A DNA stretch of 64,000 nt from SAR324 cluster bacterium REDSEA-S27_B3 (GTDB lineage: Bacteria; SAR324; NAC60-12). The stretch lies in NCBI GenBank assembly GCA_001627865.1, contig LUQO01000015.1:1-64000 (forward strand). Reading direction: 5' to 3'. The notes beneath the pieces are model-generated. The model was not told where the DNA came from and made no database searches. It saw only the letters and a program-made list of their open reading frames with translations. Shown one piece after another: positions 1-64,000 of this stretch. The position numbers and the translations under genes were made by a program. Numbering within the stretch: position 1 is the first letter of the stretch; each line of letters begins with the position of its first letter.

Positions 1-273
1 TGGATTAATTGCTTTTGGCTGAGGGCACACTTTTTTATACAGAGAGGTGTCGCCATAGCATATCCAGGAAGCACGGATAATTACGCCAGTACGCTGCGGC
101 CCTCCATTCACCTGAATATAATCTGATGGAGAAAATGAAGTAATCACCTTGCGCGATGTGTTGGCGATCCTGTCAAAAACTTCCAGTTCGTATGCTCGAT
201 ATTCGGCTAAAGCTGCTGTGTAACTCAGCAGAAAAAATATTGGAATTAAAAACAAGATTGCTTTCCGGTTCAT
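1..273 (-). CDS. Secreted protein, unrecognised (3' end cut by window edge)
   Basis: Open frame of 91 codons that starts at the ATG at 273-271 and runs off the left edge without a stop. The N-terminus is a clear signal peptide: basic MNRK, then a hydrophobic stretch (residues 5-22) ending in an AALA cleavage-like site, so the product should be exported. The start overlaps the stop of the pentapeptide-repeat gene in an ATGA arrangement, which implies translational coupling and that it is the last visible gene of the rnc-rluB-fapA operon. The mature part has a few Cys and no motif I can name. Function unknown. Confidence 0.65.
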   Translation of the reverse strand, partial: MNRKAILFLIPIFFLLSYTAALAEYRAYELEVFDRIANTSRKVITSFSPSDYIQVNGGPQRTGVIIRASWICYGDTSLYKKVCPQPKAINP

Positions 274-1109
274 CGGCTTACCCCTTCCAGGCTTGCTCCG
301 TCATAAATTGTATCCTGCTCCAAAACACTATTCATGGCAGATCCATTAAAATTGCTGTTGGAAAAATCTGCCATAGCTAAATTTGCCTTGTCAAGTATCG
401 CTTCTTTAATCTCTGCTCCACCCGCTTTCGCGCCGATCAGCAGGGCAGCGTTCAAAGCCGTGGAATTCAAGCGGGCATTTTCTAAAGTTGCAGAAAAAAG
501 TTTTGCCTTGCTTAAGTCACATTCCTGCAATGATGCTGCAGAAAAATTGCAGAAATTTAATATTGCTTCCTGCAGCTGAGATGAATCCAAGTGAGCTCCG
601 GCGAATTCTGAACCGGTAAAATCCGAACCTGCCGCTTTAATACCAAATGCCCGGCAGGCGCTGAAATCACAGATATGCAATTTTGCCCCATTCAAATTGG
701 AATCAGACATTGTGGCAAAAGAGAAATTGCAGAGATCACCATCGATTTCAATCATCACACAGTCTTTGAGAAAAGCGCCGCTGAAATCAGTGCTATGCAG
801 AACTGCCTGACGGAAGTTTGTTTCAATAAATACACTGTCACGTAAATCTGATTTGCTGAAATCACACTTATTGAAAGAAGATTCCTGTACAATGCAGTCC
901 TGCATTTCACAGTCATCCAACAGACATTCTTCAAAGCGTGAAAAGGCAATTATTGAGCCTTTGAAGCTACTTCTTGTAAATTTGCATTTATTGAATATCG
1001 CTCCTTCAAAATCAAAGTCATCAAGCTGCATTCCGGTGAGATCTTTCTCCTTTAACGGATCGCGATGCTTTACTCTACGCTCAACTTCTTTTCTTGTTAA
1101 ATCTGCCAT
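270..1109 (-). CDS. Pentapeptide-repeat protein
   Basis: A 279-residue protein made almost entirely of pentapeptide repeats of the A(D/N)LXX type. Phrases such as CDFSK, SDLRD, ADFSN and NFNGS recur with a period of five from about residue 20 to 265, which predicts a right-handed quadrilateral beta-helix. There is no signal peptide or membrane segment, so it is probably cytoplasmic. Such repeats are found in gyrase-protecting proteins and many of unknown role, and nothing here distinguishes between them. It lies 17 nt downstream of fapA and overlaps the next gene by 4 nt, so it is in the operon. Family assignment is secure; function is not. Confidence 0.85.
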   Translation of the reverse strand: MADLTRKEVERRVKHRDPLKEKDLTGMQLDDFDFEGAIFNKCKFTRSSFKGSIIAFSRFEECLLDDCEMQDCIVQESSFNKCDFSKSDLRDSVFIETNFRQAVLHSTDFSGAFLKDCVMIEIDGDLCNFSFATMSDSNLNGAKLHICDFSACRAFGIKAAGSDFTGSEFAGAHLDSSQLQEAILNFCNFSAASLQECDLSKAKLFSATLENARLNSTALNAALLIGAKAGGAEIKEAILDKANLAMADFSNSNFNGSAMNSVLEQDTIYDGASLEGVSR

Positions 1110-1126
1110 TATTTTTTAAGCGATGC

Positions 1127-2728
1127 TCAAACCATTATCTCGAAAAAATATTTTTGATAGTCCTTCAGAAGTTCCCTGCAGGAACTGGTTTGAATACCAT
1201 TTTCTGAGAAACTGAAGGCTTTATCTTTAATATCTGAGCGAACATTGTACCGATAGCGACGGACGTTTATGGCTGTGCCTGCAGGAATCCTTCCGGTGAT
1301 AAAGACTACACCTCCGCCTGTGATTTTGTTCAGTTCATTGATTTCATCCTGTGCCTCCCGTTTTCGCAAATCAGAGAATGCGCTTACAACATTTTTATTT
1401 GCCTTTTCCTCCAGTTCGCCCAAAACCCTTATTTTATCCTCAACCCAGCCGCTTTTTCCCAAATCTTCAAGGTAGGAAGCATTAAACTGTTTCCTGTTCT
1501 TGAGTGAGATACCGACTTCAATTATTGTCTGTGGAGTAATCTCATTCTTGTTTGGAGCATTATTATTTTTCTTTTTTTTAACAGGCATCCCGACATTCGA
1601 GAGCCGAATAAGATTTCCCGCCTGCAGCACTCCCCCACAGGCATATCCGTCAATTGCATTGATCTGCAGAGTTGAACCGCATAAAACTTTGGAGTTTAAG
1701 ATAAACTCATCAACGACAGCATGATCAAAGATGCTGGCTTGAGTATCAATCATATTGGCGGCGTGCAGTGAACCGCCGCACTGTACGATTGTTCCTTTGA
1801 GTCCCTGTGTAACACGTATGTCACCAAGAGAACGCAGCTGGGCTTTACCGACGGAACCGCCTATTTCAATACGTACCGCCTCCACGCTGCATCGGTCAGA
1901 AACATTTCCCCTGATGCTTACTATTCCGTCAAATCTTACACGTCCGATGGTGGCGTCAACTTTATCCATGTATTTTATCTTTTCCACTGAAATGCTGTCA
2001 TTACCAAGGCAGACTACCCCTTCTTTTGTGGCAATGATGTGAGTTCCTTCAGCATTGTATCTGGTGTTCCGCCCTGGTCGAATGCGGAATTGTTTTCCGG
2101 AAGTGGCAGTGATCAGCCTTCCTGTAATGGTATATCCGTCTTCTCCCATTGTGGCCTGTTCCACACGAACAAGTTCCTGGCCCTCTGTTACTTTCTGTAA
2201 TACCGGAAGCTCGCGCAGACTTACAGTTGTGTCCGAAGATGGACGAAACTTTTCTGGAAGAAAAAGCAATTCAGGATGACCATTTGCTCCATTTACGGGT
2301 GATTTCCCGCTTGCTGCCAAAGCAGGTTCATAATAAATCCTGTCTGTTATAATTTTTTCAATATATTCCCTGTCTATGCCCTGATGCACATTCTTCTCCC
2401 TGAATGCCGCCAGTACTCGTTCCAGTGTCAACGGCTCAATTTCCTCCTGGGGAGGTATGACATTAAGATAGGCTTTTGAATCATCTTCGCTGAGTTCAAT
2501 CTGCAAAGTGAAATCAGTGGTTTTTAAATCTGTGAGAAAATCAAATTCACCACTGGTACGATTATAAATATCAAGCAATTGTTCCGGGATATAGTCTACA
2601 TCCATCAGGTGCAGTTCCGCCTGGATTTCGTTTATATCCGCAGTTTCAGCTCCTATCAGCTGCTCTGGTACGCGCAGCATGACTTTGCCATCGGCGACTG
2701 ATATTTTATATAATTCTGCCTTTGGCAT
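1127..2728 (-). CDS. fapA: FapA/DUF342 family polymerisation-associated protein
   Basis: A 533-residue protein of the FapA (DUF342) family. The N-terminal ~210 residues carry the FapA head. Residues ~215-380 form a glycine- and valine-rich beta-solenoid (for example GNVSDRCSV, GGSVG, GGSLHA). A basic, Asn-rich loop lies at ~383-395, and a helical C-terminal part at ~405-465 is likely coiled-coil. Members have been linked to flagellar placement and to surface polymer assembly in different bacteria, and the family is poorly defined biochemically. It sits 39 nt after the pseudouridine synthase gene in a minus-strand operon. Flagellar stator genes are nearby on the other strand, but the link is only suggestive. 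Confidence 0.85.
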   Translation of the reverse strand: MPKAELYKISVADGKVMLRVPEQLIGAETADINEIQAELHLMDVDYIPEQLLDIYNRTSGEFDFLTDLKTTDFTLQIELSEDDSKAYLNVIPPQEEIEPLTLERVLAAFREKNVHQGIDREYIEKIITDRIYYEPALAASGKSPVNGANGHPELLFLPEKFRPSSDTTVSLRELPVLQKVTEGQELVRVEQATMGEDGYTITGRLITATSGKQFRIRPGRNTRYNAEGTHIIATKEGVVCLGNDSISVEKIKYMDKVDATIGRVRFDGIVSIRGNVSDRCSVEAVRIEIGGSVGKAQLRSLGDIRVTQGLKGTIVQCGGSLHAANMIDTQASIFDHAVVDEFILNSKVLCGSTLQINAIDGYACGGVLQAGNLIRLSNVGMPVKKKKNNNAPNKNEITPQTIIEVGISLKNRKQFNASYLEDLGKSGWVEDKIRVLGELEEKANKNVVSAFSDLRKREAQDEINELNKITGGGVVFITGRIPAGTAINVRRYRYNVRSDIKDKAFSFSENGIQTSSCRELLKDYQKYFFEIMV

Positions 2729-2767
2729 GTCTTTAGTGTGGAGTTAGTGCTGGATTCAGGTTGGAGA

Positions 2768-3514
2768 TCAAAAATGATTTAAGGCACACTGTTTGATTTC
2801 TTCCGTACTCAAAGCTCTGGATTCTCCGGACTGCAGATCACCCAACTTGATGGAGCCAATCTGGAAACGCTTTATTTTCAGCACAGGATAACCGAGGTTC
2901 AGAAACATCTTTTTTATTTGCCTGTTCGTTCCTTCTTTGAGAAAAAGCTCAAGCCAGGTTTTGTCGTTCACAGTGTGCAAAATTCTGACACGCACCTGCT
3001 GGTGTTTGCGATCATCAATCACCGGACCCTGCCGTAAAGTTGACAATGCCTGATTTTTCACAAGACCCCGTACCTTGACAAAATAACCTTTTGATACTTT
3101 GTGCCGGGGATGCATCAGCTGATGTGCCAGATCACCGTCATTGGTGAGTAAAATCAAGCCTTCTGCATCATAATCAAGTCTGCCTACAGGAAACAGTCTT
3201 GAAGATGTTTGTGGAAAAAAGTCATTGATTGCCACTCGTCCCTGAGGATCATTGAGAGTCGTGATGCAATTTTTAGGCTTGTACAGAGCATATACCTCTG
3301 TTTTTTGCTTCGGAGATATATCAACTCTACGGCCTTCCACGCTCAGATGGTCAATTCCGATGAGCATTTTCTGGCCCATCTGTTTCACAATCTGACCATT
3401 CAGAAAAACCTCTCCGGAACGAATTAAATCTTCGGCTGCACGTCTTGAAGCAATTCCGGCCTGTGCGATAACTTTTTGTATCCGGACAGGTTCTTCAAAA
3501 TCAGTATTTCTCAT
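2768..3514 (-). CDS. rluB: 23S rRNA pseudouridine synthase, RsuA/RluB family
   Basis: A 248-residue RNA pseudouridine synthase. An N-terminal S4 RNA-binding domain (residues ~10-60, with ASRRAAEDLI) precedes the catalytic domain. The family signature GRLDYDAEGLILLTNDGD starts near residue 111, giving catalytic Asp114. The C-terminal KEGTNRQIKKM motif is also typical. RluB modifies 23S rRNA U2605 in E. coli; RsuA and RluE/F share the fold, so exact specificity is inferred. Its ATG overlaps the rnc stop codon (ATGA), so the two RNA-processing enzymes are translationally coupled. Confidence 0.88.
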   Translation of the reverse strand: MRNTDFEEPVRIQKVIAQAGIASRRAAEDLIRSGEVFLNGQIVKQMGQKMLIGIDHLSVEGRRVDISPKQKTEVYALYKPKNCITTLNDPQGRVAINDFFPQTSSRLFPVGRLDYDAEGLILLTNDGDLAHQLMHPRHKVSKGYFVKVRGLVKNQALSTLRQGPVIDDRKHQQVRVRILHTVNDKTWLELFLKEGTNRQIKKMFLNLGYPVLKIKRFQIGSIKLGDLQSGESRALSTEEIKQCALNHF

Positions 3515-4251
3515 CTGCTGATATTATTTCCTTCAAGCAGGGAAGGATCCTGTTGGATTCGTGTCAAAGCATTTTCAGCGGCGAGCTGACTGGCAAGTTT
3601 TTTACTGGCCCCCTTGCCTCTGCCGTACTCTTTTTCCCTGACAAAAACCGCCATGGTGAATTCTTTTTGATGATCCGGACCTGTTTCTTCTATAAGTTCG
3701 TAAGTGGAGGGTATACCTGTAAGTTTCTGTACATGTTCCTGAAGCTCAGATTTATAATCCCGTGTGATGTAACCCTCTGCGTTTTCAGGCAGTCTGGGCA
3801 AAAACAATTTCTGAATTACACGTGTTATTTCGGAGAGTCCATGTTTTTCCCGGCTGTCGATATAAATGGCAGCCATTACTGCTTCAAATGTATCAGCCAG
3901 CAATGATGTTTTTTCCCGTCCTCCGGTCATTTCCTCACCTCTTCCCAGGAGCAGAAAATCACCTAATTCCAAGGCTCGTGCCTGTTTTGAAAGACCTGAT
4001 TCACTGACCAGACTTGCCCGGAATTTTGACAGGCCTCCTTCATCCAGTTCCGAGAATTCCTGCATCAGCATTTCGCTGATCACAAGATCCAGTACAGCAT
4101 CACCCAGAAACTCAATCTTTTCGTTGTTGCCGAAATCCTCCTCTGTCTCCGAGGGCAAATAGGATTTGTGTGTCAATGCCTGACGCAGGACTTTCGGATT
4201 TTCAAATTGGTAATCCAGTCGCTGACTGAGCTGTTTCCACTGCTGTTTCAT
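3511..4251 (-). CDS. rnc: Ribonuclease III
   Basis: A 246-residue double-strand-specific endoribonuclease for rRNA and mRNA processing. The RNase III signature NNEKIEFLGDAVLDLV spans residues 42-57 and holds the catalytic acidic residues Glu47 and Asp51. The second acidic site is in the ADTFEAVMAAIY helix (~118-130). A double-stranded RNA-binding domain fills residues ~158-232 (DYKSELQE to the KKLASQLAAENAL helix). Length is normal for the family. It follows the Bor-like gene by 5 nt and overlaps the pseudouridine synthase gene by 4 nt. Confidence 0.95.
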   Translation of the reverse strand: MKQQWKQLSQRLDYQFENPKVLRQALTHKSYLPSETEEDFGNNEKIEFLGDAVLDLVISEMLMQEFSELDEGGLSKFRASLVSESGLSKQARALELGDFLLLGRGEEMTGGREKTSLLADTFEAVMAAIYIDSREKHGLSEITRVIQKLFLPRLPENAEGYITRDYKSELQEHVQKLTGIPSTYELIEETGPDHQKEFTMAVFVREKEYGRGKGASKKLASQLAAENALTRIQQDPSLLEGNNISR

Positions 4252-4256
4252 GATTT

Positions 4257-4592
4257 TTATCTTTTACTGCGTTTACACCAAACTCTGACTGTATTTGGAC
4301 TGTACATTCCAAGGCTTAAATAATGTGTCATTCCGTCTGTCATAGTCTGCTCTATTTCAAGCAGTGAGGCGCCACTGGGACATGCCGCACGAACTTGTGC
4401 CGGTCCACCGATTTGTGTGTCTGTGAACGGCATGCTTACGCTTTGTATTTCTCCATCGTGATTTTCCCGCAGCATATCTGTATCATGATAAATACGTATC
4501 GTATAGCAGCCAGTAAAGGCAAAGGACAGCAGCAGAAAGATCAGCAACGTTGCCATGGCTGGGAAATGAAAGTTGAATTTATTGTTGATCAT
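4257..4592 (-). CDS. Bor-like outer-membrane lipoprotein
   Basis: A 111-residue small lipoprotein. The hydrophobic signal segment (residues ~12-28) ends in the lipobox FTGC, with lipidated Cys29. The C-terminal half resembles the lambda Bor/Iss family: a Cys-containing AACPSGA segment followed by a hydrophobic LSLGMYSP stretch and a final VRVWC. The two late cysteines match the family pattern and may form a disulfide. Lambda Bor is a phage-encoded serum-resistance lipoprotein; chromosomal homologues are common and of unknown role. It is the first gene of the rnc operon and divergent from tatD. Confidence 0.65.
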   Translation of the reverse strand: MINNKFNFHFPAMATLLIFLLLSFAFTGCYTIRIYHDTDMLRENHDGEIQSVSMPFTDTQIGGPAQVRAACPSGASLLEIEQTMTDGMTHYLSLGMYSPNTVRVWCKRSKR

Positions 4593-4733
4593 TTGACTAA
4601 TCTGCTGAGAGGTGCTGAACTAACATGCGAGCGAGGCTGATTTACAGAGGGAAAACAGGCATCCATGAAAATCGCGAACTGAACAAAATTTTTTTATCAT
4701 TTACCACTTCAGTTTAGCTAATATTCACGTGTT
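4593..4733. other. Divergent intergenic region, Bor-like gene / tatD
   Basis: This 141-nt non-coding stretch lies between two divergently transcribed genes and must hold promoters for the rnc operon (minus) and tatD (plus). It is AT-rich near tatD. I could not pick a convincing -35/-10 pair. Confidence 0.4.
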
Positions 4734-5498
4734 ATGACAAGTTTTATCGATACACACTGCCACCTCGATAAACTGGACTCTACGCCGCAGGAGGCAGTAA
4801 ATGAAGCAAAAGACGCAGATGTGCAACAGATGATTACCATTTCTGTTGATGAGACATCTTTTGATTTTGTTTCAGACGCTGTGCAAGAATTTGCAGAAGT
4901 TTACGGCAGTGTGGGAATGCATCCGCATGACGCTTCAGATTTTAATCAATCTTCCGAAAAGAGAATCCGTAAACTCGCCCAAACACAGGATAAGCTGATT
5001 GCAATAGGAGAAACAGGACTTGATTATCATTACATGAACAGTTCTTTTGAAGAGCAGCAGCATGCTTTCCGCAGCCAGCTTCAGATTGCTGTTGATCTTA
5101 ATCTTCCGGTTGTTCTGCACAGCAGAGAAGCAGAAACTGATACAGTCCGGATTTTGCAGGAAATTCCTGTTCCATCTCTTGGTGTGGCGCACAGTTTTAC
5201 AAGTTCGCTCAAAATGGCCCGCTCTTTAGTGGACTTGGGATGGTATCTTGGAATCAATGGTATTGTAACATTCAAAAACGCTGAAAATCTGAGGGAAGTT
5301 GTACGCTGGCTTCCCTTGGATAGATTGCTCCTGGAAACAGACTCCCCTTTTCTTGCCCCCGTTCCCTTTCGAGGGAAACCAAACAAACCCGCCCACATTC
5401 CTGTTATTGCCGCTTTTATCGCGGAGTTGCGGAAAATCTCTATCGAAGAATTGTCTGAACAAACTTCACAAAATGCTCACTGCTTATTCCGCATCTAA
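4734..5498 (+). CDS. tatD: TatD family metal-dependent deoxyribonuclease
   Basis: A 254-residue TatD/YcfH-type hydrolase with a TIM-barrel metal site. The expected ligands are all visible: the THCHLD motif (His8, His10), Glu93 in GETGLDYHY, His129 in VVLHSRE, His153 in AHSFTSS and Asp203 in LETDSPFLAP. Family members are 3'-5' DNA exonucleases involved in DNA repair and turnover. It is monocistronic here, with the motA block about 340 nt downstream. The name is a family call; TatD, YcfH and YjjV cannot be separated by eye. Confidence 0.9.
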   Translation: MTSFIDTHCHLDKLDSTPQEAVNEAKDADVQQMITISVDETSFDFVSDAVQEFAEVYGSVGMHPHDASDFNQSSEKRIRKLAQTQDKLIAIGETGLDYHYMNSSFEEQQHAFRSQLQIAVDLNLPVVLHSREAETDTVRILQEIPVPSLGVAHSFTSSLKMARSLVDLGWYLGINGIVTFKNAENLREVVRWLPLDRLLLETDSPFLAPVPFRGKPNKPAHIPVIAAFIAELRKISIEELSEQTSQNAHCLFRI

Positions 5499-5836
5499 CA
5501 ATTAAAACCCCCATCCTGCCTGAGCAGTCAAGGCTCAAAGAATTTTCTGATATTTAAATAATTATAAGTGATATCAGTTAACTGTGTTTGATATTACTGA
5601 AATGAATTGGTTATTACCGTTTTGAAATGTTTTAGAAAATAAGACGGAAAAAATTCCCCACCTGATCATGCTGTTAAAAACTTCCAGCTGTGTTAAAGGC
5701 TGTTTCAGAAAAAATTCAGGGCAACTGTTTGTATTTTCACGGTTATTGCTAATCAAAAGCGTGTTGCAAAAAATGACAATTTTTACTGTAGAGAAGTAGT
5801 AATCTTCTCTTTTTTGAATTCTGGAGAAAAATATAT
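5499..5836. other. Intergenic region tatD-motA
   Basis: This 338-nt non-coding stretch contains a weak stem just after tatD (TGAGC at 5521-5525 with GCTCA at 5533-5537, then AT-rich sequence) that may act as its terminator. It also holds an inverted repeat CTGATAT/ATATCAG (5547-5553 and 5571-5577) and the stronger terminator-like hairpin at 5790-5815. I see no RNA gene or coding signal. Confidence 0.4.
5790..5815 (+). terminator. Terminator-like hairpin directly upstream of motA
   Basis: AGAGAAG (5790-5796) pairs with CTTCTCT (5804-5810) across a 7-nt loop, and six T residues follow. The hairpin ends only about 20 nt before the motA start codon, inside what should be the motA leader. It could end read-through from upstream or act as an attenuator for motA. 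Confidence 0.45.
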
Positions 5837-6667
5837 ATGGAACAGGGTACGCTCATTGGGACTATATTAGCCTGGTTTTTCCTGCTGTTTGCAATGATGT
5901 TCGACATGAACACTTTCACAGTAAATGCAGGAAACGCGATGTACTTCTGGGACACCGGCTCATTGATGATTGTTTTCGGTGGAACCATCGCATCCACATT
6001 TATTTCGCATCCAATGGGACTTGCAAAGGGAATGTTTGGCTTCATCGGCAGATCATGGAAACCTAATTCAGTGCAGCTGGTTGAAACACTGACACTGATT
6101 GTCGATGTTTCCAAAATTGCCCGAAAAAATATTCTGGCCATTGAAGACGCGCTGCCCAGCATTGAAAATCTTTTCCTGCGCGGAGGTCTCAGGCTTGTTG
6201 TGGATCGTGCCGACAGAGAAGCAATTGTGGAAATGATGGCACACGAAGTTAAATATTCTATGGCCGCCAAGGACGACGAAATTGCCGTTGTTGGAACAAT
6301 GGCTTCATTATGTCCGGCCTGGGGGATGCTTGGAACGCTGGTTGGACTGGTGCTGCTGTTGCAGAATCTGGATGACCCTTCAATGATCGGTCCGGCAATG
6401 GCAATCGCGTTGATTACCACTTTTTATGGATCACTGTTTGCGAACACCATCTTTGCTCCAGCCAAAAAGAAGCTTGAAAGCTATAAGTCTGAGGAAAAAG
6501 TACTGATGGAAATGATCCGTGATGGAGTACTGTATATTGAGGGCGGACAGCGTCCGGATTTTATTGAGAATGACCTGATGAATTATCTGCCTCCACCTCA
6601 AAAAACAATGTATGAATCTCTCAAGTTTGAAGGTGGCGGTGCTGCTGCCGCTGAAGGTGCTGAGTAA
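5837..6667 (+). CDS. motA: Flagellar motor stator protein MotA/PomA
   Basis: A 276-residue inner-membrane stator subunit. Four hydrophobic segments are visible (about 5-22, 37-56, 151-175, 184-205), with the large cytoplasmic loop between segments 2 and 3 as usual for MotA/PomA. Pro160 in the CPAWGMLGTLVG segment matches the conserved proline of TM3 that is needed for torque. A good ribosome-binding site (CTGGAG) precedes the ATG. MotA and MotB form the ion channel that drives rotation. The adjacent MotB-like genes resemble PomB, so sodium drive is possible but not shown. Confidence 0.92.
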   Translation: MEQGTLIGTILAWFFLLFAMMFDMNTFTVNAGNAMYFWDTGSLMIVFGGTIASTFISHPMGLAKGMFGFIGRSWKPNSVQLVETLTLIVDVSKIARKNILAIEDALPSIENLFLRGGLRLVVDRADREAIVEMMAHEVKYSMAAKDDEIAVVGTMASLCPAWGMLGTLVGLVLLLQNLDDPSMIGPAMAIALITTFYGSLFANTIFAPAKKKLESYKSEEKVLMEMIRDGVLYIEGGQRPDFIENDLMNYLPPPQKTMYESLKFEGGGAAAAEGAE

Positions 6668-6690
6668 ACTGAGCATGATAAGGAGCAATC

Positions 6691-7347
6691 ATGGGTCAGT
6701 TAATTGATGAGGAAGAATGTGAAGTATGTATTCCGTTTGATCAGGAATGGATATTCACTTATGGCGATCTTGTAACGCTTCTGCTTTGCTTCTTCATTTT
6801 GCTCTTTTCCATGTGCAGGACTGATGTGGAAAAAAGCAAGCAGATTTCCGAAAGTCTCAGAAGCATGCCCCCTGGAAGTCCATTTATCTTCAGCGGACAA
6901 AGTTCAAATTTGGATAAAGCATCAAAAGAGCTGCAGCAGCTGGAAATTCCGGATGAAGTAACAGTCAATGCCTCAAAAGCCGGAGTGGAAGTCACTTTCA
7001 GCAAGACCGTTGCATTCGAGCAGGGCTCAATTGAATTGAATGATGAAGCAAAAAAAGCCTTGAATAAAATGATGCCCATAATCGGTCAGCTGCAAAACAA
7101 CATCGAAATATCGGGACACACCGATGAGTCAGACGCAAATCAAAAGTATCCCTCGAACTGGGAACTGTCTGTTGCTAGGGCAAGTGTGATAGCTGCATTT
7201 CTGGAATCAAAAATGATTCCGATCAAGCGTATGCAGGTTGCCGGATATGGAGACACCCGTCCAAGGTTTTTTCCGGATACAGCTTATAAACGTAATTTGA
7301 ATCGTCGTGTACAGATTCTGCTCCTGCCTGAAGATAAAGACCGTTGA
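6691..7347 (+). CDS. motB: Flagellar motor stator protein MotB/PomB (first copy)
   Basis: A 218-residue stator subunit with a short acidic N-terminus, one transmembrane helix (~27-43) and a C-terminal OmpA-like peptidoglycan-binding domain (~100-215). Asp26 in TYGDLVTLL is the expected ion-binding aspartate. The OmpA domain keeps the GHTDES and NWELSVARA elements for peptidoglycan contact. A strong AAGGAG site precedes the ATG, 23 nt after motA. The N-terminus carries a CEVC pair that is repeated in the second copy. Confidence 0.92.
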   Translation: MGQLIDEEECEVCIPFDQEWIFTYGDLVTLLLCFFILLFSMCRTDVEKSKQISESLRSMPPGSPFIFSGQSSNLDKASKELQQLEIPDEVTVNASKAGVEVTFSKTVAFEQGSIELNDEAKKALNKMMPIIGQLQNNIEISGHTDESDANQKYPSNWELSVARASVIAAFLESKMIPIKRMQVAGYGDTRPRFFPDTAYKRNLNRRVQILLLPEDKDR

Positions 7348-7461
7348 ACATTCCAGGAACGGCAACAAATTCGAAGTGGGAATTATTTTCCTTATTTGAA
7401 ATGTCGGGCAGACTATTCTGCTGCAACTTTCAACTTTTAACCGTTAACAGCAAACAATTGA

Positions 7462-8103
7462 ATGGGACAACTCATTGATGAAGAGGATTGTGAAGTTTGT
7501 AAGCCCTTCGATCAGGAATGGATTTTTACTTACGGTGATCTGGTAACACTCCTGCTTTGCTTTTTCATTTTGCTTTTTTCTTCCTGTAAATATGAAACAA
7601 TGAAGTTCAAAAGCCTTGCTGCCAGCTTTAAACCACTGCCGGCAGGCACGCCGTTTCTAAATGAAGGCAAAGACTCAGTTGTTGAACAAATTGCTCAACA
7701 GCTGGAGGAAAGTGAGCTGGGAGATGATGCTAATATCAGTGTTGAAGAAAAAGGTGTTGTTGTCTCATTTAAGGCCAGCGCTTATTTTAAACCGGATTCA
7801 GCAAAGTTGAGTCAAAAGGCAGTCAAAGAATTGGGGCGCTTCTCCAACCTGGTTTTTCTGCTGCCTAACAATATACAAATTGAAGGGCACTCTGAAAAAA
7901 CTCCTCCAAAGAATTGGGATTCAAGCTGGGAGCTGGCAGGAGCACGATCTTCCAGGGTTGCCCGTTTCTTTATTGAAAATGGACTTGATCCCACAAAAAT
8001 CACTGTCAAGAGCTTCGGCTCAACTCGTCCCCGCTTTCTTGAAACCTCTCCTACCCAAAGAAGACTGAACAACCGTGTAGAAGTTATTGTGCTGCCGGAA
8101 TAA
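7462..8103 (+). CDS. Flagellar motor stator protein MotB/PomB (second, divergent copy)
   Basis: A 213-residue paralogue of the gene just upstream. The first ~45 residues are almost identical, including CEVC and the channel aspartate Asp26, but the periplasmic half has diverged. Its OmpA domain reads GHSEKT where copy one has GHTDES, so a normally conserved Asp that contacts peptidoglycan is changed to Glu; the SWELAGARS and RRLNNRVEV elements remain. A 114-nt gap separates the copies and the ribosome-binding site is weak. It may be an alternative partner for the single MotA, or a second subunit of a mixed stator. Confidence 0.88.
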   Translation: MGQLIDEEDCEVCKPFDQEWIFTYGDLVTLLLCFFILLFSSCKYETMKFKSLAASFKPLPAGTPFLNEGKDSVVEQIAQQLEESELGDDANISVEEKGVVVSFKASAYFKPDSAKLSQKAVKELGRFSNLVFLLPNNIQIEGHSEKTPPKNWDSSWELAGARSSRVARFFIENGLDPTKITVKSFGSTRPRFLETSPTQRRLNNRVEVIVLPE

Positions 8104-8111
8104 CTGAGCTG

Positions 8112-9416
8112 TCAGTCCAAATTACGTCCATACACGATGGATTCCTGAAAGTCGAAATTTTTGCGTTTTTTTTCCGGAAGCTCTTCCGGACTAATTTCCT
8201 TGAACCCGCCTTGAGTAAAAATATGCGATACGGCTGTACTTAGGGCAAATACCAGTTTATAGTCTCTTGAGCGTATCTGTTTGGAAGCTTCCTTGATCAA
8301 TTCACTTCCAATACCTTGATTGCGGTATGATTTATCTACTGCCAAACTGGCGATTTCTGCTGCTGAGCCGTCCGCATATTGAATAATTTCACAGCAGCCC
8401 ACCACGTCTTCATCCACACAATACACCATGTAGTTATCAATTTGCCGCTCAATGTATTCTGATGTGCGTGAAACTAATACAGAATGCTGCCAAGGACTGC
8501 TGAGGATTTCCATAATTGATTGTAAATCATTAAGTCTTGCGGGACGTATTCTTTTGTACGAACTGTTGGTAATCATCACTCCAGCGCCTTTTGGGGTAAG
8601 CACCTCCGCCAGCAATGCTCCCTCAATCCTGCCGTCCAGCAAATGACAGCGTTCAACTCCACGCACACATGCTTCGGTCATTGTCGTCAATTGCAACCTC
8701 TGTGATAAGGGCAGATCAGGTTCTTGTTTCAGCCACTGAGAAATAATGTCTGTGGTCATTTCAGAAGAATACGTTTTGCCGAAATCCGGCAATGGCAAAG
8801 TATCAAGCACAATCAGTTTTTTTGCACGAAGCCTTGTTGCCACTTCAAAGGCAACCTGATGCGGATCGAGAATCCACAATCTCCCCTTTTCCCCAAGTGA
8901 AAATGGTGGTATAATCGGCAGTTCCGAATCAACAGTTGCCTGACGCAGGGTTTCAATATCAATACCGCAAACATTGCCGCTAAAATGTGTATTAAAATTG
9001 CTTGAAAAAGTTTTTTTCTCTGCAAGTAAAAAATGTCCGGTAAATGGCTTAAGTTGTCGGGCGCAGCTACGGAGCCTGGTCATCAGCTTCCAGTTGGCTG
9101 AAGAGACTGCCTGTTCAATCAACGGCATATATGTACCTTCAGCAACAAAAATTCCATCTTCTGTTTTGTAATCGAAACCTTGTTTTTCAAGAAGCTTGCG
9201 GATCTGTGATTCCGCGCCATGAACCAAAACGATCCGAATGCCGACTTGTTGCAGGAGCGCTAAATCTTCAATTACCCTGGAATTTTGTACCTCCAGTAAA
9301 TCACCGCTGAGGCAGATTACAAAAGTTTGCTGATCAAACTCTTCCAGATACGGCAGAGTCGCCCGTAAATTGTGGATAAAACCGGATAACTCCGGATCAA
9401 GTGAATGCTGAGACAT
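8112..9416 (-). CDS. argA: N-acetylglutamate synthase (amino-acid acetyltransferase)
   Basis: A 434-residue two-domain enzyme for the first step of arginine synthesis: acetyl-CoA + L-glutamate to N-acetylglutamate. Residues ~25-280 are an amino-acid-kinase fold (VICLSGDLL, IRIVLVHGAE), and ~289-434 are a GNAT domain with the acetyl-CoA loop RNQGIG (365-370). Length and order match E. coli ArgA (443 residues), where the kinase-like part binds arginine for feedback inhibition. Its start codon overlaps that of the divergent glycosyltransferase gene in a single CATG. Confidence 0.9.
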   Translation of the reverse strand: MSQHSLDPELSGFIHNLRATLPYLEEFDQQTFVICLSGDLLEVQNSRVIEDLALLQQVGIRIVLVHGAESQIRKLLEKQGFDYKTEDGIFVAEGTYMPLIEQAVSSANWKLMTRLRSCARQLKPFTGHFLLAEKKTFSSNFNTHFSGNVCGIDIETLRQATVDSELPIIPPFSLGEKGRLWILDPHQVAFEVATRLRAKKLIVLDTLPLPDFGKTYSSEMTTDIISQWLKQEPDLPLSQRLQLTTMTEACVRGVERCHLLDGRIEGALLAEVLTPKGAGVMITNSSYKRIRPARLNDLQSIMEILSSPWQHSVLVSRTSEYIERQIDNYMVYCVDEDVVGCCEIIQYADGSAAEIASLAVDKSYRNQGIGSELIKEASKQIRSRDYKLVFALSTAVSHIFTQGGFKEISPEELPEKKRKNFDFQESIVYGRNLD

Positions 9417-10479
9417 GAGTTATATTGAAAATAAAATTCAGACTGAAAACACCGCGGATATTAAAGCAACTGATTTAATATCAATCGTGATCCCTAGTTA
9501 CAACAGCGCGAAGCTGCTTTCAAGATGCCTGAATGCTCTTGAAAATCAGTCCGTGCAGAAGTCCGGATTTGAACTTACAGTGGTAGATGACGGTTCCGCA
9601 GATGAAACTGTGGAAATGCTGAAACAGTTTCAAGTCCGGACAGAACTCAAACTGCAATGGACCTCCATAAAAAACTCAGGACCGGCAAACGCCAGAAATG
9701 CCGGAGTTGCAATCTCATCCGGATCATGGATTGGCTTTCTTGATGCCGATGTCATACCACGTCCGGACTGGGTAAAAAACGCGATTAAGCAGATTCATAA
9801 TAATCCAGAGGCAGGAGCATTTGAAGGACGCACCGAAGTAACCCAACGCGGCCGGGCCACGCCATTCACGCACCAAACAGAAAATACCAGCGGCGGACGC
9901 TACCCCACCTGTAATTTTCTTGTTCGGCGCAGCTTAGCTCATTTTCATCCGGATTATAAAATTCCTTTCCGGGAAGACACAGATTTAGCATTCAGCATTT
10001 TGGAATCAGGATATACTATCATTTTTGCTCCGGAGCTTGTTGTGGAGCACCCGCCGCTTACTTCCAGCTATTCCCGCCCATTTGTTTTAGCTCGCCGCTA
10101 TTATTATGACGGTTTGCTTGCACGCAGATTCCCATCACGTTATCACAATGAACTGGACGCGCATAAGATTCTTGGCCTGAATATTCCGCATTTGAAGAGA
10201 AAATTATACGCTATCTTTGTGCTTTCACAAATTATTTTTCTTGCAGGAATACTGCTTGGTTTTTCAGGAAGTGAATTAATTCTGGCAGGTGGTTTATATC
10301 TCACTGCGTTAACAGCAACAGCAGGAGGAGGTCTGCGTTACGCTGATTTTACGGAACTGTCTTTAAAAGACTGGCTGGTGTATGTTTTTCAACTCCATCT
10401 GCTTCCGTGGGTAATGGGTTTTTCTCTGTTCCGTGGATGGTTTGATTTTCGCCATGAAAAGAAGTTTTCAGCTGTTTAA
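9415..10479 (+). CDS. Family 2 glycosyltransferase with C-terminal membrane anchor
   Basis: A 354-residue GT-A fold glycosyltransferase. The nucleotide-sugar site shows SIVIPSYNS near residue 23, VVDDGSADE near 57 and the DAD metal motif near 105. An acidic REDTDLAF segment serves as the later catalytic region. Two hydrophobic stretches near the C-terminus suggest membrane attachment. The acceptor cannot be predicted; lipid or surface-glycan assembly is likely. The annotated ATG overlaps the argA start codon on the other strand, so either start could be slightly different. Confidence 0.82.
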   Translation: MSYIENKIQTENTADIKATDLISIVIPSYNSAKLLSRCLNALENQSVQKSGFELTVVDDGSADETVEMLKQFQVRTELKLQWTSIKNSGPANARNAGVAISSGSWIGFLDADVIPRPDWVKNAIKQIHNNPEAGAFEGRTEVTQRGRATPFTHQTENTSGGRYPTCNFLVRRSLAHFHPDYKIPFREDTDLAFSILESGYTIIFAPELVVEHPPLTSSYSRPFVLARRYYYDGLLARRFPSRYHNELDAHKILGLNIPHLKRKLYAIFVLSQIIFLAGILLGFSGSELILAGGLYLTALTATAGGGLRYADFTELSLKDWLVYVFQLHLLPWVMGFSLFRGWFDFRHEKKFSAV

Positions 10480-10695
10480 TAAGATTATAGTCAGATTGAT
10501 TATTTGACAATTTTTTACAAGCAATTCAAAATATAACATGACTTTTACAGAATTTACTTACCTTTATGTCAATTCAATCTGTATTAGAAAATTATTGACC
10601 GGATGTAAAAACGGTTTTTGTGTCCGGAAGTAAATTACAGTAAATGATTGCAGTCAGAACAATATTTTAAACCGCAATAACAAACGTTTATTACA

Positions 10696-11550
10696 ATGTT
10701 TGTGACTTACAAACTTTCTGAAAAATCACTTTCCAAACTCCAGAAAAAAGGGATCAGTGAAGCCGCCCTGAATGATCTTGCTGAAATGGAGAATATGGTT
10801 TACCCAAATCAGGAGACTTTCTTGAGCAGGGTCAGGAAACTGCCTATGGCAAAAGAAATTATGGAAAAGGAGCCTGATCTCCTTAAGGCGGCAAAGGGTT
10901 TTATGCGTTTGGACCTGCTCATTCCAAACAGAACAATAAGAGAATGGACAGAAGCACTTATTTTCGCGGTTGTTGTGGCAACCATTGTCAGAACTTATAT
11001 GTTTGCGCCTTTCCAAATACCATCAGGTTCGATGCTGCCGACGATACAGATTGGAGATCACATTTTTGCCAGCATGTACACCTATGGTTCTCCAATTCCA
11101 TTTACAGACATCAAGCTGTTTAAAAAGCCTGTGAAGCGGGGAGAAATAATAATCTTCCCCTATCCTCAGGACCCTTCAATTGACTACATAAAACGAGCTG
11201 TCGGGCTCCCCGGAGAAACACTGGAAATACGCAATGATCAGGTTTTCATTAACGGAGAACCGCTTGATGAGCCTTACGCGTATTTTGAACCAAACGAACG
11301 TAAATCCCGCAAGGCACAGGGATTAACGGCTGTTGCTCCATCCAGCCGATATGGTCCGGTAAAGATTCCGGAAGGTAAATTGTTTGCCATGGGTGATAAC
11401 CGCTACAACAGCGCAGACAGCAGGTTTTGGGGTTTCGTGGATATTAATACTATCGCCGGTAAAGGTCAGATAATATACTGGTCACATGATCCTGAAGAAA
11501 ATTTATTTAGCGGTTATAAATTTGAGCGGATATTTGATTTCCTAAAATAG
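10696..11550 (+). CDS. lepB: Signal peptidase I
   Basis: A 284-residue inner-membrane type I signal peptidase that removes signal peptides from exported proteins. Catalytic Ser112 is in IPSGSMLP and the general base Lys166 in DYIKRAVGLPGE. The C-terminal box GDNRYNSADSRFWG is intact. One transmembrane helix (~86-104) precedes the catalytic domain. Before it lies an unusual ~80-residue, mostly helical and charged cytoplasmic extension. The 216-nt upstream region shows no strong ribosome-binding site, so an internal start is possible but no better one is obvious. Confidence 0.93.
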   Translation: MFVTYKLSEKSLSKLQKKGISEAALNDLAEMENMVYPNQETFLSRVRKLPMAKEIMEKEPDLLKAAKGFMRLDLLIPNRTIREWTEALIFAVVVATIVRTYMFAPFQIPSGSMLPTIQIGDHIFASMYTYGSPIPFTDIKLFKKPVKRGEIIIFPYPQDPSIDYIKRAVGLPGETLEIRNDQVFINGEPLDEPYAYFEPNERKSRKAQGLTAVAPSSRYGPVKIPEGKLFAMGDNRYNSADSRFWGFVDINTIAGKGQIIYWSHDPEENLFSGYKFERIFDFLK

Positions 11551-11585
11551 AAACAATTCCCGGATTTGATTAAATTAGTTTCCGA

Positions 11586-12491
11586 ATGAAAATAGCAGCA
11601 AACACACTCGCGCGTAACGCCCCCTGCTGGTGCGGAAGCGGGAAAAAATTCAAAAAATGCCATCTGGGAAAAGAACAGAGTCCACCTCCAATTCACGAAA
11701 ATAAAACACAGACGCAGGGAAAAAGCATTTACATTAAAACCGAAGAGCAAATTGACGGGATTCGCAAAAGCAGCCAGCTGACAAAAAAACTGCTTGATAT
11801 GGTTGAAGAACGCATTGCCGAAGGTGTGACCACAAATGAACTGGATCAGTGGGTTCATAGTGAAACATTGGCTAACGGCGCGATTCCGGCTCCGCTGAAT
11901 TACGGACACGGCAAAGGAAGACGCAGAGTGCCCTTCCCAAAAAGTATCTGCACCTCGCCCAATAATGTCATCTGTCACGGCATACCAAATAATCAGGCGC
12001 TGCAAAACGGTGATATTTTGAATGTGGACATTACCTGCATTTTGAACGGATATTTTGGTGATGCCAGCAGAATGTTTATCATTGGAGATGTGCCGGACAA
12101 AACACGAAAACTGGTTGAGGTGACACGTGAATGTCTGAACCTGGGAATTGAACAGATTTTTCCCTCAAACAGGCTTGGAGATATTGGACACGCCATTCAG
12201 CAGCACGCAGAGAAACATGGCTATTCTGTGGTCAGGGATTTTGCCGGACATGGTGTCGGCATTGAATTCCATGAAGCGCCTCAGGTACTGCATTATGGCC
12301 AGCCTGGCAAAGGTGAAATGCTGCGCGAGAATATGGTTTTTACTATAGAGCCAATGATCAATATGGGTAGTCATGAATGCAGAATATTGGGAGATGGCTG
12401 GACTGCCGTCACCGCGGATGGAGAATTATCTGCACAATGGGAACATACTCTGCTGGTTACTGAATCCGGAGTGGATATTCTTACAGCATGA
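11586..12491 (+). CDS. map: Methionine aminopeptidase with N-terminal SEC-C zinc motif
   Basis: A 301-residue type I methionine aminopeptidase. The dinuclear metal ligands appear in order: Asp in NVDITC, Asp in FGDASR, His in FAGHGVGIEFHEAP, Glu in FTIEPM and Glu in QWEHTL. The N-terminus carries a SEC-C zinc motif (NAPCWCGSGKKFKKCH, with Cys14, Cys16, Cys25, His26) like the one at the SecA tail, which can bind zinc and help ribosome or SecB contact. The variant is known but uncommon relative to plain MAP. It follows lepB by 35 nt, so two protein-maturation enzymes may share a transcript. Confidence 0.93.
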   Translation: MKIAANTLARNAPCWCGSGKKFKKCHLGKEQSPPPIHENKTQTQGKSIYIKTEEQIDGIRKSSQLTKKLLDMVEERIAEGVTTNELDQWVHSETLANGAIPAPLNYGHGKGRRRVPFPKSICTSPNNVICHGIPNNQALQNGDILNVDITCILNGYFGDASRMFIIGDVPDKTRKLVEVTRECLNLGIEQIFPSNRLGDIGHAIQQHAEKHGYSVVRDFAGHGVGIEFHEAPQVLHYGQPGKGEMLRENMVFTIEPMINMGSHECRILGDGWTAVTADGELSAQWEHTLLVTESGVDILTA

Positions 12492-12643
12492 ACTGTCTGT
12501 TCAGGTTAATGCTAATTCTAATTTGCCGGTAAACAAGTTAGAATTATCATATTTTAAACACACATGATTTTAATAGCTTGTGTTAAAGCTCCGCATCAAT
12601 TAAGATGCAAGTCCTAACGATAATAAGTACTTGAAAGGTTCTA

Positions 12644-13687
12644 ATGGGCACCTGGAACAAGCCACCAAAAAAATCACCGTGGGAAAAAGGCACACCGCCT
12701 CCTGACATTGATGAACTTCTGAACAATCTTCAAAATAAGTTTAAGATTGGACTTCCAAAAAAAGGGGGTCTGACTTTCATTATAATAGTGGCAGTTGTCG
12801 TCTGGTTGGCAACAGGGGTTTTTATTGTTGATCCGGAAGAACAGGGTGTTATCAAGAGATTTGGTGAAGTGACAAATGTGGTTGGCCCAGGCCCCCATTA
12901 TCATTTACCTTCTCCAATTGAAACGGTACAGATTGCTCCTGTCACGGCGGTGAGGAGACTTGAAATTGGCTTCCGCACAATTCAGATTGGACCTCCTGCC
13001 AAATATCGCCGTGTGTTAAAAGAGTCATTAATGCTTACCGGAGATGAAAACATCATCGATGTGCAGTTCATTGTCCAATACCGTATTTCTGATCTGGAAA
13101 ATTATCTTTATAGCCTTACTAATCCAGATGAGACTGTTAAATCAGCAGCAGAATCTGCCATGCGCGAAGTCATCGGTGACACTACTGTTACTGAAGCACT
13201 GACTGTAGGTAAGGGAGTTATTGAAGATACCACCGCAAGGCTTCTTCAGCAAACAATGAACAGCTACAAAGGCGGAATAAAGATTGAGAATGTGAAGCTT
13301 CAGGATGTGCATCCGCCTGATGAAGTCAAAGAAGCATTTAAGGATGTAGTCAGTGCTCGTGAGGACCGTGAAAAAATGATCAATGACGCGGAAGGCTACA
13401 GGAACAATCTTGTGCCAAAGGCCAGAGGTGAAGCCGCGCAGGTGATCAACAATGCCAAGGCTTATGCCAAAGAAAAGATACTTGTTGCAACAGGTGAAAC
13501 AGAGCGTTTCAACATGGTCTATGAAGAGTATATCAAGGCCAAAGACATTACACGCGAACGTATTTTGCTTGAGACAATGGCAAGTGTGCTGCCCAAAGTG
13601 AACAAGGTGATTGCAGATAAAGACCTTGGTGGTAATGTTCTTCCTTTCCTGCCGCTCAACCAGCAATTGAATCAACTGAATAAGTAA
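12644..13687 (+). CDS. hflK: HflK-type SPFH membrane protein
   Basis: A 347-residue SPFH/prohibitin-family protein. A proline-rich cytoplasmic N-terminus (WNKPPKKSPWEKG) is followed by one membrane helix (~43-63), the SPFH domain (~65-260, with VDPEEQGVIKRFGE) and a helical tail rich in alanine and charged residues. HflK normally pairs with HflC to form a membrane cage around the FtsH protease. Here no hflC follows: the next gene is the peroxiredoxin. The ribosome-binding site AAAGG is good. Confidence 0.88.
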   Translation: MGTWNKPPKKSPWEKGTPPPDIDELLNNLQNKFKIGLPKKGGLTFIIIVAVVVWLATGVFIVDPEEQGVIKRFGEVTNVVGPGPHYHLPSPIETVQIAPVTAVRRLEIGFRTIQIGPPAKYRRVLKESLMLTGDENIIDVQFIVQYRISDLENYLYSLTNPDETVKSAAESAMREVIGDTTVTEALTVGKGVIEDTTARLLQQTMNSYKGGIKIENVKLQDVHPPDEVKEAFKDVVSAREDREKMINDAEGYRNNLVPKARGEAAQVINNAKAYAKEKILVATGETERFNMVYEEYIKAKDITRERILLETMASVLPKVNKVIADKDLGGNVLPFLPLNQQLNQLNK

Positions 13688-13752
13688 CTCCGCAGAGAAT
13701 AAAAGCACTCCAAAAACTTCTTCACGGACAGTTAACAAATATTTTAATAACT

Positions 13753-13783
13753 CTGAAATCGTTTTGGTTTCAGAATTATTTTT
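13753..13783 (+). terminator. Probable terminator after hflK
   Basis: CTGAAATC (13753-13760) pairs with GGTTTCAG (13766-13773), 8 bp with one G-T wobble and a 5-nt loop, followed by a T-rich run. It separates hflK from the peroxiredoxin gene, which would then need its own promoter. Confidence 0.55.
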
Positions 13784-13807
13784 GTAACAAGTTTAAATGA
13801 GGTATGT

Positions 13808-14266
13808 ATGATTGCAGTTGGTTCACAGGCTCCGGATTTTAAATTAGCCAGCCAGTTTGATACTGAGTTCACGTTAAGTCAATTCAAGGGGTCAAAAAAC
13901 GTGATGCTGGTGTTTTATCCGTTGGATTGGACTCCCACCTGAAGCAGAGAAATTCCAAAAATTGAATCGATGATTGATCGATTCAATGAGGCAGACACTC
14001 AAGTATTGGGTGTGAGCATTGACAGTAAGCATTCACATAAAAAATGGGCTGAATCTCTCGGCGGTGTGTCTTATCCGCTGCTTCAGGATTTCCATCCAAA
14101 AGGCGAAATGGCTGCTTCTTATGGAAATTATTTGGAGAATAAAGGTTTCATTGCAAGATCAACAGTTATTGTTGACAAGCAGGGAGTGGTGAGATTTTCC
14201 GTTATGGCAGACGGAGAGCGCATCATCAGTGAGCTTTTAGCCGAGTGTAAAAAGATAAACGACTAA
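13808..14266 (+). CDS. Predicted selenocysteine-containing peroxiredoxin (BCP/Prx family), UGA read as Sec45
   Basis: A 152-residue peroxiredoxin read from ATG 13808 to the stop at 14264-14266, with an in-frame TGA at 13940-13942 taken as selenocysteine 45. The translation is continuous across the TGA: N-terminal APDFKL, central YPLDWTPT-Sec-SREIP, then VLGVSIDSKHSHKKWAES and the catalytic-arginine element ARSTVIVDKQG. The TGA falls exactly at the peroxidatic cysteine of the PxxxTxxC motif. A SECIS-like hairpin follows. Function by family: reduction of hydrogen peroxide or organic peroxides in the cytoplasm, possibly through thioredoxin. The only remaining Cys is near the C-terminus (AECKK). 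A nonsense mutation is the alternative, but the position and hairpin argue against it. Confidence 0.85.
13961..13987 (+). promoter_or_regulatory. Bacterial SECIS-like hairpin in the peroxiredoxin coding sequence
   Basis: ATTGAATCGAT (13961-13971) and ATCGATTCAAT (13977-13987) are perfect 11-bp complements around the loop GATTG (13972-13976). The loop begins with G, and it starts 29 nt after the UGA. Both match the usual bacterial SECIS pattern of a stem-loop with a G early in the loop about 16-37 nt after the UGA. It would recruit SelB with Sec-tRNA. Confidence 0.75.
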
Positions 14267-14422
14267 GCAACAGATAATTATTTTTTTGTATCTTTCCTTC
14301 CGGTCTTGTAACTGATTTACAACCTTACAGTTAATTCAAATTTTACTGGGATTGATCATTTCACATGCCCAATATCAGTGGCAGAAAAAGTATCTCCGTT
14401 ATCAGAAAAATTTTTGTCCGGA

Positions 14423-14974
14423 CTAAACTAAATCTTCTGAAAGCGCTTTTTTTTGCTCATTTGTGAGAGAGGCCTCCACTTTCAACAAAGGAAAATCTGA
14501 ACCAATTGCGCAGGGGGTTTTGCCTTCAGTGTTGAACTTAATGTATTGTACAGAGGACAGTCGAGTATCTCCAATTTGCCTCTCGTCAATAGCAGCCCTG
14601 CACCTAGTATCATCTCCCAGCCTGAGATAAAGATGTTTGGGCAAATCAAGCCACTGGGTCAGTTTTTCATCTCTTTCTTCCGGATCATCAATTTCGATTA
14701 AAAGCGTACATCCCAACTCACCGGAATTTCCAAGAAGTTCATTGTATGTTTTTATCTCATGCTGGATGTCTGCCTCTTTTACAATGCGTTCAACCCGAAT
14801 CATTTCCTGTATTTGATAACGTATTGTATCTGTGTTTTCAAACAGGAATGACAAAATGCCGCCAACATTAATCCGCCGCAGCTCCTTGATCTTCATTATT
14901 TTTTTGCGGATCTGGTCTCGCTGTTCTTCGTAAGTTACATAATCCAATATCTCTTGCCGTCTGACATGCTTCAT
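14423..14974 (-). CDS. DUF3501 family protein
   Basis: A 183-residue protein matching the DUF3501 family: an N-terminal RQEILDYVTYEEQRDQIR, then a segment with FLFENTDTIRYQIQEM, and a beta-rich C-terminus. Family members are usually encoded beside a rubrerythrin and a GlpC-like Fe-S oxidoreductase, exactly as here, which suggests a peroxide- or metal-stress role. No catalytic motif can be assigned. It is the last gene of the operon, 52 nt after the oxidoreductase. Confidence 0.8.
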   Translation of the reverse strand: MKHVRRQEILDYVTYEEQRDQIRKKIMKIKELRRINVGGILSFLFENTDTIRYQIQEMIRVERIVKEADIQHEIKTYNELLGNSGELGCTLLIEIDDPEERDEKLTQWLDLPKHLYLRLGDDTRCRAAIDERQIGDTRLSSVQYIKFNTEGKTPCAIGSDFPLLKVEASLTNEQKKALSEDLV

Positions 14975-15026
14975 TTTGATTTTTCTTTATATAATTTTGC
15001 AGAACAAATAACTCAAGTAAATTTTA

Positions 15027-16343
15027 TTAACGATAAGCCTCTGCAAGGATGGACATTGGATGTTTTGGTTTCACACCGGCATGCTGTTTGAACTGGAGCG
15101 CCGCCAGCGGACAATCGGTTGCCCATACTTCTGTTTCTTCTGTTTTCATTCCATCAAATGATTTTTTGCCGATACGTTTGGACGCCTCAAAGCTTTCAAC
15201 TTTCATGGCATAAGTCCCGTCATGACCACAGCATTCCATTACAGTTTTTATTTTTGATCCAGTGATTTTTTTTATTAAGTCTCGTCCCTTAAACCCGATT
15301 CCCTGGGCCCTTAAATGACAGGGGGCGTGATAGCTGATAGTTTCAGCTGGAAGTTTATTGGTGTCCGTGTTGAATCTTTCTTCTTTCCGAATATTCCATA
15401 AAAATTCTGATGGATCGTTGATAGAGTCAGCTAATTTAATGGCTCTTTCTCGATCGTGTCCTTCCAGCAGTTCCGGATATTCTCGTCTCATCATCATAGA
15501 ACAAGTGGGATTGATTGCCAGAACCTTGCTGCCTTTTTCAACAAACGGCATCAGGATGTCAAGATTGTGTTTGGCATTTGCTTGCAATGTTTCCAGATCT
15601 CCCTGTTCCCATGCAGGCATGCCGCAACATCTCAATCCTTTGACGCAAGCACAGTCAACTTTGTTTTTATTTAACACTTCCAGCGTGTCTTTGCCAATTT
15701 GCGGTTCATTGTGCTGGACATAACATGTTTGAAACAAAACGGTTTCAGCCTTACTATTTTTTCTAATCAGTCCCAGTCTTGCCGCCCAATGTTCAAATGT
15801 GGAAAAACTGAAATCCGGAAGCAATTTTTTTCTATGAATGCCCAGAATTTTTTCCAAAAACCATCGATGGATGCTGACTCGATTCATTACATTTGCTAAC
15901 CCGAAGCTCGCACGAGCCATACCGGCAGATTTTTCAGGGTTTGCTAAAATACTGTCACGCAGACTGCCTGGTTTATCCTTGGAATTAACAGCTTTATAGC
16001 GATGTACCAGTTTAGGAAAATCGAGTTTAAATTCATGTCCATCACGTACTGAATAAGGACATTGCACCTCGCATAATTTACACTGAAAACACGCATCCAT
16101 GATTTGTTGTGTGTCTTCAGGTTTAATTTTTTTTACCTCACCATTGTATTGTTTGTCCAAAAAACTGAAGAGCGTGGGGAAGGAGTCACAATATTTAAAG
16201 CACATTCTGCAGCCATGGCAAATTTCGAAGGTCCTTTCAATTTCTTTATCCATGGCAGATTTATCCCAATACTTTGAATCACCGGGATCATAAGTCAGTC
16301 CGTCGGTTGGTAAATAAGAAATTCTGGAATGATTGTCTTCCAT
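15027..16343 (-). CDS. GlpC/HdrD-like (Fe-S)-binding oxidoreductase with CCG domains
   Basis: A 438-residue protein. The N-terminal part binds two [4Fe-4S] clusters (CHGCRMCFKYC near residue 40 and CFQCKLCEVQC near 87). Two CCG-type cysteine-rich domains follow, with the motifs LRCCGMPAWEQG near 240 and ECCGHDGTYAMK near 370. This layout is shared with GlpC and heterodisulfide reductase subunit D. In rubrerythrin-DUF3501 operons such proteins are thought to pass electrons, perhaps to the rubrerythrin; that is inference. It is 78 nt from the rubrerythrin gene. Confidence 0.85.
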   Translation of the reverse strand: MEDNHSRISYLPTDGLTYDPGDSKYWDKSAMDKEIERTFEICHGCRMCFKYCDSFPTLFSFLDKQYNGEVKKIKPEDTQQIMDACFQCKLCEVQCPYSVRDGHEFKLDFPKLVHRYKAVNSKDKPGSLRDSILANPEKSAGMARASFGLANVMNRVSIHRWFLEKILGIHRKKLLPDFSFSTFEHWAARLGLIRKNSKAETVLFQTCYVQHNEPQIGKDTLEVLNKNKVDCACVKGLRCCGMPAWEQGDLETLQANAKHNLDILMPFVEKGSKVLAINPTCSMMMRREYPELLEGHDRERAIKLADSINDPSEFLWNIRKEERFNTDTNKLPAETISYHAPCHLRAQGIGFKGRDLIKKITGSKIKTVMECCGHDGTYAMKVESFEASKRIGKKSFDGMKTEETEVWATDCPLAALQFKQHAGVKPKHPMSILAEAYR

Positions 16344-16421
16344 TATTTGATTTAAAGGGTATCTGTAAAATAGGAGGGTAACGCCCCAAAAATATTTGAT
16401 TTGAGGCGCTTTAAGGTAAAA

Positions 16422-16841
16422 TCAGGAAACGCTGTCTGCAAATTGCTGAAATCGGCCTGCATGAGATTTTTCTGCTTTTGCCAGTGTTTCAAACCAGTCG
16501 GCAATCTCAGCAAATCCTTCTTCTCGAGCAGTTTTGGCCATTCCTGGATACATATCTGTGTATTCATGTGTCTCACCTGCTACGGCAGCTTTTAAATTTT
16601 CCAGAGTTTCTCCAATAGGTAAACCTGTTGCAGGGTCACCAACTGCTTTCAAATAATCCAGGTGTCCATGTGCGTGCCCTGTTTCTCCCTCTGCAGTTTC
16701 ACGAAAATTACTTGCAATCTCAGGATAACCCTCAATGTCTGCTACTTTAGCAAAATAAAGATAACGTCTGTTTGCCTGAGATTCTCCTGCAAATGCTGCT
16801 TTGAGATTTTCGTGAGTTTTTGTGTCATTTAAATTAGCCAT
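16422..16841 (-). CDS. Rubrerythrin lacking the rubredoxin domain
   Basis: A 139-residue ferritin-like di-iron protein. Both iron-binding helix pairs are present: FAGESQANRRY (~16) with ETAEGETGHAHGH (~48), and AAVAGETHEY (~85) with AKAEKSHAGRF (~120). These supply the Glu and His ligands of a peroxide-reducing di-iron site. Classical rubrerythrins have a C-terminal rubredoxin domain; this one ends without it, so another protein must supply electrons. The operon partner Fe-S oxidoreductase is the obvious candidate. The gene is first in the operon and divergent from oxyR. Confidence 0.9.
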   Translation of the reverse strand: MANLNDTKTHENLKAAFAGESQANRRYLYFAKVADIEGYPEIASNFRETAEGETGHAHGHLDYLKAVGDPATGLPIGETLENLKAAVAGETHEYTDMYPGMAKTAREEGFAEIADWFETLAKAEKSHAGRFQQFADSVS

Positions 16842-16967
16842 TTTAAATCCTTTTTTAAGGTTGAAATCATAGGTTTGTAGATAAACTCCCCTTGAGTCCT
16901 GAATGAACTCAGCTTAAATATAATGTATTTAAATTGATTTGTCTAATCGTTTGTTATTATTATACTG

Positions 16968-16982
16968 ATTGGTATTGCCAAT
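16968..16982. promoter_or_regulatory. Candidate LysR-type (OxyR) operator
   Basis: ATTGG-TATTG-CCAAT is a perfect inverted repeat fitting the T-N11-A rule for LysR-family sites. It lies in the divergent region between the rubrerythrin gene and oxyR, 36 nt before the oxyR start. It does not visibly match the full E. coli OxyR consensus, so the assignment rests on position and symmetry. Confidence 0.4.
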
Positions 16983-17017
16983 TAATGAATCTAAATTTTC
17001 TGTTAGAGTCGAGTTTA

Positions 17018-17953
17018 ATGAATTTGAGAGATCTGGAATATCTTGCAGCAATTGATGAATTAAAACATTTTCGAAAAGCTGCCGAGAAATGTTTTGTAAG
17101 CCAACCTACTTTGAGTGGACAGCTAAAAAAATTGGAAGAAGAAATTGGTGTACAGCTGGTTGAACGTACAACCAGGAATGTCTTTTTAACACCAATTGGC
17201 AAAGAAATTGTCAAAATAGCCCGGTCGATTTTAACTGAAGCGGCATCCATTGAAGACCTGGTTAAAACCTATTCAGATCCGATGAGTGGTACAGTCAATA
17301 TTGGACTGATTCCAACTATAGCCCCTTATCTGTTACCCCTGATCGTCCAGCCTATAAAACAAACCTATCCTCAACTGGAAATAATACTACATGAAGTTCA
17401 AACAGAAGTTATGCTGAAAAAACTTGGTGAAGGATCATTGGACGCGGGAATCTTAGCTGTCCCTGTAGAAATGAAAGGGCTCGAAGAGATTATTCTTTAC
17501 ACTGAACCTTTTTATGTAGCAACCAACAATCAACACCCATTTGCTTCTAAATCAAAGATAAAGAAAGAGGATTTGCGTGGTGAAACTTTACTTTTACTAG
17601 GTGAAGGTCATTGTCTGAGAGGACAGGTTTTGGATGTTTGCTCAGATGCCATGACCAAAGAAAGAAAAGATTTCCAGGGTACAAGTCTGGAAACAATCAG
17701 GCATATGGTTTCAACAGGGATTGGTATTACCCTGATTCCTCAAACTGCAATTGATAAAAATAATGTAATTCAAAATTCTACAATTAATTACATTCCATTT
17801 AAAAAACCTGCACCCGCCAGAAATGTCGGTTTATTATTTCGTAAAACTTCAAACAGAAAGGTGTGTTTTCAAAATTTGGCTGTTTCGATTCAAAATATCA
17901 TTCAAAAAGAATTCTCATTCAAAGAAACTGTTGAGGTTTTTCCAGTACATTGA
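17018..17953 (+). CDS. oxyR: OxyR hydrogen-peroxide-sensing transcription regulator
   Basis: A 311-residue LysR-family regulator. The winged helix-turn-helix is at residues 1-60 (FRKAAEKCFVSQPTLSGQ), the effector domain follows. Counting from the ATG at 17018, the redox pair falls at Cys199 and Cys208 in GEGHCLRGQVLDVC, the same positions as in E. coli OxyR. That agreement and the usual MNLRDLEYL beginning decide this start over an in-frame ATG 84 nt upstream at 16934. Oxidation of the pair by peroxide switches the protein to an activator. It is divergent from the rubrerythrin operon, its likely target. Confidence 0.93.
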   Translation: MNLRDLEYLAAIDELKHFRKAAEKCFVSQPTLSGQLKKLEEEIGVQLVERTTRNVFLTPIGKEIVKIARSILTEAASIEDLVKTYSDPMSGTVNIGLIPTIAPYLLPLIVQPIKQTYPQLEIILHEVQTEVMLKKLGEGSLDAGILAVPVEMKGLEEIILYTEPFYVATNNQHPFASKSKIKKEDLRGETLLLLGEGHCLRGQVLDVCSDAMTKERKDFQGTSLETIRHMVSTGIGITLIPQTAIDKNNVIQNSTINYIPFKKPAPARNVGLLFRKTSNRKVCFQNLAVSIQNIIQKEFSFKETVEVFPVH

Positions 17954-18062
17954 GGAGACATTTTATTCCGCAAGAATACACAGCGGAGAGCATTTTATTC
18001 TTCTTATGATTGAGAGTATATAATCATTAACGATATTATAAGCACAACTGGAACCTTAAGCC

Positions 18063-18093
18063 TTATTGATTCGAATTCGTACTTAATCAATAA
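18063..18093. terminator. Inverted repeat between convergent oxyR and ilvH
   Basis: TTATTGATT (18063-18071) and AATCAATAA (18085-18093) form a perfect 9-bp AT-rich stem between two convergent genes. It could act as a weak bidirectional terminator. There is no GC-rich core, so confidence is limited. Confidence 0.35.
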
Positions 18094-18108
18094 TTTATGG
18101 GATGCTGT

Positions 18109-18600
18109 TCAAGTCTCTTCAAGCCCCCTCTTCATAATTAACTTACCGGAACGCACCATTTCCAGAAGTCCCATTGGCCCCAGCAAATTTTCCAGAGCAT
18201 CTATTTTTAAGGAATCACCTGTTGTTTCAATCACTAGTGAATTATCAGTAATATCAACTGTCTTTGCGCGAAACACTTCCACAATCTGAAATATTTCCGC
18301 GCGCTGATTAGGCTTAACCCTGACTTTGAATAATGCCATTTCCCTGTCTACAACATCAGTATCACTGTGGTGCATCGCATGCACAACGTCAACCAGCTTA
18401 TTCAGTTGTCGTATTATTTGATCAAAGGTCACCGGCTCTCCCTGTACAACAACAGTAATGCGGGAAAAATGATGATCGTGGGCGGGTGAAACAACTAGTG
18501 AATCAATGTTGTAACCGCGGCGAGTAAATGTTTGTGCAAGCCTGACAAGTACCCCAGGTTTGTTACAGACATAGATACTGATGGCAAATTTTTCTTCCAT
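18109..18600 (-). CDS. ilvH: Acetolactate synthase small (regulatory) subunit
   Basis: A 163-residue regulatory subunit of acetohydroxyacid synthase. The N-terminal ACT domain carries the valine-binding region (YVCNKPGVLVRLAQTFTRRGYNI), followed by the typical FSRITVVVQG and LNKLVDVV segments and a C-terminal ACT-like half. It confers valine feedback inhibition and activates the large subunit. The gene follows ilvB by 101 nt. E. coli ilvH and ilvN both encode such subunits; length matches ilvH. Confidence 0.93.
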   Translation of the reverse strand: MEEKFAISIYVCNKPGVLVRLAQTFTRRGYNIDSLVVSPAHDHHFSRITVVVQGEPVTFDQIIRQLNKLVDVVHAMHHSDTDVVDREMALFKVRVKPNQRAEIFQIVEVFRAKTVDITDNSLVIETTGDSLKIDALENLLGPMGLLEMVRSGKLIMKRGLEET

Positions 18601-18660
18601 AAACGTTTAAATTAGTTTGATTTAGTTGAGTTTACAAAGATAAGTCACTCAGAAATAATT

Positions 18661-18686
18661 AGTCACTTTATAAATAAATAGTGACT
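18661..18686. repeat. Hairpin between ilvB and ilvH
   Basis: AGTCACT (18661-18667) and AGTGACT (18680-18686) form a 7-bp stem with a 12-nt AT loop. A further AGTCACT copy lies at 18643-18649. The hairpin sits in the ilvB-ilvH intergenic space and may tune the amount of downstream transcript or be an RNase stop. Confidence 0.4.
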
Positions 18687-18701
18687 TAATTTGTGATGAA
18701 A

Positions 18702-20423
18702 TCAGGTACTTCCAACCGGTTTTTGCATTTTTTGGCTTTTAGGCGGTTCATTAATCAGCATATCTGACACCGCAGCCCCTGCAGGGATCATCGGGAAAAC
18801 ATTGTCGGCCTTTACCACTACTGCCTCGACAATGCAGGGGCCATCGTTATAATCCAAAGCTTTTTTTAACACCTTTTTTACATCTCCTGCTCTCCTCAGA
18901 TGAAACCCTTTGATTCCAAAAGATTCACCGATTTTAACAAAATCCGGATTACCTTCCATGTCAACCCCACTTTCCCTATTGTCAAAAAACAACTGCTGCC
19001 ATTGCCTGACCATTCCTAGATAGCTGTTATTAATGATCAGGATTTTGAGTGGCAACTTGTGAATTGCCGCGGTGGCAAGCTCGCACATAGTCATCTGGAA
19101 TCCTCCATCACCAACTATAGCAACTACAAGATCATCGGGTTTTCCAAGCTGTGCGCCGATTGCCGCGGGGAATCCATATCCCATTGTTCCTGCCCCGCCG
19201 CTGGAGAGCCACTGACGTTCACGGATTGATTTGCAGAATTGTGCTGCCCACATCTGGTGCTGTCCAACATCAGTTGCAATGATTGCGTTTGAGCCTGTCA
19301 AACGGTCCAGTTCGACAAGAACATGCTGTGCACGCAAACCACCTCGTTTTGGGAATTTCAGCGGATATTTTATTTTCCATTGATCAATCTTTTTAAGCCA
19401 ATCCGTGGTATCAAGCTTATTTACTAGTAGGATTAATTCTTCTAATACCTCGGCCGCGTCCCCATTCACGCTTACTTCAGGTTGAATAATTTTCCCAAAT
19501 TCAGCAGGATCTATATCTATATGAATTTTGGTTGCATCAGGGCAAAATTCACTGACTTTACCTGTTATGCGGTCGTCCCAGCGGGCACCGATTGCCATGA
19601 TCAGATCACACTCAATCACTGCTTTATTGGCATACGCAGTACCATGCATGCCCAGCATTCCAACAGAAAGCGGATGCATTTCGGAAAAACTGCCCTTACC
19701 CAACAGTGTTGTGGTTACTGGTGCCTGAAGCTTTTCAGCCAGTTTTTGCACTTGTTTGCCTGCTCCTGAAATAACAGCCCCGGCCCCAACATAAAGCAAT
19801 GGACGTTTTGATTTTGATAAAAGCTCTGCAACATATTCGATACTATCGGAGTTACCGCTTGTTTGAACTTGATATCCGGGAAGATCAAGGTCCACTTTAA
19901 AATCCTCATCCCATTCATTTGAAACTACATCCTTAGGCAAATCCACCAACACGGGTCCCGGACGTCCAGTTGAAGCAAGATGGAATGCTTCATTCACCAC
20001 CCTGGACAAATCCTTCACATCCCTTACTAGAAAACTGTGTTTAACTATGGGCATGGTCACACCAAACACATCTGCTTCCTGGAAGGCATCCTTCCCCAAG
20101 TTAGGAGTTACAGTCTGACCGGTTAAGATAACAAGAGGAACCGAATCCATTTGAGCAGTAAGTATTCCAGTGACAGTGTTGGTTGCGCCTGGTCCGGAAG
20201 TAACAAGTACTACTCCGGTCTTGCCTGTGGCCCTGGCGTAACCGTCAGCCATATGTGTCCCTCCTTGTTCATGGCGTACTAAAATAATTTTCTGTTCAGG
20301 CGCATCCACAAGCGCGTCAAATATCGGCATGCATGCCCCTCCGGGATATCCGAAAATATATTCAACACCTTGCTGTTTGAGCACTTCAACTACAATTTGA
20401 GCACCATTCATGCGTTTTTTCAT
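18702..20423 (-). CDS. ilvB: Acetolactate synthase large (catalytic) subunit
   Basis: A 573-residue thiamine-diphosphate enzyme that makes acetolactate or acetohydroxybutyrate in branched-chain amino-acid synthesis. The N-terminal PYR domain contains the catalytic Glu in VRHEQGGTHMADGYARATG. The thiamine-diphosphate and magnesium motif is GDGGFQMTMCELATAAIHKLPLKILIINN-like, beginning near residue 430 (GDGGF, closing NNSYLG). The FAD-binding middle domain is normal. Length agrees with bacterial ALS. It forms an operon with ilvH and is divergent from nuoE. Confidence 0.94.
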   Translation of the reverse strand: MKKRMNGAQIVVEVLKQQGVEYIFGYPGGACMPIFDALVDAPEQKIILVRHEQGGTHMADGYARATGKTGVVLVTSGPGATNTVTGILTAQMDSVPLVILTGQTVTPNLGKDAFQEADVFGVTMPIVKHSFLVRDVKDLSRVVNEAFHLASTGRPGPVLVDLPKDVVSNEWDEDFKVDLDLPGYQVQTSGNSDSIEYVAELLSKSKRPLLYVGAGAVISGAGKQVQKLAEKLQAPVTTTLLGKGSFSEMHPLSVGMLGMHGTAYANKAVIECDLIMAIGARWDDRITGKVSEFCPDATKIHIDIDPAEFGKIIQPEVSVNGDAAEVLEELILLVNKLDTTDWLKKIDQWKIKYPLKFPKRGGLRAQHVLVELDRLTGSNAIIATDVGQHQMWAAQFCKSIRERQWLSSGGAGTMGYGFPAAIGAQLGKPDDLVVAIVGDGGFQMTMCELATAAIHKLPLKILIINNSYLGMVRQWQQLFFDNRESGVDMEGNPDFVKIGESFGIKGFHLRRAGDVKKVLKKALDYNDGPCIVEAVVVKADNVFPMIPAGAAVSDMLINEPPKSQKMQKPVGST

Positions 20424-20781
20424 ATTTGTTTATCTGAAAAATGTTCAGTTTTTAGTAATATATAACTTTATTTTAATCTGTTCGAAAAACAAATGCAAAC
20501 TATATTAAAATTATGTAATTAATTTCACCTGTCAATTTTTTATGCTGTCAATTATACCAGCAAAAAGCGGTTAATTGATATCATATTTAAAAAAAATAGT
20601 CAACATTTGTAATTTATTGTTAATAACAGATTATTTATTTTGAAATATATAATACTAACCTGTAATTCAAATTATTTTGTTCAAACAATATACATTAAGC
20701 GATTATTGTTGCTTATTTAGCAGTATCTGATAGAAATAATGATCAGTATTTTAATCGACTCACCAAGAAAAGAGATTTAAC
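20424..20781. other. Divergent intergenic region ilvB / nuoE
   Basis: This 358-nt, very AT-rich, non-coding stretch must carry promoters for the ilvBH and nuoEFG-JKL units. Apart from the candidate ilvB promoter, I see no leader peptide rich in branched-chain codons and no clear attenuator. No ORF or RNA gene is evident. Confidence 0.5.
20508..20535 (-). promoter_or_regulatory. Candidate sigma-70 promoter for ilvBH
   Basis: On the minus strand TTGACA (20535-20530) is a perfect -35 box. It is followed 16 nt later by TAATTT (20513-20508) as a weak -10. It would start transcription about 80 nt before the ilvB ATG. A second TTGACA lies nearby on the same strand. Confidence 0.35.
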
Positions 20782-21252
20782 TTGTTCTCAAAGGACATTC
20801 AAAATCAGGTGTACAACCTGTTGATCCGTTATCCGATCAAGCAAAATGCGCTGATTCCAATTTTGCTTTTGGCTCAGAAAGAAAATAATGGCTGGTTAAC
20901 AGAGGAATGGATGCGGCATGTGGCAGATTGTTGTGAAGTACCGCTTACACATGTGGAAGGTGTTGTGACATTTTACACAATGTTCCGCTTGAAACCGCCG
21001 GGTAAATACCATTTACAGGTTTGTACATGCGTACCATGCTGTCTTGTAGGTGGCACTGAATTACTGGAATTCACAGAAAAAAAGTTAAATACTCACGCCG
21101 GTTATACAACAGATGACGGTTTATTCAGTATTGAAGAAATGGAGTGCATAGGGGCATGTAGTTATGCTCCGGCAATGATTGTAAATGAAGACTATCATGA
21201 ACAGGTAACTCCGGAAAAAATGGAAAAATTGATTGATCAATTGAGTCAGTAA
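20782..21252 (+). CDS. nuoE: NADH-quinone oxidoreductase subunit E
   Basis: A 156-residue subunit of the NADH-dehydrogenase arm of complex I. It binds one [2Fe-2S] cluster (N1a) through Cys81 and Cys86 (CTCVPC) and Cys122 and Cys126 (CIGAC), the exact C-x4-C and C-x3-C spacing expected. The start is TTG at 20782; no ATG gives the complete N-terminus. It is followed at 3 nt by nuoF. Two additional Cys (83 and 87) flank the first pair. Confidence 0.93.
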   Translation: MFSKDIQNQVYNLLIRYPIKQNALIPILLLAQKENNGWLTEEWMRHVADCCEVPLTHVEGVVTFYTMFRLKPPGKYHLQVCTCVPCCLVGGTELLEFTEKKLNTHAGYTTDDGLFSIEEMECIGACSYAPAMIVNEDYHEQVTPEKMEKLIDQLSQ

Positions 21253-21255
21253 AAA

Positions 21256-22512
21256 ATGGCAGAAGAAACCCTGGTTCTTTTCAAAAATATTCGAAACCCC
21301 AAATACAATAAATCTCTGGCAGGATACAAGAAAGCCGGTGGTTACAAGACTTTGAATAAAGTCTTCGGCATGAAGCCTGATGAAGTGGTGCAGGAAGTCA
21401 AGGAATCCGGAATTCGTGGACGCGGTGGAGCAGGATTCCCTACAGGTTTGAAGTGGAGCTTCATGGCAAAAGAAACAGGTAAGCCAAGTTATCTTGTTGC
21501 CAACGCTGATGAATCTGAACCTGGAACATGCAAGGACAGGGAACTGATGCTTAAGGATCCGCATCTGTTTTTAGAAGGCATGATGATTGGCTGCTATGCT
21601 GTAGGATGTCATCATGGTTATATCTATGTGCGCGGAGAGTTTTTTCCTGCAATCAAAACCCTTATTGATGCCGTCGACGAATTATATGCTGACGGCTTGC
21701 TGGGCCCGGACCCAATGGGCAGCGGTTATCAGCTGGACCTTACAGTTCACAGCGGAGCAGGTGCATATATTTGCGGAGAGGAATCTGCCTTGTTGGATTC
21801 CCTGGAAGGCAAACGTGGACAACCCAGGGTTAAGCCCCCATTTCCCGCAGTATCCGGTTTCAACGGATGCCCTACAAGTGTCAACAATGTGGAAACACTG
21901 GCCTGCATGCCGTACATCTTAAGCGATGGCGGAGTTGATGCCTTCAAAAGTTTTGGACCTCAGAATAATACCGGAACTCACCTGGTCAGCCTGAGCGGTC
22001 ACGTAAATAACCCCGGTGTATATGAATTAAGAATGGATGTTAACATGAAGGACATTATTTACGGGATTGGTGGAGGAATCCGTAACGGTAAAAAACTTAA
22101 GGGAGTAATTCCCGGAGGCTCATCTTCTTCTGTGATGACTGCTGATGAAGTTGATGTTCTGTATAATTTTGATGAACTGGCAAAAATTAACACAATGCTG
22201 GGTTCTGCCGCGATGATGGTATTTGATGAAGACACAGACGTAGTGCAATTACTGCATCGCATTACCCGTTTTTATGCCCATGAATCCTGCGGCCAGTGCA
22301 CACCATGCCGTGAAGGAACACATTGGTCACGAAATATTATCCGTGATTTTCTGAACGGCAACGGAAGCGATGAAAAATTGAAGCGCCTCGACAGAGTTGG
22401 CGGTAATATGCTGGGCACCACCCTTTGCGCTTTAGGGGATGCGGCTGCTTTGCCGATTCAAAGTTTTGTAAAAAAATTTCCGGAGGATTTCCGTAAATAT
22501 TATGCAAATTAA
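21256..22512 (+). CDS. nuoF: NADH-quinone oxidoreductase subunit F
   Basis: A 418-residue flavoprotein that oxidises NADH and passes electrons from FMN to cluster N3. The nucleotide/FMN loop GRGGAGFPTGLKW is near residue 54, and the N3 cluster ligands are in ESCGQCTPCREG near 350 with a fourth Cys in LCALGD near 396. Length is normal. It is part of the compact nuoEFG run. Confidence 0.95.
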   Translation: MAEETLVLFKNIRNPKYNKSLAGYKKAGGYKTLNKVFGMKPDEVVQEVKESGIRGRGGAGFPTGLKWSFMAKETGKPSYLVANADESEPGTCKDRELMLKDPHLFLEGMMIGCYAVGCHHGYIYVRGEFFPAIKTLIDAVDELYADGLLGPDPMGSGYQLDLTVHSGAGAYICGEESALLDSLEGKRGQPRVKPPFPAVSGFNGCPTSVNNVETLACMPYILSDGGVDAFKSFGPQNNTGTHLVSLSGHVNNPGVYELRMDVNMKDIIYGIGGGIRNGKKLKGVIPGGSSSSVMTADEVDVLYNFDELAKINTMLGSAAMMVFDEDTDVVQLLHRITRFYAHESCGQCTPCREGTHWSRNIIRDFLNGNGSDEKLKRLDRVGGNMLGTTLCALGDAAALPIQSFVKKFPEDFRKYYAN

Positions 22513-22525
22513 TAACGAATAGAAC

Positions 22526-24157
22526 ATGCCTGTTTTTCATATTGATGGTGAGCCAGTTGAATTTGAACCTGGTGAAAAAATACTTTCTGCTGCTTTGCGC
22601 AGAGGAAAAATAATCCCACATTACTGCTATCATCCAGGAATGTCTATTGTGGCCACATGCCGTATGTGTGTGGTGGATGTGATTGATCTGGGAAATGGAC
22701 GTCCTGCTCCAAAACTTCAAACCGCCTGTTCTGTGGATGCAGCAGAAGGTATGAAGGTTGATACCATGAATCAAAAGGTTGAAGAAGGGCGCAAACTTGT
22801 AAACGAGTTTCTGTTGATTAATCATCCTCTGGATTGCCCAATCTGTGATCAGTCCGGAGAATGCACTCTTCAAGATTACTCTTTTGAATATGGTTCCGGA
22901 AAGTCTGAAATGGATTATTCCAAACGCGTTTATGGGTGGCGTGATATTGGAACTTTTGTCAGCCTGGAACGTAACCGATGTATTCAGTGTTCCCGCTGTG
23001 ATCGTTTTACCAGGGAAATTACCGGCACCAATGAATTCGGAATGTTTAACCGGGGTCATGAGTTGACGGTTGATACTTTTACCGACAGGACGATGACAAA
23101 TAAATTTCAGGGCAACATGGCAGATATTTGCCCTGTTGGCGCAATTACTGAAAAAGAATTCCGCTTCAAGCGCAGAGCCTGGAAACTGAAAAAAAATCGT
23201 TCAATTTGCACCGGTTGTTCTACAGGCTGCAACGTCACAATTGAACATGACCGAAATGAGGTTTTTCGGCTTAAGCCTCATGAAAACCAAAATGTTAATA
23301 AGTGGTGGATGTGTGATGAAGGACGTTTAACTTACCGTATTATGAACGAGCGTAAATCAAGAATTAACAGGCCCTTGGGTCGTGTAGGTGAAAATCTGGA
23401 AGGAATATCCTGGGAAGAGGCATACGGGGCAATTGCCGAAAGAGTAAGAGAAATGGCGCCGTTAGCTCAAAATGTGATTGCGCTTACAGACACTCATGCA
23501 AGTAATGAAGAATTGTTCTTAATTCAAAAGCTGCTCAAAGACGGATTTTCATCAGACAATATCTTTTGCCCATTGCCAAACTGGGAACAAATTGAGAGCG
23601 ACTTTTTCATCAACACACTTATTACAACAGACAAAACTCCAAACAGGGCTGGAGCTCTGGCTTTGAAAATCAAGGGGGACGCAAAAAACGCTAAACTCAA
23701 AGAAGCAGTTAAAAGTGATCTCAAAGTTGTTTTTGTTTTAGGGAATCCATTTGAAACAGAGCATGATCTTCAGCAAAAAATAAAAACTGCACAGCTGGTA
23801 GTTCATATTGGAGCTTACCACAACTCATGGAGCGAGATAGCTGACGTAGTACTTCCGGGACAGCATTATTCGGAGAAAATTGCCACATATACAAACAAAC
23901 AGCACCTCGTTCAGGCAACAGATATCGCTGTTAAGGCACTACGCAGAAGTCGTCCGGAATGGCAGATTCTTTCAGAGCTGGCAGAGGCTTTGGGTCAGAA
24001 TTATGATTTTACAAATATAAATCAGGTGTTTGATTCAATGTCCCGTGAAACAAAAGCATTTTCCGGATTAAATTTTGATCAAATTCAATCCAACGGAATT
24101 GAACTGGCACAAACAGCAAAGGATTCTGGAAAGAAACTGATAAAGGCAGCAGCTTAG
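22526..24157 (+). CDS. nuoG: NADH-quinone oxidoreductase subunit G (short form)
   Basis: A 543-residue subunit. The N-terminal ferredoxin domain has [2Fe-2S] ligands (HYCYHPG, CRMCVVDV, C-DQSGEC) and a His/Cys-ligated [4Fe-4S]. The next domain binds further clusters (RCIQCSRCDRF). The CTGCSTGC motif with later WWMCDEGR supplies the extra N7-type cluster. The molybdopterin-oxidoreductase-like region that follows is short: E. coli NuoG is about 900 residues, this one 543. No frameshift is visible, so a natural short form is likely. Confidence 0.92.
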   Translation: MPVFHIDGEPVEFEPGEKILSAALRRGKIIPHYCYHPGMSIVATCRMCVVDVIDLGNGRPAPKLQTACSVDAAEGMKVDTMNQKVEEGRKLVNEFLLINHPLDCPICDQSGECTLQDYSFEYGSGKSEMDYSKRVYGWRDIGTFVSLERNRCIQCSRCDRFTREITGTNEFGMFNRGHELTVDTFTDRTMTNKFQGNMADICPVGAITEKEFRFKRRAWKLKKNRSICTGCSTGCNVTIEHDRNEVFRLKPHENQNVNKWWMCDEGRLTYRIMNERKSRINRPLGRVGENLEGISWEEAYGAIAERVREMAPLAQNVIALTDTHASNEELFLIQKLLKDGFSSDNIFCPLPNWEQIESDFFINTLITTDKTPNRAGALALKIKGDAKNAKLKEAVKSDLKVVFVLGNPFETEHDLQQKIKTAQLVVHIGAYHNSWSEIADVVLPGQHYSEKIATYTNKQHLVQATDIAVKALRRSRPEWQILSELAEALGQNYDFTNINQVFDSMSRETKAFSGLNFDQIQSNGIELAQTAKDSGKKLIKAAA

Positions 24158-24192
24158 CATACTTAGACATCAGTGTATTAGTAAATAGAGAG

Positions 24193-24705
24193 ATGTTAAC
24201 AATTTTCTACATATTTGCAGTTTTAAGTATTTTAGGAGCATTCGGAGTGCTTTTTCTGAAAAATCCGATTCACTGCGCGCTTTCACTGGTAGGCACATTT
24301 TTTTGTCTAGGCGCAATTTATGTAATGCTAAACGCTGAATTTGTTGCAGTCATACAGGTATTAATTTATGCAGGAGCAATAATGGTTTTGTTCCTGTTTG
24401 TACTGATGCTGCTCTCCTCAAGGGACACTGAGCAGTTATCTAACAAATGGTCAGTCGGGAAAATCCTGGCTGGAGTACTTTCTCTGGGAATTTTTGTTCA
24501 GATTGCATATCTCTTCACTGACAAGGAATTACAGCTGGGAACAAAGGGAGAATATCCAATTGAGGTTGTGGAAGAAATAGGTTCAATCGCTCTTATCGGA
24601 CGCCTGCTTTTCACCGATTACATTTTGTCATTTGAAATTATCGTCATACTCCTGCTTGTTGCCGTAATTGGTGCAGTAGTGATTGCGAAAAGACGTTTTC
24701 AGTAA
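24193..24705 (+). CDS. nuoJ: NADH-quinone oxidoreductase subunit J
   Basis: A 170-residue membrane subunit with five hydrophobic helices. The LKNPIHCALSLVGTFFCLG and VLIYAGAIMVLFLFVLMLL stretches are characteristic of NuoJ/ND6, including the pi-bulge helix with the YAGAI segment. It contributes to proton translocation. It is 9 nt ahead of nuoK. Confidence 0.93.
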   Translation: MLTIFYIFAVLSILGAFGVLFLKNPIHCALSLVGTFFCLGAIYVMLNAEFVAVIQVLIYAGAIMVLFLFVLMLLSSRDTEQLSNKWSVGKILAGVLSLGIFVQIAYLFTDKELQLGTKGEYPIEVVEEIGSIALIGRLLFTDYILSFEIIVILLLVAVIGAVVIAKRRFQ

Positions 24706-24714
24706 TTAATTATT

Positions 24715-25017
24715 ATGATCCCAATTGAACACATTTTGCTGCTGAGCGCCGTTCTTTTTACAGTTGGTGTGATGGGTGTGATGCTGCGCAGAAATGTTAT
24801 TGTAATTTTTATGAGTATCGAGTTAATGCTGAACGCGGTCAATCTGTCCTTTATCACCTTCTCCCGGAGTCTGGATTCAATGACCGGAGTTGTCTTCATC
24901 TTCTTTATCATCGTGGTTGCCGCGGCTGAAGCTGTGGTTGGTCTTTCAATAATTCTTTCCATTTTTCGGACACGTAAAACTCTGAACATTGAAGAATTTA
25001 ATTTATTAAAATGGTAG
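24715..25017 (+). CDS. nuoK: NADH-quinone oxidoreductase subunit K
   Basis: A 100-residue membrane subunit with three helices. The conserved glutamates used in proton transfer are visible in [13 protein letters not shown] (helix 2) and in [12 protein letters not shown] (helix 3). Length is exactly that of NuoK/ND4L. It overlaps the nuoL start by 7 nt. Confidence 0.95.
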
Positions 25018-26921
25018 GCATGTCACAAATTTGGCTTGTACCGGCTTTCCCGCTGCTAGGATTTATATTGAATGCTTTTCTGGGGAAACGTTTTGGGACA
25101 AGATTTGTCACATTAGTCGGGCCGCTGGCAATTGGACTGGCTTTCGCGCAATCACTGGTGCTGTTTTTTCAAATGCTTGAAGCCGAAGGGAATGTTCTTT
25201 CTGAACATTTATACACCTGGATTGCAAGCGGAAGTTTTGAAGCAGGAATCAATTTCCATGTAGATCAGCTTTCAGGACTATATTTGCTGGTGATCACCGG
25301 CGTCGGATTATTGATACATGTATATTCAGTGGGATATATGGATGGAGAAGCCGGATATTACCGCTTCTTTGCCTATTTGAATTTATTTGTATTTTTCATG
25401 CTTATTCTTGTGCTCGGCGACGGATTTTTACTGATGTTCGTCGGCTGGGAAGGAGTCGGTCTATGTTCATATTTGTTGATCGGTTACTATTTTGAAAAAG
25501 ATTCTGCCGGTGAAGCTGCAAAAAAAGCTTTTCTTTTTAACCGTGTTGGTGATTTTGGAGTACTGTCCGCAGTACTGCTGATATTTTTAACTTTTGGAAC
25601 AATTGAGTTCAGTACTGTTAATGCTGAAGCCTCGGCTAAATTAGAACATGGCGGCACTCTCGTAACAATAATAACTCTGCTGCTGTTTCTTGGCGCTACA
25701 GGTAAATCAGCACAAATACCACTTTTTGTCTGGCTGCCGGACGCGATGGAAGGCCCTACTCCTGTATCAGCACTAATCCATGCCGCCACAATGGTAACGG
25801 CAGGGTTGTACATGGTCGCCCGCTTGAGTCACTTGTTTGTTCTTGCACCATTGACAATGAACGTCATAGCTGTAATTGGAGCATTAACTGCGCTTTTGGC
25901 TGCAACAATTGCCATTACCCAAACAGACATCAAGCGTGTGCTGGCTTATTCAACAGTCAGTCAATTGGGTTACATGTTTTTGGCAATGGGAGTTGGAGCT
26001 TTCACTACAGGAGTATTTCATGTAATGACACATGCTTTTTTCAAAGCACTTCTCTTTTTGGGCTCCGGATCAGTGATACTTGCAATTCATCACGAACAGG
26101 ATATGCGAAAAATGGGAGCGCTTAAAAACAAACTGCCAATCACCTATATAACTATGCTGCTTGGCACGCTGGCTATTTCCGGAATTCCCTTCTTTTCAGG
26201 ATTTTTCAGCAAGGATGAGATTTTATGGTACGCATTCAGTTCTCCTTTCGGAAGCACATGGTTCTGGGGCATTGGTTTTCTGACTGCAGGCATGACAGCA
26301 TTTTATATGTTCAGAATGATCTATTTGACATTTCATGGCGAATCACGGGTAGATAAACTCGTTGCTGAACATGTAAGTGAGTCACCTGTTTCAATTACAA
26401 TTCCATTGACGATTTTGGCTGTACTTTCAGTGTTTGGCGGATTTTTCGGTGTGCCGCATATTTTCCATCTTTTACCGAATAACATGGAACTCTTTTTCCA
26501 TGGTTTTTTTGCTGAAATCCCAAGCGGCCATGGCACCGTTTTGACAGAATGGGTGCTGATGGTGTTTTCAGTAGCATTTGCTTTGCTGGCCTGGTATATG
26601 GCCAGTCGTGTGTATCATTCCGGCTTTGAGATTGCTTCCAAACTTCGTGAAAAATGGGAATGGGCTTATAAACTTTCTCTCAATAAATGGTACGTTGATG
26701 AGCTTTACAACTTTTTATTAATTAACCCTGTACGTCTTCTCACAACACATTTACTCTGGAATATATTTGATTTGAATATTATTGATCGGGCTGTAAATAC
26801 AACTGGAACGACAGCTCGAACTGCAGGCAACACTATTCGTCCATTTCAAAATGGTTTAACACAAAATTATGCCCTCATCTTCACAATTGGAACTTTCCTG
26901 ATACTTTGGTACATGATGTAA
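25011..26921 (+). CDS. nuoL: NADH-quinone oxidoreductase subunit L
   Basis: A 636-residue antiporter-like proton-pumping subunit with about 15 membrane helices. The hallmark [16 protein letters not shown] (~146), [24 protein letters not shown] (broken here by position ~230-255) and the long lateral helix near the C-terminus are all present. In most operons nuoM and nuoN follow; here the next gene is a Skp-like chaperone. The start ATG at 25011 lies inside the nuoK end. Confidence 0.95.
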
Positions 26922-26972
26922 AACTATTGTTCTGTTTTACATCTTCTGTTGGAAAAAGATATTTGCTAGTCA

Positions 26973-27500
26973 ATGAAATACTTTCTGCAAATTATAACTA
27001 TACTGTTGTTTTGTTCAGCCTCACCGGCGTTTGCGATTGAAATCGGCGTGGTTGATTTAAATGAAGCTCTTAATCAATCTGAGCCAGGTATCCGTTCCAG
27101 AAACATCCTGGAAAGACGGGGACGTCAAAAACAGCAAGAGTTTAAACTTGAAGAGTCGGAACTCCGTAAACTCGCTGATGACTTGCGAAATAATCCACTG
27201 TTGACTCCTAAAGCCAAAACCAGCAAGGAGCAGGAGTTAATTGCACGACAGCAGCAGCTGCGTGAAAAAGTACGTGCCTTTGAACAGGAAATGAGGCTTG
27301 AAGAACGTCGGCTGACAGAGGTTATCTTCAAAGAACTTAAAACTGTAATTCGCACTATATCCATCAAAGAGAAATTAGATTTGGTGCTTGAAAAAAACGC
27401 TGCCCAGATAATTTTGTACATGAAGGAAGATACTACAGATTTTACACAAAAAGTAATTGATGCATACAATGCACTCAAACAAAGTGGAGGAGATAATTGA
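26973..27500 (+). CDS. skp: OmpH/Skp family periplasmic chaperone
   Basis: A 175-residue exported protein. A signal peptide (residues 1-21, ending in PAFA) precedes IGVVDLNEALNQ, the usual Skp beginning, and two long charged helices (~40-135) that form the tentacles of the Skp trimer. Skp holds unfolded outer-membrane proteins in the periplasm. It is 51 nt after nuoL and translationally joined to fabZ through TGATG. Confidence 0.88.
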   Translation: MKYFLQIITILLFCSASPAFAIEIGVVDLNEALNQSEPGIRSRNILERRGRQKQQEFKLEESELRKLADDLRNNPLLTPKAKTSKEQELIARQQQLREKVRAFEQEMRLEERRLTEVIFKELKTVIRTISIKEKLDLVLEKNAAQIILYMKEDTTDFTQKVIDAYNALKQSGGDN

Positions 27501-27934
27501 TGATGAGTCTGGAGGAAATAAAAAAAATCCTGCCACACCGTTACCCATTTTTACTGGTTGACAGAGTGCTGGAAGTAAAGAAAGGCGAGTACTGCAAGGC
27601 ACTGAAAAATATTTCCGGAAACGAAGAAGTCTTTCAAGGCCATTTTCCCAGCCAGGCAGTACTTCCTGGTGTAATGATTATTGAGGCTCTGGCACAAACT
27701 GCTGGAATAGTCATACACTCTGGTAAAGAAAAGGCTGAATCAAACGCAATTGTGTTTTTTGCCGGTATTGATAAGGCTAAATTTAGAATTCCGGTTGTTC
27801 CTGGTGATCAGCTCGTGCTTGAAACAACCTTACTTAATCAACGACGTAACTTCTGGGTCTTTGAAGGAAAGGCCAGTGTTGATAAAAAGCTGGCGGCACA
27901 GGCAGAAATCAAATTGATGCTTCAACCTGTATGA
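27500..27934 (+). CDS. fabZ: 3-hydroxyacyl-[acyl-carrier-protein] dehydratase FabZ
   Basis: A 144-residue hot-dog-fold dehydratase of type II fatty-acid synthesis. The catalytic His is in LPHRYPFLLVDRV (~12) and the Glu in LPGVMIIEALAQTAG (~62). The start at 27500 is chosen because it has a GGAGG site 9 nt upstream and overlaps the skp stop by one base. Skp-FabZ order echoes the bam-skp-lpxD-fabZ-lpxA cluster of proteobacteria, but the lpx genes are missing here. Confidence 0.95.
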   Translation: MMSLEEIKKILPHRYPFLLVDRVLEVKKGEYCKALKNISGNEEVFQGHFPSQAVLPGVMIIEALAQTAGIVIHSGKEKAESNAIVFFAGIDKAKFRIPVVPGDQLVLETTLLNQRRNFWVFEGKASVDKKLAAQAEIKLMLQPV

Positions 27935-28224
27935 CAACAAGATTTACTCCGGAAGAAGTAAGTAAAATTGCTCGTCTCTCTTCATTGGAATTAACAGAAA
28001 AAGAAACTGAAGTATTTGCTCAACAATTTACAACAATTCTGGAATACTTTGAATTGCTAAAAGAAGTTGAGATTTCGGAAGAGCAGTCCGAATCTGATGA
28101 AAATCATTTAAGTCACAGCAGGGAAGACAAAATTGAAAAGTCCACCGTTTCACCGGAACAATTCAGTCCTTATCTGGAAAATGGTTTTTTCAAAGTGCCA
28201 AAAGTAATTGATCAGGATCATTAA
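27931..28224 (+). CDS. gatC: Aspartyl/glutamyl-tRNA amidotransferase subunit C
   Basis: A 97-residue GatC subunit, needed to stabilise GatA in the amidation of misacylated Glu-tRNA(Gln) or Asp-tRNA(Asn). The pattern FTPEEVSKIARLSSLEL followed by a helix with FAQQFTTILEYFELL is typical. The gene overlaps fabZ by 4 nt. gatA and gatB are not in this window. Confidence 0.9.
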   Translation: MTTRFTPEEVSKIARLSSLELTEKETEVFAQQFTTILEYFELLKEVEISEEQSESDENHLSHSREDKIEKSTVSPEQFSPYLENGFFKVPKVIDQDH

Positions 28225-28226
28225 GA

Positions 28227-28520
28227 ATGACAGGAAAACAAAAACGACATCTGCGCACATTGGCCCACCAGTCAAAACCTGTAGTGAATCTGGGCAAACA
28301 AGGCCTTTCTTCTAAAACACGAAGGGAAATTAAATCTCAGCTGCTTGAACATGAGCTGATCAAACTCAAAGTTCTGGACAGCTGCCCAATCACGAATAAA
28401 GAATGTGCTGATGAGTTAAATCAAGTAAGCGGATTTGAAGTTGTGCAAATTATCGGAAAAACATTCACACTTTACTGCCCTCATCCGGAAGAGCCTAAAA
28501 TTCAACTTCCTGCTGAATGA
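28227..28520 (+). CDS. yhbY: YhbY/CRM-domain RNA-binding protein
   Basis: A 97-residue protein that is a single CRM domain, with LTGKQKRHLRTLAHQSKPVV at its start (M-T-G-KQKRHLR) and the GKQGLS loop for RNA. YhbY binds the pre-50S ribosomal subunit in E. coli. It overlaps metG by 4 nt (ATGA), so the pair is coupled. Confidence 0.9.
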   Translation: MTGKQKRHLRTLAHQSKPVVNLGKQGLSSKTRREIKSQLLEHELIKLKVLDSCPITNKECADELNQVSGFEVVQIIGKTFTLYCPHPEEPKIQLPAE

Positions 28521-30448
28521 TACGCATGAGCGATACATTTTATATTACGACTCCAATTTATTACGTAAACAGTCATCCCCACATTGGACATGCTTACACA
28601 ACAATTGTAACGGATGTTTTGACACGTTACATGAAGCTGTTTGGAGCTGATACATATTTTTTGACAGGAACAGATGAGCATGGTCAAAAGATAGCTGAGT
28701 CAGCTGCAAAGTCAGGTGTTGAACCACAGGAATTTGTTGACCAGATTAGTCAGGAATTTCGTGAAATGTGGCCTCATCTTCACATTGAACATGATCAGTT
28801 TATTCGCACAACTGATTTTGAGCACAAAAACTGTGTTCAGCAAATACTGCAAAAAATATATGACCAGGGTGAAATTTATCTGAAAGAATACGAAGGGCTT
28901 TACTGCATTGGTTGTGAGCGATTTCTGGATGAAGCAGAGCTGGAAGATGGCAATTGTCCTGATCACCAAAATCCTCCGGAATTGTATAAGGAGAATAATT
29001 ATTTTTTCCGGATGAGTGCTTACCAGGATTGGCTGCTAAAGGAATTAAAGCATAATGAAAAATGGGTTTATCCCGGACGGTATCGTAATGAACTTATTCA
29101 ACTGTTGAAAGAACCGTTACAGGATTTGTGTATATCACGTCCGAAAAGCAGGTTAAAGTGGGGGATTGAACTCCCTTTTGATGAAAACTTTGTGACCTAT
29201 GTCTGGTTTGATGCTCTACTGAATTATGCCAGTGCGCTTGGCTGGCCTGACGGAGAAAATTACAATAAATACTGGCAGCATGTTCATCATACAATTGGAA
29301 AAGATATCCTTAAAACACATGGAATATACTGGCCTTGCATGCTGAAAGCAGCAGGAATGCCTGTCTTTAAAAAACTGGTTGTTCATGGACACTGGATAGT
29401 TGAAGGCAGTAAAATGAGTAAGTCGCTGGGTAATGTGGTTGATCCGTTGGCTATGAAGGATCAGCTTGGTGTGGATGCGCTGCGATACTTTTTACTGCGT
29501 GATATGAGTTTTGGCGAAGACTCAAATTTTACCGAAGAACTAGCGGTGACCCGCTACAACGGGGATTTAGCAAATAACTTTGGAAATTTACTGAACCGCT
29601 CAATCAGCATGAGCCGAAAAAATTTTCATGGGTGTGTACCGCCATTGGGTAAAGCAGAAGATCTCGAGAAAGAACTGCATAATTCGTTTGTAGAAGGCGT
29701 GCAGAAATGTAAAGAACATATTATTGCTTTTCAACCACATCGGGCCTTAGAACATGTGGCATCGCTTAGTAGTCAGGTGAACAAATTTATCGATACATGC
29801 AAACCCTGGGCTCTGGCAAAAGAGGAAAAAGATCGCGAGCGTTTAGGGACTGTGCTGTACACAGCACTGGATATGGCACGAATCTTAGTTGGACTGCTCG
29901 ATCCTGTTATGCCAAAAAAAATGTGTGAAGCCAGAGTATCCCTTGGACTTGACGAAGGGGTGATTCGATTTGATGATCTGACTCCCGGATTATTGGAATC
30001 CGGTATCGAACTTCCAAAACCGACACCTTTGTTCCCTAAAATGCGGGTTCCTTCTTTGGAAGTAAATCCCATAAAAAATCATATAGAAAAAACATTAAAT
30101 AATTCTAATGCAGAGGAAACAGAATGGCTTGGTATTGATGATTTTCAGAAAATGGAACTGAAGGTCGGTCGAATAAAATCCTGTCGAAAAGTTGAAAAAT
30201 CAGAAAAGCTTCTCTGTTCTGAAGTTGATTTAGGCGAAGCATGTTCACGTTCAATTGTCTCCGGTGCAGCTGAATTTTATACACCTGAAGAAATGACTGA
30301 CCGGCATGTGCTGGTAGTGGCAAACCTTAAACCTGTCAAATTGATGGGACATCTTTCTGAGGGTATGATTCTGTTTTCTGATGACAATGGGAAACTTGTT
30401 TTAATTGATGTGCCCGAGCAAGTAAATCCTGGAGTTATTGTACGCTGA
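28517..30448 (+). CDS. metG: Methionyl-tRNA synthetase
   Basis: A 643-residue class I aminoacyl-tRNA synthetase. The ATP motif HIGHAYT is near residue 22, KMSKSLGN near 300. The connective domain carries a single zinc knuckle (CIGC at ~133 and CPDH at ~149). An anticodon-binding domain follows, and residues ~540-643 form a C-terminal tRNA-binding (EMAPII-like) domain. The overlap with yhbY fixes the start at 28517; an internal ATG at 28526 is also possible. Confidence 0.95.
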   Translation: MIRMSDTFYITTPIYYVNSHPHIGHAYTTIVTDVLTRYMKLFGADTYFLTGTDEHGQKIAESAAKSGVEPQEFVDQISQEFREMWPHLHIEHDQFIRTTDFEHKNCVQQILQKIYDQGEIYLKEYEGLYCIGCERFLDEAELEDGNCPDHQNPPELYKENNYFFRMSAYQDWLLKELKHNEKWVYPGRYRNELIQLLKEPLQDLCISRPKSRLKWGIELPFDENFVTYVWFDALLNYASALGWPDGENYNKYWQHVHHTIGKDILKTHGIYWPCMLKAAGMPVFKKLVVHGHWIVEGSKMSKSLGNVVDPLAMKDQLGVDALRYFLLRDMSFGEDSNFTEELAVTRYNGDLANNFGNLLNRSISMSRKNFHGCVPPLGKAEDLEKELHNSFVEGVQKCKEHIIAFQPHRALEHVASLSSQVNKFIDTCKPWALAKEEKDRERLGTVLYTALDMARILVGLLDPVMPKKMCEARVSLGLDEGVIRFDDLTPGLLESGIELPKPTPLFPKMRVPSLEVNPIKNHIEKTLNNSNAEETEWLGIDDFQKMELKVGRIKSCRKVEKSEKLLCSEVDLGEACSRSIVSGAAEFYTPEEMTDRHVLVVANLKPVKLMGHLSEGMILFSDDNGKLVLIDVPEQVNPGVIVR

Positions 30449-30699
30449 AACTAACTGAAATGAATTGACAATCTGCATACTGGCTGGGAAACTTAATTCT
30501 GGGACATGCTCTTTGATTATGCCGTGATACACTAACATTGTATAAGTGAATATGTTTGAACAGAAAAAATCTGAACAATAATATCCACTGTGACCAAAGT
30601 AATGCTGGGTAAGTACTTATAAATAATTCATTGTTAATACTTGTTCCGAATAAAAAATTAAAAAAGAAGTATCTTATAACCTGATTTCCAAAATCCTAA
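30449..30699. other. Intergenic region metG-nuoA
   Basis: This 251-nt AT-rich stretch has no coding signal, tRNA fold or strong hairpin. It should hold the promoter of the nuoABCDH-pdxH-nuoI unit. Confidence 0.4.
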
Positions 30700-31068
30700 A
30701 TGTCAATGTCAATCGCGTCTGGTTATCTGCCAATTTTGATCATGATAGTTCTGGGAATTATCCTGGCAGGTGTATTTTGCTGCATAGGTCTTTTTTTGGG
30801 ACCTAAATTGAGAGGGGAAGTAAAGGAAATACCATTTGAGTCAGGATTTCTGAGAGACGGAATGGAGGGACATCGTTATGACGTAAAATTTTATATGACA
30901 GCTTTGGTTTTTTTAATTTTTGATGTTGAAGTAGTTTTCCTCTATCCATGGGCTGTGCAGATACGTGAATTGGGATGGTTCGGTTTTGCTGCCAGTTCGA
31001 TTTTTTTGGGAATTCTGATACTTGGGCTGGCTTACGACTGGAAAAAAGGTGCATTGGAATGGGAGTAA
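30700..31068 (+). CDS. nuoA: NADH-quinone oxidoreductase subunit A
   Basis: A 122-residue membrane subunit with three helices. FESGFLRDGMEGHRYDVKFYMTALVF (broken: F-ESGF near 46, RYDVKFY near 58) and FDVEVVFLYPWA near 76 are the family landmarks, with the acidic residues near the quinone site. It opens the second complex I block. Confidence 0.95.
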   Translation: MSMSIASGYLPILIMIVLGIILAGVFCCIGLFLGPKLRGEVKEIPFESGFLRDGMEGHRYDVKFYMTALVFLIFDVEVVFLYPWAVQIRELGWFGFAASSIFLGILILGLAYDWKKGALEWE

Positions 31069-31165
31069 ATAAAATGTTCAATAAACTATTTGCTTATTTA
31101 AAGTATGAGTTTCAAGCTTAGCAAAAATTAAATACATATCATCAATGAACTAACACGGAGTTAAA

Positions 31166-31864
31166 ATGGATACAGATTATGGTGGTTTCATTACTACGTC
31201 ATTCGACAGTGTTGTAAATTGGTCCAGAAAATTCTCTCTCTTTCAGTACCCGTTTGTAACGGCATGCTGCGGAATGGAGTACATGGCCGCAGCCTGTTCT
31301 CATTACGACATTTCCCGTTTTGGCGCAGAAATACCACGTTTCTCTCCAAGACAGGCGGATGTACTATGGGTAGTGGGAACAATAACCCACAAAATGTCTC
31401 CAATTCTGAAGACAATTTATGATCAGATGGCTGATCCAAAATGGGTAATTGCTTTTGGCGCATGTGCCGCAACCGGTGGATTCTATCAGAATTATTCTGT
31501 GCTTCAGGGAATAGACCGTTTAATTCCGGTGGACCTTTATATTGCAGGTTGTCCTCCTCGTCCTGAAGCAGTGCTTGACGGACTTATTGAACTGCAGAAC
31601 AGTATCCAGAAAGAAGGTCCAAAGCCCAACGGAATTACTTCGTCTGCAACCAGACATAAAGACCAGAAGGTTGACCAGCTTAATCGTTATTTTGAAATTC
31701 CCAAAAAAGACGTCTTTGAGAATGTGCAAAATCCAAAAAGCAATCGTCTCAGTAAGCCGGGATTCACATATTCTAAAGATTATGTAAACGTAAGTCCACA
31801 TATTGGTTATGACTCACCCCAAATGCAGAAACAAAAATCAGAACTAAAAGTGAAAAAAACATAA
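31166..31864 (+). CDS. nuoB: NADH-quinone oxidoreductase subunit B
   Basis: A 232-residue subunit that holds cluster N2, the last before quinone. The ligands are in ACCGMEYMA (~33), GACAATGG (~96) and AGCPPRPE (~131). The last ~75 residues form a polar, lysine-rich tail beyond the conserved core, longer than in many homologues. A good GGAG site precedes the ATG. nuoC follows at 29 nt. Confidence 0.95.
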
Positions 31865-31893
31865 TTTTTTTGAGTGTTTGTACTGAATGAAAA

Positions 31894-32454
31894 ATGAGTG
31901 AAGAAATTAAAGCAAATAACATGAATGCCGACCAGGAATATGGTGAATTAACTGCATTGCTGAAAAAGGAATTTCCAAAAGCAGTTCTTGGTTTTCATGC
32001 TCACCGAGCAGATGAAACTGTTGTGATAAAACGGGATTCCCTGGAATCAGTATGCAGGTTTTTGCGTGATGACCGACGCTGTACATTTGAAATTATGACT
32101 GATCTTACTGCAGTAGATGGTCTTGAAATGGATATGACACCAAGGTTTGAAGTTGTTTATCACTTTAAGTCTCTCACTCACGCCAGACGTGTACGGCTCA
32201 AGGTCCCCTTGGATGAAGATGATTGTAAACTTGCCTCTATCCACCATCTCTGGAAAGCAGCAGACTGGTATGAGCGTGAATGCTTTGATATGTTCGGGAT
32301 CATTTTCGAGGGACATCCTAATTTGAAACGAATTTTAATGTATGAAGAATTTGAAGGACATCCTCTGCGTAAAGACTATCCCATCGATAAACAGCAGCCG
32401 CTGATGGAGTTGAAAGAAATCGAGGAACGACATACATACGGGAGACACCCATGA
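31894..32454 (+). CDS. nuoC: NADH-quinone oxidoreductase subunit C
   Basis: A 186-residue peripheral-arm subunit. The family signature [23 protein letters not shown] is split by eye as ERECFDMFG near residue 128 and HPNLKRILM near 141. The last residues read DYPIDKQ. Its stop overlaps the nuoD start (ATGA). Confidence 0.95.
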
Positions 32455-33677
32455 CAGATATGTCAGCTTTGCAGTCCCGTATGGACACTAATGCATCCGG
32501 TGAAGATTTTTCAGCCTCAGTGATGAGTATAGAGATTGGCCCAGCACATCCGGCAATGCACGGGATTGTCAGGTTAACTACTCAACTGGATGGTGAGCTT
32601 ATTGTTGGAATGGAGCCGGAAATTGGATATCTTCATCGAGGTTTTGAAAAAGAATCTGAAAATTCAAAGTGGATTCAGGTCATTCCATACACGGACAGAT
32701 TGAATTACGTTTCCCCGCTGCTGTGTAATATCGGTTATTCGATGGCTGTGGAAAAATTGTATGGAATTGAGGCTCCAAGACGTGCGGAATTCACAAGAGT
32801 GATTATGGGTGAAATATCACGCATCACAGATCATCTGACTTGCCTAGGCGCTGCAGCAATGGAGGTTGGAGCATTTACCTTTTTTCTGTGGTTTATCAAG
32901 GCCCGTGAATATCTTTGGGAACTGGTAGAGGAAATGACCGGTGCTCGCCTGACTACAAACTGGACACGATTCGGTGGAAACTCCATGGATCTTCCAGAAG
33001 GATTTTTAAGCGATCTGGCAGACCGCATCTCTAAACTGGAAGAGATCATGGAGGAATGTGACAAACTGCTTACGAGAAATAAAATATTTATTGACAGAGT
33101 AAAAGATGTCGGAGGAATTTCAAAGGAAGATGCACTTTCCTTTGGATTTACTGGACCGATGCTGCGTGCCTGCGGAATACCTTATGATGTCAGAAGAGCA
33201 GATTCATACTCTGTTTATGATGAGCTTGATTTTGAAATTCCAGTGGGCAGCACCGGTGATTGTTTTGACCGCTTTCTGGTACGCATGGAAGAAATCCGGC
33301 AAAGTGCCAGCATAATTAAACAGGCAGCAGACAAAATGCCGGAAGGTCCATTCATGACTGATGAGAGGATGCTGCAATACCCTGATAAAAAAGACGTCTA
33401 TGGAAATATCGAGGGGTTGATTGATCATTTTAAGCTGGTTATGGAAGGACATCAGCCTCCTGCAGGAGAGATATATATGCCCACAGAAGGAGGAAATGGC
33501 GAAATTGGATTTTATCTTGTTTCAGATGGAAGCGGTGATCCGGTAAGAGTCCGGATGCGTCCTCCATGTTTTAATTATGTTGAGGCCATGCCCTTAATGA
33601 CAGTCGGACATTATGTAGCAGATATTGTTCCTATCTTTGGTTCAATCAACATGATTGGCGGAGAGTTGGACCGCTGA
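32451..33677 (+). CDS. nuoD: NADH-quinone oxidoreductase subunit D
   Basis: A 408-residue subunit that forms the quinone pocket with NuoB. The core shows GPAHPAMHG (~30), [11 protein letters not shown] (~57), SRITDHL (~123) and the ending [11 protein letters not shown] typical of the 49-kDa subunit. It starts inside the nuoC stop. Confidence 0.96.
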
Positions 33678-33705
33678 GCACAGTAAAGGAATACTGGAAA
33701 TTAAA

Positions 33706-34779
33706 ATGGAAATCATACTAGATATAATCATGATCCCCGCCGTTTTGGCCTGTATAAAGATTGCGGTAATTATTTTGTTATTTGCCATGCCGCTTGGAAC
33801 TGTACTTACTCTGATGGAGCGCAAATGGAGTTCCATGATACAGGACCGAGTCGGACCAAATCGTGCGAATATTGGCGCTTTTACCGGACATGGAGCCCTG
33901 CATCTTGCCGCGGATGGACTGAAATCGATTTTTAAGGAAGATACCATCCCAAAAGGCGCAAATGGATTTCTGTATTTAATCGCACCTTTTTTTGGATTAA
34001 TTGCGGCAGTAGCCACTTTTGCCATAATTCCCATTGCTGGTCCGATAGGAGATTTTACATTTCAGGTCACCGATATAAATCCTGGTTTGCTTTTTATCTT
34101 CGCAATTACTTCGTTGAATGTTTACGGAGCGGTACTTGCCGGTACAAGCTCAAACAGTAAGTTTGCCCTGCTTGGAGGAACACGTGCCTCCGCGCAGATG
34201 ATTTCATACGAAGTTTTCATGGGCCTGGCTTTGATGGGAATTTTTATGGTGTATGGATCAACACGCGTGAGCAGTATTGTAGATGGACAAAATGAATACT
34301 GGTTCGGGAACCTGATTCCCATGTGGGGAATATTCACACAGCCTCTTGGTTTTATACTCTTTTTTACGGCATTGGTTGCTGAAACTAAGCGTGCTCCTTT
34401 TGATGCGCCTGAAGGAGAATCAGAGATTGTGGCAGGATATTTTCTGGAATATTCCGGAATGCGCTGGTCAGCTTTCATGCTTGCCGAATATGTTTCTCTG
34501 GTGGGAGTTGCTGCCTTGATGACCACATTATTTTTTGGGGGATATCATGTGCCATGGCTTCACCTTTGGGAGAGCGCACCTCAGTGGCTGGTAACTGTAC
34601 TGCAAATAATAAAATTTTCTTTTGTCACTCTGATTTTCTGCTGGTTCCAGATTCAGTTACGCTGGACAGTACCAAAATTTCGTTTCGACCAGACAATGGG
34701 ACTGGGCTGGAAAAAACTTTTACCGCTTTCACTGGTAAACATAATTGTAACCGCGTTTGTGATTCTCACTCTCGCATGA
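33706..34779 (+). CDS. nuoH: NADH-quinone oxidoreductase subunit H
   Basis: A 357-residue membrane subunit with eight helices that anchors the peripheral arm. Landmarks are LMERKWSSMIQDRVGPNRA (~35), KSIFKEDTIP (~76), SYEVFMGLAL (~166) and AETKRAPFDAPEGESE (~225). I chose the ATG at 33706 because it gives the standard N-terminus and clears nuoD; an in-frame TTG at 33655 would overlap nuoD by 23 nt. A potential ribosome-binding site lies just upstream. Confidence 0.94.
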   Translation: MEIILDIIMIPAVLACIKIAVIILLFAMPLGTVLTLMERKWSSMIQDRVGPNRANIGAFTGHGALHLAADGLKSIFKEDTIPKGANGFLYLIAPFFGLIAAVATFAIIPIAGPIGDFTFQVTDINPGLLFIFAITSLNVYGAVLAGTSSNSKFALLGGTRASAQMISYEVFMGLALMGIFMVYGSTRVSSIVDGQNEYWFGNLIPMWGIFTQPLGFILFFTALVAETKRAPFDAPEGESEIVAGYFLEYSGMRWSAFMLAEYVSLVGVAALMTTLFFGGYHVPWLHLWESAPQWLVTVLQIIKFSFVTLIFCWFQIQLRWTVPKFRFDQTMGLGWKKLLPLSLVNIIVTAFVILTLA

Positions 34780-34816
34780 AAATTTCAGAAAAGTGAGAGT
34801 TTAGTTAAATAAGTTG

Positions 34817-35452
34817 ATGGATTTGACATTCATACGTCAGGGCTATGAGAACAAAGGCCTGGCCAAAGAGGAGTTAAATGCTGATCCATTTATTCAGTTT
34901 GAGTCATGGTTTGAAGTTGCAAAAAAAGCGGAGCCTATTCCGACAGCAATGAGTTTGGCAACTGTTAATGAAAAAGGTGAACCTGCTGTGAGAACAGTTC
35001 TTCTGAAATTGTTTGACCAACAAGGATTTGTATTTTTCACAAACTACAAAAGCAGGAAAGCGGTACATATTTCTAACAATTCAAATGTAGCAGTGCTTTT
35101 TAACTGGGTTGCGATGGAGCGACAGATAAGCATAAACGGAGTTGCAGAGAAAATTGAGACTAAGGAGTCAATTAAGTATTTTTTGAGCCGCCCAAGAGGC
35201 AGTCAGCTGGGAGCGTGGGTTTCTGATCAGAGTTCAGTCCTGTCATCAAGGAAAATTCTGGAAATGAAGCTTGAAGAAATGAAACGAAAATTTTCTCAAG
35301 GAAAAATACCTCTGCCTGACTTTTGGGGAGGATACAGAATTAAACCAAAAAGTTTTGAATTTTGGCAGGGAAGACCAAACCGTCTTCATGACCGTTTTTT
35401 ATATTCAAAACAGAGTGATGAATCATGGACAATTGATCGTATTGCACCATAA
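34817..35452 (+). CDS. pdxH: Pyridoxamine 5'-phosphate oxidase
   Basis: A 211-residue FMN enzyme that oxidises pyridoxine or pyridoxamine 5'-phosphate to pyridoxal 5'-phosphate. The beginning AMSLATVNEKGEPAVRTVLLK, the central SRKAVHISNN, GSQLGAWVSDQSS and the ending FWQGRPNRLHDR are standard; the last holds the FMN and substrate contacts. It lies between nuoH and nuoI, in the same direction with short gaps, so it is probably cotranscribed with complex I. The ATG at 34817 is preferred to the TTG just before it. Confidence 0.94.
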   Translation: MDLTFIRQGYENKGLAKEELNADPFIQFESWFEVAKKAEPIPTAMSLATVNEKGEPAVRTVLLKLFDQQGFVFFTNYKSRKAVHISNNSNVAVLFNWVAMERQISINGVAEKIETKESIKYFLSRPRGSQLGAWVSDQSSVLSSRKILEMKLEEMKRKFSQGKIPLPDFWGGYRIKPKSFEFWQGRPNRLHDRFLYSKQSDESWTIDRIAP

Positions 35453-35502
35453 CAAAAGTTTTTAACCGTATAGAAAATTAAGGAACAATTTAGTGAGGTA
35501 GG

Positions 35503-36087
35503 ATGGAATTAAAAGTAAAACGGATGGAAAGAGTGGACGGCATTAAAGAAGCCATGTTTCTTCCCGGAATCATTAATGGGCTGAGACTTACTGTAAAACA
35601 TTTCTGGCGCAACCTTTTTGGCGCAAGAGATGTTGTCACGGTAAATTATCCGGAAGAAAAAAGGCATGTATCACATCGCTGGCGCGGTCGTCACAGACTG
35701 ACCAGACTTGATAACGGCTTTCTAAGCTGTGTTGCCTGCTACATGTGTGAAACAGTTTGTCCATCAAAATGTATTCATATAGAAGCCGGTGAGCATCCGG
35801 ACCTTTCTGTAGAAAAATATCCTGTTGTATTTGATATAGATGAATTGCGCTGTGTTTTTTGCGGACTATGTGTTGAAGCATGTCCAAAGGACGCAATTCG
35901 GATGGATACCGGAATAGTATCAATGGCATATACATCCAGACAAACGTTTGACTTCACCCGTGACTTGCTAAGGGACAGTTATGATCCGAATACTCATTCA
36001 AATCCTAAATACAAGGACAAAGATCTCCCCACTCCCGCCAACCAGACAGAAGCTTTGCCCAACTCACATGGTGTGCCGGCGAGCTGA
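35503..36087 (+). CDS. nuoI: NADH-quinone oxidoreductase subunit I
   Basis: A 194-residue ferredoxin-like subunit with two [4Fe-4S] clusters (N6a and N6b). The ligands are CVACYMCETVCP near residue 76 and CVFCGLCVEACP near 114, both C-x2-C-x2-C-x3-C-P. An N-terminal amphipathic helix and a C-terminal extension are normal. A GAGG site lies just before the ATG. It is separated from nuoH by pdxH. Confidence 0.95.
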   Translation: MELKVKRMERVDGIKEAMFLPGIINGLRLTVKHFWRNLFGARDVVTVNYPEEKRHVSHRWRGRHRLTRLDNGFLSCVACYMCETVCPSKCIHIEAGEHPDLSVEKYPVVFDIDELRCVFCGLCVEACPKDAIRMDTGIVSMAYTSRQTFDFTRDLLRDSYDPNTHSNPKYKDKDLPTPANQTEALPNSHGVPAS

Positions 36088-36096
36088 AATTTATTC

Positions 36097-37740
36097 ATGA
36101 ACACCTCGAACGAAGTTTTCACAGCTGAAGAGCAGGAAATACTTTCTCCTTATGTAACCAATACTAACCGCTCCGTTTTTGTACTTACCAATCTTCCGGA
36201 AGTGATCAAAGGTGCTCTTTTTTCACGTTATTCCCGCTCCACACTCGGTCTTCGCACACTGCTGCTTAAAGATTTTATCCAGAAAAAAGAATCAAAGTTC
36301 AATGAAATACAGGGAGGAGGGGTTCAAAAAAAATATTCTAAAAACATCGAATTTGCCATTGAATCCGCACAAAATTTTTATGACAGGATCCTTGATGGAT
36401 ATGGTGATGATTCAATTGGAGAACTTGGCGGCGCGCACCTCGCACTGGAAAACATCTCTATCATGGCCACAAAAACTGTAGAGGACGCAAGAATAGGCGG
36501 TTCGCCTCTGGAAAAATCTACGCGCTATGTTACTTTTGCGGATAAGATCAATGGTGAATACCGGTTCTATCAGGAACCAACTTTACTCAATTCAGCTCAC
36601 CGTAATTTATTCTTGGCAACATGCCGAAACCTCTTCGACACCTACGTACGCTTTACTGAACCGATAAGAGATCATGTGCGAAAACGTCTGCCGGGTGATC
36701 CGGAAATCAGCCAGGCCGCTTATGAACGTTCTGTACGTGCACGAGGATTTGACATTATAAGAGGCATTCTGCCTGCTGCCACTCTGACCAACATGGGGGT
36801 TTTCGGCAACGGAAGATTTTTCGAAACTCTTATTTCAAAATTGAAAGTTGCGCCCTTCAGGGAAATGAACGACATTGGTCAAGTAGCTTTTGAGGAATTA
36901 ACTAAAGTAATACCTTCTTTTGTGCGGCGTGCTGAAACAAACCACCGACATTTTCAAGACTATCGAAATTTTGATCTCGCGCAGAAAGAATTTATTCGCA
37001 GTGTAGCAAATTCACAGTTAAGTAAATTGGAAGCAGACAAGTCTGAGCTGGTGCAGTTGATTGATTATGATCCTGAAGCAGAGAACAAGGTCATTGCAGC
37101 AATGCTTTTCCCACACTCCGGAATTCCGTTGCAGCAAATCCGGGAAAGTGTTCGTGCCATGTCAGATACAGAAAAAACCAATCTAATAAAACAGGCCGCT
37201 GACCTGCGGGGTCACCGGCGTCATAAACCGGACCGTAGTTTGGAAATGGTGTTTTATACATTTGATATCCTCGGTGATTATGGAATGTATCGTGATTTAC
37301 ACAGGCACCGGATGCTGACTCAGGAAAGGCAGCCTCTTTCAACTCGTTTCGGCTACGATACACCTGATGAAATTGGGGACGCCGGATTAGGACAGCAGTA
37401 TCACGAAGTAATGGCCCGTTCCGCGGATGCTTTTGAAATTATTTTCAAAGATTATCCGTTGGAAGCACAATATGTTGTGCCGATGAGCTACAATATACGC
37501 TGGAATGTAAACATAAACTTACGGGCGCTTATTTGGCTGGCAGAAATCCGCAGCACGCCTCAGGGGCATATTGGATACCGCCGTATTGCCCAGGAAATGT
37601 TCCGGAAAGTAGAAAAAGTCCACCCCACACTGGCTCAGTATATGAAGTTTGTGGATTTGAATGAATATCCTTTAGGCCGATTAAACGCCGAACAACGCCA
37701 GGAAAAAAAACAAAATGCGAGAAAAATGACTGCCACTTAA
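36097..37740 (+). CDS. Tandem ThyX-like protein (two flavin-dependent thymidylate synthase-like domains)
   Basis: A 547-residue protein. Two regions resemble FAD-dependent thymidylate synthase (ThyX). In the first, ENISIMATKTVEDAR and EKSTRYV (~120-145) align with the ThyX motif but the RHR triplet is lost. In the second, LHRHRMLTQERQPLSTRFG (~400) keeps RHR and the STR ending, although the spacing is longer than the canonical RHR-x7-S. The end LRALIWLAEIR (~475) also matches ThyX. Single ThyX proteins are about 220-250 residues, so this looks like a fused or duplicated form. Whether it makes dTMP is unproven. It sits 9 nt after nuoI and upstream of upp, a pyrimidine-salvage gene. Confidence 0.75.
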   Translation: MNTSNEVFTAEEQEILSPYVTNTNRSVFVLTNLPEVIKGALFSRYSRSTLGLRTLLLKDFIQKKESKFNEIQGGGVQKKYSKNIEFAIESAQNFYDRILDGYGDDSIGELGGAHLALENISIMATKTVEDARIGGSPLEKSTRYVTFADKINGEYRFYQEPTLLNSAHRNLFLATCRNLFDTYVRFTEPIRDHVRKRLPGDPEISQAAYERSVRARGFDIIRGILPAATLTNMGVFGNGRFFETLISKLKVAPFREMNDIGQVAFEELTKVIPSFVRRAETNHRHFQDYRNFDLAQKEFIRSVANSQLSKLEADKSELVQLIDYDPEAENKVIAAMLFPHSGIPLQQIRESVRAMSDTEKTNLIKQAADLRGHRRHKPDRSLEMVFYTFDILGDYGMYRDLHRHRMLTQERQPLSTRFGYDTPDEIGDAGLGQQYHEVMARSADAFEIIFKDYPLEAQYVVPMSYNIRWNVNINLRALIWLAEIRSTPQGHIGYRRIAQEMFRKVEKVHPTLAQYMKFVDLNEYPLGRLNAEQRQEKKQNARKMTAT

Positions 37741-37759
37741 CGATTAGCAGGAGATTGCC

Positions 37760-38392
37760 ATGAACGAAAACGTACAAGTAATCAATCACCCCCTGGTTCA
37801 ACATAAGCTCTCACTTATGCGAATGAAAGACACCTCCACGCGAGGGTTTCGCATTCTGATTCGCGAGGTCGGTACTTTACTGGCTTACGAAGTGACCAAA
37901 GATTTACCCGTGCTGTATAAAGAAATTGAAACTCCTTTGATGAAAATGAACGCGCCTTTTCTGGAAGGTAAAAAACTCTGCCTCGTTTCAATTTTGAGAG
38001 CAGGAAATGGATTACTGGATGGATTTATGGATCTGGTGCCGTCTGCCAGAGTGGGGCACATCGGCTTATATCGAGATCCTGAAACGCTGGTGGCAGTAGA
38101 ATATTACATGAAACTTCCGGAACTGATTAATCAACGCCTCGTATTAGCCCTTGACCCAATGCTTGCTACAGGCCATTCTTCATCCGCGGCTGTTACACGA
38201 TTAAAGGAAAACGGAGCCTCTAACATTCGCTTTGTTTGTTTACTGGCGGCTCCTGAAGGCATTGAGTATTTTGCAAAAGTTCATCCTGATGTGCCAATTT
38301 ACACTGCTGCGATTGATGAAAAATTGAATAGCCACGCATACATCCTGCCGGGATTGGGAGACGCGGGGGATCGTATTTTTGGAACAAAATAA
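37760..38392 (+). CDS. upp: Uracil phosphoribosyltransferase
   Basis: A 210-residue enzyme that converts uracil and PRPP to UMP in pyrimidine salvage. The N-terminal [12 protein letters not shown] and the PRPP-binding loop [14 protein letters not shown] (~132) are diagnostic, as are the final GDAGDR residues. A strong CAGGAG site lies ahead of the ATG. Confidence 0.96.
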
Positions 38393-38393
38393 T

Positions 38394-38972
38394 ATGGAAG
38401 TCAAAGCAGAAAAAAAATTTAAGCTTAAAGCAGATATTGATACAGTCTGGAGTGTGCTCATAAATCCTGAAAAAGTGGTTACCTGTGTTCCTGGAGCACA
38501 GTTGACAGAAACCATTGATGAGAATAATTTCAAAGGAAAAGTCACTATAAAAATTGGGCCTGTGACAGCAAAATTTAATGGAGATGTTGAAATCTGTGAA
38601 AGAGACAGTACCGATTACGAAATGACCATGACTGGAAAAGGTACTGACATCAGCGGTAAGGGCGGAGCAACCATGAACATGTCGCTCAAGCTTAATGCTC
38701 TTGAAACAGGTACAGAGGTCTCCTGCATGATGAATGTCTCCATAACCGGGCGTATCGCTCAGTTTGGTGCGCGCATGATAGAGGCGGTTAACAACAAACT
38801 GTTTGAACAATTTATCAGCAATTTTACCAACTTGATGGAGCAGGATAATGGAGATGGAAAAACAGAAGAAACACCTCAGGAAGCAGAACCGGTCAAGGCA
38901 GCCTCACTTGTCGGATCAGTCATTATGTCTGAACTCAAAAAAAAATTCGGCAACAAAACTGAATTAGATTGA
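38394..38972 (+). CDS. CoxG-like SRPBCC family protein
   Basis: A 192-residue protein of the CO-dehydrogenase subunit G (CoxG/SRPBCC) family. The core contains DTVWSVLINPEKVVTCVPGAQ near residue 16 and KIGPVTAKFNG near 55, followed by GTDISGKGGATMN. Instead of a clear membrane anchor it ends in an amphipathic, lysine-rich helix. CoxG is linked to membrane attachment or maturation of aerobic CO dehydrogenase in Oligotropha. It begins 1 nt after upp; a TTG start 15 nt upstream is possible but would overlap. It opens the mocA-xdhC-sufSU-coxD group. Confidence 0.85.
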   Translation: MEVKAEKKFKLKADIDTVWSVLINPEKVVTCVPGAQLTETIDENNFKGKVTIKIGPVTAKFNGDVEICERDSTDYEMTMTGKGTDISGKGGATMNMSLKLNALETGTEVSCMMNVSITGRIAQFGARMIEAVNNKLFEQFISNFTNLMEQDNGDGKTEETPQEAEPVKAASLVGSVIMSELKKKFGNKTELD

Positions 38973-39005
38973 AAGCGTTCTGAAATCATTTAATTATTCC
39001 TGCCA

Positions 39006-39608
39006 ATGATTTTTGCTGTAATCCTTGCGGCCGGTGAATCAAGGAGAATGGGACAGCAAAACAAGCTGCTTCTTCCGGTAGGTGGAGAAGCACTGGTCCT
39101 GAAACTCGCAAAATCTGTTTGTGCTTCGGATGTTGATCATGTGCTGGTTGTGCTTGGACATGAAGCTGAAAAAATTAGGTCCGCATTACATGATCTGCCG
39201 CTAAGTTTTATCCATAACCCAGGTTTCAGAGAAGGGATGACATCCTCTATACAATCCGGAGTAAAGGCGCTTCCTGAAGACTGTGATGGATTCATAATAT
39301 GCCTGGCTGATATGCCCTTCTCTGAAACATCAGAACTTAATCATTTAATACATACATTTCAGGAAAATCGCATTGAAGGGAAAAAAATGATTGTTGTCCC
39401 AGTATTCGAAGGACAACGCGGAAATCCGGTATTGTTTTCAAGTGAATTCCGGAAAGATATATTAACGCACAAAGGATATGGCTGTAGAGGTATTATCCTG
39501 AATTACCCTGAATGTGTGAAAGAAGTAATTGTGCAGAATGATTACATATTACGGGATATTGATACACTGGAAGACTATGAAAAAGAGACACGTCCGTATA
39601 GTGCCTGA
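39006..39608 (+). CDS. mocA: MocA-like molybdenum cofactor cytidylyltransferase
   Basis: A 200-residue nucleotidyltransferase. The N-terminal LAAGESRRMGQQNKLLLPVGG is the NTP-transfer loop, CLADMPF holds the metal Asp, and RGNPVLFSSEF is the substrate-side motif. This layout is shared by MobA and MocA; MocA uses CTP to form the cytosine dinucleotide cofactor for xanthine-oxidase-family enzymes. Its XdhC and CoxG/CoxD neighbours favour MocA. Specificity is an inference. Confidence 0.82.
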   Translation: MIFAVILAAGESRRMGQQNKLLLPVGGEALVLKLAKSVCASDVDHVLVVLGHEAEKIRSALHDLPLSFIHNPGFREGMTSSIQSGVKALPEDCDGFIICLADMPFSETSELNHLIHTFQENRIEGKKMIVVPVFEGQRGNPVLFSSEFRKDILTHKGYGCRGIILNYPECVKEVIVQNDYILRDIDTLEDYEKETRPYSA

Positions 39609-39761
39609 TTCTCTGTTTTCGGATGTTCATCAGCAGTTAGAATTCCGGAGGTATTATTATGATTTACAGGATTGTTTTAATTTTTTCCATGTCGAAATCC
39701 TTGCAGCACAGACAGGAAAAACAGTTCTGAGCTTATAATGAACAGATTATAAAATCAAAAA

Positions 39762-40562
39762 ATGACCGACGAATTCTTTCAAAAATTAACTGAATTGAAT
39801 GCCGCAGAAATGCCATTTGCGGTGGCAACAGTAATAAAAATTACCGGATCTGTTTCAGCAAAGCCTGGAGCTAAGTCGATTATCAACGATAAAGGTGAAA
39901 CACAGTTTGGCTGGGTCGGTGGTGGTTGCGCGGAAGAAGCGGTTCGGGAGGCTTCACTGGAAAGCATGCGTGACGGCCAAACACGGATAATCCCGCTTGA
40001 TCTTGATGATGAAATTCTGGGCGTGGGAATGCCCTGCGGCGGAACTATGGAAGTTTATGTTGAACCCTATTTACCACGTCCCGAGCTGATAATTGTGGGA
40101 CACGGGAGGATAGCGGAAGTTCTGGCTCAGCTTGCACACACTGTTCATTTTTCAATTACAGTGAATGATAGCGGCGCTACACGAGAAGCATTTCCGATGG
40201 CCGATCACCTTATCACTTCAGATCCTGATTTCAGCCAGTTCAATGTAGGACCAAAGACTTACGTAGTAGTTGTCACTCAGCACAAAGGTGATCAGCATTC
40301 CATCAAAAAAGCTCTGGAAGGACAAGGACCATACATCGGTCTCGTTGCCAGCACCAAAAGAGCAAAACTGGTTTTCGAGTACTTATTGGATGAAGGAGTG
40401 GCTCCTGTAGAATTGAAACGGGTCCATTCACCCGCAGGATTGGATTTTGCCGGTACATCTCCGGAAGAAATTGCCTTAAGCATAGTAAGTGAAATGGTTA
40501 CCATCCGCCGCGGAGGTTCAGGAATATCGTTGATGAATCTGAAGAAGGTTAATCCTGCCTGA
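39762..40562 (+). CDS. XdhC/CoxI family molybdenum-cofactor maturation protein
   Basis: A 266-residue protein. The N-terminal XdhC/CoxI domain contains TGSVSAKPGAKSI, VGGGCAEEAV and GMPCGGTMEV, whose cysteines are candidates for sulfur transfer to the cofactor. A Rossmann-type domain follows (ELIIVGHGRIAEVLAQ, ~108-125) with the VVVTQHKGD segment. XdhC binds the cofactor and helps a cysteine desulfurase add the sulfido ligand before insertion. The sufS-like gene 16 nt downstream fits that role. Confidence 0.88.
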   Translation: MTDEFFQKLTELNAAEMPFAVATVIKITGSVSAKPGAKSIINDKGETQFGWVGGGCAEEAVREASLESMRDGQTRIIPLDLDDEILGVGMPCGGTMEVYVEPYLPRPELIIVGHGRIAEVLAQLAHTVHFSITVNDSGATREAFPMADHLITSDPDFSQFNVGPKTYVVVVTQHKGDQHSIKKALEGQGPYIGLVASTKRAKLVFEYLLDEGVAPVELKRVHSPAGLDFAGTSPEEIALSIVSEMVTIRRGGSGISLMNLKKVNPA

Positions 40563-40578
40563 AAAAATTCTTCTCTGC

Positions 40579-41814
40579 ATGCATAACCATCCTTTGATAT
40601 CTAAAGCACGTGATGATTTCCCTATTCTTAAGCGGGAAATCAACGGATGCCCGCTGGCATATCTTGATAACGCCGCCACAACTCAAAAACCCAAAAGTGT
40701 GATAGATGCAATCGTCAGTTTCTACGAAAACCACAACTGTAATGTCAGTAGAGGTGTTTACACTTTAGCCGAAGAAGCTACAGAAATTTACGAAGCAGGA
40801 AGGGAAGCAGCAGCCAATTTCATTGGCGCGGATGATTCCGGATCAATTATTTTTACCCGCGGGACCACTGAATCAATCAACCTTGTTGCCTCAGCATGGG
40901 GGAGAAAAAATTTTAAAGCAGGAGACAGGATAATCCTGACCGAAATGGAGCATCACTCCAATATCGTGCCCTGGCAATTAATCGCACAAACATCCAGTAT
41001 TGAACTTGTTTACTGGCCGATTTCTCCGGAAGGCAGACTGGACCTGTCAGAGCTGGAAGAATTGCTGACAGACTCTGTCAAATTGCTGGCCTTCACAGCA
41101 GTTTCAAATGTTTTAGGAAGTATCAATCCCGTAGGAGAAATAACTAAAATTGCACACAGCCGTGGCGTTCCTGTGCTTGTTGATGCCGCTCAGGCGGTAT
41201 CCAGGATGCCGATAGATGTTGCCGGGTGGAATTGCGATTTTCTTGCTTTTTCCGGACACAAAGTTTATGGTCCTACGGGAATTGGAGTGCTTTATGCCAA
41301 AAAAGAAAGGCTGGAGGGAATGGCGCCGTTTCAGGGTGGAGGCGGTATGATTCGCCAAGTTGAAAGACAGTCCTCAACATGGGCAGAAGCACCACAGAAA
41401 TTTGAGGCAGGAACACCTCCTGTCGCTGAAGTTGCAGGACTCAAGGCCGCATTGGAGTATATTGAACAATACGGAATTCAGGAAATTCAGCGGCATGAAC
41501 AGGAACTTACAGTCCACTCGCTGAAAATATTATCTGAGTTTCCGGATCTGGAGATTTATGGACCAAAGGACATACATAACAGAACAGGCGTGGTGTCCTT
41601 TAATCTAAACAACATACACGCACATGATGTTGCACAGGTTCTTGATGAAAGGGGCATTGCTGTGCGCGCGGGACATCATTGCACCCAGGTTTTGCATGAA
41701 AGGCTAGGTGTGCCGGCGACAGTCCGCATGAGTTTTGGACTGTACAATGACACCTCTGAAATAGATAGTTTGTTTAAGGCCCTTGATCGTGCCAGAGAAA
41801 TTTTTTTATATTGA
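40579..41814 (+). CDS. sufS: SufS-type cysteine desulfurase
   Basis: A 411-residue pyridoxal-phosphate enzyme that takes sulfur from cysteine. The Schiff-base lysine is Lys228 in FSGHKVYGPTG and the persulfide-forming Cys368 is in RAGHHCTQVL, as in SufS. NAATTQKP, TRGTTES and VDAAQAV are also family motifs. SufS usually feeds Fe-S cluster assembly with SufU or SufE; here it is followed directly by a SufU-like gene and preceded by XdhC, so it may also supply sulfur to a molybdenum cofactor. Confidence 0.95.
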   Translation: MHNHPLISKARDDFPILKREINGCPLAYLDNAATTQKPKSVIDAIVSFYENHNCNVSRGVYTLAEEATEIYEAGREAAANFIGADDSGSIIFTRGTTESINLVASAWGRKNFKAGDRIILTEMEHHSNIVPWQLIAQTSSIELVYWPISPEGRLDLSELEELLTDSVKLLAFTAVSNVLGSINPVGEITKIAHSRGVPVLVDAAQAVSRMPIDVAGWNCDFLAFSGHKVYGPTGIGVLYAKKERLEGMAPFQGGGGMIRQVERQSSTWAEAPQKFEAGTPPVAEVAGLKAALEYIEQYGIQEIQRHEQELTVHSLKILSEFPDLEIYGPKDIHNRTGVVSFNLNNIHAHDVAQVLDERGIAVRAGHHCTQVLHERLGVPATVRMSFGLYNDTSEIDSLFKALDRAREIFLY

Positions 41815-41815
41815 G

Positions 41816-42247
41816 ATGACCACACCAACTATTTATCGAGACATCTTACTGGAACACGCACGTCACCCAAAAAACTCGGGGCGTTTGGAAAATCCCGCAT
41901 TAAGAGCGTCAGTACATAATCCACTTTGCGGAGATGAACTGCAACTGACTTTAGATCTGTCCGGAGAGATCATCAATGATTGCAAAACACAGGTTCGTGG
42001 ATGCTCCATCTGCCAGGCCTCTGCTTCCATTATGAGTGAGATTATAATCAATAAAACTCTGAAAGAGGCAGCTAGAACTGGCCGGATATTTGATCAAAGT
42101 CTAAGCAGGGATACCGAGGATGTTCCTGAACAGATAGAACAGTTGCGTCCGTTGATTGCCTTAAAAACACACCGGAGCCGTATCAAATGTATGAAGCTTG
42201 CGTGGGATGCGCTTGAAGAGTGCGTCAGTCAAAATAATAAAACCTGA
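41816..42247 (+). CDS. sufU: SufU-like sulfur acceptor / scaffold
   Basis: A 143-residue IscU-family protein. It has Cys38 and Asp40 in LCGDEL, Cys63 and Cys66 in GCSICQAS and Cys125 near the C-terminus. The stretch between Cys63 and Cys125 is about 19 residues longer than in IscU, the insert that marks SufU, a zinc-bound sulfur acceptor from SufS. The ATG at 41816 is chosen because it starts 1 nt after the sufS stop and gives the standard N-terminus; an ATT-type longer frame upstream is unlikely. Confidence 0.92.
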   Translation: MTTPTIYRDILLEHARHPKNSGRLENPALRASVHNPLCGDELQLTLDLSGEIINDCKTQVRGCSICQASASIMSEIIINKTLKEAARTGRIFDQSLSRDTEDVPEQIEQLRPLIALKTHRSRIKCMKLAWDALEECVSQNNKT

Positions 42248-42263
42248 ATCAGACATAAATTAT

Positions 42264-43166
42264 ATGTACGAAAAAGATACTAAGAAAATTCAGCAAATGC
42301 TTGAGCAACAAAATTATGTCGCTGATTCTGAGATTGTAATGTCTGTATATTTGGCAAAAAAACTCCACAAACCACTATTGGTTGAAGGCCCGGCAGGGGT
42401 GGGAAAAACGGAAATAGCAAAAGTTATGGCGCAAGCGCTGGATACCGACTTAATACGACTTCAATGTTATGAGGGACTTGACGCTAACATGGCATTGTAT
42501 GAATGGAATTATCAACGTCAACTGCTCCACATTAAACTTGAAGAAGGCAGTGATAAATCTTTACAGGAACGAGAGAATACTATTTTCAGTGAGGATTTTT
42601 TGCTGAAACGACCATTGCTTCAGGCAATAACTCATCCCAAGTCTCCTGTTTTATTAATCGATGAATTGGACCGCTCAGACGAAGAATTTGAAAGTTTTTT
42701 ACTGGAAATATTATCTGAATGGCAAATCACTATTCCGGAAATCGGCAGCATTAGGGCAGAGAAGCTGCCTTATGTAATATTAACTAGTAATAGAAACCGT
42801 GAATTGTCTGATGCCGTACGTCGTCGGTGTTTTTACTTATGGTTGGATTATCCTGAATTTGAAAAGGAACTAGCCATAGTTAAAAGCAAAGTTCCTGATT
42901 GTGATTTACACCTTGCAAAACAGATTTGCATTTTTATGGGATTGATCCGCGAGCAAAAACTGGAAAAAGTTCCCGGGATTGCCGAAACCCTGGATTGGGC
43001 AAGGTCTCTGGTTACGCTGCATCAAAACCACCTTGACCCTGAAATTGTGGAAGCCACACTGGGTATTATTTTCAAAGATAAAATTGATGTGGCACATGTT
43101 AAAGATTCACTGGCTGAATTTTTTGAAAAGGTGGGGGTGAAATTAAAAGAAATGCCCGTAAGTTAA
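42264..43166 (+). CDS. MoxR/CoxD-like AAA+ ATPase
   Basis: A 300-residue AAA+ ATPase. Walker A is EGPAGVGKT (41-49) and Walker B LLIDELD (130-136), with the sensor TSNRNRELSDAVRRRC downstream holding sensor 1 and the arginine finger. This is the form of CoxD, which is needed to add sulfur and copper to the CO-dehydrogenase active site in Oligotropha; MoxR-type ATPases in general are metal-insertion chaperones. The start at 42264 avoids a long overlap with sufU. A CoxE-like von Willebrand partner is expected nearby but is not present in the window. Confidence 0.88.
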   Translation: MYEKDTKKIQQMLEQQNYVADSEIVMSVYLAKKLHKPLLVEGPAGVGKTEIAKVMAQALDTDLIRLQCYEGLDANMALYEWNYQRQLLHIKLEEGSDKSLQERENTIFSEDFLLKRPLLQAITHPKSPVLLIDELDRSDEEFESFLLEILSEWQITIPEIGSIRAEKLPYVILTSNRNRELSDAVRRRCFYLWLDYPEFEKELAIVKSKVPDCDLHLAKQICIFMGLIREQKLEKVPGIAETLDWARSLVTLHQNHLDPEIVEATLGIIFKDKIDVAHVKDSLAEFFEKVGVKLKEMPVS

Positions 43167-43233
43167 TTCTTGATTTTATAAAATGTATGTCCGTAGTGTT
43201 GAATAACACTATCTAATACATTAATAATCGCAT

Positions 43234-43737
43234 GTGTATAATATAAGAATATTTTTACTGGTACTGGCTGCAGTAATGGGCGCAGCTGCGTTTTATGTAA
43301 TACAAGAAAGTAGTCTTGATTCGTATTCAAGTGAAAAAAATTTTCAATCTTCGTCAAATTCAAATCAAAAAGGAACTGTGACAAATCTAACTTCTGAAGA
43401 ATTCACCACCACCTCAAGTGGACTGCAATACCGTATTATAAATGAAGGATCTGGTACAGAAAGTCCTGGGCCAGAAAGCGTGGTCTCAGTACATTATCGA
43501 GGAAAACTTACCAATGGAACTGAATTTGACAGTTCTTACCAAAGGAATCAGCCCGCATCTTTTCCTGTCAATGGTGTGATTAAAGGATGGACTGAAGCAC
43601 TGCAGTTAATGAAGGAGGGAGATAAATGGGAATTGGTAATACCTCCAGATTTAGGCTATGGAAGCCGAGGTGCAGGTAAAGTTATTCCTGCTGACGCAAC
43701 TTTGATATTTGAAGTGGAACTACTTGAAATAAAATAA
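43234..43737 (+). CDS. FKBP-type peptidyl-prolyl isomerase, exported or anchored
   Basis: A 167-residue protein. The GTG start at 43234 gives an N-terminal hydrophobic helix (residues ~5-22) that serves as a signal or anchor, followed by a polar serine-rich linker. The FKBP domain (~60-167) shows [30 protein letters not shown] and the ending [15 protein letters not shown]. Most FKBP active-site residues are there. It should speed proline isomerisation in the periplasm. No strong ribosome-binding site is visible. Confidence 0.88.
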
Positions 43738-43802
43738 TATTAATTCCCCAATTAAGTTGTTATCAGTAATTTTATTCTAGATTTAGAAAGTCCTTTCGAT
43801 AG

Positions 43803-44093
43803 TTATTTTTGCAATTCTTTGAGTGTATCAATGATTTCCTGAAAAAGATAAAGAACCATTTCCTCTGTCATAGGACCTTCGTTGATGGAGCATAAGCGTT
43901 CCAGTAATTCCATTTCCCGCAGTGGAACAACCACTTCTTTCTTTTCTTTTTGTTTTATTTCTCCAATTTTTATTACGCATTTAGCCCGTTCATTGAGCAA
44001 TTTCAGCAATTCAGAATCAAGCTCATCAATTCTCTTTCTGAGTTTCCCCAAAGAATCTCCGTTTTGATTGTTGTTCACGCTGTTTTCCTTCAT
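43803..44093 (-). CDS. aroQ: Chorismate mutase, AroQ class
   Basis: A 96-residue all-helical chorismate mutase. The pattern LRKRIDELDSELLKLLNERA, then KIGEIKQKE and VVVPLREMELLERL, matches the AroQ fold and its arginine and lysine active-site residues. It converts chorismate to prephenate for tyrosine and phenylalanine. It stands alone here, convergent with the FKBP gene. Confidence 0.9.
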   Translation of the reverse strand: MKENSVNNNQNGDSLGKLRKRIDELDSELLKLLNERAKCVIKIGEIKQKEKKEVVVPLREMELLERLCSINEGPMTEEMVLYLFQEIIDTLKELQK

Positions 44094-44280
44094 TTAATAA
44101 TATTTTCTTAACCATACACAAAAATAGTTTGTATGTATAAGTAGCAAATAGGTAAAAAAAAGCAATAGCTACTAATCAACCAGTCCATTTTGTTGAAAAT
44201 TCTTGAATTACGCAGTTAAATCAATTATTATTTAAGTCATGATTTAACAAATACAATTACCAATCTTTAGTAATAAACTG

Positions 44281-45033
44281 ATGCGAGCCAAACTGGTTGC
44301 AGCAAACTGGAAAATGAATGGCTCGTTTTCTTTGCTTGACAATATGCTGGATGTCCTCATACCGTACTCTGGGGAGGAATCATGTCAAGTAGTGATCTGC
44401 CCACCTAATGTTCTCCTTTCTTCACTAAAAAAAGCTGTTGAAGGAACAAAAATCGAAGTTGGTGCACAAAATGTTCACACCGAAATATCCGGAGCTTTCA
44501 CTGGTGAAACATCTGCGCCCTTATTAAAAGAATGTGGAGTTCAATGGTGCATTGTCGGTCATTCTGAACGTAGAGTACTTTTTGATGAATCTGATGAATT
44601 CATCAGAAATAAAACTGAAACATTGCTCAAACATGGGATTCGTCCTATATTGTGTGTGGGTGAATCACTGGAGCAACGTGAATCTGGAAATCATGAAGAA
44701 GTTGTGGTTACACAACTCCGTAAAGGATTGTCCGGATTTGCTGCTGATGATCAAAGCCGTTGTGTCGTCGCTTATGAGCCGATTTGGGCTATTGGCACTG
44801 GAAAAACCGCGACTCCGGAACAGGCTAATTCCATGCATTCCATAATCCGGAAAGAGCTGGAGTCACTGGCAAGCTCTGAAGTGGCAGAAAAAATTCAAAT
44901 CCTTTACGGCGGCAGCGTAAATGTTGAAAATGCAAAAATACTATTAACTCAGTCAGAAATTGATGGAGCACTAGTCGGTGGTGCAAGCCTTAAAATAGAT
45001 GCTTTCCCGCAAATTGTAGCCGCTGGCAGCTAG
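44281..45033 (+). CDS. tpiA: Triosephosphate isomerase
   Basis: A 250-residue TIM barrel that interconverts dihydroxyacetone phosphate and glyceraldehyde 3-phosphate. Lys11 lies in NWKMNG, His94 in IVGHSERR and catalytic Glu166 in AYEPIWAIGTGK. The phosphate-binding YGGSVN motif follows near the C-terminus. secG lies 25 nt downstream, the usual arrangement in many bacteria. Confidence 0.97.
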   Translation: MRAKLVAANWKMNGSFSLLDNMLDVLIPYSGEESCQVVICPPNVLLSSLKKAVEGTKIEVGAQNVHTEISGAFTGETSAPLLKECGVQWCIVGHSERRVLFDESDEFIRNKTETLLKHGIRPILCVGESLEQRESGNHEEVVVTQLRKGLSGFAADDQSRCVVAYEPIWAIGTGKTATPEQANSMHSIIRKELESLASSEVAEKIQILYGGSVNVENAKILLTQSEIDGALVGGASLKIDAFPQIVAAGS

Positions 45034-45058
45034 TTAAAAACTTATTATAACAGTTACT

Positions 45059-45451
45059 ATGTTTGAATTACTCCTGGTTATTCACGTTATTGCCTGCATA
45101 TCCATTATCTTTTTTGTGCTGCTTCAGTCAGGACGCGGTGCTGAACTCGGAGCTGCCTTTGGTAGTGTGGGACAGGCCAACTCCGTCAGGGGAAGCATGA
45201 CAGGTATTGGAAAAATTACAACAGGCGTGGCAATCGTCTTCATGTTGACTTCTCTCACACTGGCTTATCTTTCCTCAGAAACCGCCCGCGATTCTGTAGT
45301 ACGGGACCTGAAACCCGCTGCAACTTCACCTGCATTGCCTGAAAAAATGCTGCTTACTGAAGAAGTAACAGAGGAAGAAACTCCTGAAATTACTCCTGCT
45401 GAACTGGAACAGAAAGAAGCACCGCCAATCGATTCTTCATCTGGAAATTAA
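45059..45451 (+). CDS. secG: Protein-export membrane protein SecG
   Basis: A 130-residue inner-membrane subunit of the SecYEG channel. Two hydrophobic helices (~1-22 and ~52-74) flank the LQSGRGAELGAAFG loop characteristic of SecG. The tail is acidic and glutamate-rich. It follows tpiA. Confidence 0.92.
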   Translation: MFELLLVIHVIACISIIFFVLLQSGRGAELGAAFGSVGQANSVRGSMTGIGKITTGVAIVFMLTSLTLAYLSSETARDSVVRDLKPAATSPALPEKMLLTEEVTEEETPEITPAELEQKEAPPIDSSSGN

Positions 45452-45771
45452 TACTGCAGCATTACAGTAAACTACATTTTTGTTGCTTCAGTCTGCTAAA
45501 ATTCGAGGTTCTTTCTCCAATTTAATTACATTTTTAAGTTATTGTTTAATTTGCGCTTTTTCTGAATTTTTTCAAATTAAATCCTGTTTATTCAGGTTCT
45601 CCTCATTTAAGCGTACTAAACATAAAATATCTCAATCATAAAAAATTTTTCAGAATAGATTGTCTACTGATTTATCCGGAACAAAATTATTTTGGATTTA
45701 CAGCAGTTCAATAATCGTTTTTATGAGATAATGACTGGAAGCAGAAAACATCAAACAAGTAATGGCAGATC
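45452..45771. other. Intergenic region secG to the membrane protein gene
   Basis: This 320-nt, AT-rich stretch shows no open frame of substance, RNA fold or convincing promoter. It contains one TCCGGA at 45675-45680. Confidence 0.4.
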
Positions 45772-46233
45772 ATGAAAATATTAAGAATAATCAGCTTAAT
45801 GGAATGGATGTATTCTTTGATCATCGCTACGGCAGCATTTATACTTTTAGGGACAACTACCGCGCTTTGGGACAATTCTTATTTTTTCCGCATGACTGAA
45901 GTAAATGTATGGGATTATATTATTCTCAGTTTGGAATCCATTTTGATAGGTCTGTTCTTTGGAGTTCGTCTACCAATTTGTGCAATTAAAAAAGCAGGGT
46001 TCGGTGGTGTGTTAGGCTTTATCGGATTTGGCTGCTCTGTTTGCAACAAAATACTTTTATTTTTATTCGGATCAAGTTTCCTGCTTTTCTATTTTGAACC
46101 TATTCGCCATTATTTTGGGGCATTTGGCATACTTTTGTTTTCTCATGCTCTTTTCCAAAGATTATCTTTGCGTCAAAGTGCAATAAATCAAAGAGACCAT
46201 TTCAAAGCTAATGAATCTCAAGCAAATTTGTAA
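45772..46233 (+). CDS. Membrane protein with CSVC motif, unrecognised
   Basis: A 153-residue protein with four or five predicted hydrophobic helices (~12-29, ~47-65, ~78-108 as one or two, ~113-128). A CSVCNK pair sits near residue 88 at the end of a membrane segment, a possible redox or metal-binding site. I do not recognise the family. It stands alone between secG and proB. Confidence 0.6.
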   Translation: MKILRIISLMEWMYSLIIATAAFILLGTTTALWDNSYFFRMTEVNVWDYIILSLESILIGLFFGVRLPICAIKKAGFGGVLGFIGFGCSVCNKILLFLFGSSFLLFYFEPIRHYFGAFGILLFSHALFQRLSLRQSAINQRDHFKANESQANL

Positions 46234-46335
46234 AAAATTAATCATTCAATAATATTTGACATACTAAATACAAAAAAACAGTCTATGTTGAGGATCACAC
46301 CGAATTGTACTGTAATGTTACAAAAGGTTTAAAGA

Positions 46336-47445
46336 GTGTCTATAAAACGTATCGTCATAAAAATTGGAACAAATGTTCTGCATCAGACCAATGGCAAGCT
46401 GGATTATAAGCTGATCAGTAAGCTAACTGCTCAAATTGCCAGGATCCGAAGCCATGGACACGAGGTACTGCTGGTAAGTTCAGGATCTGTGGGCGCAGGG
46501 AGAGAGTTGTTTTCTGTAGATGAATCGAGTAACACAATTGCCTCACATCAAATTCTTGCTTCAATTGGACAAGCTAAATTGATTCAAATCTACGCGGATT
46601 CATTCAGGAAGCATAAAACGACTGTGGGTCAAATATTGTTAACGCGAGGAGATTTTGGTCTTCGCAAATCTTACTTGAACATCAGAAATACTTTAGAAAA
46701 TCTGCTCAAATACAAAATAGTTCCAATAGTAAATGAAAACGATGTTGTTGCAACAGAAGAATTGGATATCAACTTTGGCGACAATGATTTGCTTGCTGTT
46801 TACCTTGCAACATTGATTGGAGCAGATCAGCTTTTTTTCCTGACAATTGCTCCCGGATTGCTTAAAGAAGAAGAAACAACACAAGGTAAAAGTTCAACTG
46901 TTGTAGCAAAAGTAGAAAAACTGACAGAAGAAATTATCAGACATTGTCTGCCATTCACTTCAGCAGGAGGCAAAGGTGGTATGGAAAGTAAAGTCCGCTC
47001 AGCAGGTATGGCAATGTCTTTTGGAATTGATTCATATATCATAGACGGAAAATTCCCTGCAGGTGTATTTGAAATAATGCAAGGCAAGCCACAAGGAACA
47101 CATTTTGTGGCACATGGACGTAAAATCCGCAGCTATCAAAAATGGCTTGCCGCAGGCGCACTCAACAAAGGAACATTGACAATTGATCCGGGAGCAGAGA
47201 ATGCTCTGCTTAAAAATAAAAAAAGTCTTTTGGCAAAAGGCGTGACCAAGGTGGAAGGTCAGTTTGAAGACAAAGATCTTGTTGAAATATGTAATATGGA
47301 AGGTGTAAGGCTTGGAGTTGGAAGAGCGGATTGCTCCGCTAAAGAATTGCGCTCTCAAATTAAAGCAAGTAATCTTGCAGAAAATGAAGAAAGTACTCGT
47401 TCACGTAAACCGGTTATTCATCGAAATCACTTATTTCTGGAGTAA
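46336..47445 (+). CDS. proB: Glutamate 5-kinase
   Basis: A 369-residue kinase for the first step of proline synthesis. The amino-acid-kinase domain shows KIGTNVLHQ (~9), VSSGSVGAGRE (~48), NENDVVATEELD (~134) and AGGKGGMESKV (~212). A C-terminal PUA domain (~275-355) is present, as in E. coli ProB. The start is GTG at 46336. proA is not adjacent; instead the malic enzyme gene follows by 3 nt. Confidence 0.94.
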   Translation: MSIKRIVIKIGTNVLHQTNGKLDYKLISKLTAQIARIRSHGHEVLLVSSGSVGAGRELFSVDESSNTIASHQILASIGQAKLIQIYADSFRKHKTTVGQILLTRGDFGLRKSYLNIRNTLENLLKYKIVPIVNENDVVATEELDINFGDNDLLAVYLATLIGADQLFFLTIAPGLLKEEETTQGKSSTVVAKVEKLTEEIIRHCLPFTSAGGKGGMESKVRSAGMAMSFGIDSYIIDGKFPAGVFEIMQGKPQGTHFVAHGRKIRSYQKWLAAGALNKGTLTIDPGAENALLKNKKSLLAKGVTKVEGQFEDKDLVEICNMEGVRLGVGRADCSAKELRSQIKASNLAENEESTRSRKPVIHRNHLFLE

Positions 47446-47448
47446 GAC

Positions 47449-48873
47449 ATGACAGTAAGCCAACCCCCTTTCAACGCTAGTAACAGCATAATTGTTCGAC
47501 TTAAAATTGATAATAAAGTTGGAATGTTAGCCAACGTGAATCGAGTCATTTCTGAAATGAGAGGCATTGTTGGGGCCATTGATCTGGTGGGACCGGAAGA
47601 CGGTGTGCTGGTAAGAGACATAAGTATTTTTACCAATGATCCGGAACACAGCGATCAAATTGTTACAGCCATCAAAAATCTTCCTGGGGTGGAATTTGTA
47701 AATTTTTCTGACCGTACTTTTTTGGTACATTTGGGAGGTAAAATAAGCATTCGAAACCGTATTCCGGTAAAAACTCGTGACGATCTTTCAATGGCATATA
47801 CTCCTGGGGTTGCAAGAATATGTATGGAAATACATCATGATCCGGAAGATGCTTATAAATTGACTACTAAAGGAAATACAGTTGCAGTTGTCACAGATGG
47901 TACTGCTGTGCTTGGACTTGGAAACATAGGACCAAAAGCCGCAATGCCCGTTATGGAAGGCAAAGCCATGCTCTTCAAAGAATTTGCTGATATTGACGCA
48001 TGGCCGATCTGTCTTGATACCAATGACACTGAAGAAATTATCAGAATAGTTAAGGCAATAGCTCCAGGATTTGGTGGAATCAATCTTGAAGATATTTCTG
48101 CACCACGCTGTTTTGAGATTGAACAGAGATTGAGAGAAGAACTTGACATACCTGTGTTTCATGATGATCAGCACGGGACAGCTGTAGTCACTACTGCAGC
48201 ATTGATCAACGCTCTTAAAGTAGTTAAGAAAAAAGCTAAAAATATTAAAGTAGTAATTGCCGGAGCAGGTGCAGCTGGAATTGCCTGTACCAAAATGATT
48301 CTGCACCTAGGTGTAAAAAATATTGTCTGTTGTGACAGTAAAGGAGCAATTCACACTAAGCGTACAGACCACAATCCAAGTAAACAGTGGCTGGCAGAAA
48401 ATACAAACCCAGAATTAGAGTCTGGAACACTCAAGGAAGTTATTGCGGGGGCTGATGTGTTTCTGGGGGTTTCTGCGCCAAATATACTCCAACAGAATGA
48501 TATTAAACGTATGGCCAAAGATTCAGTTGTTTTTGCAATGTCAAATCCGGATCCGGAAATCAGTCCTGAAGAAGCATTGCCTGTGGCGGCAGTCATGGCT
48601 ACAGGACGCAGTGATTATCCAAATCAAATCAATAATGTTCTTTGTTTCCCAGGCATTTTTCGTGGTGCGCTGGACTGCAGAGCCAGCACCATAAATGAAG
48701 AAATGAAATTAGCTGCAGCGCATGCAATTGCTGAAACAGTAGATGACGCACACATTAGCGCTGATTATATAATTCCCAGCGTATTTGACTCAACTGTGGC
48801 AAAAAAGATATCCACAGCAGTCCAGGCAGCTGCTTATAAAACAGGAGTTGCGCTAAGCAAAAAAAGTAAATAG
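47449..48873 (+). CDS. Malic enzyme with N-terminal ACT domain
   Basis: A 474-residue protein. Residues ~13-90 are an ACT domain (VRLKIDNKVGMLANVNRVI), probably a ligand-sensing regulatory unit. The rest is a malic enzyme: the SMAYTPGVARIC, TDGTAVLGLGNIGPKAAMPVM (T-DGTAVLGLGNIG) and FHDDQHGTAVV motifs cover malate, NAD and metal binding, with a Rossmann AGAGAAGIA. It decarboxylates malate to pyruvate. ACT fusions are known in this family. It is 3 nt after proB. Confidence 0.92.
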   Translation: MTVSQPPFNASNSIIVRLKIDNKVGMLANVNRVISEMRGIVGAIDLVGPEDGVLVRDISIFTNDPEHSDQIVTAIKNLPGVEFVNFSDRTFLVHLGGKISIRNRIPVKTRDDLSMAYTPGVARICMEIHHDPEDAYKLTTKGNTVAVVTDGTAVLGLGNIGPKAAMPVMEGKAMLFKEFADIDAWPICLDTNDTEEIIRIVKAIAPGFGGINLEDISAPRCFEIEQRLREELDIPVFHDDQHGTAVVTTAALINALKVVKKKAKNIKVVIAGAGAAGIACTKMILHLGVKNIVCCDSKGAIHTKRTDHNPSKQWLAENTNPELESGTLKEVIAGADVFLGVSAPNILQQNDIKRMAKDSVVFAMSNPDPEISPEEALPVAAVMATGRSDYPNQINNVLCFPGIFRGALDCRASTINEEMKLAAAHAIAETVDDAHISADYIIPSVFDSTVAKKISTAVQAAAYKTGVALSKKSK

Positions 48874-48889
48874 TTTTTCTTTCTTTTTT

Positions 48890-49435
48890 TTGAACAAAAT
48901 ACTTATGTGGATTTCCTGGAAATTTTGGGCCGTGTGGGTATTTGTTTTGGGTTTGATTACTCTGCTTGCTTTTGGTTTTACAACCGACCCAAAAAAAGTA
49001 CCTTCTCCGTTGGTTGGCAAACCGGCACCGGATTTTGAAGTAACATCCTTAAACGGTGAGCATAAATTCAGTTTAAGTGATTTTAAAGGCAAACCTGTAC
49101 TGCTGAATTTTTGGGCTTCATGGTGTGCCGAATGCCGCACAGAAGCAGGTATTCTTGCAGATTTTCATCAAAAACATGGAACAAATACCGAACAATTCGT
49201 GATGGTTGGGATTGCTATTCAGGATACTCCGGAAAATGCCAAAGCATTTGCACGACATTTCGGCAAAACTTATCTTCTTGGCTTGGATGATGAAGCCGGG
49301 AATATTGCCCTGGATTATGGAATTTATGGAATACCGGAGTCATTTTTCATCGATCCGGAAGGAAAAATTTTCTACAAAAAAATTGGCGTAGTAACAACAG
49401 AATTAATGGAACAGCAATTTAAACCATTCTTATGA
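48890..49435 (+). CDS. TlpA/ResA-like membrane-anchored thioredoxin
   Basis: A 181-residue protein. An N-terminal membrane helix (~10-29) tethers a thioredoxin-fold domain whose active site is WCAEC (78-82). GKPAPDFEV and GIPESFFIDPEGK are typical of TlpA, ResA or CcmG/DsbE. It should reduce disulfides in the periplasm, perhaps for cytochrome c maturation, but no ccm genes are near. The start is TTG at 48890 or ATG at 48905. Confidence 0.88.
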   Translation: MNKILMWISWKFWAVWVFVLGLITLLAFGFTTDPKKVPSPLVGKPAPDFEVTSLNGEHKFSLSDFKGKPVLLNFWASWCAECRTEAGILADFHQKHGTNTEQFVMVGIAIQDTPENAKAFARHFGKTYLLGLDDEAGNIALDYGIYGIPESFFIDPEGKIFYKKIGVVTTELMEQQFKPFL

Positions 49436-49456
49436 GAATGACTGAATTTACTGTTA

Positions 49457-51001
49457 TCAGGGAATAATTTTTAAGCGTACTCTGTATGGAACTTCAGAAC
49501 GTAATGGTTTCGGCAGTGTTGCAAAACGTGCTTTACTCAAACCATTAAGTACGGCCAGCTGAAATTTTACTGAATTCCCAGGTTCGATCAATTTTGTCTC
49601 CACCACTTTTCCTGAACTGTTGATACTTATCTCTACCTTGAGCTCTAAATTTGGATCAAACCTTTGATGCGGATTAAAATGTGAGGAAAACTCTCTCCGT
49701 AACTCCTCATGAAAATACTCTCTTGCTTCCAATAAAAGTTGCTTTTTCTTCAGTTTATTTGCCATTTTGGAGATGATATTATTTCCATCCTGCGTATTGT
49801 TGTCCTGAAAAAGTAAATTAACTTTTGATTTATCCTCTTCAGGTTTAATCAAATATTGTATCGGTGAATGATCAAATCGGTATTCTACTATTAGTTCTTC
49901 GTCATGAAAATCTTCAGGAAGCGGTGGAAGCGCTACAACACGAGTTGCTTCAAGCGCTGATTCCCGCATATTGTCAGTAACATTTCCCAGACTGTTAATT
50001 TGGTAACCGCTCACACGTCCGTCTTTTCCCACAGTAGCGAGCACAAAAACCTCTCCACCTTCAGGAATGGAGCCCTCCAAATAATCATTCGGAGGATGAT
50101 TGCGCCAATGATAACGTACTAGCTGATGCCATCGATTAATATAACTTTGATAGTCCCAGTCATAATTGCTAAGCCGGTACTCCTGATAATAACGAATGGT
50201 CAATTCGGGAACAAAATATTTATTGATTATTTTCTGCCTGGAAATTTTTGAGCTTCGAGATTTTGCAGAACCTTGATCTTCTGAAATGGAAACATCACCT
50301 GAGGATGATTGCTCAGAAGATTGATAACTTTCTGTTACTACAATTTCTGATTCCGGAAAATCTATTTTATCCAGATATTCAAACTTAAGAATAAAGTTTG
50401 GTGAGAGCATCGACTCAGTTTGCGTGGGACTTGCCTCCTTGAGAAAATCTTCATCACCAGCAAAACTTTTACCTGAGAAAACAACCCATTCACCATGTTG
50501 GAAGTTAGCCAGCCAGGAATGCATAGCTGTCCCAGGGAGAATCAAAGTTTTGTAATCTAAATCTGTGTAGGCATTGTTCCAGGTCCCCATAGTTACTCGG
50601 AACTCCGGAACCGTTTGACCTGCTTTTTCCTCCTCCTGAGGAATCCGGGCCAGCTCAATTACCAGATAAGCTTTGCCATTTTGGGTAGTACGGAGTTTAT
50701 TTATACGACCTATCCATTCCAGGAAAACTCTGTCTTTGACTTGTTTCGCCAGAAATTGTTGACGTTTTTGCCTCAGCAAAAATTGCTCTACCGCATTGGG
50801 CGAAGTTTTGTATTGCTCAGCAAATTCTTCTAAGCCGTTCATGACTTTTTGCTGTGATTCCGGAACCATTGCTCTAAGAATTTCCGAAGATGGTTGCATA
50901 TTGTTTAAAGATTCTAACTGTTGGTTACTCCACAACTTCTGAGCAAAAACACAACAATAAAGCAGAAAAAATGTTGTAAACAATAATTTTGTAATTTGCA
51001 T
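49457..51001 (-). CDS. Secreted protein with two TonB-C-like domains, unrecognised
   Basis: A 514-residue exported protein. A signal peptide (residues 1-20, ending CVFAQ) is followed by a long middle region and two stretches that look like TonB/TolA C-terminal domains. The first is near residues 290-380 (GEVFVLATVGKDGRVSG, then ALEATRVVALPPLP). The second covers the last ~90 residues (VEISINSSGKVVETKLIEPG, then NGLSKARFATLPKP). TonB normally has one such domain and a membrane anchor. An isolated exported protein with two is unusual. Role unknown. Confidence 0.6.
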   Translation of the reverse strand: MQITKLLFTTFFLLYCCVFAQKLWSNQQLESLNNMQPSSEILRAMVPESQQKVMNGLEEFAEQYKTSPNAVEQFLLRQKRQQFLAKQVKDRVFLEWIGRINKLRTTQNGKAYLVIELARIPQEEEKAGQTVPEFRVTMGTWNNAYTDLDYKTLILPGTAMHSWLANFQHGEWVVFSGKSFAGDEDFLKEASPTQTESMLSPNFILKFEYLDKIDFPESEIVVTESYQSSEQSSSGDVSISEDQGSAKSRSSKISRQKIINKYFVPELTIRYYQEYRLSNYDWDYQSYINRWHQLVRYHWRNHPPNDYLEGSIPEGGEVFVLATVGKDGRVSGYQINSLGNVTDNMRESALEATRVVALPPLPEDFHDEELIVEYRFDHSPIQYLIKPEEDKSKVNLLFQDNNTQDGNNIISKMANKLKKKQLLLEAREYFHEELRREFSSHFNPHQRFDPNLELKVEISINSSGKVVETKLIEPGNSVKFQLAVLNGLSKARFATLPKPLRSEVPYRVRLKIIP

Positions 51002-51204
51002 TTTAAGCTATTTTTCGTTCTTTATTGGTAAGCGAATTCCGGAGCAATAAATTCCAGTATGCCATTTATACTACCTGATATAATGAATCTTAAGAATACA
51101 TTCTTTGTATTTCCTCATCTTTGTAAAACCGTTTAAGAAAGATGTTTTCACTACTGTATAATTTTGTATAACTCTTTTATTTATTCACAAAAAAATTAAA
51201 GCAA

Positions 51205-53184
51205 ATGATGCACCCCTCATCAAAACTTCATATATTACACCGTTTGCGTTGGATAATTTTCCTGCTGATGATGACCTCGCCAGGAATACACGTTTTTGGT
51301 ACAACCAAAATTCCTGAACCAAGGTCTTCTGAGCAAACAGCAATTTTTTTGAAACTATGGAAACAAGCACATGACCGACAGCTTTACAACCATCCTTACT
51401 GGCTCAAACTTTTGCATTTCTATTCTTTTGGTGAATCAGTCGGACAATGGAGTTCTAAGAGCGATGTAATCAGCACCAGTTTTTTCCTTTCACCAAAAGG
51501 TAAAACAGACCCTGAGGCAGAACTGGAAGCCACACTAAAATCATTGCTCAGACCGGTAAGTGATAATCCTGATCAACATGCTCGCTGTAAGTTCATTGCC
51601 CGCTTTCACTGGCTCAAGAGCATGCTCGATTTTCCTGAATTATCAGAACTGAACTGTCCAGGTTTTGAACGCTGGGCAAATTTGAAAGAAGCAACGGGGA
51701 TAAGTATAGTTTTTGTTTCGGCTTTTCTGAAAAATCCTGCTTCAACATTCGGACACTTGCTGATCAAGTTTAATTCCAGTAATCGACACTTTGGGCATTC
51801 ATTACTCAGACCAACTTTAAACTACGGGGCAATAGTTAATCCTGATGACAACCCATTTACCTATGCTCTCCGTGGAATATTTGGCGGTTATAAAGGAAGT
51901 TTTACGGATGAGCGTTTTTACAATTTTAATCATGTTTATGGTGAAAATGAATTACGTGATTTGTGGGAATATCAGCTTAGTTTTACCAGTGAGCAGCAGC
52001 ATCGTATAACTTATCATGCATGGGAATTGCTTCAGGATGTACAATTCAAATATTATTTTTTTCTGGATAATTGTGCCTACAGAATGGCGGAGCTGTTGGA
52101 AATGGCCTGGACAGATTCAACAAGAATCAACACCTCCGGAGCATTATGGGCAATTCCGGTTGATGTGGTATTTAAATTGAAAAAGATTAGCAATGCTACA
52201 AATCAATTGCCTTTGCTGGGTAAACCCACTCTTATTCCGTCAAGACAAAGAAAATTGCAAACGCGTGTAGCCCAATTAAGTAAATTAGAACAAGTGCATT
52301 TAAAGGAGTTGATTAAATCTAAACATTATATTGACTCAGAAGTTTTTCGAAATTTGCCTGAACGTTCCCAAGCAAAAATCATTGATGCTTTGCTGGACTA
52401 CCAACAGTATCAAAAAAAAGCAGAGCCTGATTTAAAACATGATTTAGAACGCTCCAAATTGCTTCTGGCCCGCAGTCATCTGCCCATTCTGGACAACAAT
52501 ATTTCTGAAATAATCCCCAAAGCTCCTACTGAAGGAACACCTGCTATGCGGTTTCGGCTAGGAGCAGTGTACAATGACTTGTTGGGAACTGCGCTTGAAA
52601 CAGGAGTCTGGGCTAACTACCACGATTTGCTTGGAGAAGAATCCGGACACTTGCTGAATGCAGAAGTTGTAACTCTGGATTTGCACGTGCAATATCGTGA
52701 TAATTCATATGAGCTGACTCAATTCCAATTATTCAATATCCAAAAATACTCTCTCAATCCAACCGGAATATCTGGTGATTTTGAATGGTCATGGCGTGCA
52801 CGTTCCGCATGGGAACGTGAAAACTTAGGGTGCTCCCCATGCAGAAAATTTTTCATATCTGGAGGTTTAGGCAGATCATTTTCCTTAACCGGAGGAGACG
52901 TTGAATATGCTTTTGTCGATTTATTTGTAGAAACGAAAAACAATTCTCTATCTTCAACGTCTTTTGGTTACGCGCCGCATTTAGGAATAACCTTGAGTCC
53001 CATGGACATTTGGAAAATAAAAATGGAAGGTGGATGGTTTAAAAGCCTTTATGGACCTAAAACTGAATTTCGAAAAGCACATTTTGATCAGCGCCTGACA
53101 ATTTCTCAAAACTGGGATGCCAGATTGGAAATACAGCAGATGGAAAGTTTAGAGGGAGTGTTAGCTCTGCATTATTACTGGTGA
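51205..53184 (+). CDS. DUF4105 family exported protein
   Basis: A 659-residue protein with a hydrophobic signal segment (~14-32). The middle part matches the DUF4105 family: ASTFGHLLIKFN near residue 187, a long YGAIVNPDDNPFTYALRG region, GGYKGSF, YNFNHVYGENELRDLWEY, and FLDNCAYRMAELLE near 290. The conserved His and Cys suggest an NlpC-like or hydrolytic fold, but no reaction is established for this gene. The last ~150 residues are beta-rich and may form an outer-membrane domain. It lies divergent from the TonB-C-like gene. Confidence 0.75.
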   Translation: MMHPSSKLHILHRLRWIIFLLMMTSPGIHVFGTTKIPEPRSSEQTAIFLKLWKQAHDRQLYNHPYWLKLLHFYSFGESVGQWSSKSDVISTSFFLSPKGKTDPEAELEATLKSLLRPVSDNPDQHARCKFIARFHWLKSMLDFPELSELNCPGFERWANLKEATGISIVFVSAFLKNPASTFGHLLIKFNSSNRHFGHSLLRPTLNYGAIVNPDDNPFTYALRGIFGGYKGSFTDERFYNFNHVYGENELRDLWEYQLSFTSEQQHRITYHAWELLQDVQFKYYFFLDNCAYRMAELLEMAWTDSTRINTSGALWAIPVDVVFKLKKISNATNQLPLLGKPTLIPSRQRKLQTRVAQLSKLEQVHLKELIKSKHYIDSEVFRNLPERSQAKIIDALLDYQQYQKKAEPDLKHDLERSKLLLARSHLPILDNNISEIIPKAPTEGTPAMRFRLGAVYNDLLGTALETGVWANYHDLLGEESGHLLNAEVVTLDLHVQYRDNSYELTQFQLFNIQKYSLNPTGISGDFEWSWRARSAWERENLGCSPCRKFFISGGLGRSFSLTGGDVEYAFVDLFVETKNNSLSSTSFGYAPHLGITLSPMDIWKIKMEGGWFKSLYGPKTEFRKAHFDQRLTISQNWDARLEIQQMESLEGVLALHYYW

Positions 53185-53186
53185 GA

Positions 53187-53855
53187 CTAATTCATATCAG
53201 TAGATTTATTTTCATCTTCTGCATTTGTTTCATGTCTGACCAACACAGGTTTTTTGAGGTTAAGCTCCCCTTTTGAAACATGGTATATCAAGCCGCTGCC
53301 AAACATGGTGTGCCCTTCACCTATCACCCTCACAGGCTTGGGGACGGTAAGTATTCCTTTTTTTGCATCATAGATAGCAGTTTCTGTATGTACTTCGGAG
53401 CCATCGATACGCCACATTATCACATTCCCTGAGAGAGTTATCCTGTTGTCGTACTTTTCAATCAGGCCCTGGTCTGCTGTAATATAAAGTGTCACTTCCT
53501 GATCTGGATTATTTATTGAATCTGTAGATTCCGGAGAAGATTGTTCAGAAGTGTCTTCAGCAGCATAAACCCAGATTTTTACCTGCTCAATACGCATCCG
53601 ATGAGATTTTTCTGAAATTACTGCACGATTGCCTTTGAGCTTCCAGCTTTTCCTCTCCAATTGATAATCATTGACAGTGATCTGCTGCAATTCCAAAATT
53701 CCTCTCTCCTCCAAAGGGATGATTTCCTGTGGCTGGCTAATCTGAAAAAAATAATAAGCCGCGCCTGCAATGGTGCCCAATAAGAAAAGAATCGTAAGTT
53801 CTTTACTATTTTCATAAAGAAATGAGGAATATGAGTGAAGGCCCTCAGATGCCAT
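53187..53855 (-). CDS. lptC: LptC-like lipopolysaccharide transport protein
   Basis: A 222-residue bitopic protein with one N-terminal membrane helix (~18-38) and a periplasmic beta-jellyroll. Segments such as WKLKGNRAVISEKSHRM, VTLYITADQGLIEK, NRITLSGNVIM and GEGHTMFGSGLIYH are typical of LptC and the related LptA/OstA fold. It would bridge LptBFG to LptA. lptA and lptB are not adjacent. The assignment rests on fold pattern and topology, as LptC is poorly conserved. Confidence 0.75.
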   Translation of the reverse strand: MASEGLHSYSSFLYENSKELTILFLLGTIAGAAYYFFQISQPQEIIPLEERGILELQQITVNDYQLERKSWKLKGNRAVISEKSHRMRIEQVKIWVYAAEDTSEQSSPESTDSINNPDQEVTLYITADQGLIEKYDNRITLSGNVIMWRIDGSEVHTETAIYDAKKGILTVPKPVRVIGEGHTMFGSGLIYHVSKGELNLKKPVLVRHETNAEDENKSTDMN

Positions 53856-53876
53856 CTGTTGTTGGGGGAAAATTGT

Positions 53877-54326
53877 TCAGAATCGGAATGTGTAAATTGG
53901 TAACTCCCACTTTGTATGATCATATTTAGCAGACTGTGCAACAAGCGGCAACATCTCAGTTTGAAAGGGTGTAGAATTTAGTTGCTGTGCCTGAAACTTT
54001 GGTGCAGGTAGTTCCAGAAGGTAAGTTTTATCAAAGCTCAGGCCACTAACAACTAGATATATTCCCAGACCATAGCCGAGTACACCACCAATGGTAGTAG
54101 CAGTAATAAGTGATTCACGAAGCTGTATTCCTGAAGCTAAATGATAAGAAAAACCCATTGTAGCACCCCATGCTGATCCCCAAAGAGTATTCCAAAAAAC
54201 AGAATACATCACAGGTTTTTGCGGTCCAGCCAGTGGTAAAGTCTCTTGCTGGGCTGAAACAGTCTGCAGGCCTATGTTCACAAGTAAAACAATGATCAAA
54301 AGAATTTTTTTCAATCTACCCTTCAT
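53877..54326 (-). CDS. Small glycine-rich exported protein, trio member A
   Basis: A 149-residue protein. A signal peptide (residues ~1-25, ending TVSAQ) precedes a glycine-rich, hydrophobic region with WGSAWGATMG and GGVLGYGLGIYL and a short C-terminus ending in FRF. It shares its layout with two neighbours: signal peptide, two glycine-zipper-like segments, aromatic C-terminus. I do not recognise a named family. It is 32 nt downstream of the next trio member and ahead of lptC. Confidence 0.6.
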   Translation of the reverse strand: MKGRLKKILLIIVLLVNIGLQTVSAQQETLPLAGPQKPVMYSVFWNTLWGSAWGATMGFSYHLASGIQLRESLITATTIGGVLGYGLGIYLVVSGLSFDKTYLLELPAPKFQAQQLNSTPFQTEMLPLVAQSAKYDHTKWELPIYTFRF

Positions 54327-54358
54327 TTTTTTTATGTCAAAACTTTGATAGAAGCATG

Positions 54359-54868
54359 CTAAAAACGAAATCCTAAGACTGTTAGTTTGATCGATTTCGC
54401 TGATTTATTTTCTGCCTGAGAAATTATAGATCTATGAATTGGACGTGAGAGATCATCTTTACCTAACAGCTGATCCAAATTCTCGGGCAAAGCTTTGTCC
54501 GAGGGTACAACAATCGCATTCTGCAGCATGTAAAACCCAAATAAAGCGCCTAACGCGGTGCCGGCAACAAAACCATTTCTTACAGTGCTTTTCAGAGTTA
54601 CATTAGGATTAAGAGGATCCATAAACCAAACCACAACTCCCAGTCCTGCTCCGAATACACCTCCTCCGAGTGTGTAACCAAGCTCCTGCTTCATCATTAA
54701 AGGTCCGTTTTCCTGGGCCTGCAAGGAAGCCTTGATCATCAATATGAAAACCAAAAGGAAAAGGAGTGAAATTATCCTTTTCAGTTTAATGCATCCACGA
54801 TTATTTTTTATCGAAGATGATTTTGAATTAACATTTACACTAAGTGTGGGAGTTAACCTTTCTGTCAT
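54359..54868 (-). CDS. Small glycine-rich exported protein, trio member B
   Basis: A 169-residue protein. The hydrophobic signal (~31-52) is preceded by a long polar stretch, so the true start may be internal, although GAGAGACAG before the ATG is a good site. Glycine-rich segments LGGGVFGAGLGVVVW and GTALGALFGFYM follow, and it ends in FRF like its neighbour. No family was recognised. It is probably cotranscribed with member A. Confidence 0.58.
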   Translation of the reverse strand: MTERLTPTLSVNVNSKSSSIKNNRGCIKLKRIISLLFLLVFILMIKASLQAQENGPLMMKQELGYTLGGGVFGAGLGVVVWFMDPLNPNVTLKSTVRNGFVAGTALGALFGFYMLQNAIVVPSDKALPENLDQLLGKDDLSRPIHRSIISQAENKSAKSIKLTVLGFRF

Positions 54869-55055
54869 CTGTCTCTCGTTTTTTTTCAGGCCAAATGTTA
54901 AAATATGGTTTATTGCTGATGACTAATAACACAGAGTTTACACTGGTTTCTTAGAGATTGAATGAGATTTGCATTCAGGCATTGGTGAAATTTCATGATT
55001 GTCGACAGTAGTTTGCTATTTTAAGTCTTACTCTGATAAGTAGTCTCTTTTTTTT

Positions 55056-55706
55056 ATGTCCCTTTTTAAGTTCATTACACGGATAGTTGTTGTTTTTACT
55101 ACACTATGTTTTGTGGTTTTTTCTCAAGCAAATATCATTGCACAAAATTTTGACGACGATCCCCTGATGTTGGATGGAGATGATGAATTCGGTTTTCAAC
55201 AGTTCGAAGATGATGACTATCAAAGCAGTGGTTTTGATAGAGGTGGTATACAAGATTTTGGAATCATGACTGAACAAGATCGTTCCGATTCACTTGAAGA
55301 GCAATATGAGTCCACTGATCAGTACCTCGATGAAGGCGCGTTTTCTGAGGAAACTGAATCTACTTTGAAGGACGATCTAATTGTCAGACGCGAACTATTA
55401 TCACAGGAGGGTAAAGATGCGCCCTCGAATCTTGGATATGGTGCAGGAACAGGGCTGATGATGGGCACCTGGTTCGCATTCATTAGAAAAGAAACCAACA
55501 CTCGTCAACAGTTTCGTACGATTGGCACCAGCACAGTAATTGGAGCCGTTGTCGGGATAATGTTAGGCACACGCAGTGTCTGGATCCCCGGAGCACCTCG
55601 CCCCGAAGAAAGTTCTGAACCCACAGGATTTATGCATACTCCAGCAGGCTGGTTTCTTGCCCAAAAAGAAGATTCATTATTAATTTCCTACCAATGGAGG
55701 TTTTAG
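55056..55706 (+). CDS. Glycine-rich exported protein with acidic domain, trio member C
   Basis: A 216-residue protein. An N-terminal signal (~1-30, ending NIIAQ) is followed by a very acidic region (~31-110, many Asp and Glu), then glycine-rich hydrophobic segments (GYGAGTGLMMGTW and STVIGAVVGIMLG) and an ending in QWRF. It is divergent from members A and B. Similar layout suggests common ancestry or function. No family was recognised. Confidence 0.55.
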   Translation: MSLFKFITRIVVVFTTLCFVVFSQANIIAQNFDDDPLMLDGDDEFGFQQFEDDDYQSSGFDRGGIQDFGIMTEQDRSDSLEEQYESTDQYLDEGAFSEETESTLKDDLIVRRELLSQEGKDAPSNLGYGAGTGLMMGTWFAFIRKETNTRQQFRTIGTSTVIGAVVGIMLGTRSVWIPGAPRPEESSEPTGFMHTPAGWFLAQKEDSLLISYQWRF

Positions 55707-55812
55707 CAACACTTGAGCCAAACAATGCCGCAATCGAGTGATGAATAGTTAAGTATTTAAGAAAATGAATTGCTCAAGACCCACTCTCACAAATATATAA
55801 AACTGAATTTCC

Positions 55813-56742
55813 TCACCGACTGTTAATTTTATTGTGCATCAGACGCAAATTTTCGCGGAATCGATAATTTATTGTATTCAACAAAATACCCATTCCAATA
55901 CTACCAAAACCAAGCAGCATTGTCCCTGTTGCTAAAATCGCAGTTGGCACCTTATTTACATATTCGTCTTCCAGATAATCCAGTATAACCCATATTCCGG
56001 ATATTCCCCCGATTATAATGAAAACCAGTCCAATTGCTCCAAAAAAAGTAAAGGGTTTGTATGCCTTGGCGATTCTGGCAATTTCAGAAAGTATGCGGAA
56101 TCCATCATGAAAAGTACGCAGTTTCGAGGAGGAACCTTCCGGACGATTGCGATAGGGAACTGGAACTTCAGTGATTCGGAATCCATAATCCATTGTCCGT
56201 ATTGTAATTTCTGTTTCAACTTCAAATCCGGAAGAGAATATTGGAACAGACTGAACTAATTCGCGGGAACAGACGCGGTATCCGGACATGATGTCGGTGA
56301 GGTTGCTGTGAAATATCCAGTTCACAAGCCTGCGTACAAGATTGTTGCCGAAAACATGTAAAGGACGAAAAGATTGTTCAGAATATTCTGTCAGACGAGA
56401 GGCAACTGCCATTTCAGCATTCCCTTCAAGTACAGGCTTCAGCAGTTGTCTGACATGCTCAGCAGAATAGGTATCGTCTCCATCAACGATCACGTAATAA
56501 TCCGCTTTTACTTTCCGGAACATGCTTGCAATCACATGACCTTTTCCGGGACGTAATTCATGAAAAACTTTTGCTCCTGATTCTTCTGCGATGTTAGCTG
56601 TTCGGTCGGTGCTATTGTTATCGAAGACTATAATTTCCGCTTCAGGAATTGCCTCCTGAAAATCCCGAATTACCTTGCCAATCGTTATTTCTTCGTTCAG
56701 GCAAGGAATAAGAACGACAATAGTTGTTTTCTGGCTGCTCAT
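55813..56742 (-). CDS. Family 2 glycosyltransferase, dolichyl-phosphate mannosyltransferase type
   Basis: A 309-residue membrane glycosyltransferase. VVLIPCLNEEITIGKV and VFDNNSTDRT form the nucleotide-sugar site, VDGDDTY (~94) the metal-binding motif, and SGYRVCSREL lies near residue 170. Two C-terminal helices (~235-258 and ~275-297) anchor it. Such enzymes usually make polyprenyl-phosphate sugars for surface glycans. The target is unknown. Confidence 0.85.
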   Translation of the reverse strand: MSSQKTTIVVLIPCLNEEITIGKVIRDFQEAIPEAEIIVFDNNSTDRTANIAEESGAKVFHELRPGKGHVIASMFRKVKADYYVIVDGDDTYSAEHVRQLLKPVLEGNAEMAVASRLTEYSEQSFRPLHVFGNNLVRRLVNWIFHSNLTDIMSGYRVCSRELVQSVPIFSSGFEVETEITIRTMDYGFRITEVPVPYRNRPEGSSSKLRTFHDGFRILSEIARIAKAYKPFTFFGAIGLVFIIIGGISGIWVILDYLEDEYVNKVPTAILATGTMLLGFGSIGMGILLNTINYRFRENLRLMHNKINSR

Positions 56743-56766
56743 TAGCTTCTGATAAGTGGTTGCTTT

Positions 56767-57489
56767 TCAAAGTTTATATTTTTTTTTGATACTTCGCAAC
56801 TCTTGTTCTATCTCTGCGTCTGTAAATCCGGCATTAGTTGATGCATTATTTTTTGAGGCAGACTTGACACTTTTTGCTTTTAAGCGCTGCAATTCTTCTT
56901 CAACATTATGTAAAGGATCATTATGATTTTGTTTATACTTTTGCGATTTATTTTTTGATCCTGCTGAATCTTTTTTGTGTTCTACTTCTTCATTAAAGGT
57001 ATCTGATATTTCCTCAAAAATTTGCCTTGCCCAATCAACAAGCATTTCAAGAGGGTCTTTGAAATTTAATCCGAATTGTCCAAGAATTTCTTCCACATCC
57101 TTCAGCAGATCCTCCAATGTATCATCCGGTTCTGCAGATGCAGATTTATTAGAACTCCTGGAAAAAGCAGAATTTTGTTTGAATTTGAAACTGTCACGGC
57201 TTGAAGAATAACTTGAGCTTCTTTTGTTTTTCTGGTCATGTTGTTGTCGAGCATGAAATCCAGATTTTTTAAGCCGCATGTCAAAAAGCTGTCTTTTTTT
57301 TGGGTCTGCTAAGGTTTCGTATGCCTGTGAAAGACACACAAAATTTTTTTGCAGAAGTTTGCGCTCTTCTAAGCTAACATGTTGGAATAAATCCGGGTGG
57401 CAGGATTTAGCTTTTTTGCGGAACGCGCTGCGGATCATGGAAATGTCTGCGTCATGAGGCACTTCAAACAAAGTATAGTAATTATCCAT
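56767..57489 (-). CDS. DnaJ-domain protein
   Basis: A 240-residue protein. The first ~70 residues are a J domain with HPD at 31-33 in KSCHPDLFQ, the contact for Hsp70. The rest is charged and low-complexity (Ser, Lys, Asn, Glu) with no cysteine-rich or substrate domain, so it is not DnaJ itself. It probably delivers some client to DnaK. The gene overlaps nothing and is 24 nt before the glycosyltransferase gene. Confidence 0.82.
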   Translation of the reverse strand: MDNYYTLFEVPHDADISMIRSAFRKKAKSCHPDLFQHVSLEERKLLQKNFVCLSQAYETLADPKKRQLFDMRLKKSGFHARQQHDQKNKRSSSYSSSRDSFKFKQNSAFSRSSNKSASAEPDDTLEDLLKDVEEILGQFGLNFKDPLEMLVDWARQIFEEISDTFNEEVEHKKDSAGSKNKSQKYKQNHNDPLHNVEEELQRLKAKSVKSASKNNASTNAGFTDAEIEQELRSIKKKYKL

Positions 57490-57520
57490 TTTTCAACAAA
57501 CAACTGATAATAATTTTGCC

Positions 57521-58126
57521 ATGGATCACACCCTCTATTTTGACTTAGAAACCAAATATTCTGCCGATGAAGTGGGCGGCTGGGGTAATATTGAAGACAT
57601 GGGGATGTCAGTCGGCGTTATCTGGGACAACTCCGATAAACAATTCCATGTGTATATTGAACACCAAATACTGGAAATGGTCGATCATTTTTGCAGGGCA
57701 GAGCAAATTGTAGGTTTCAATCATGTAGGTTTTGACTATCGTGTCGTGGCCGGAGTTCGTCATGCGGATGCCCATCAACGTTCCCAGCTTTATACAAATC
57801 TTGCCGGATTAAATAATTTCGATATGCTTTTTGAATTAAAAAAACTCCTTGGTCACCGACTTAAACTTGAATCCATCGCGCGTCCGACTCTTGGTGTAGG
57901 CAAATCTGCTGATGGCTTACAGGCGCTGCAGTGGTACAAAGAGGGCAAGCTGGATAAAATCATTGAGTATTGCAAAGTTGATGTTGAAGTGACACGTGAT
58001 GTGCATCGATTTGCATTAGAAAACGGCAAGCTTCATTATGATTCAAAGTTCGGCATAAAAACCGTAAATGTAGAATGGAATCTCCAACCTGAAAAACAGA
58101 CGCCACAGCAAATGTCATTGTTTTGA
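57521..58126 (+). CDS. DEDDy-type 3'-5' exonuclease-like protein
   Basis: A 201-residue RNase H-like protein. The exonuclease acidic residues are visible: Asp8 and Glu10 in FDLET, Asp72 in GFDY, and the YxxxD signature with Tyr150 and Asp154 in YCKVDVEVT. That set defines a DEDDy exonuclease, probably of the RNase_H_2/YprB type that is often fused to helicases. No helicase domain is present here. Substrate unknown. Confidence 0.72.
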   Translation: MDHTLYFDLETKYSADEVGGWGNIEDMGMSVGVIWDNSDKQFHVYIEHQILEMVDHFCRAEQIVGFNHVGFDYRVVAGVRHADAHQRSQLYTNLAGLNNFDMLFELKKLLGHRLKLESIARPTLGVGKSADGLQALQWYKEGKLDKIIEYCKVDVEVTRDVHRFALENGKLHYDSKFGIKTVNVEWNLQPEKQTPQQMSLF

Positions 58127-58221
58127 ACAATGTTTCTTCCATTGAGCTTTGCAGTTGTATCTGTAAAAAAATACCTCGATGAACTGATTGCACAGCTCAT
58201 ACCCTCCACATTTCTGAATTC

Positions 58222-59022
58222 ATGACTTTTTTTGAAAAACTGGAAAACCAGGTTTTTTCCAAGCAAACTTTTTTATGTGTTGGTCTTGATCCTGTCTGGG
58301 AAAAAATACCCTCGCACTTGCCGCGAACACAGCAGGGAATGTTGGATTTTCTGCTGAAATCAGTAAATCAGACCAAAGATTATGCTGCCGCCTTTAAACC
58401 AAATTTTGCTTACTTTGAGGCATTAGGAATTTCCGGATTAGAAGTCCTGCAGGAATTGATAAAAAAAATATCTCCGGAAGTACCTGTGATTGGGGACGCG
58501 AAAAGAGGAGATGTGGGACATTCTGCCCAAATGTACGCCAGCGCGGTATTTGAAAGTTTCGGCTGTGACGCAGTCACAGTATCACCTTATCTGGGACAGG
58601 ATACACTCCAGCCATTTTTTGAATATAAGGATCGTGGTGTTTTTGTGCTGTGCTTAACATCTAACCAAGGAGCAGATGATTTTCAACTTCCGGATTTACA
58701 TTTACAGGTTGCAAAAAAAGTACGGGAGTGGAATGTTTCAGGTAACGCAGGTTTGGTTATCGGAGCAACACATCCGGAAAAAATTGCTGCAGTCCGTAAG
58801 ATTTCCGGACAGATGCCCTACCTTATTCCGGGAGTTGGCGCTCAAGGGGGTGATTTGGAATACACGCTACTTTATGCTGATGACGGCTCGAAAATACCTT
58901 ATTTGATCAACGCCTCACGCAGCATCCTGTATGCGACTTCCGGAGAGGATTATGCAGAAAAAGCAGGAATTGCTGCCAAAAATCTGCGGGACAGAATCAA
59001 TACGACTCGCTCAAGTTTGTGA
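58222..59022 (+). CDS. pyrF: Orotidine 5'-phosphate decarboxylase
   Basis: A 266-residue TIM-barrel enzyme that makes UMP. The catalytic Asp92, Lys94 and Asp97 lie in GDAKRGDVGHS. The long form with FKPNFAYFEALG and SRSILYA belongs to the second OMP decarboxylase subfamily. Its 3' end overlaps the D,D-carboxypeptidase gene on the other strand by 26 nt. Confidence 0.94.
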   Translation: MTFFEKLENQVFSKQTFLCVGLDPVWEKIPSHLPRTQQGMLDFLLKSVNQTKDYAAAFKPNFAYFEALGISGLEVLQELIKKISPEVPVIGDAKRGDVGHSAQMYASAVFESFGCDAVTVSPYLGQDTLQPFFEYKDRGVFVLCLTSNQGADDFQLPDLHLQVAKKVREWNVSGNAGLVIGATHPEKIAAVRKISGQMPYLIPGVGAQGGDLEYTLLYADDGSKIPYLINASRSILYATSGEDYAEKAGIAAKNLRDRINTTRSSL

Positions 59023-60184
59023 GCATTCCTGTCAGTTTTGATAACACGCTTTGTTCCGGTACTGCATATTCTGTTTGCAGTGCAACTTGTTTCAGCATTT
59101 TTCCGTCCAGCCAATACTCCAGTTTGCCAAGCTTCTGATCAGCAGCAACAGGAGCACCGGTTTTGGAAGGAATCTGAGGCCAGATTTCCAACCGTTTAAG
59201 TTCTTCCGCACTCAATAAAATACTTACAGTTTCAGTTGACTTCAAAGATACTCTTTCAGATTCTCCTCCTTTTACAGCAGCAGAAAACGGAACTGTATTA
59301 CCTTTTTTATTCAACTCAAATTTTAAATAATTTTCAAAACCGTAATCAAGCAAGTTCGTGACGGCTCTGCTCCTCCAGCGTGAATTTGTGGCTCCCAGAA
59401 CTATTGAAATGTAACGCTGCCCATTTCGCACTGCAGTGGAAACAAGATTAAATCCCGCGCGTCTATGATAGCCGGTTTTCATGCCTTCCATTCCACGATA
59501 GTTCCGGATTAAACGATGGTTTGTGTTTAATAATTGAAATGTTCCATTTCTGAAACTGTCCAGACGAGTGGATGACCAGCGGAGATATTGAGGATGTTTT
59601 AACAGTTGCATGGCAAGCAGATACAGATCAAAAGCAGTACTCTCATCCAGTTTCTGACCGCGGCCGGGAGGCAGGCCGTGAACTGAATAAAAGTTTGTTT
59701 TCCTCATGCCAAGCTGTTTTGTGCGTTCGTTCATTTTGTTTATAAATGCCTTGTCACGTCCAAAAACATGCTCGGCCACAGCAACAGCCGCGTCATTTGC
59801 CGATGAAATTACAACGGCTTTCATCAATTCTCCAAGCTGAAATATTTCACCTTGTTTTAAATAAACCTGATGTCCGCCTATTTTGCTCGCCCAGCGAGAA
59901 ACCTTTACACTGTCCTGTAAACTGATTCGACCCTTGTCAATTTCTTCCAGCACGATAAGGGAAACCATCATTTTTACAAGTGATGCAGGATATATTTTTT
60001 GATGCATCCGGTCGTGATGTAAAATACGTCCGGACTCTGCATCAGCCAAAAGAGCGGCTTTATAGTGTGAACGATAGTGGTTTGCATTCTTTGCCGAAAA
60101 CGCGGTATTTGCGTTGGTCAGTGCCAATATCAGCAACGATGCGGAAAATAAAAATAAACGGAATGTATTCGATGAACTCAGCAT
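58997..60184 (-). CDS. dacA: D-alanyl-D-alanine carboxypeptidase (PBP5/6 type)
   Basis: A 395-residue exported serine peptidase. A signal peptide (~1-31) is followed by the three motifs of penicillin-binding proteins: SLVK (68-71), SAN (128-130) and KTG (236-238). A C-terminal beta domain and a final amphipathic helix (LSKLTGMLTNL) fit PBP5/6 membrane association. It trims the terminal D-Ala of peptidoglycan stem peptides. DacA, DacC and DacD cannot be separated by eye. Confidence 0.92.
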   Translation of the reverse strand: MLSSSNTFRLFLFSASLLILALTNANTAFSAKNANHYRSHYKAALLADAESGRILHHDRMHQKIYPASLVKMMVSLIVLEEIDKGRISLQDSVKVSRWASKIGGHQVYLKQGEIFQLGELMKAVVISSANDAAVAVAEHVFGRDKAFINKMNERTKQLGMRKTNFYSVHGLPPGRGQKLDESTAFDLYLLAMQLLKHPQYLRWSSTRLDSFRNGTFQLLNTNHRLIRNYRGMEGMKTGYHRRAGFNLVSTAVRNGQRYISIVLGATNSRWRSRAVTNLLDYGFENYLKFELNKKGNTVPFSAAVKGGESERVSLKSTETVSILLSAEELKRLEIWPQIPSKTGAPVAADQKLGKLEYWLDGKMLKQVALQTEYAVPEQSVLSKLTGMLTNLSESY

Positions 60185-60342
60185 AGCCTCTTCCTTCCAA
60201 TGGTGAGAGGTATTTTATTAATTGTGGAATATGGATATCAGGGTTTCTGCTGTTCAAGGATTGTACCGTTTCTTTGTCTGTTACCTGTTGATTGCTTAAG
60301 AAATAAAAAAAACTTTTATTCTATGCTCAAGGCATTTTTTAT

Positions 60343-60371
60343 TTGACATTTCTGCCTATTATTTCTAAATT
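60343..60371 (+). promoter_or_regulatory. Candidate sigma-70 promoter for the thiamine operon
   Basis: A perfect -35 box TTGACA (60343-60348) lies 17 nt before TAAATT (60366-60371), a 4-of-6 match to TATAAT. Transcription would begin near 60378, at the very start of the TPP riboswitch. Confidence 0.6.
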
Positions 60372-60380
60372 GTAAATTAC

Positions 60381-60470
60381 TTCGTTAGGGGTGGCGGTTT
60401 TGAAAAAATGAGACCTCCTGAGAAAGTCCCTTGGAACCTGATCCAGATCATGCTGGCGCAGGAAAACGAC
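60381..60470 (+). ncRNA. TPP riboswitch (THI element)
   Basis: The leader contains the conserved parts of the thiamine-pyrophosphate aptamer in order: AGGGGTG at 60387-60393, CTGAGA at 60418-60423 and GAACCTGATC at 60434-60443 with the closing GCTGGCGCAGG (60452-60462). CGTT (60383-60386) can pair with AACG to close P1. It precedes thiB. A CCTCC stretch (60524-60528) is complementary to the thiB ribosome-binding site GGAGG (60591-60595), so a translational switch is possible. Confidence 0.92.
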
Positions 60471-60600
60471 ATTTCCTCTTTTGCTGTTTCTGCAATCTGT
60501 TCCCATCATTTTCCTTTCTCATCCCTCCGAAGATCATGGTTTATGTGTTTCCGGAATTTCCGGTGACTTGCTGGTTCTAACTTATAAACTGGAGGTTGTT

Positions 60601-61614
60601 ATGAAATCTATCATCCTGTCATTATTTGCACTGTTAACAATGTTAACAGGAATTTTTTTCACCTCTGCCTTTGCGGCAGATTTAACCATTTATACTTACG
60701 AATCTTTTAACTCCGAATGGGGTCCGGGACCTGTTGTTTTCAAACGTTTTGAGGAGCAGTGCGGCTGCAAAATCAAGGTTGTTACTCCGGGGGATTCCGG
60801 AACTGTGCTCAATCGTGTTATTCTGGAAAAAGCAAACCCCAAAGCTGATATTCTGCTTGGTTTGAACAACAGTGAACTGGAAAAATCATTCAGCTATGAT
60901 TTGTGGATACCTTACCGTTCTCCCCTTGTGAATCAGGTACAGTCGAATTTGCTTGTGGACAAAGAATATCGCGTGACACCCTTTGATTACGGTTTCATTT
61001 CCTTTGTTTATGACAGCCAAAAACTGAAAAATCCACCGCGGAGTTTAGAAGACTTGCTTGATCCGGAATACAGGAGAAAAATTGTGATCGAGAATCCCAA
61101 AACATCCTCTCCGGGTTTGTCTATGCTGCACTGGACTATCTCGGTTTTTGGTGAAGACGGCTACCTGGATTACTGGAAAAAACTGCAGAAGAATTTGCTC
61201 ACAGTCACAGATGGCTGGTCTGCGGCTTACGGAATGTTCACAAAAGGCGAGGTGCCCATCGTTTTGAGCTATGTCACCAGTCCGGCCTACCATTTAGAAT
61301 ATGAAAAAACTGAGCGCTATCAGGCAGCATTGTTTGAAGCGGGACACTATCGACAAATTGAATTTGCGGGAATTATCAAAGGAACAAAGAAAATCAAACG
61401 GGCACAGGAATTTATTGATTTCATGCTTTCAGAAAAATTCCAGAATGCAATCCCTTTGACAAACTGGATGTTTCCGGTCATCCAGCACCAGCCGCTTCCG
61501 GATTCATTTAGGATTGCTCCGCAACCAAAAGCTGTTCCGGAATTAAGCGCCTCTCTTGTGGAAAAGCAAAATTCAAAATGGCTGAAAGCATGGTCAAGGG
61601 CCATGTCGGAATAA
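60601..61614 (+). CDS. thiB: Thiamine ABC transporter substrate-binding protein
   Basis: A 337-residue periplasmic binding protein for thiamine or its phosphates. A signal peptide (1-25, ending AFAA) precedes DLTIYTYESFNSEWGPGP, typical of ThiB. Further family marks are TPGDSGTVLNR, DGWSAAYGMFTKGEVPIVLSY (split) and WMFPVIQ near the end. The start is the ATG at 60601 with GGAGG 5 nt upstream, not the in-frame TTG at 60481 inside the leader. It is controlled by the riboswitch. Confidence 0.93.
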   Translation: MKSIILSLFALLTMLTGIFFTSAFAADLTIYTYESFNSEWGPGPVVFKRFEEQCGCKIKVVTPGDSGTVLNRVILEKANPKADILLGLNNSELEKSFSYDLWIPYRSPLVNQVQSNLLVDKEYRVTPFDYGFISFVYDSQKLKNPPRSLEDLLDPEYRRKIVIENPKTSSPGLSMLHWTISVFGEDGYLDYWKKLQKNLLTVTDGWSAAYGMFTKGEVPIVLSYVTSPAYHLEYEKTERYQAALFEAGHYRQIEFAGIIKGTKKIKRAQEFIDFMLSEKFQNAIPLTNWMFPVIQHQPLPDSFRIAPQPKAVPELSASLVEKQNSKWLKAWSRAMSE

Positions 61615-61948
61615 ATGACCTTTTACCAACACCGATTATTATCCCTTTCAGGGATAGGGAGAAAGTGCCTACAGTGTAGGCACAATCTCCTTTTAGGCCA
61701 GAAGAATTGATTTCTAATCTTTCAAATAATCAGTTCAAATTATTGGTTGACGTTAAATATGAGACTAAACGTGAATTATATGAAGTTGAATAAATCCATT
61801 AAAACTGGTCTGTAATGGAAATGAAAAGACAGATAAAGAGCCTACAGGAAATTATGAAAATTTATTTCGTGTGTATTATTCATTTGAATCATTTACATGA
61901 ATAATTTATTCCTACCTTTATAAGTAAACGTTTATATAGGAGTATGTT
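61615..61948. other. Intergenic region thiB to ribbon-helix-helix gene
   Basis: This 334-nt non-coding stretch contains two hairpins just after thiB (61641-61694) and then AT-rich sequence that should carry a promoter for the small gene at 61949. No other element was seen. Confidence 0.45.
61641..61694 (+). terminator. Tandem terminator hairpins after thiB
   Basis: ATCCCT (61641-61646) pairs with AGGGAT (61650-61655). A larger stem follows: GGAGA (61658-61662) with TCTCC (61686-61690) outside GTGCCTACA/TGTAGGCAC (61665-61673 and 61675-61683), then four T residues. This is the strongest terminator-like structure in the window and lies between thiB and thiP. Confidence 0.65.
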
Positions 61949-62206
61949 ATGGACAAAGTTTTATCTTCACGTATTGATGAAAGCATCATTCAACAAATTG
62001 GTATTTTAGCAGATGAACTGGGCACAACAAAAAAATCTGTAATTGAGTCTGCCATTAAATTGTACGCAGAACAAACCAAAATGTCTGAAAAAACAGATGC
62101 TTTTTCCAGGACATCCGGAACATGGTTACGTTCAGAAAGTCCGGAAGAAAGCATTAAAAATGCACGTGCCGCATTCAATAAATCCATGAATAGACATCAC
62201 TCTTGA
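61949..62206 (+). CDS. Ribbon-helix-helix antitoxin-like protein
   Basis: An 85-residue protein whose first ~45 residues fit a ribbon-helix-helix DNA-binding fold (SSRIDESIIQQIGILADELG, TTKKSVIESAIKLY). The C-terminal part is charged and disordered, as in antitoxins that bind a toxin with it. An AGGAG site precedes the ATG. No toxin gene follows: only 52 nt separate it from thiP. It may be an orphan antitoxin or a simple repressor. Confidence 0.75.
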   Translation: MDKVLSSRIDESIIQQIGILADELGTTKKSVIESAIKLYAEQTKMSEKTDAFSRTSGTWLRSESPEESIKNARAAFNKSMNRHHS

Positions 62207-62258
62207 GAGCCACTTTTCAAATGGTCACGAGAAATGTCGGAGTATTCATTTTCCAATT

Positions 62259-63926
62259 GTGAAATCACATCCTTTACGGCTGCTGCAAATCTCCGCTTTG
62301 ATTTTGCTTGGAGCCGGATTTTACTTTCCAGTTCTGAATTTTCTTTCCGGAAGCAATCCTTTGCATCCGGAAGACAATTTTCTGCAGTGGTCTTTCTTCA
62401 AAGAGTTTTTGAGTGATCCGTGGAATTTAGGGGTCATTCTTTTTTCACTATATCAGGCTTTTTTAAGCGCGGTTCTTTCAATCCTTTTTGGCTTCCCCGG
62501 AGCATGGCTGTTAACGCATTATAATTTTCCGGGAAAGCATTGGTTTCGTCTGCTGACCTATCTTCCCTTTATACTTCCTTCAATTTTGGTAGTTCTGGCG
62601 ATGGTGCTGTTTTTTGGCAACAACGGCTGGATAAATCGTGCGTTGATGTCATTGCTCGGAACTGATGAACCGCCTGTGCATTTTCTCTATTCTTTATCGG
62701 GAATATTGATTGCGCATGTTTTTTACAATTTCCCGCTGGCCATGAAAATCATTGCTGATCAATGGGAGAATATTTCTCTGAAATATCTGCAGGCCGCACG
62801 ATCTCTGGGTGCAGGAAACACAAGGCGTTTTTTCGGCATTACTTTTCCATTGCTGCTGCCGTCTATCGGCTCGGCCTTTGTTTTGATATTTTTGCTCTGC
62901 ATGAACAGCTTCGCAATAATTCTGGTTTTGGGCGGTGGAATTCGTTACACCACAATTGAAGTATTAATTTATCAGCTTGCGCGAATTGAACTTGATTTCT
63001 CCGGAGCTGCAAGTTTAGCTTTCCTTCAAGGCGGATTGAGCCTGATCGGCATGGCAATATTGCTCAGAGGAAGAGACCGAAGGGTTGAACAGAAATCCGG
63101 AATCAAAATCTGGCTTCCGGAAAAGCTGAGGGAGCGTTCCTCACAAGCATGGTTTGCTTTGTTCTGGATTGCAGTTGTACTGATATTTGCCTTGGGACCT
63201 CTGACTGCTATTGTTGTGGATTCATTCCGCAAGTTTGAGAATGGAGAATGGATTTACACAGTGGAATGGTACAGCAGATTATTCAGCTGGCGTGAAAACA
63301 ATCAGTTCCTGCCGTCTCTCTGGAACTCCTTGCGCATTGGTTTTGGAAGCGCGCTGTTATCATCCTTATGCGGACTTGGACTTGTTAGTTTAATTGCCTA
63401 CCGAAAAGGTACGCTACGCAGATTCTGGGAAATGCTGACACTTTTTCCACTTGCATTGTCAACAGTAGTTTTTGGTGTAGCATGGTTCCATTTTTATCAG
63501 AGGCATCTGACTGAAACTGTTCCGCTTATATTTGTGGTTATAGCAATGCACGCGCTGCTGACCTGTCCTTATTGGATAAGAGTTGTTTTGCCGACTTTGG
63601 AAACTATTCCAACGCAATGGCACAGCGAATCAAAAATGCTGGGCAAAAACCCATTTGAATACGGTTTCCGGATTTTATGGCCATGGCTGCGGAAAACTTT
63701 ATTGATTGCCTTTTTCTTCAGCTTCTCGCTTTCTCTTGGAGAACTTAATTCCACCATGATGATTGCTGATCACACAGTACGCACTCTTCCGCTGGAAATT
63801 TATGGAGCAATTTCAGGATATCGTTTTTCTTACGCCTCAGCAGTTGCGGTGATTTTGCTTTTGCTTTCAGTAACAACATTTCTTGTGGTGGAACGTAGTC
63901 TTGGATACTTTGGGACATTAAAATAA
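62259..63926 (+). CDS. thiP: Thiamine ABC transporter permease
   Basis: A 555-residue permease with two homologous sets of about six membrane helices each, typical of ThiP and related iron permeases. Each half has the EAA-type ATPase-contact loop (AARSLGAGNTRRFFGITFPLLLPS near 175, in split form, and SKMLGKNPFEYGFRILWPWLRK near 455). The start is GTG at 62259; a clean ribosome-binding site is not seen. It belongs with thiB, but the ribbon-helix-helix gene and terminators lie between. Confidence 0.88.
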   Translation: MKSHPLRLLQISALILLGAGFYFPVLNFLSGSNPLHPEDNFLQWSFFKEFLSDPWNLGVILFSLYQAFLSAVLSILFGFPGAWLLTHYNFPGKHWFRLLTYLPFILPSILVVLAMVLFFGNNGWINRALMSLLGTDEPPVHFLYSLSGILIAHVFYNFPLAMKIIADQWENISLKYLQAARSLGAGNTRRFFGITFPLLLPSIGSAFVLIFLLCMNSFAIILVLGGGIRYTTIEVLIYQLARIELDFSGAASLAFLQGGLSLIGMAILLRGRDRRVEQKSGIKIWLPEKLRERSSQAWFALFWIAVVLIFALGPLTAIVVDSFRKFENGEWIYTVEWYSRLFSWRENNQFLPSLWNSLRIGFGSALLSSLCGLGLVSLIAYRKGTLRRFWEMLTLFPLALSTVVFGVAWFHFYQRHLTETVPLIFVVIAMHALLTCPYWIRVVLPTLETIPTQWHSESKMLGKNPFEYGFRILWPWLRKTLLIAFFFSFSLSLGELNSTMMIADHTVRTLPLEIYGAISGYRFSYASAVAVILLLLSVTTFLVVERSLGYFGTLK

Positions 63927-63927
63927 T

Positions 63928-64000
63928 ATGATTGGGTTTTTAAAGAAAAAAACTTTACTATTGGAAAAGGAAACGGATAACCTGAAGTATCTAAAGCAGA
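63928..64000 (+). CDS. Start of an unrecognised gene, cut by window edge
   Basis: An ATG at 63928, 1 nt after the thiP stop, opens a frame that runs off the right edge after 24 codons (MIGFLKKKTLLLEKETDN...). It does not resemble the start of the ThiQ ATPase that would be expected. Too short to assign. Confidence 0.35.
   Translation, partial: MIGFLKKKTLLLEKETDNLKYLKQ

Follow-up and report, generated by a model that had tools for sequence, protein, structure and literature searches.

A predicted selenocysteine-containing, AhpE-like peroxiredoxin in the SAR324 cluster

The gene at positions 13808–14266 (+) of the 64-kb window, the whole stretch of DNA analysed here, most probably encodes a genuine selenoprotein, a small AhpE-like peroxiredoxin in which the peroxidatic residue is selenocysteine (Sec). 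The Sec would be inserted by way of SelA, SelB, SelD and a hairpin downstream of the UGA codon, and the enzyme would work by a one-Sec cycle. We put the probability of this reading at roughly 0.95. The window comes from contig C7 of a 3.3-Mb assembly, 88% complete, which is a SAR324-cluster MAG, as are its nearest relatives.

The predicted product is 152 residues long when the in-frame TGA at 13940–13942 (+) is translated as Sec, which places U45 in the motif PLDWTPTU. A Shine-Dalgarno-like GAGG (13799–13802, +) is found on direct reading of the sequence 5 nt upstream of the ATG. The read-through product matches the Pfam family AhpC-TSA (4.3e-36) over residues 4–130, with the UGA inside the match. 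The initial annotation had described a peroxiredoxin frame that crosses the TGA exactly at the catalytic Cys of PxxxTxxC, and its coordinates are exact. The AhpC/TSA fold is accompanied by the PxxxT(S)xxC/U motif, here P38-xxx-T42-xx-U45, and by the conserved Arg, here R117; these four residues match the active site of peroxiredoxins. No further selenoprotein was found among the 4 frames inspected out of the 40 longest read-through frames listed for the window, which look like either two genes in one frame or ordinary TGA ends.

Searching all 52 genomes of the phylum turned up 19 close genes, one of them that of the window, and each has exactly one TGA within the match. Codon 45 could be aligned in 18 of the 19 and in a gene from Candidatus Binatia (L055), and is TGA throughout; a second copy in genome G028 likewise has TGA at this codon. 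The 18 other SAR324 orthologous genes and the Binatia gene are 59–88% identical. Neither Cys nor any other sense codon was found at position 45 among these SAR324 and Binatia genes; apart from these two groups, the single scan of genome contigs yielded one distant hit. In the peroxiredoxin tree, the Sec orthologues form one all-Sec clade of 18 distinct rows (support 97/91). T42, U45 and R117 are invariant among the orthologues and the surrounding sequence is conserved. In one lineage (L027/L053, FYVLDWTSTU) P38 is replaced by Val. When compared with six orthologues, dN/dS is 0.03–0.08 upstream of the UGA (one comparison being saturated) and 0.04–0.21 downstream of it, and the part following the UGA is therefore a protein under selection.

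The distribution of the gene has some irregularities. The Binatia gene is 64% identical and is placed inside the SAR324 clade, possibly owing to transfer or to a contaminated bin. Two sequences from family f4 (L034 and L037) fall inside the clade of family f1, which suggests either a transfer from one SAR324 family to another or an error in binning. The two copies in G028 are on different contigs (C71, L066; C184, L072) and possibly represent co-assembled strains. Of the genomes in which the gene was not found, those with most of hflK, its upstream neighbour (G015 and G022), have hflK no more than 160 bases from a contig end, and in the others hflK is missing or fragmentary, so that absence of the gene is not separable from gaps in the assembly.

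The best PDB matches by sequence are to Mycobacterium tuberculosis AhpE (5e-28), and AhpE is also top in a fold search using the predicted structure, with 28–30% identity; the structure model is of moderate quality (pLDDT 75.7). AhpE (1xxu, 1xvw, 4x1u) and the SAR324 protein are alike in length, in fold and in the arrangement of P, T, Cp and R in the active site, and both have a single peroxidatic residue and no strictly conserved resolving Cys. This residue is Cys in AhpE and other peroxiredoxins, whereas it is Sec in the SAR324 protein. Being closest to AhpE by sequence and by fold, the protein is a likely member of the AhpE (1-Cys) subfamily; AhpE itself forms a long branch in the tree. None of the NCBIfam peroxiredoxin models reaches its cut-off with the SAR324 protein. 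The model NF040737, which we take to represent PrxU of Eubacterium (Peptoclostridium) acidaminophilum, has 233 positions as against 152 residues here, and gives 77.1 bits against a cut-off of 270, on which basis the protein was rejected as a PrxU equivalog or orthologue. That PrxU, described by Sohling et al. 2001 (cited in PMC13188914), has a peroxidatic Sec, as is predicted for the SAR324 protein.

On the basis of sequence and predicted structure, we propose the following route. Selenophosphate would be made by SelD, which is itself UGA-containing; SelA would convert Ser-tRNA-Sec to Sec-tRNA-Sec; and SelB would deliver this to the UGA, the codon being marked by the hairpin that starts 18 nt downstream, so that Sec would be inserted at position 45. 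The protein would then be active as a peroxidase: Sec45, positioned by P38, T42 and R117, would attack H2O2 or an organic hydroperoxide, forming a selenenic acid, which an outside thiol or redoxin would then reduce. The outside reductant is proposed because the chain lacks a strictly conserved resolving Cys, and because the nearest solved relative, AhpE, is a 1-Cys enzyme.

The protein does have one Cys, C147. Most orthologues share this residue, which is nearly invariant in A2 and could be suspected of resolving Sec45 as a selenenylsulfide, in a two-residue enzyme. However, it is replaced in L037 (AEVKK) and L055 (AEAQK), it is located in the C-terminal helix, and AhpE is titled a 1-Cys peroxiredoxin. 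We therefore consider a resolving role for C147 rather unlikely, and favour a one-Sec cycle with an external reductant.

The putative SECIS hairpin occupies 13961–13987 (+), and consists of an 11-bp stem (13961–13971 with 13977–13987) and the loop GAUUG (13972–13976), the DNA sequence being ATTGAATCGAT-GATTG-ATCGATTCAAT. The loop starts 29 nt beyond the UGA. No other perfect stem of 11 bp or more with a loop of 3–14 nt occurs in the window, and ten dinucleotide shuffles of the window contained 0, 0, 2, 0, 0, 0, 1, 0, 0 and 2 such stems (mean 0.5). It is thus unlikely that the one such stem would be placed directly after the UGA by chance. The 61 nt from the UGA have a folding energy of -14.5 kcal/mol (z -2.65). 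No Rfam match was obtained at the locus of the peroxiredoxin and hairpin. According to a recent review, the bSECIS model calls for a loop of 3–9 nt with a G in the first two positions, an upper stem of 4–16 bp, a distance of 16–37 nt between UGA and loop, and an MFE of -7.5 or lower (PMC13188914). The hairpin in the window has a loop of 5 nt with G first, 11 bp, a distance of 29 nt and -13.5 kcal/mol, and so agrees with all four published criteria. The initial annotation is thus borne out in the coordinates of the perfect stem, in the G-first loop, in the 18-nt spacing from the UGA, and in calling this distance normal for a bacterial SECIS element. It also described the hairpin as unusually regular, which is correct within the window, where no other such stem occurs, but the regularity is not kept across the orthologues.

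It is this variability that could suggest that the stem is not a SECIS element at all, and that Sec is inserted by SelB using some other feature, the stem being an accident of the codons for IESMIDRFN. Among 12 relatives, 3 form the outermost pair of the stem, and 6–9 form some of the inner pairs. Covariation gives no support to the stem, with 78.0% of cells paired compared to 77.3% in shuffles and one two-sided change. The strict bSECIS criteria hold for just 4 of 18 clade members, and discriminate poorly across relatives (8 of 22, against 4.8 expected). On the other hand, the published model permits wide variation (PMC13188914), and what is conserved is of another kind. When the 51 nt after the UGA were compared with 1000 synonymous recodings per gene in 17 distinct orthologues, the mean z was -2.94 (-3.16 for the window gene), while control stretches of the same genes gave a mean z of -0.20. 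Better folding than in the recoded sequences is thus seen in most orthologues, and is confined to the stretch following the UGA; the combined value of this test (-12) overstates its significance because the species are related. Furthermore, 14 of 18 orthologues (1.8 expected) have a hairpin with 7 bp or more, an energy of -10 kcal/mol or lower and a loop 16–37 nt after the UGA, and this loop stays 25–30 nt from the UGA as the sequence changes. An accidental stem is on these grounds improbable, and we retain the hairpin as the likely SECIS element. The conserved feature is its placement, with the loop 25–30 nt after the UGA, and the regularity of the stem is incidental. The perfect 11-bp stem with G-first loop is peculiar to the SAR324 species at hand and its close relatives, and is not family-wide. 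Outside the genus the loops are mostly A-first and not G-first; A-first loops in place of the bSECIS G are found in L031, L033–L036, L038 and L055.

All the components for Sec insertion were found in the genome. There is a tRNA-Sec (57.5 bits, above the gathering score), also called by ARAGORN as tRNA-SeC with anticodon TCA. SelB is encoded on contig C34 (385 bits) and SelA on C45 (510 bits), both above cut-off. SelD (362 bits) is on the window's own contig, at C7:72547–73470 (L018), about 8.5 kb past the end of the window, and adjoins an elongation-factor-G-like gene. Its frame holds one TGA, within SCGUAAKFGP, presumably at the usual active-site Cys/Sec position of the family. The initial annotation had reasoned that selA, selB, selC and selD must be present elsewhere in the genome, and had named their absence, or a lack of Sec/Cys at this site in homologues from sister genomes, as signs of a nonsense mutation; all four genes turned up on searching, and in the sister genomes the catalytic codon is still TGA. 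Standard gene callers would indeed stop at the TGA and restart at 13970, but that the gene is a pseudogene, or makes a truncated 44-aa product, is extremely improbable in view of a TGA that all orthologues share, in several genera and in another phylum, the strong purifying selection downstream of it and the complete Sec machinery. A genome-wide reassignment of TGA, for example to Trp or Gly, has in its favour only the read-through of the TGA at 13940–13942, and can be dismissed with similar assurance: this TGA falls exactly at the peroxidatic Cys position, tRNA-Sec and SelA, SelB and SelD are present, and TGA ends 29 of the 57 large ORFs in the window, more than any other stop, which means that the code is not reassigned.

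Sec use extends well beyond this genome. selA is above cut-off in 43 of the 52 SAR324 genomes, which shows that the Sec trait is general in the phylum. Among the papers searched, a single one brings SAR324 and selenocysteine together, and it records two SAR324 single-cell genomes as orphan SelD organisms (PMC5029168). Given the frequency of selA across the 52 genomes, this listing may reflect incomplete assemblies and not a SelD-only trait.

The gene is preceded by hflK (12644–13687, +; TIGR01933, 284.9 bits, above cut-off), which lies outside the proposed mechanism. A terminator-like hairpin 3' of hflK (13752–13774, +), identified by a consensus scan only, would separate the two transcripts. 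Downstream of and convergent with the peroxiredoxin gene is a block encoding a DUF3501 protein (14423–14974, -; PF12007, 6.8e-53), a GlpC/HdrD-like Fe-S oxidoreductase (15027–16343, -; CCG and Fer4 domains, with NF008369 at 276.1 bits, below the cut-off of 278) and a short-form rubrerythrin of 139 residues (16422–16841, -; PF02915, 4e-30). It is followed by a divergent OxyR-type LysR regulator (17021–17953, +; NF008361 OxyR, 332 bits, above the cut-off of 329), which carries GHCLRGQVLDVC, resembling the OxyR redox-cysteine motif. Most genomes of the genus share this gene order, and in two genomes from another genus in the family the peroxiredoxin gene and the rubrerythrin block are divergently oriented. 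In L064, L065, L067, L068 and L072 the peroxiredoxin gene adjoins ilvN-ilvB, with no rubrerythrin beside the gene. The peroxide-defence island suggested in the initial annotation is thus seen in most of the genus and, as regards the rubrerythrin block, in another genus, but is absent beside the gene in several genomes. An association with peroxide defence is plausible, though not a constant one, and the gene may be linked to OxyR. Elsewhere in the window there is a TPP riboswitch (60377–60481, +), above its gathering score.

Sec is also predicted in other SAR324 peroxiredoxins. Matches with TGA at the peroxidatic codon include PrxQ/BCP-like proteins (TPGU and variants), an AhpC-like protein (FVUATE, L078) and a second AhpE-like clade in another SAR324 family. 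Beyond the group studied here, loci with predicted peroxidatic Sec are L078, L076, L079, L082–L084, L086, L087, L089–L091, L093 and L094. WUPKC thiol-disulfide proteins also occur in SAR324; the tree rows L085 and L088, labelled Cys, are such proteins, and their Sec falls off the aligned column. The peroxiredoxin tree needs five changes of Sec/Cys label, two of them forced by well-supported branches. We tentatively hypothesise that SAR324 uses selenium as its standard catalyst in defence against peroxides, with the AhpE-like group exclusively Sec, Sec separately replacing Cys in the PrxQ/BCP-like and AhpC-like groups, and the SECIS element keeping its position but not its loop sequence. Taken together these propositions are possible but less likely than not; if true, the A-first loops would imply that SelB has recognition rules unlike the G-first bSECIS model.

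Peroxiredoxins of this kind are already known. In marine metagenomes, Prx (TxxU) ranks among the selenoprotein families of highest abundance (PMC1088965, PMC2398784), and the description of selenium peroxiredoxins as rare in the initial annotation is thus too strong for the sea. The metagenomic family and the SAR324 gene, compared by description, share PF00578, the TxxU motif, an in-frame UGA with a downstream hairpin and a marine origin. They differ in that the former derives from metagenome reads and was assigned to COG1225 in the first survey, whereas the latter can be assigned to a phylum and to an AhpE-like clade. The SAR324 gene is therefore a further member of a type abundant at sea, and what is added here is its assignment to SAR324, the all-Sec AhpE-like clade and the phylum-wide occurrence of selA. 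An abundant marine selenoprotein type is now placed in a widespread uncultured phylum. Because standard gene calling would split or drop such genes, both the selenium demand and the peroxide defence of SAR324 would be underestimated.
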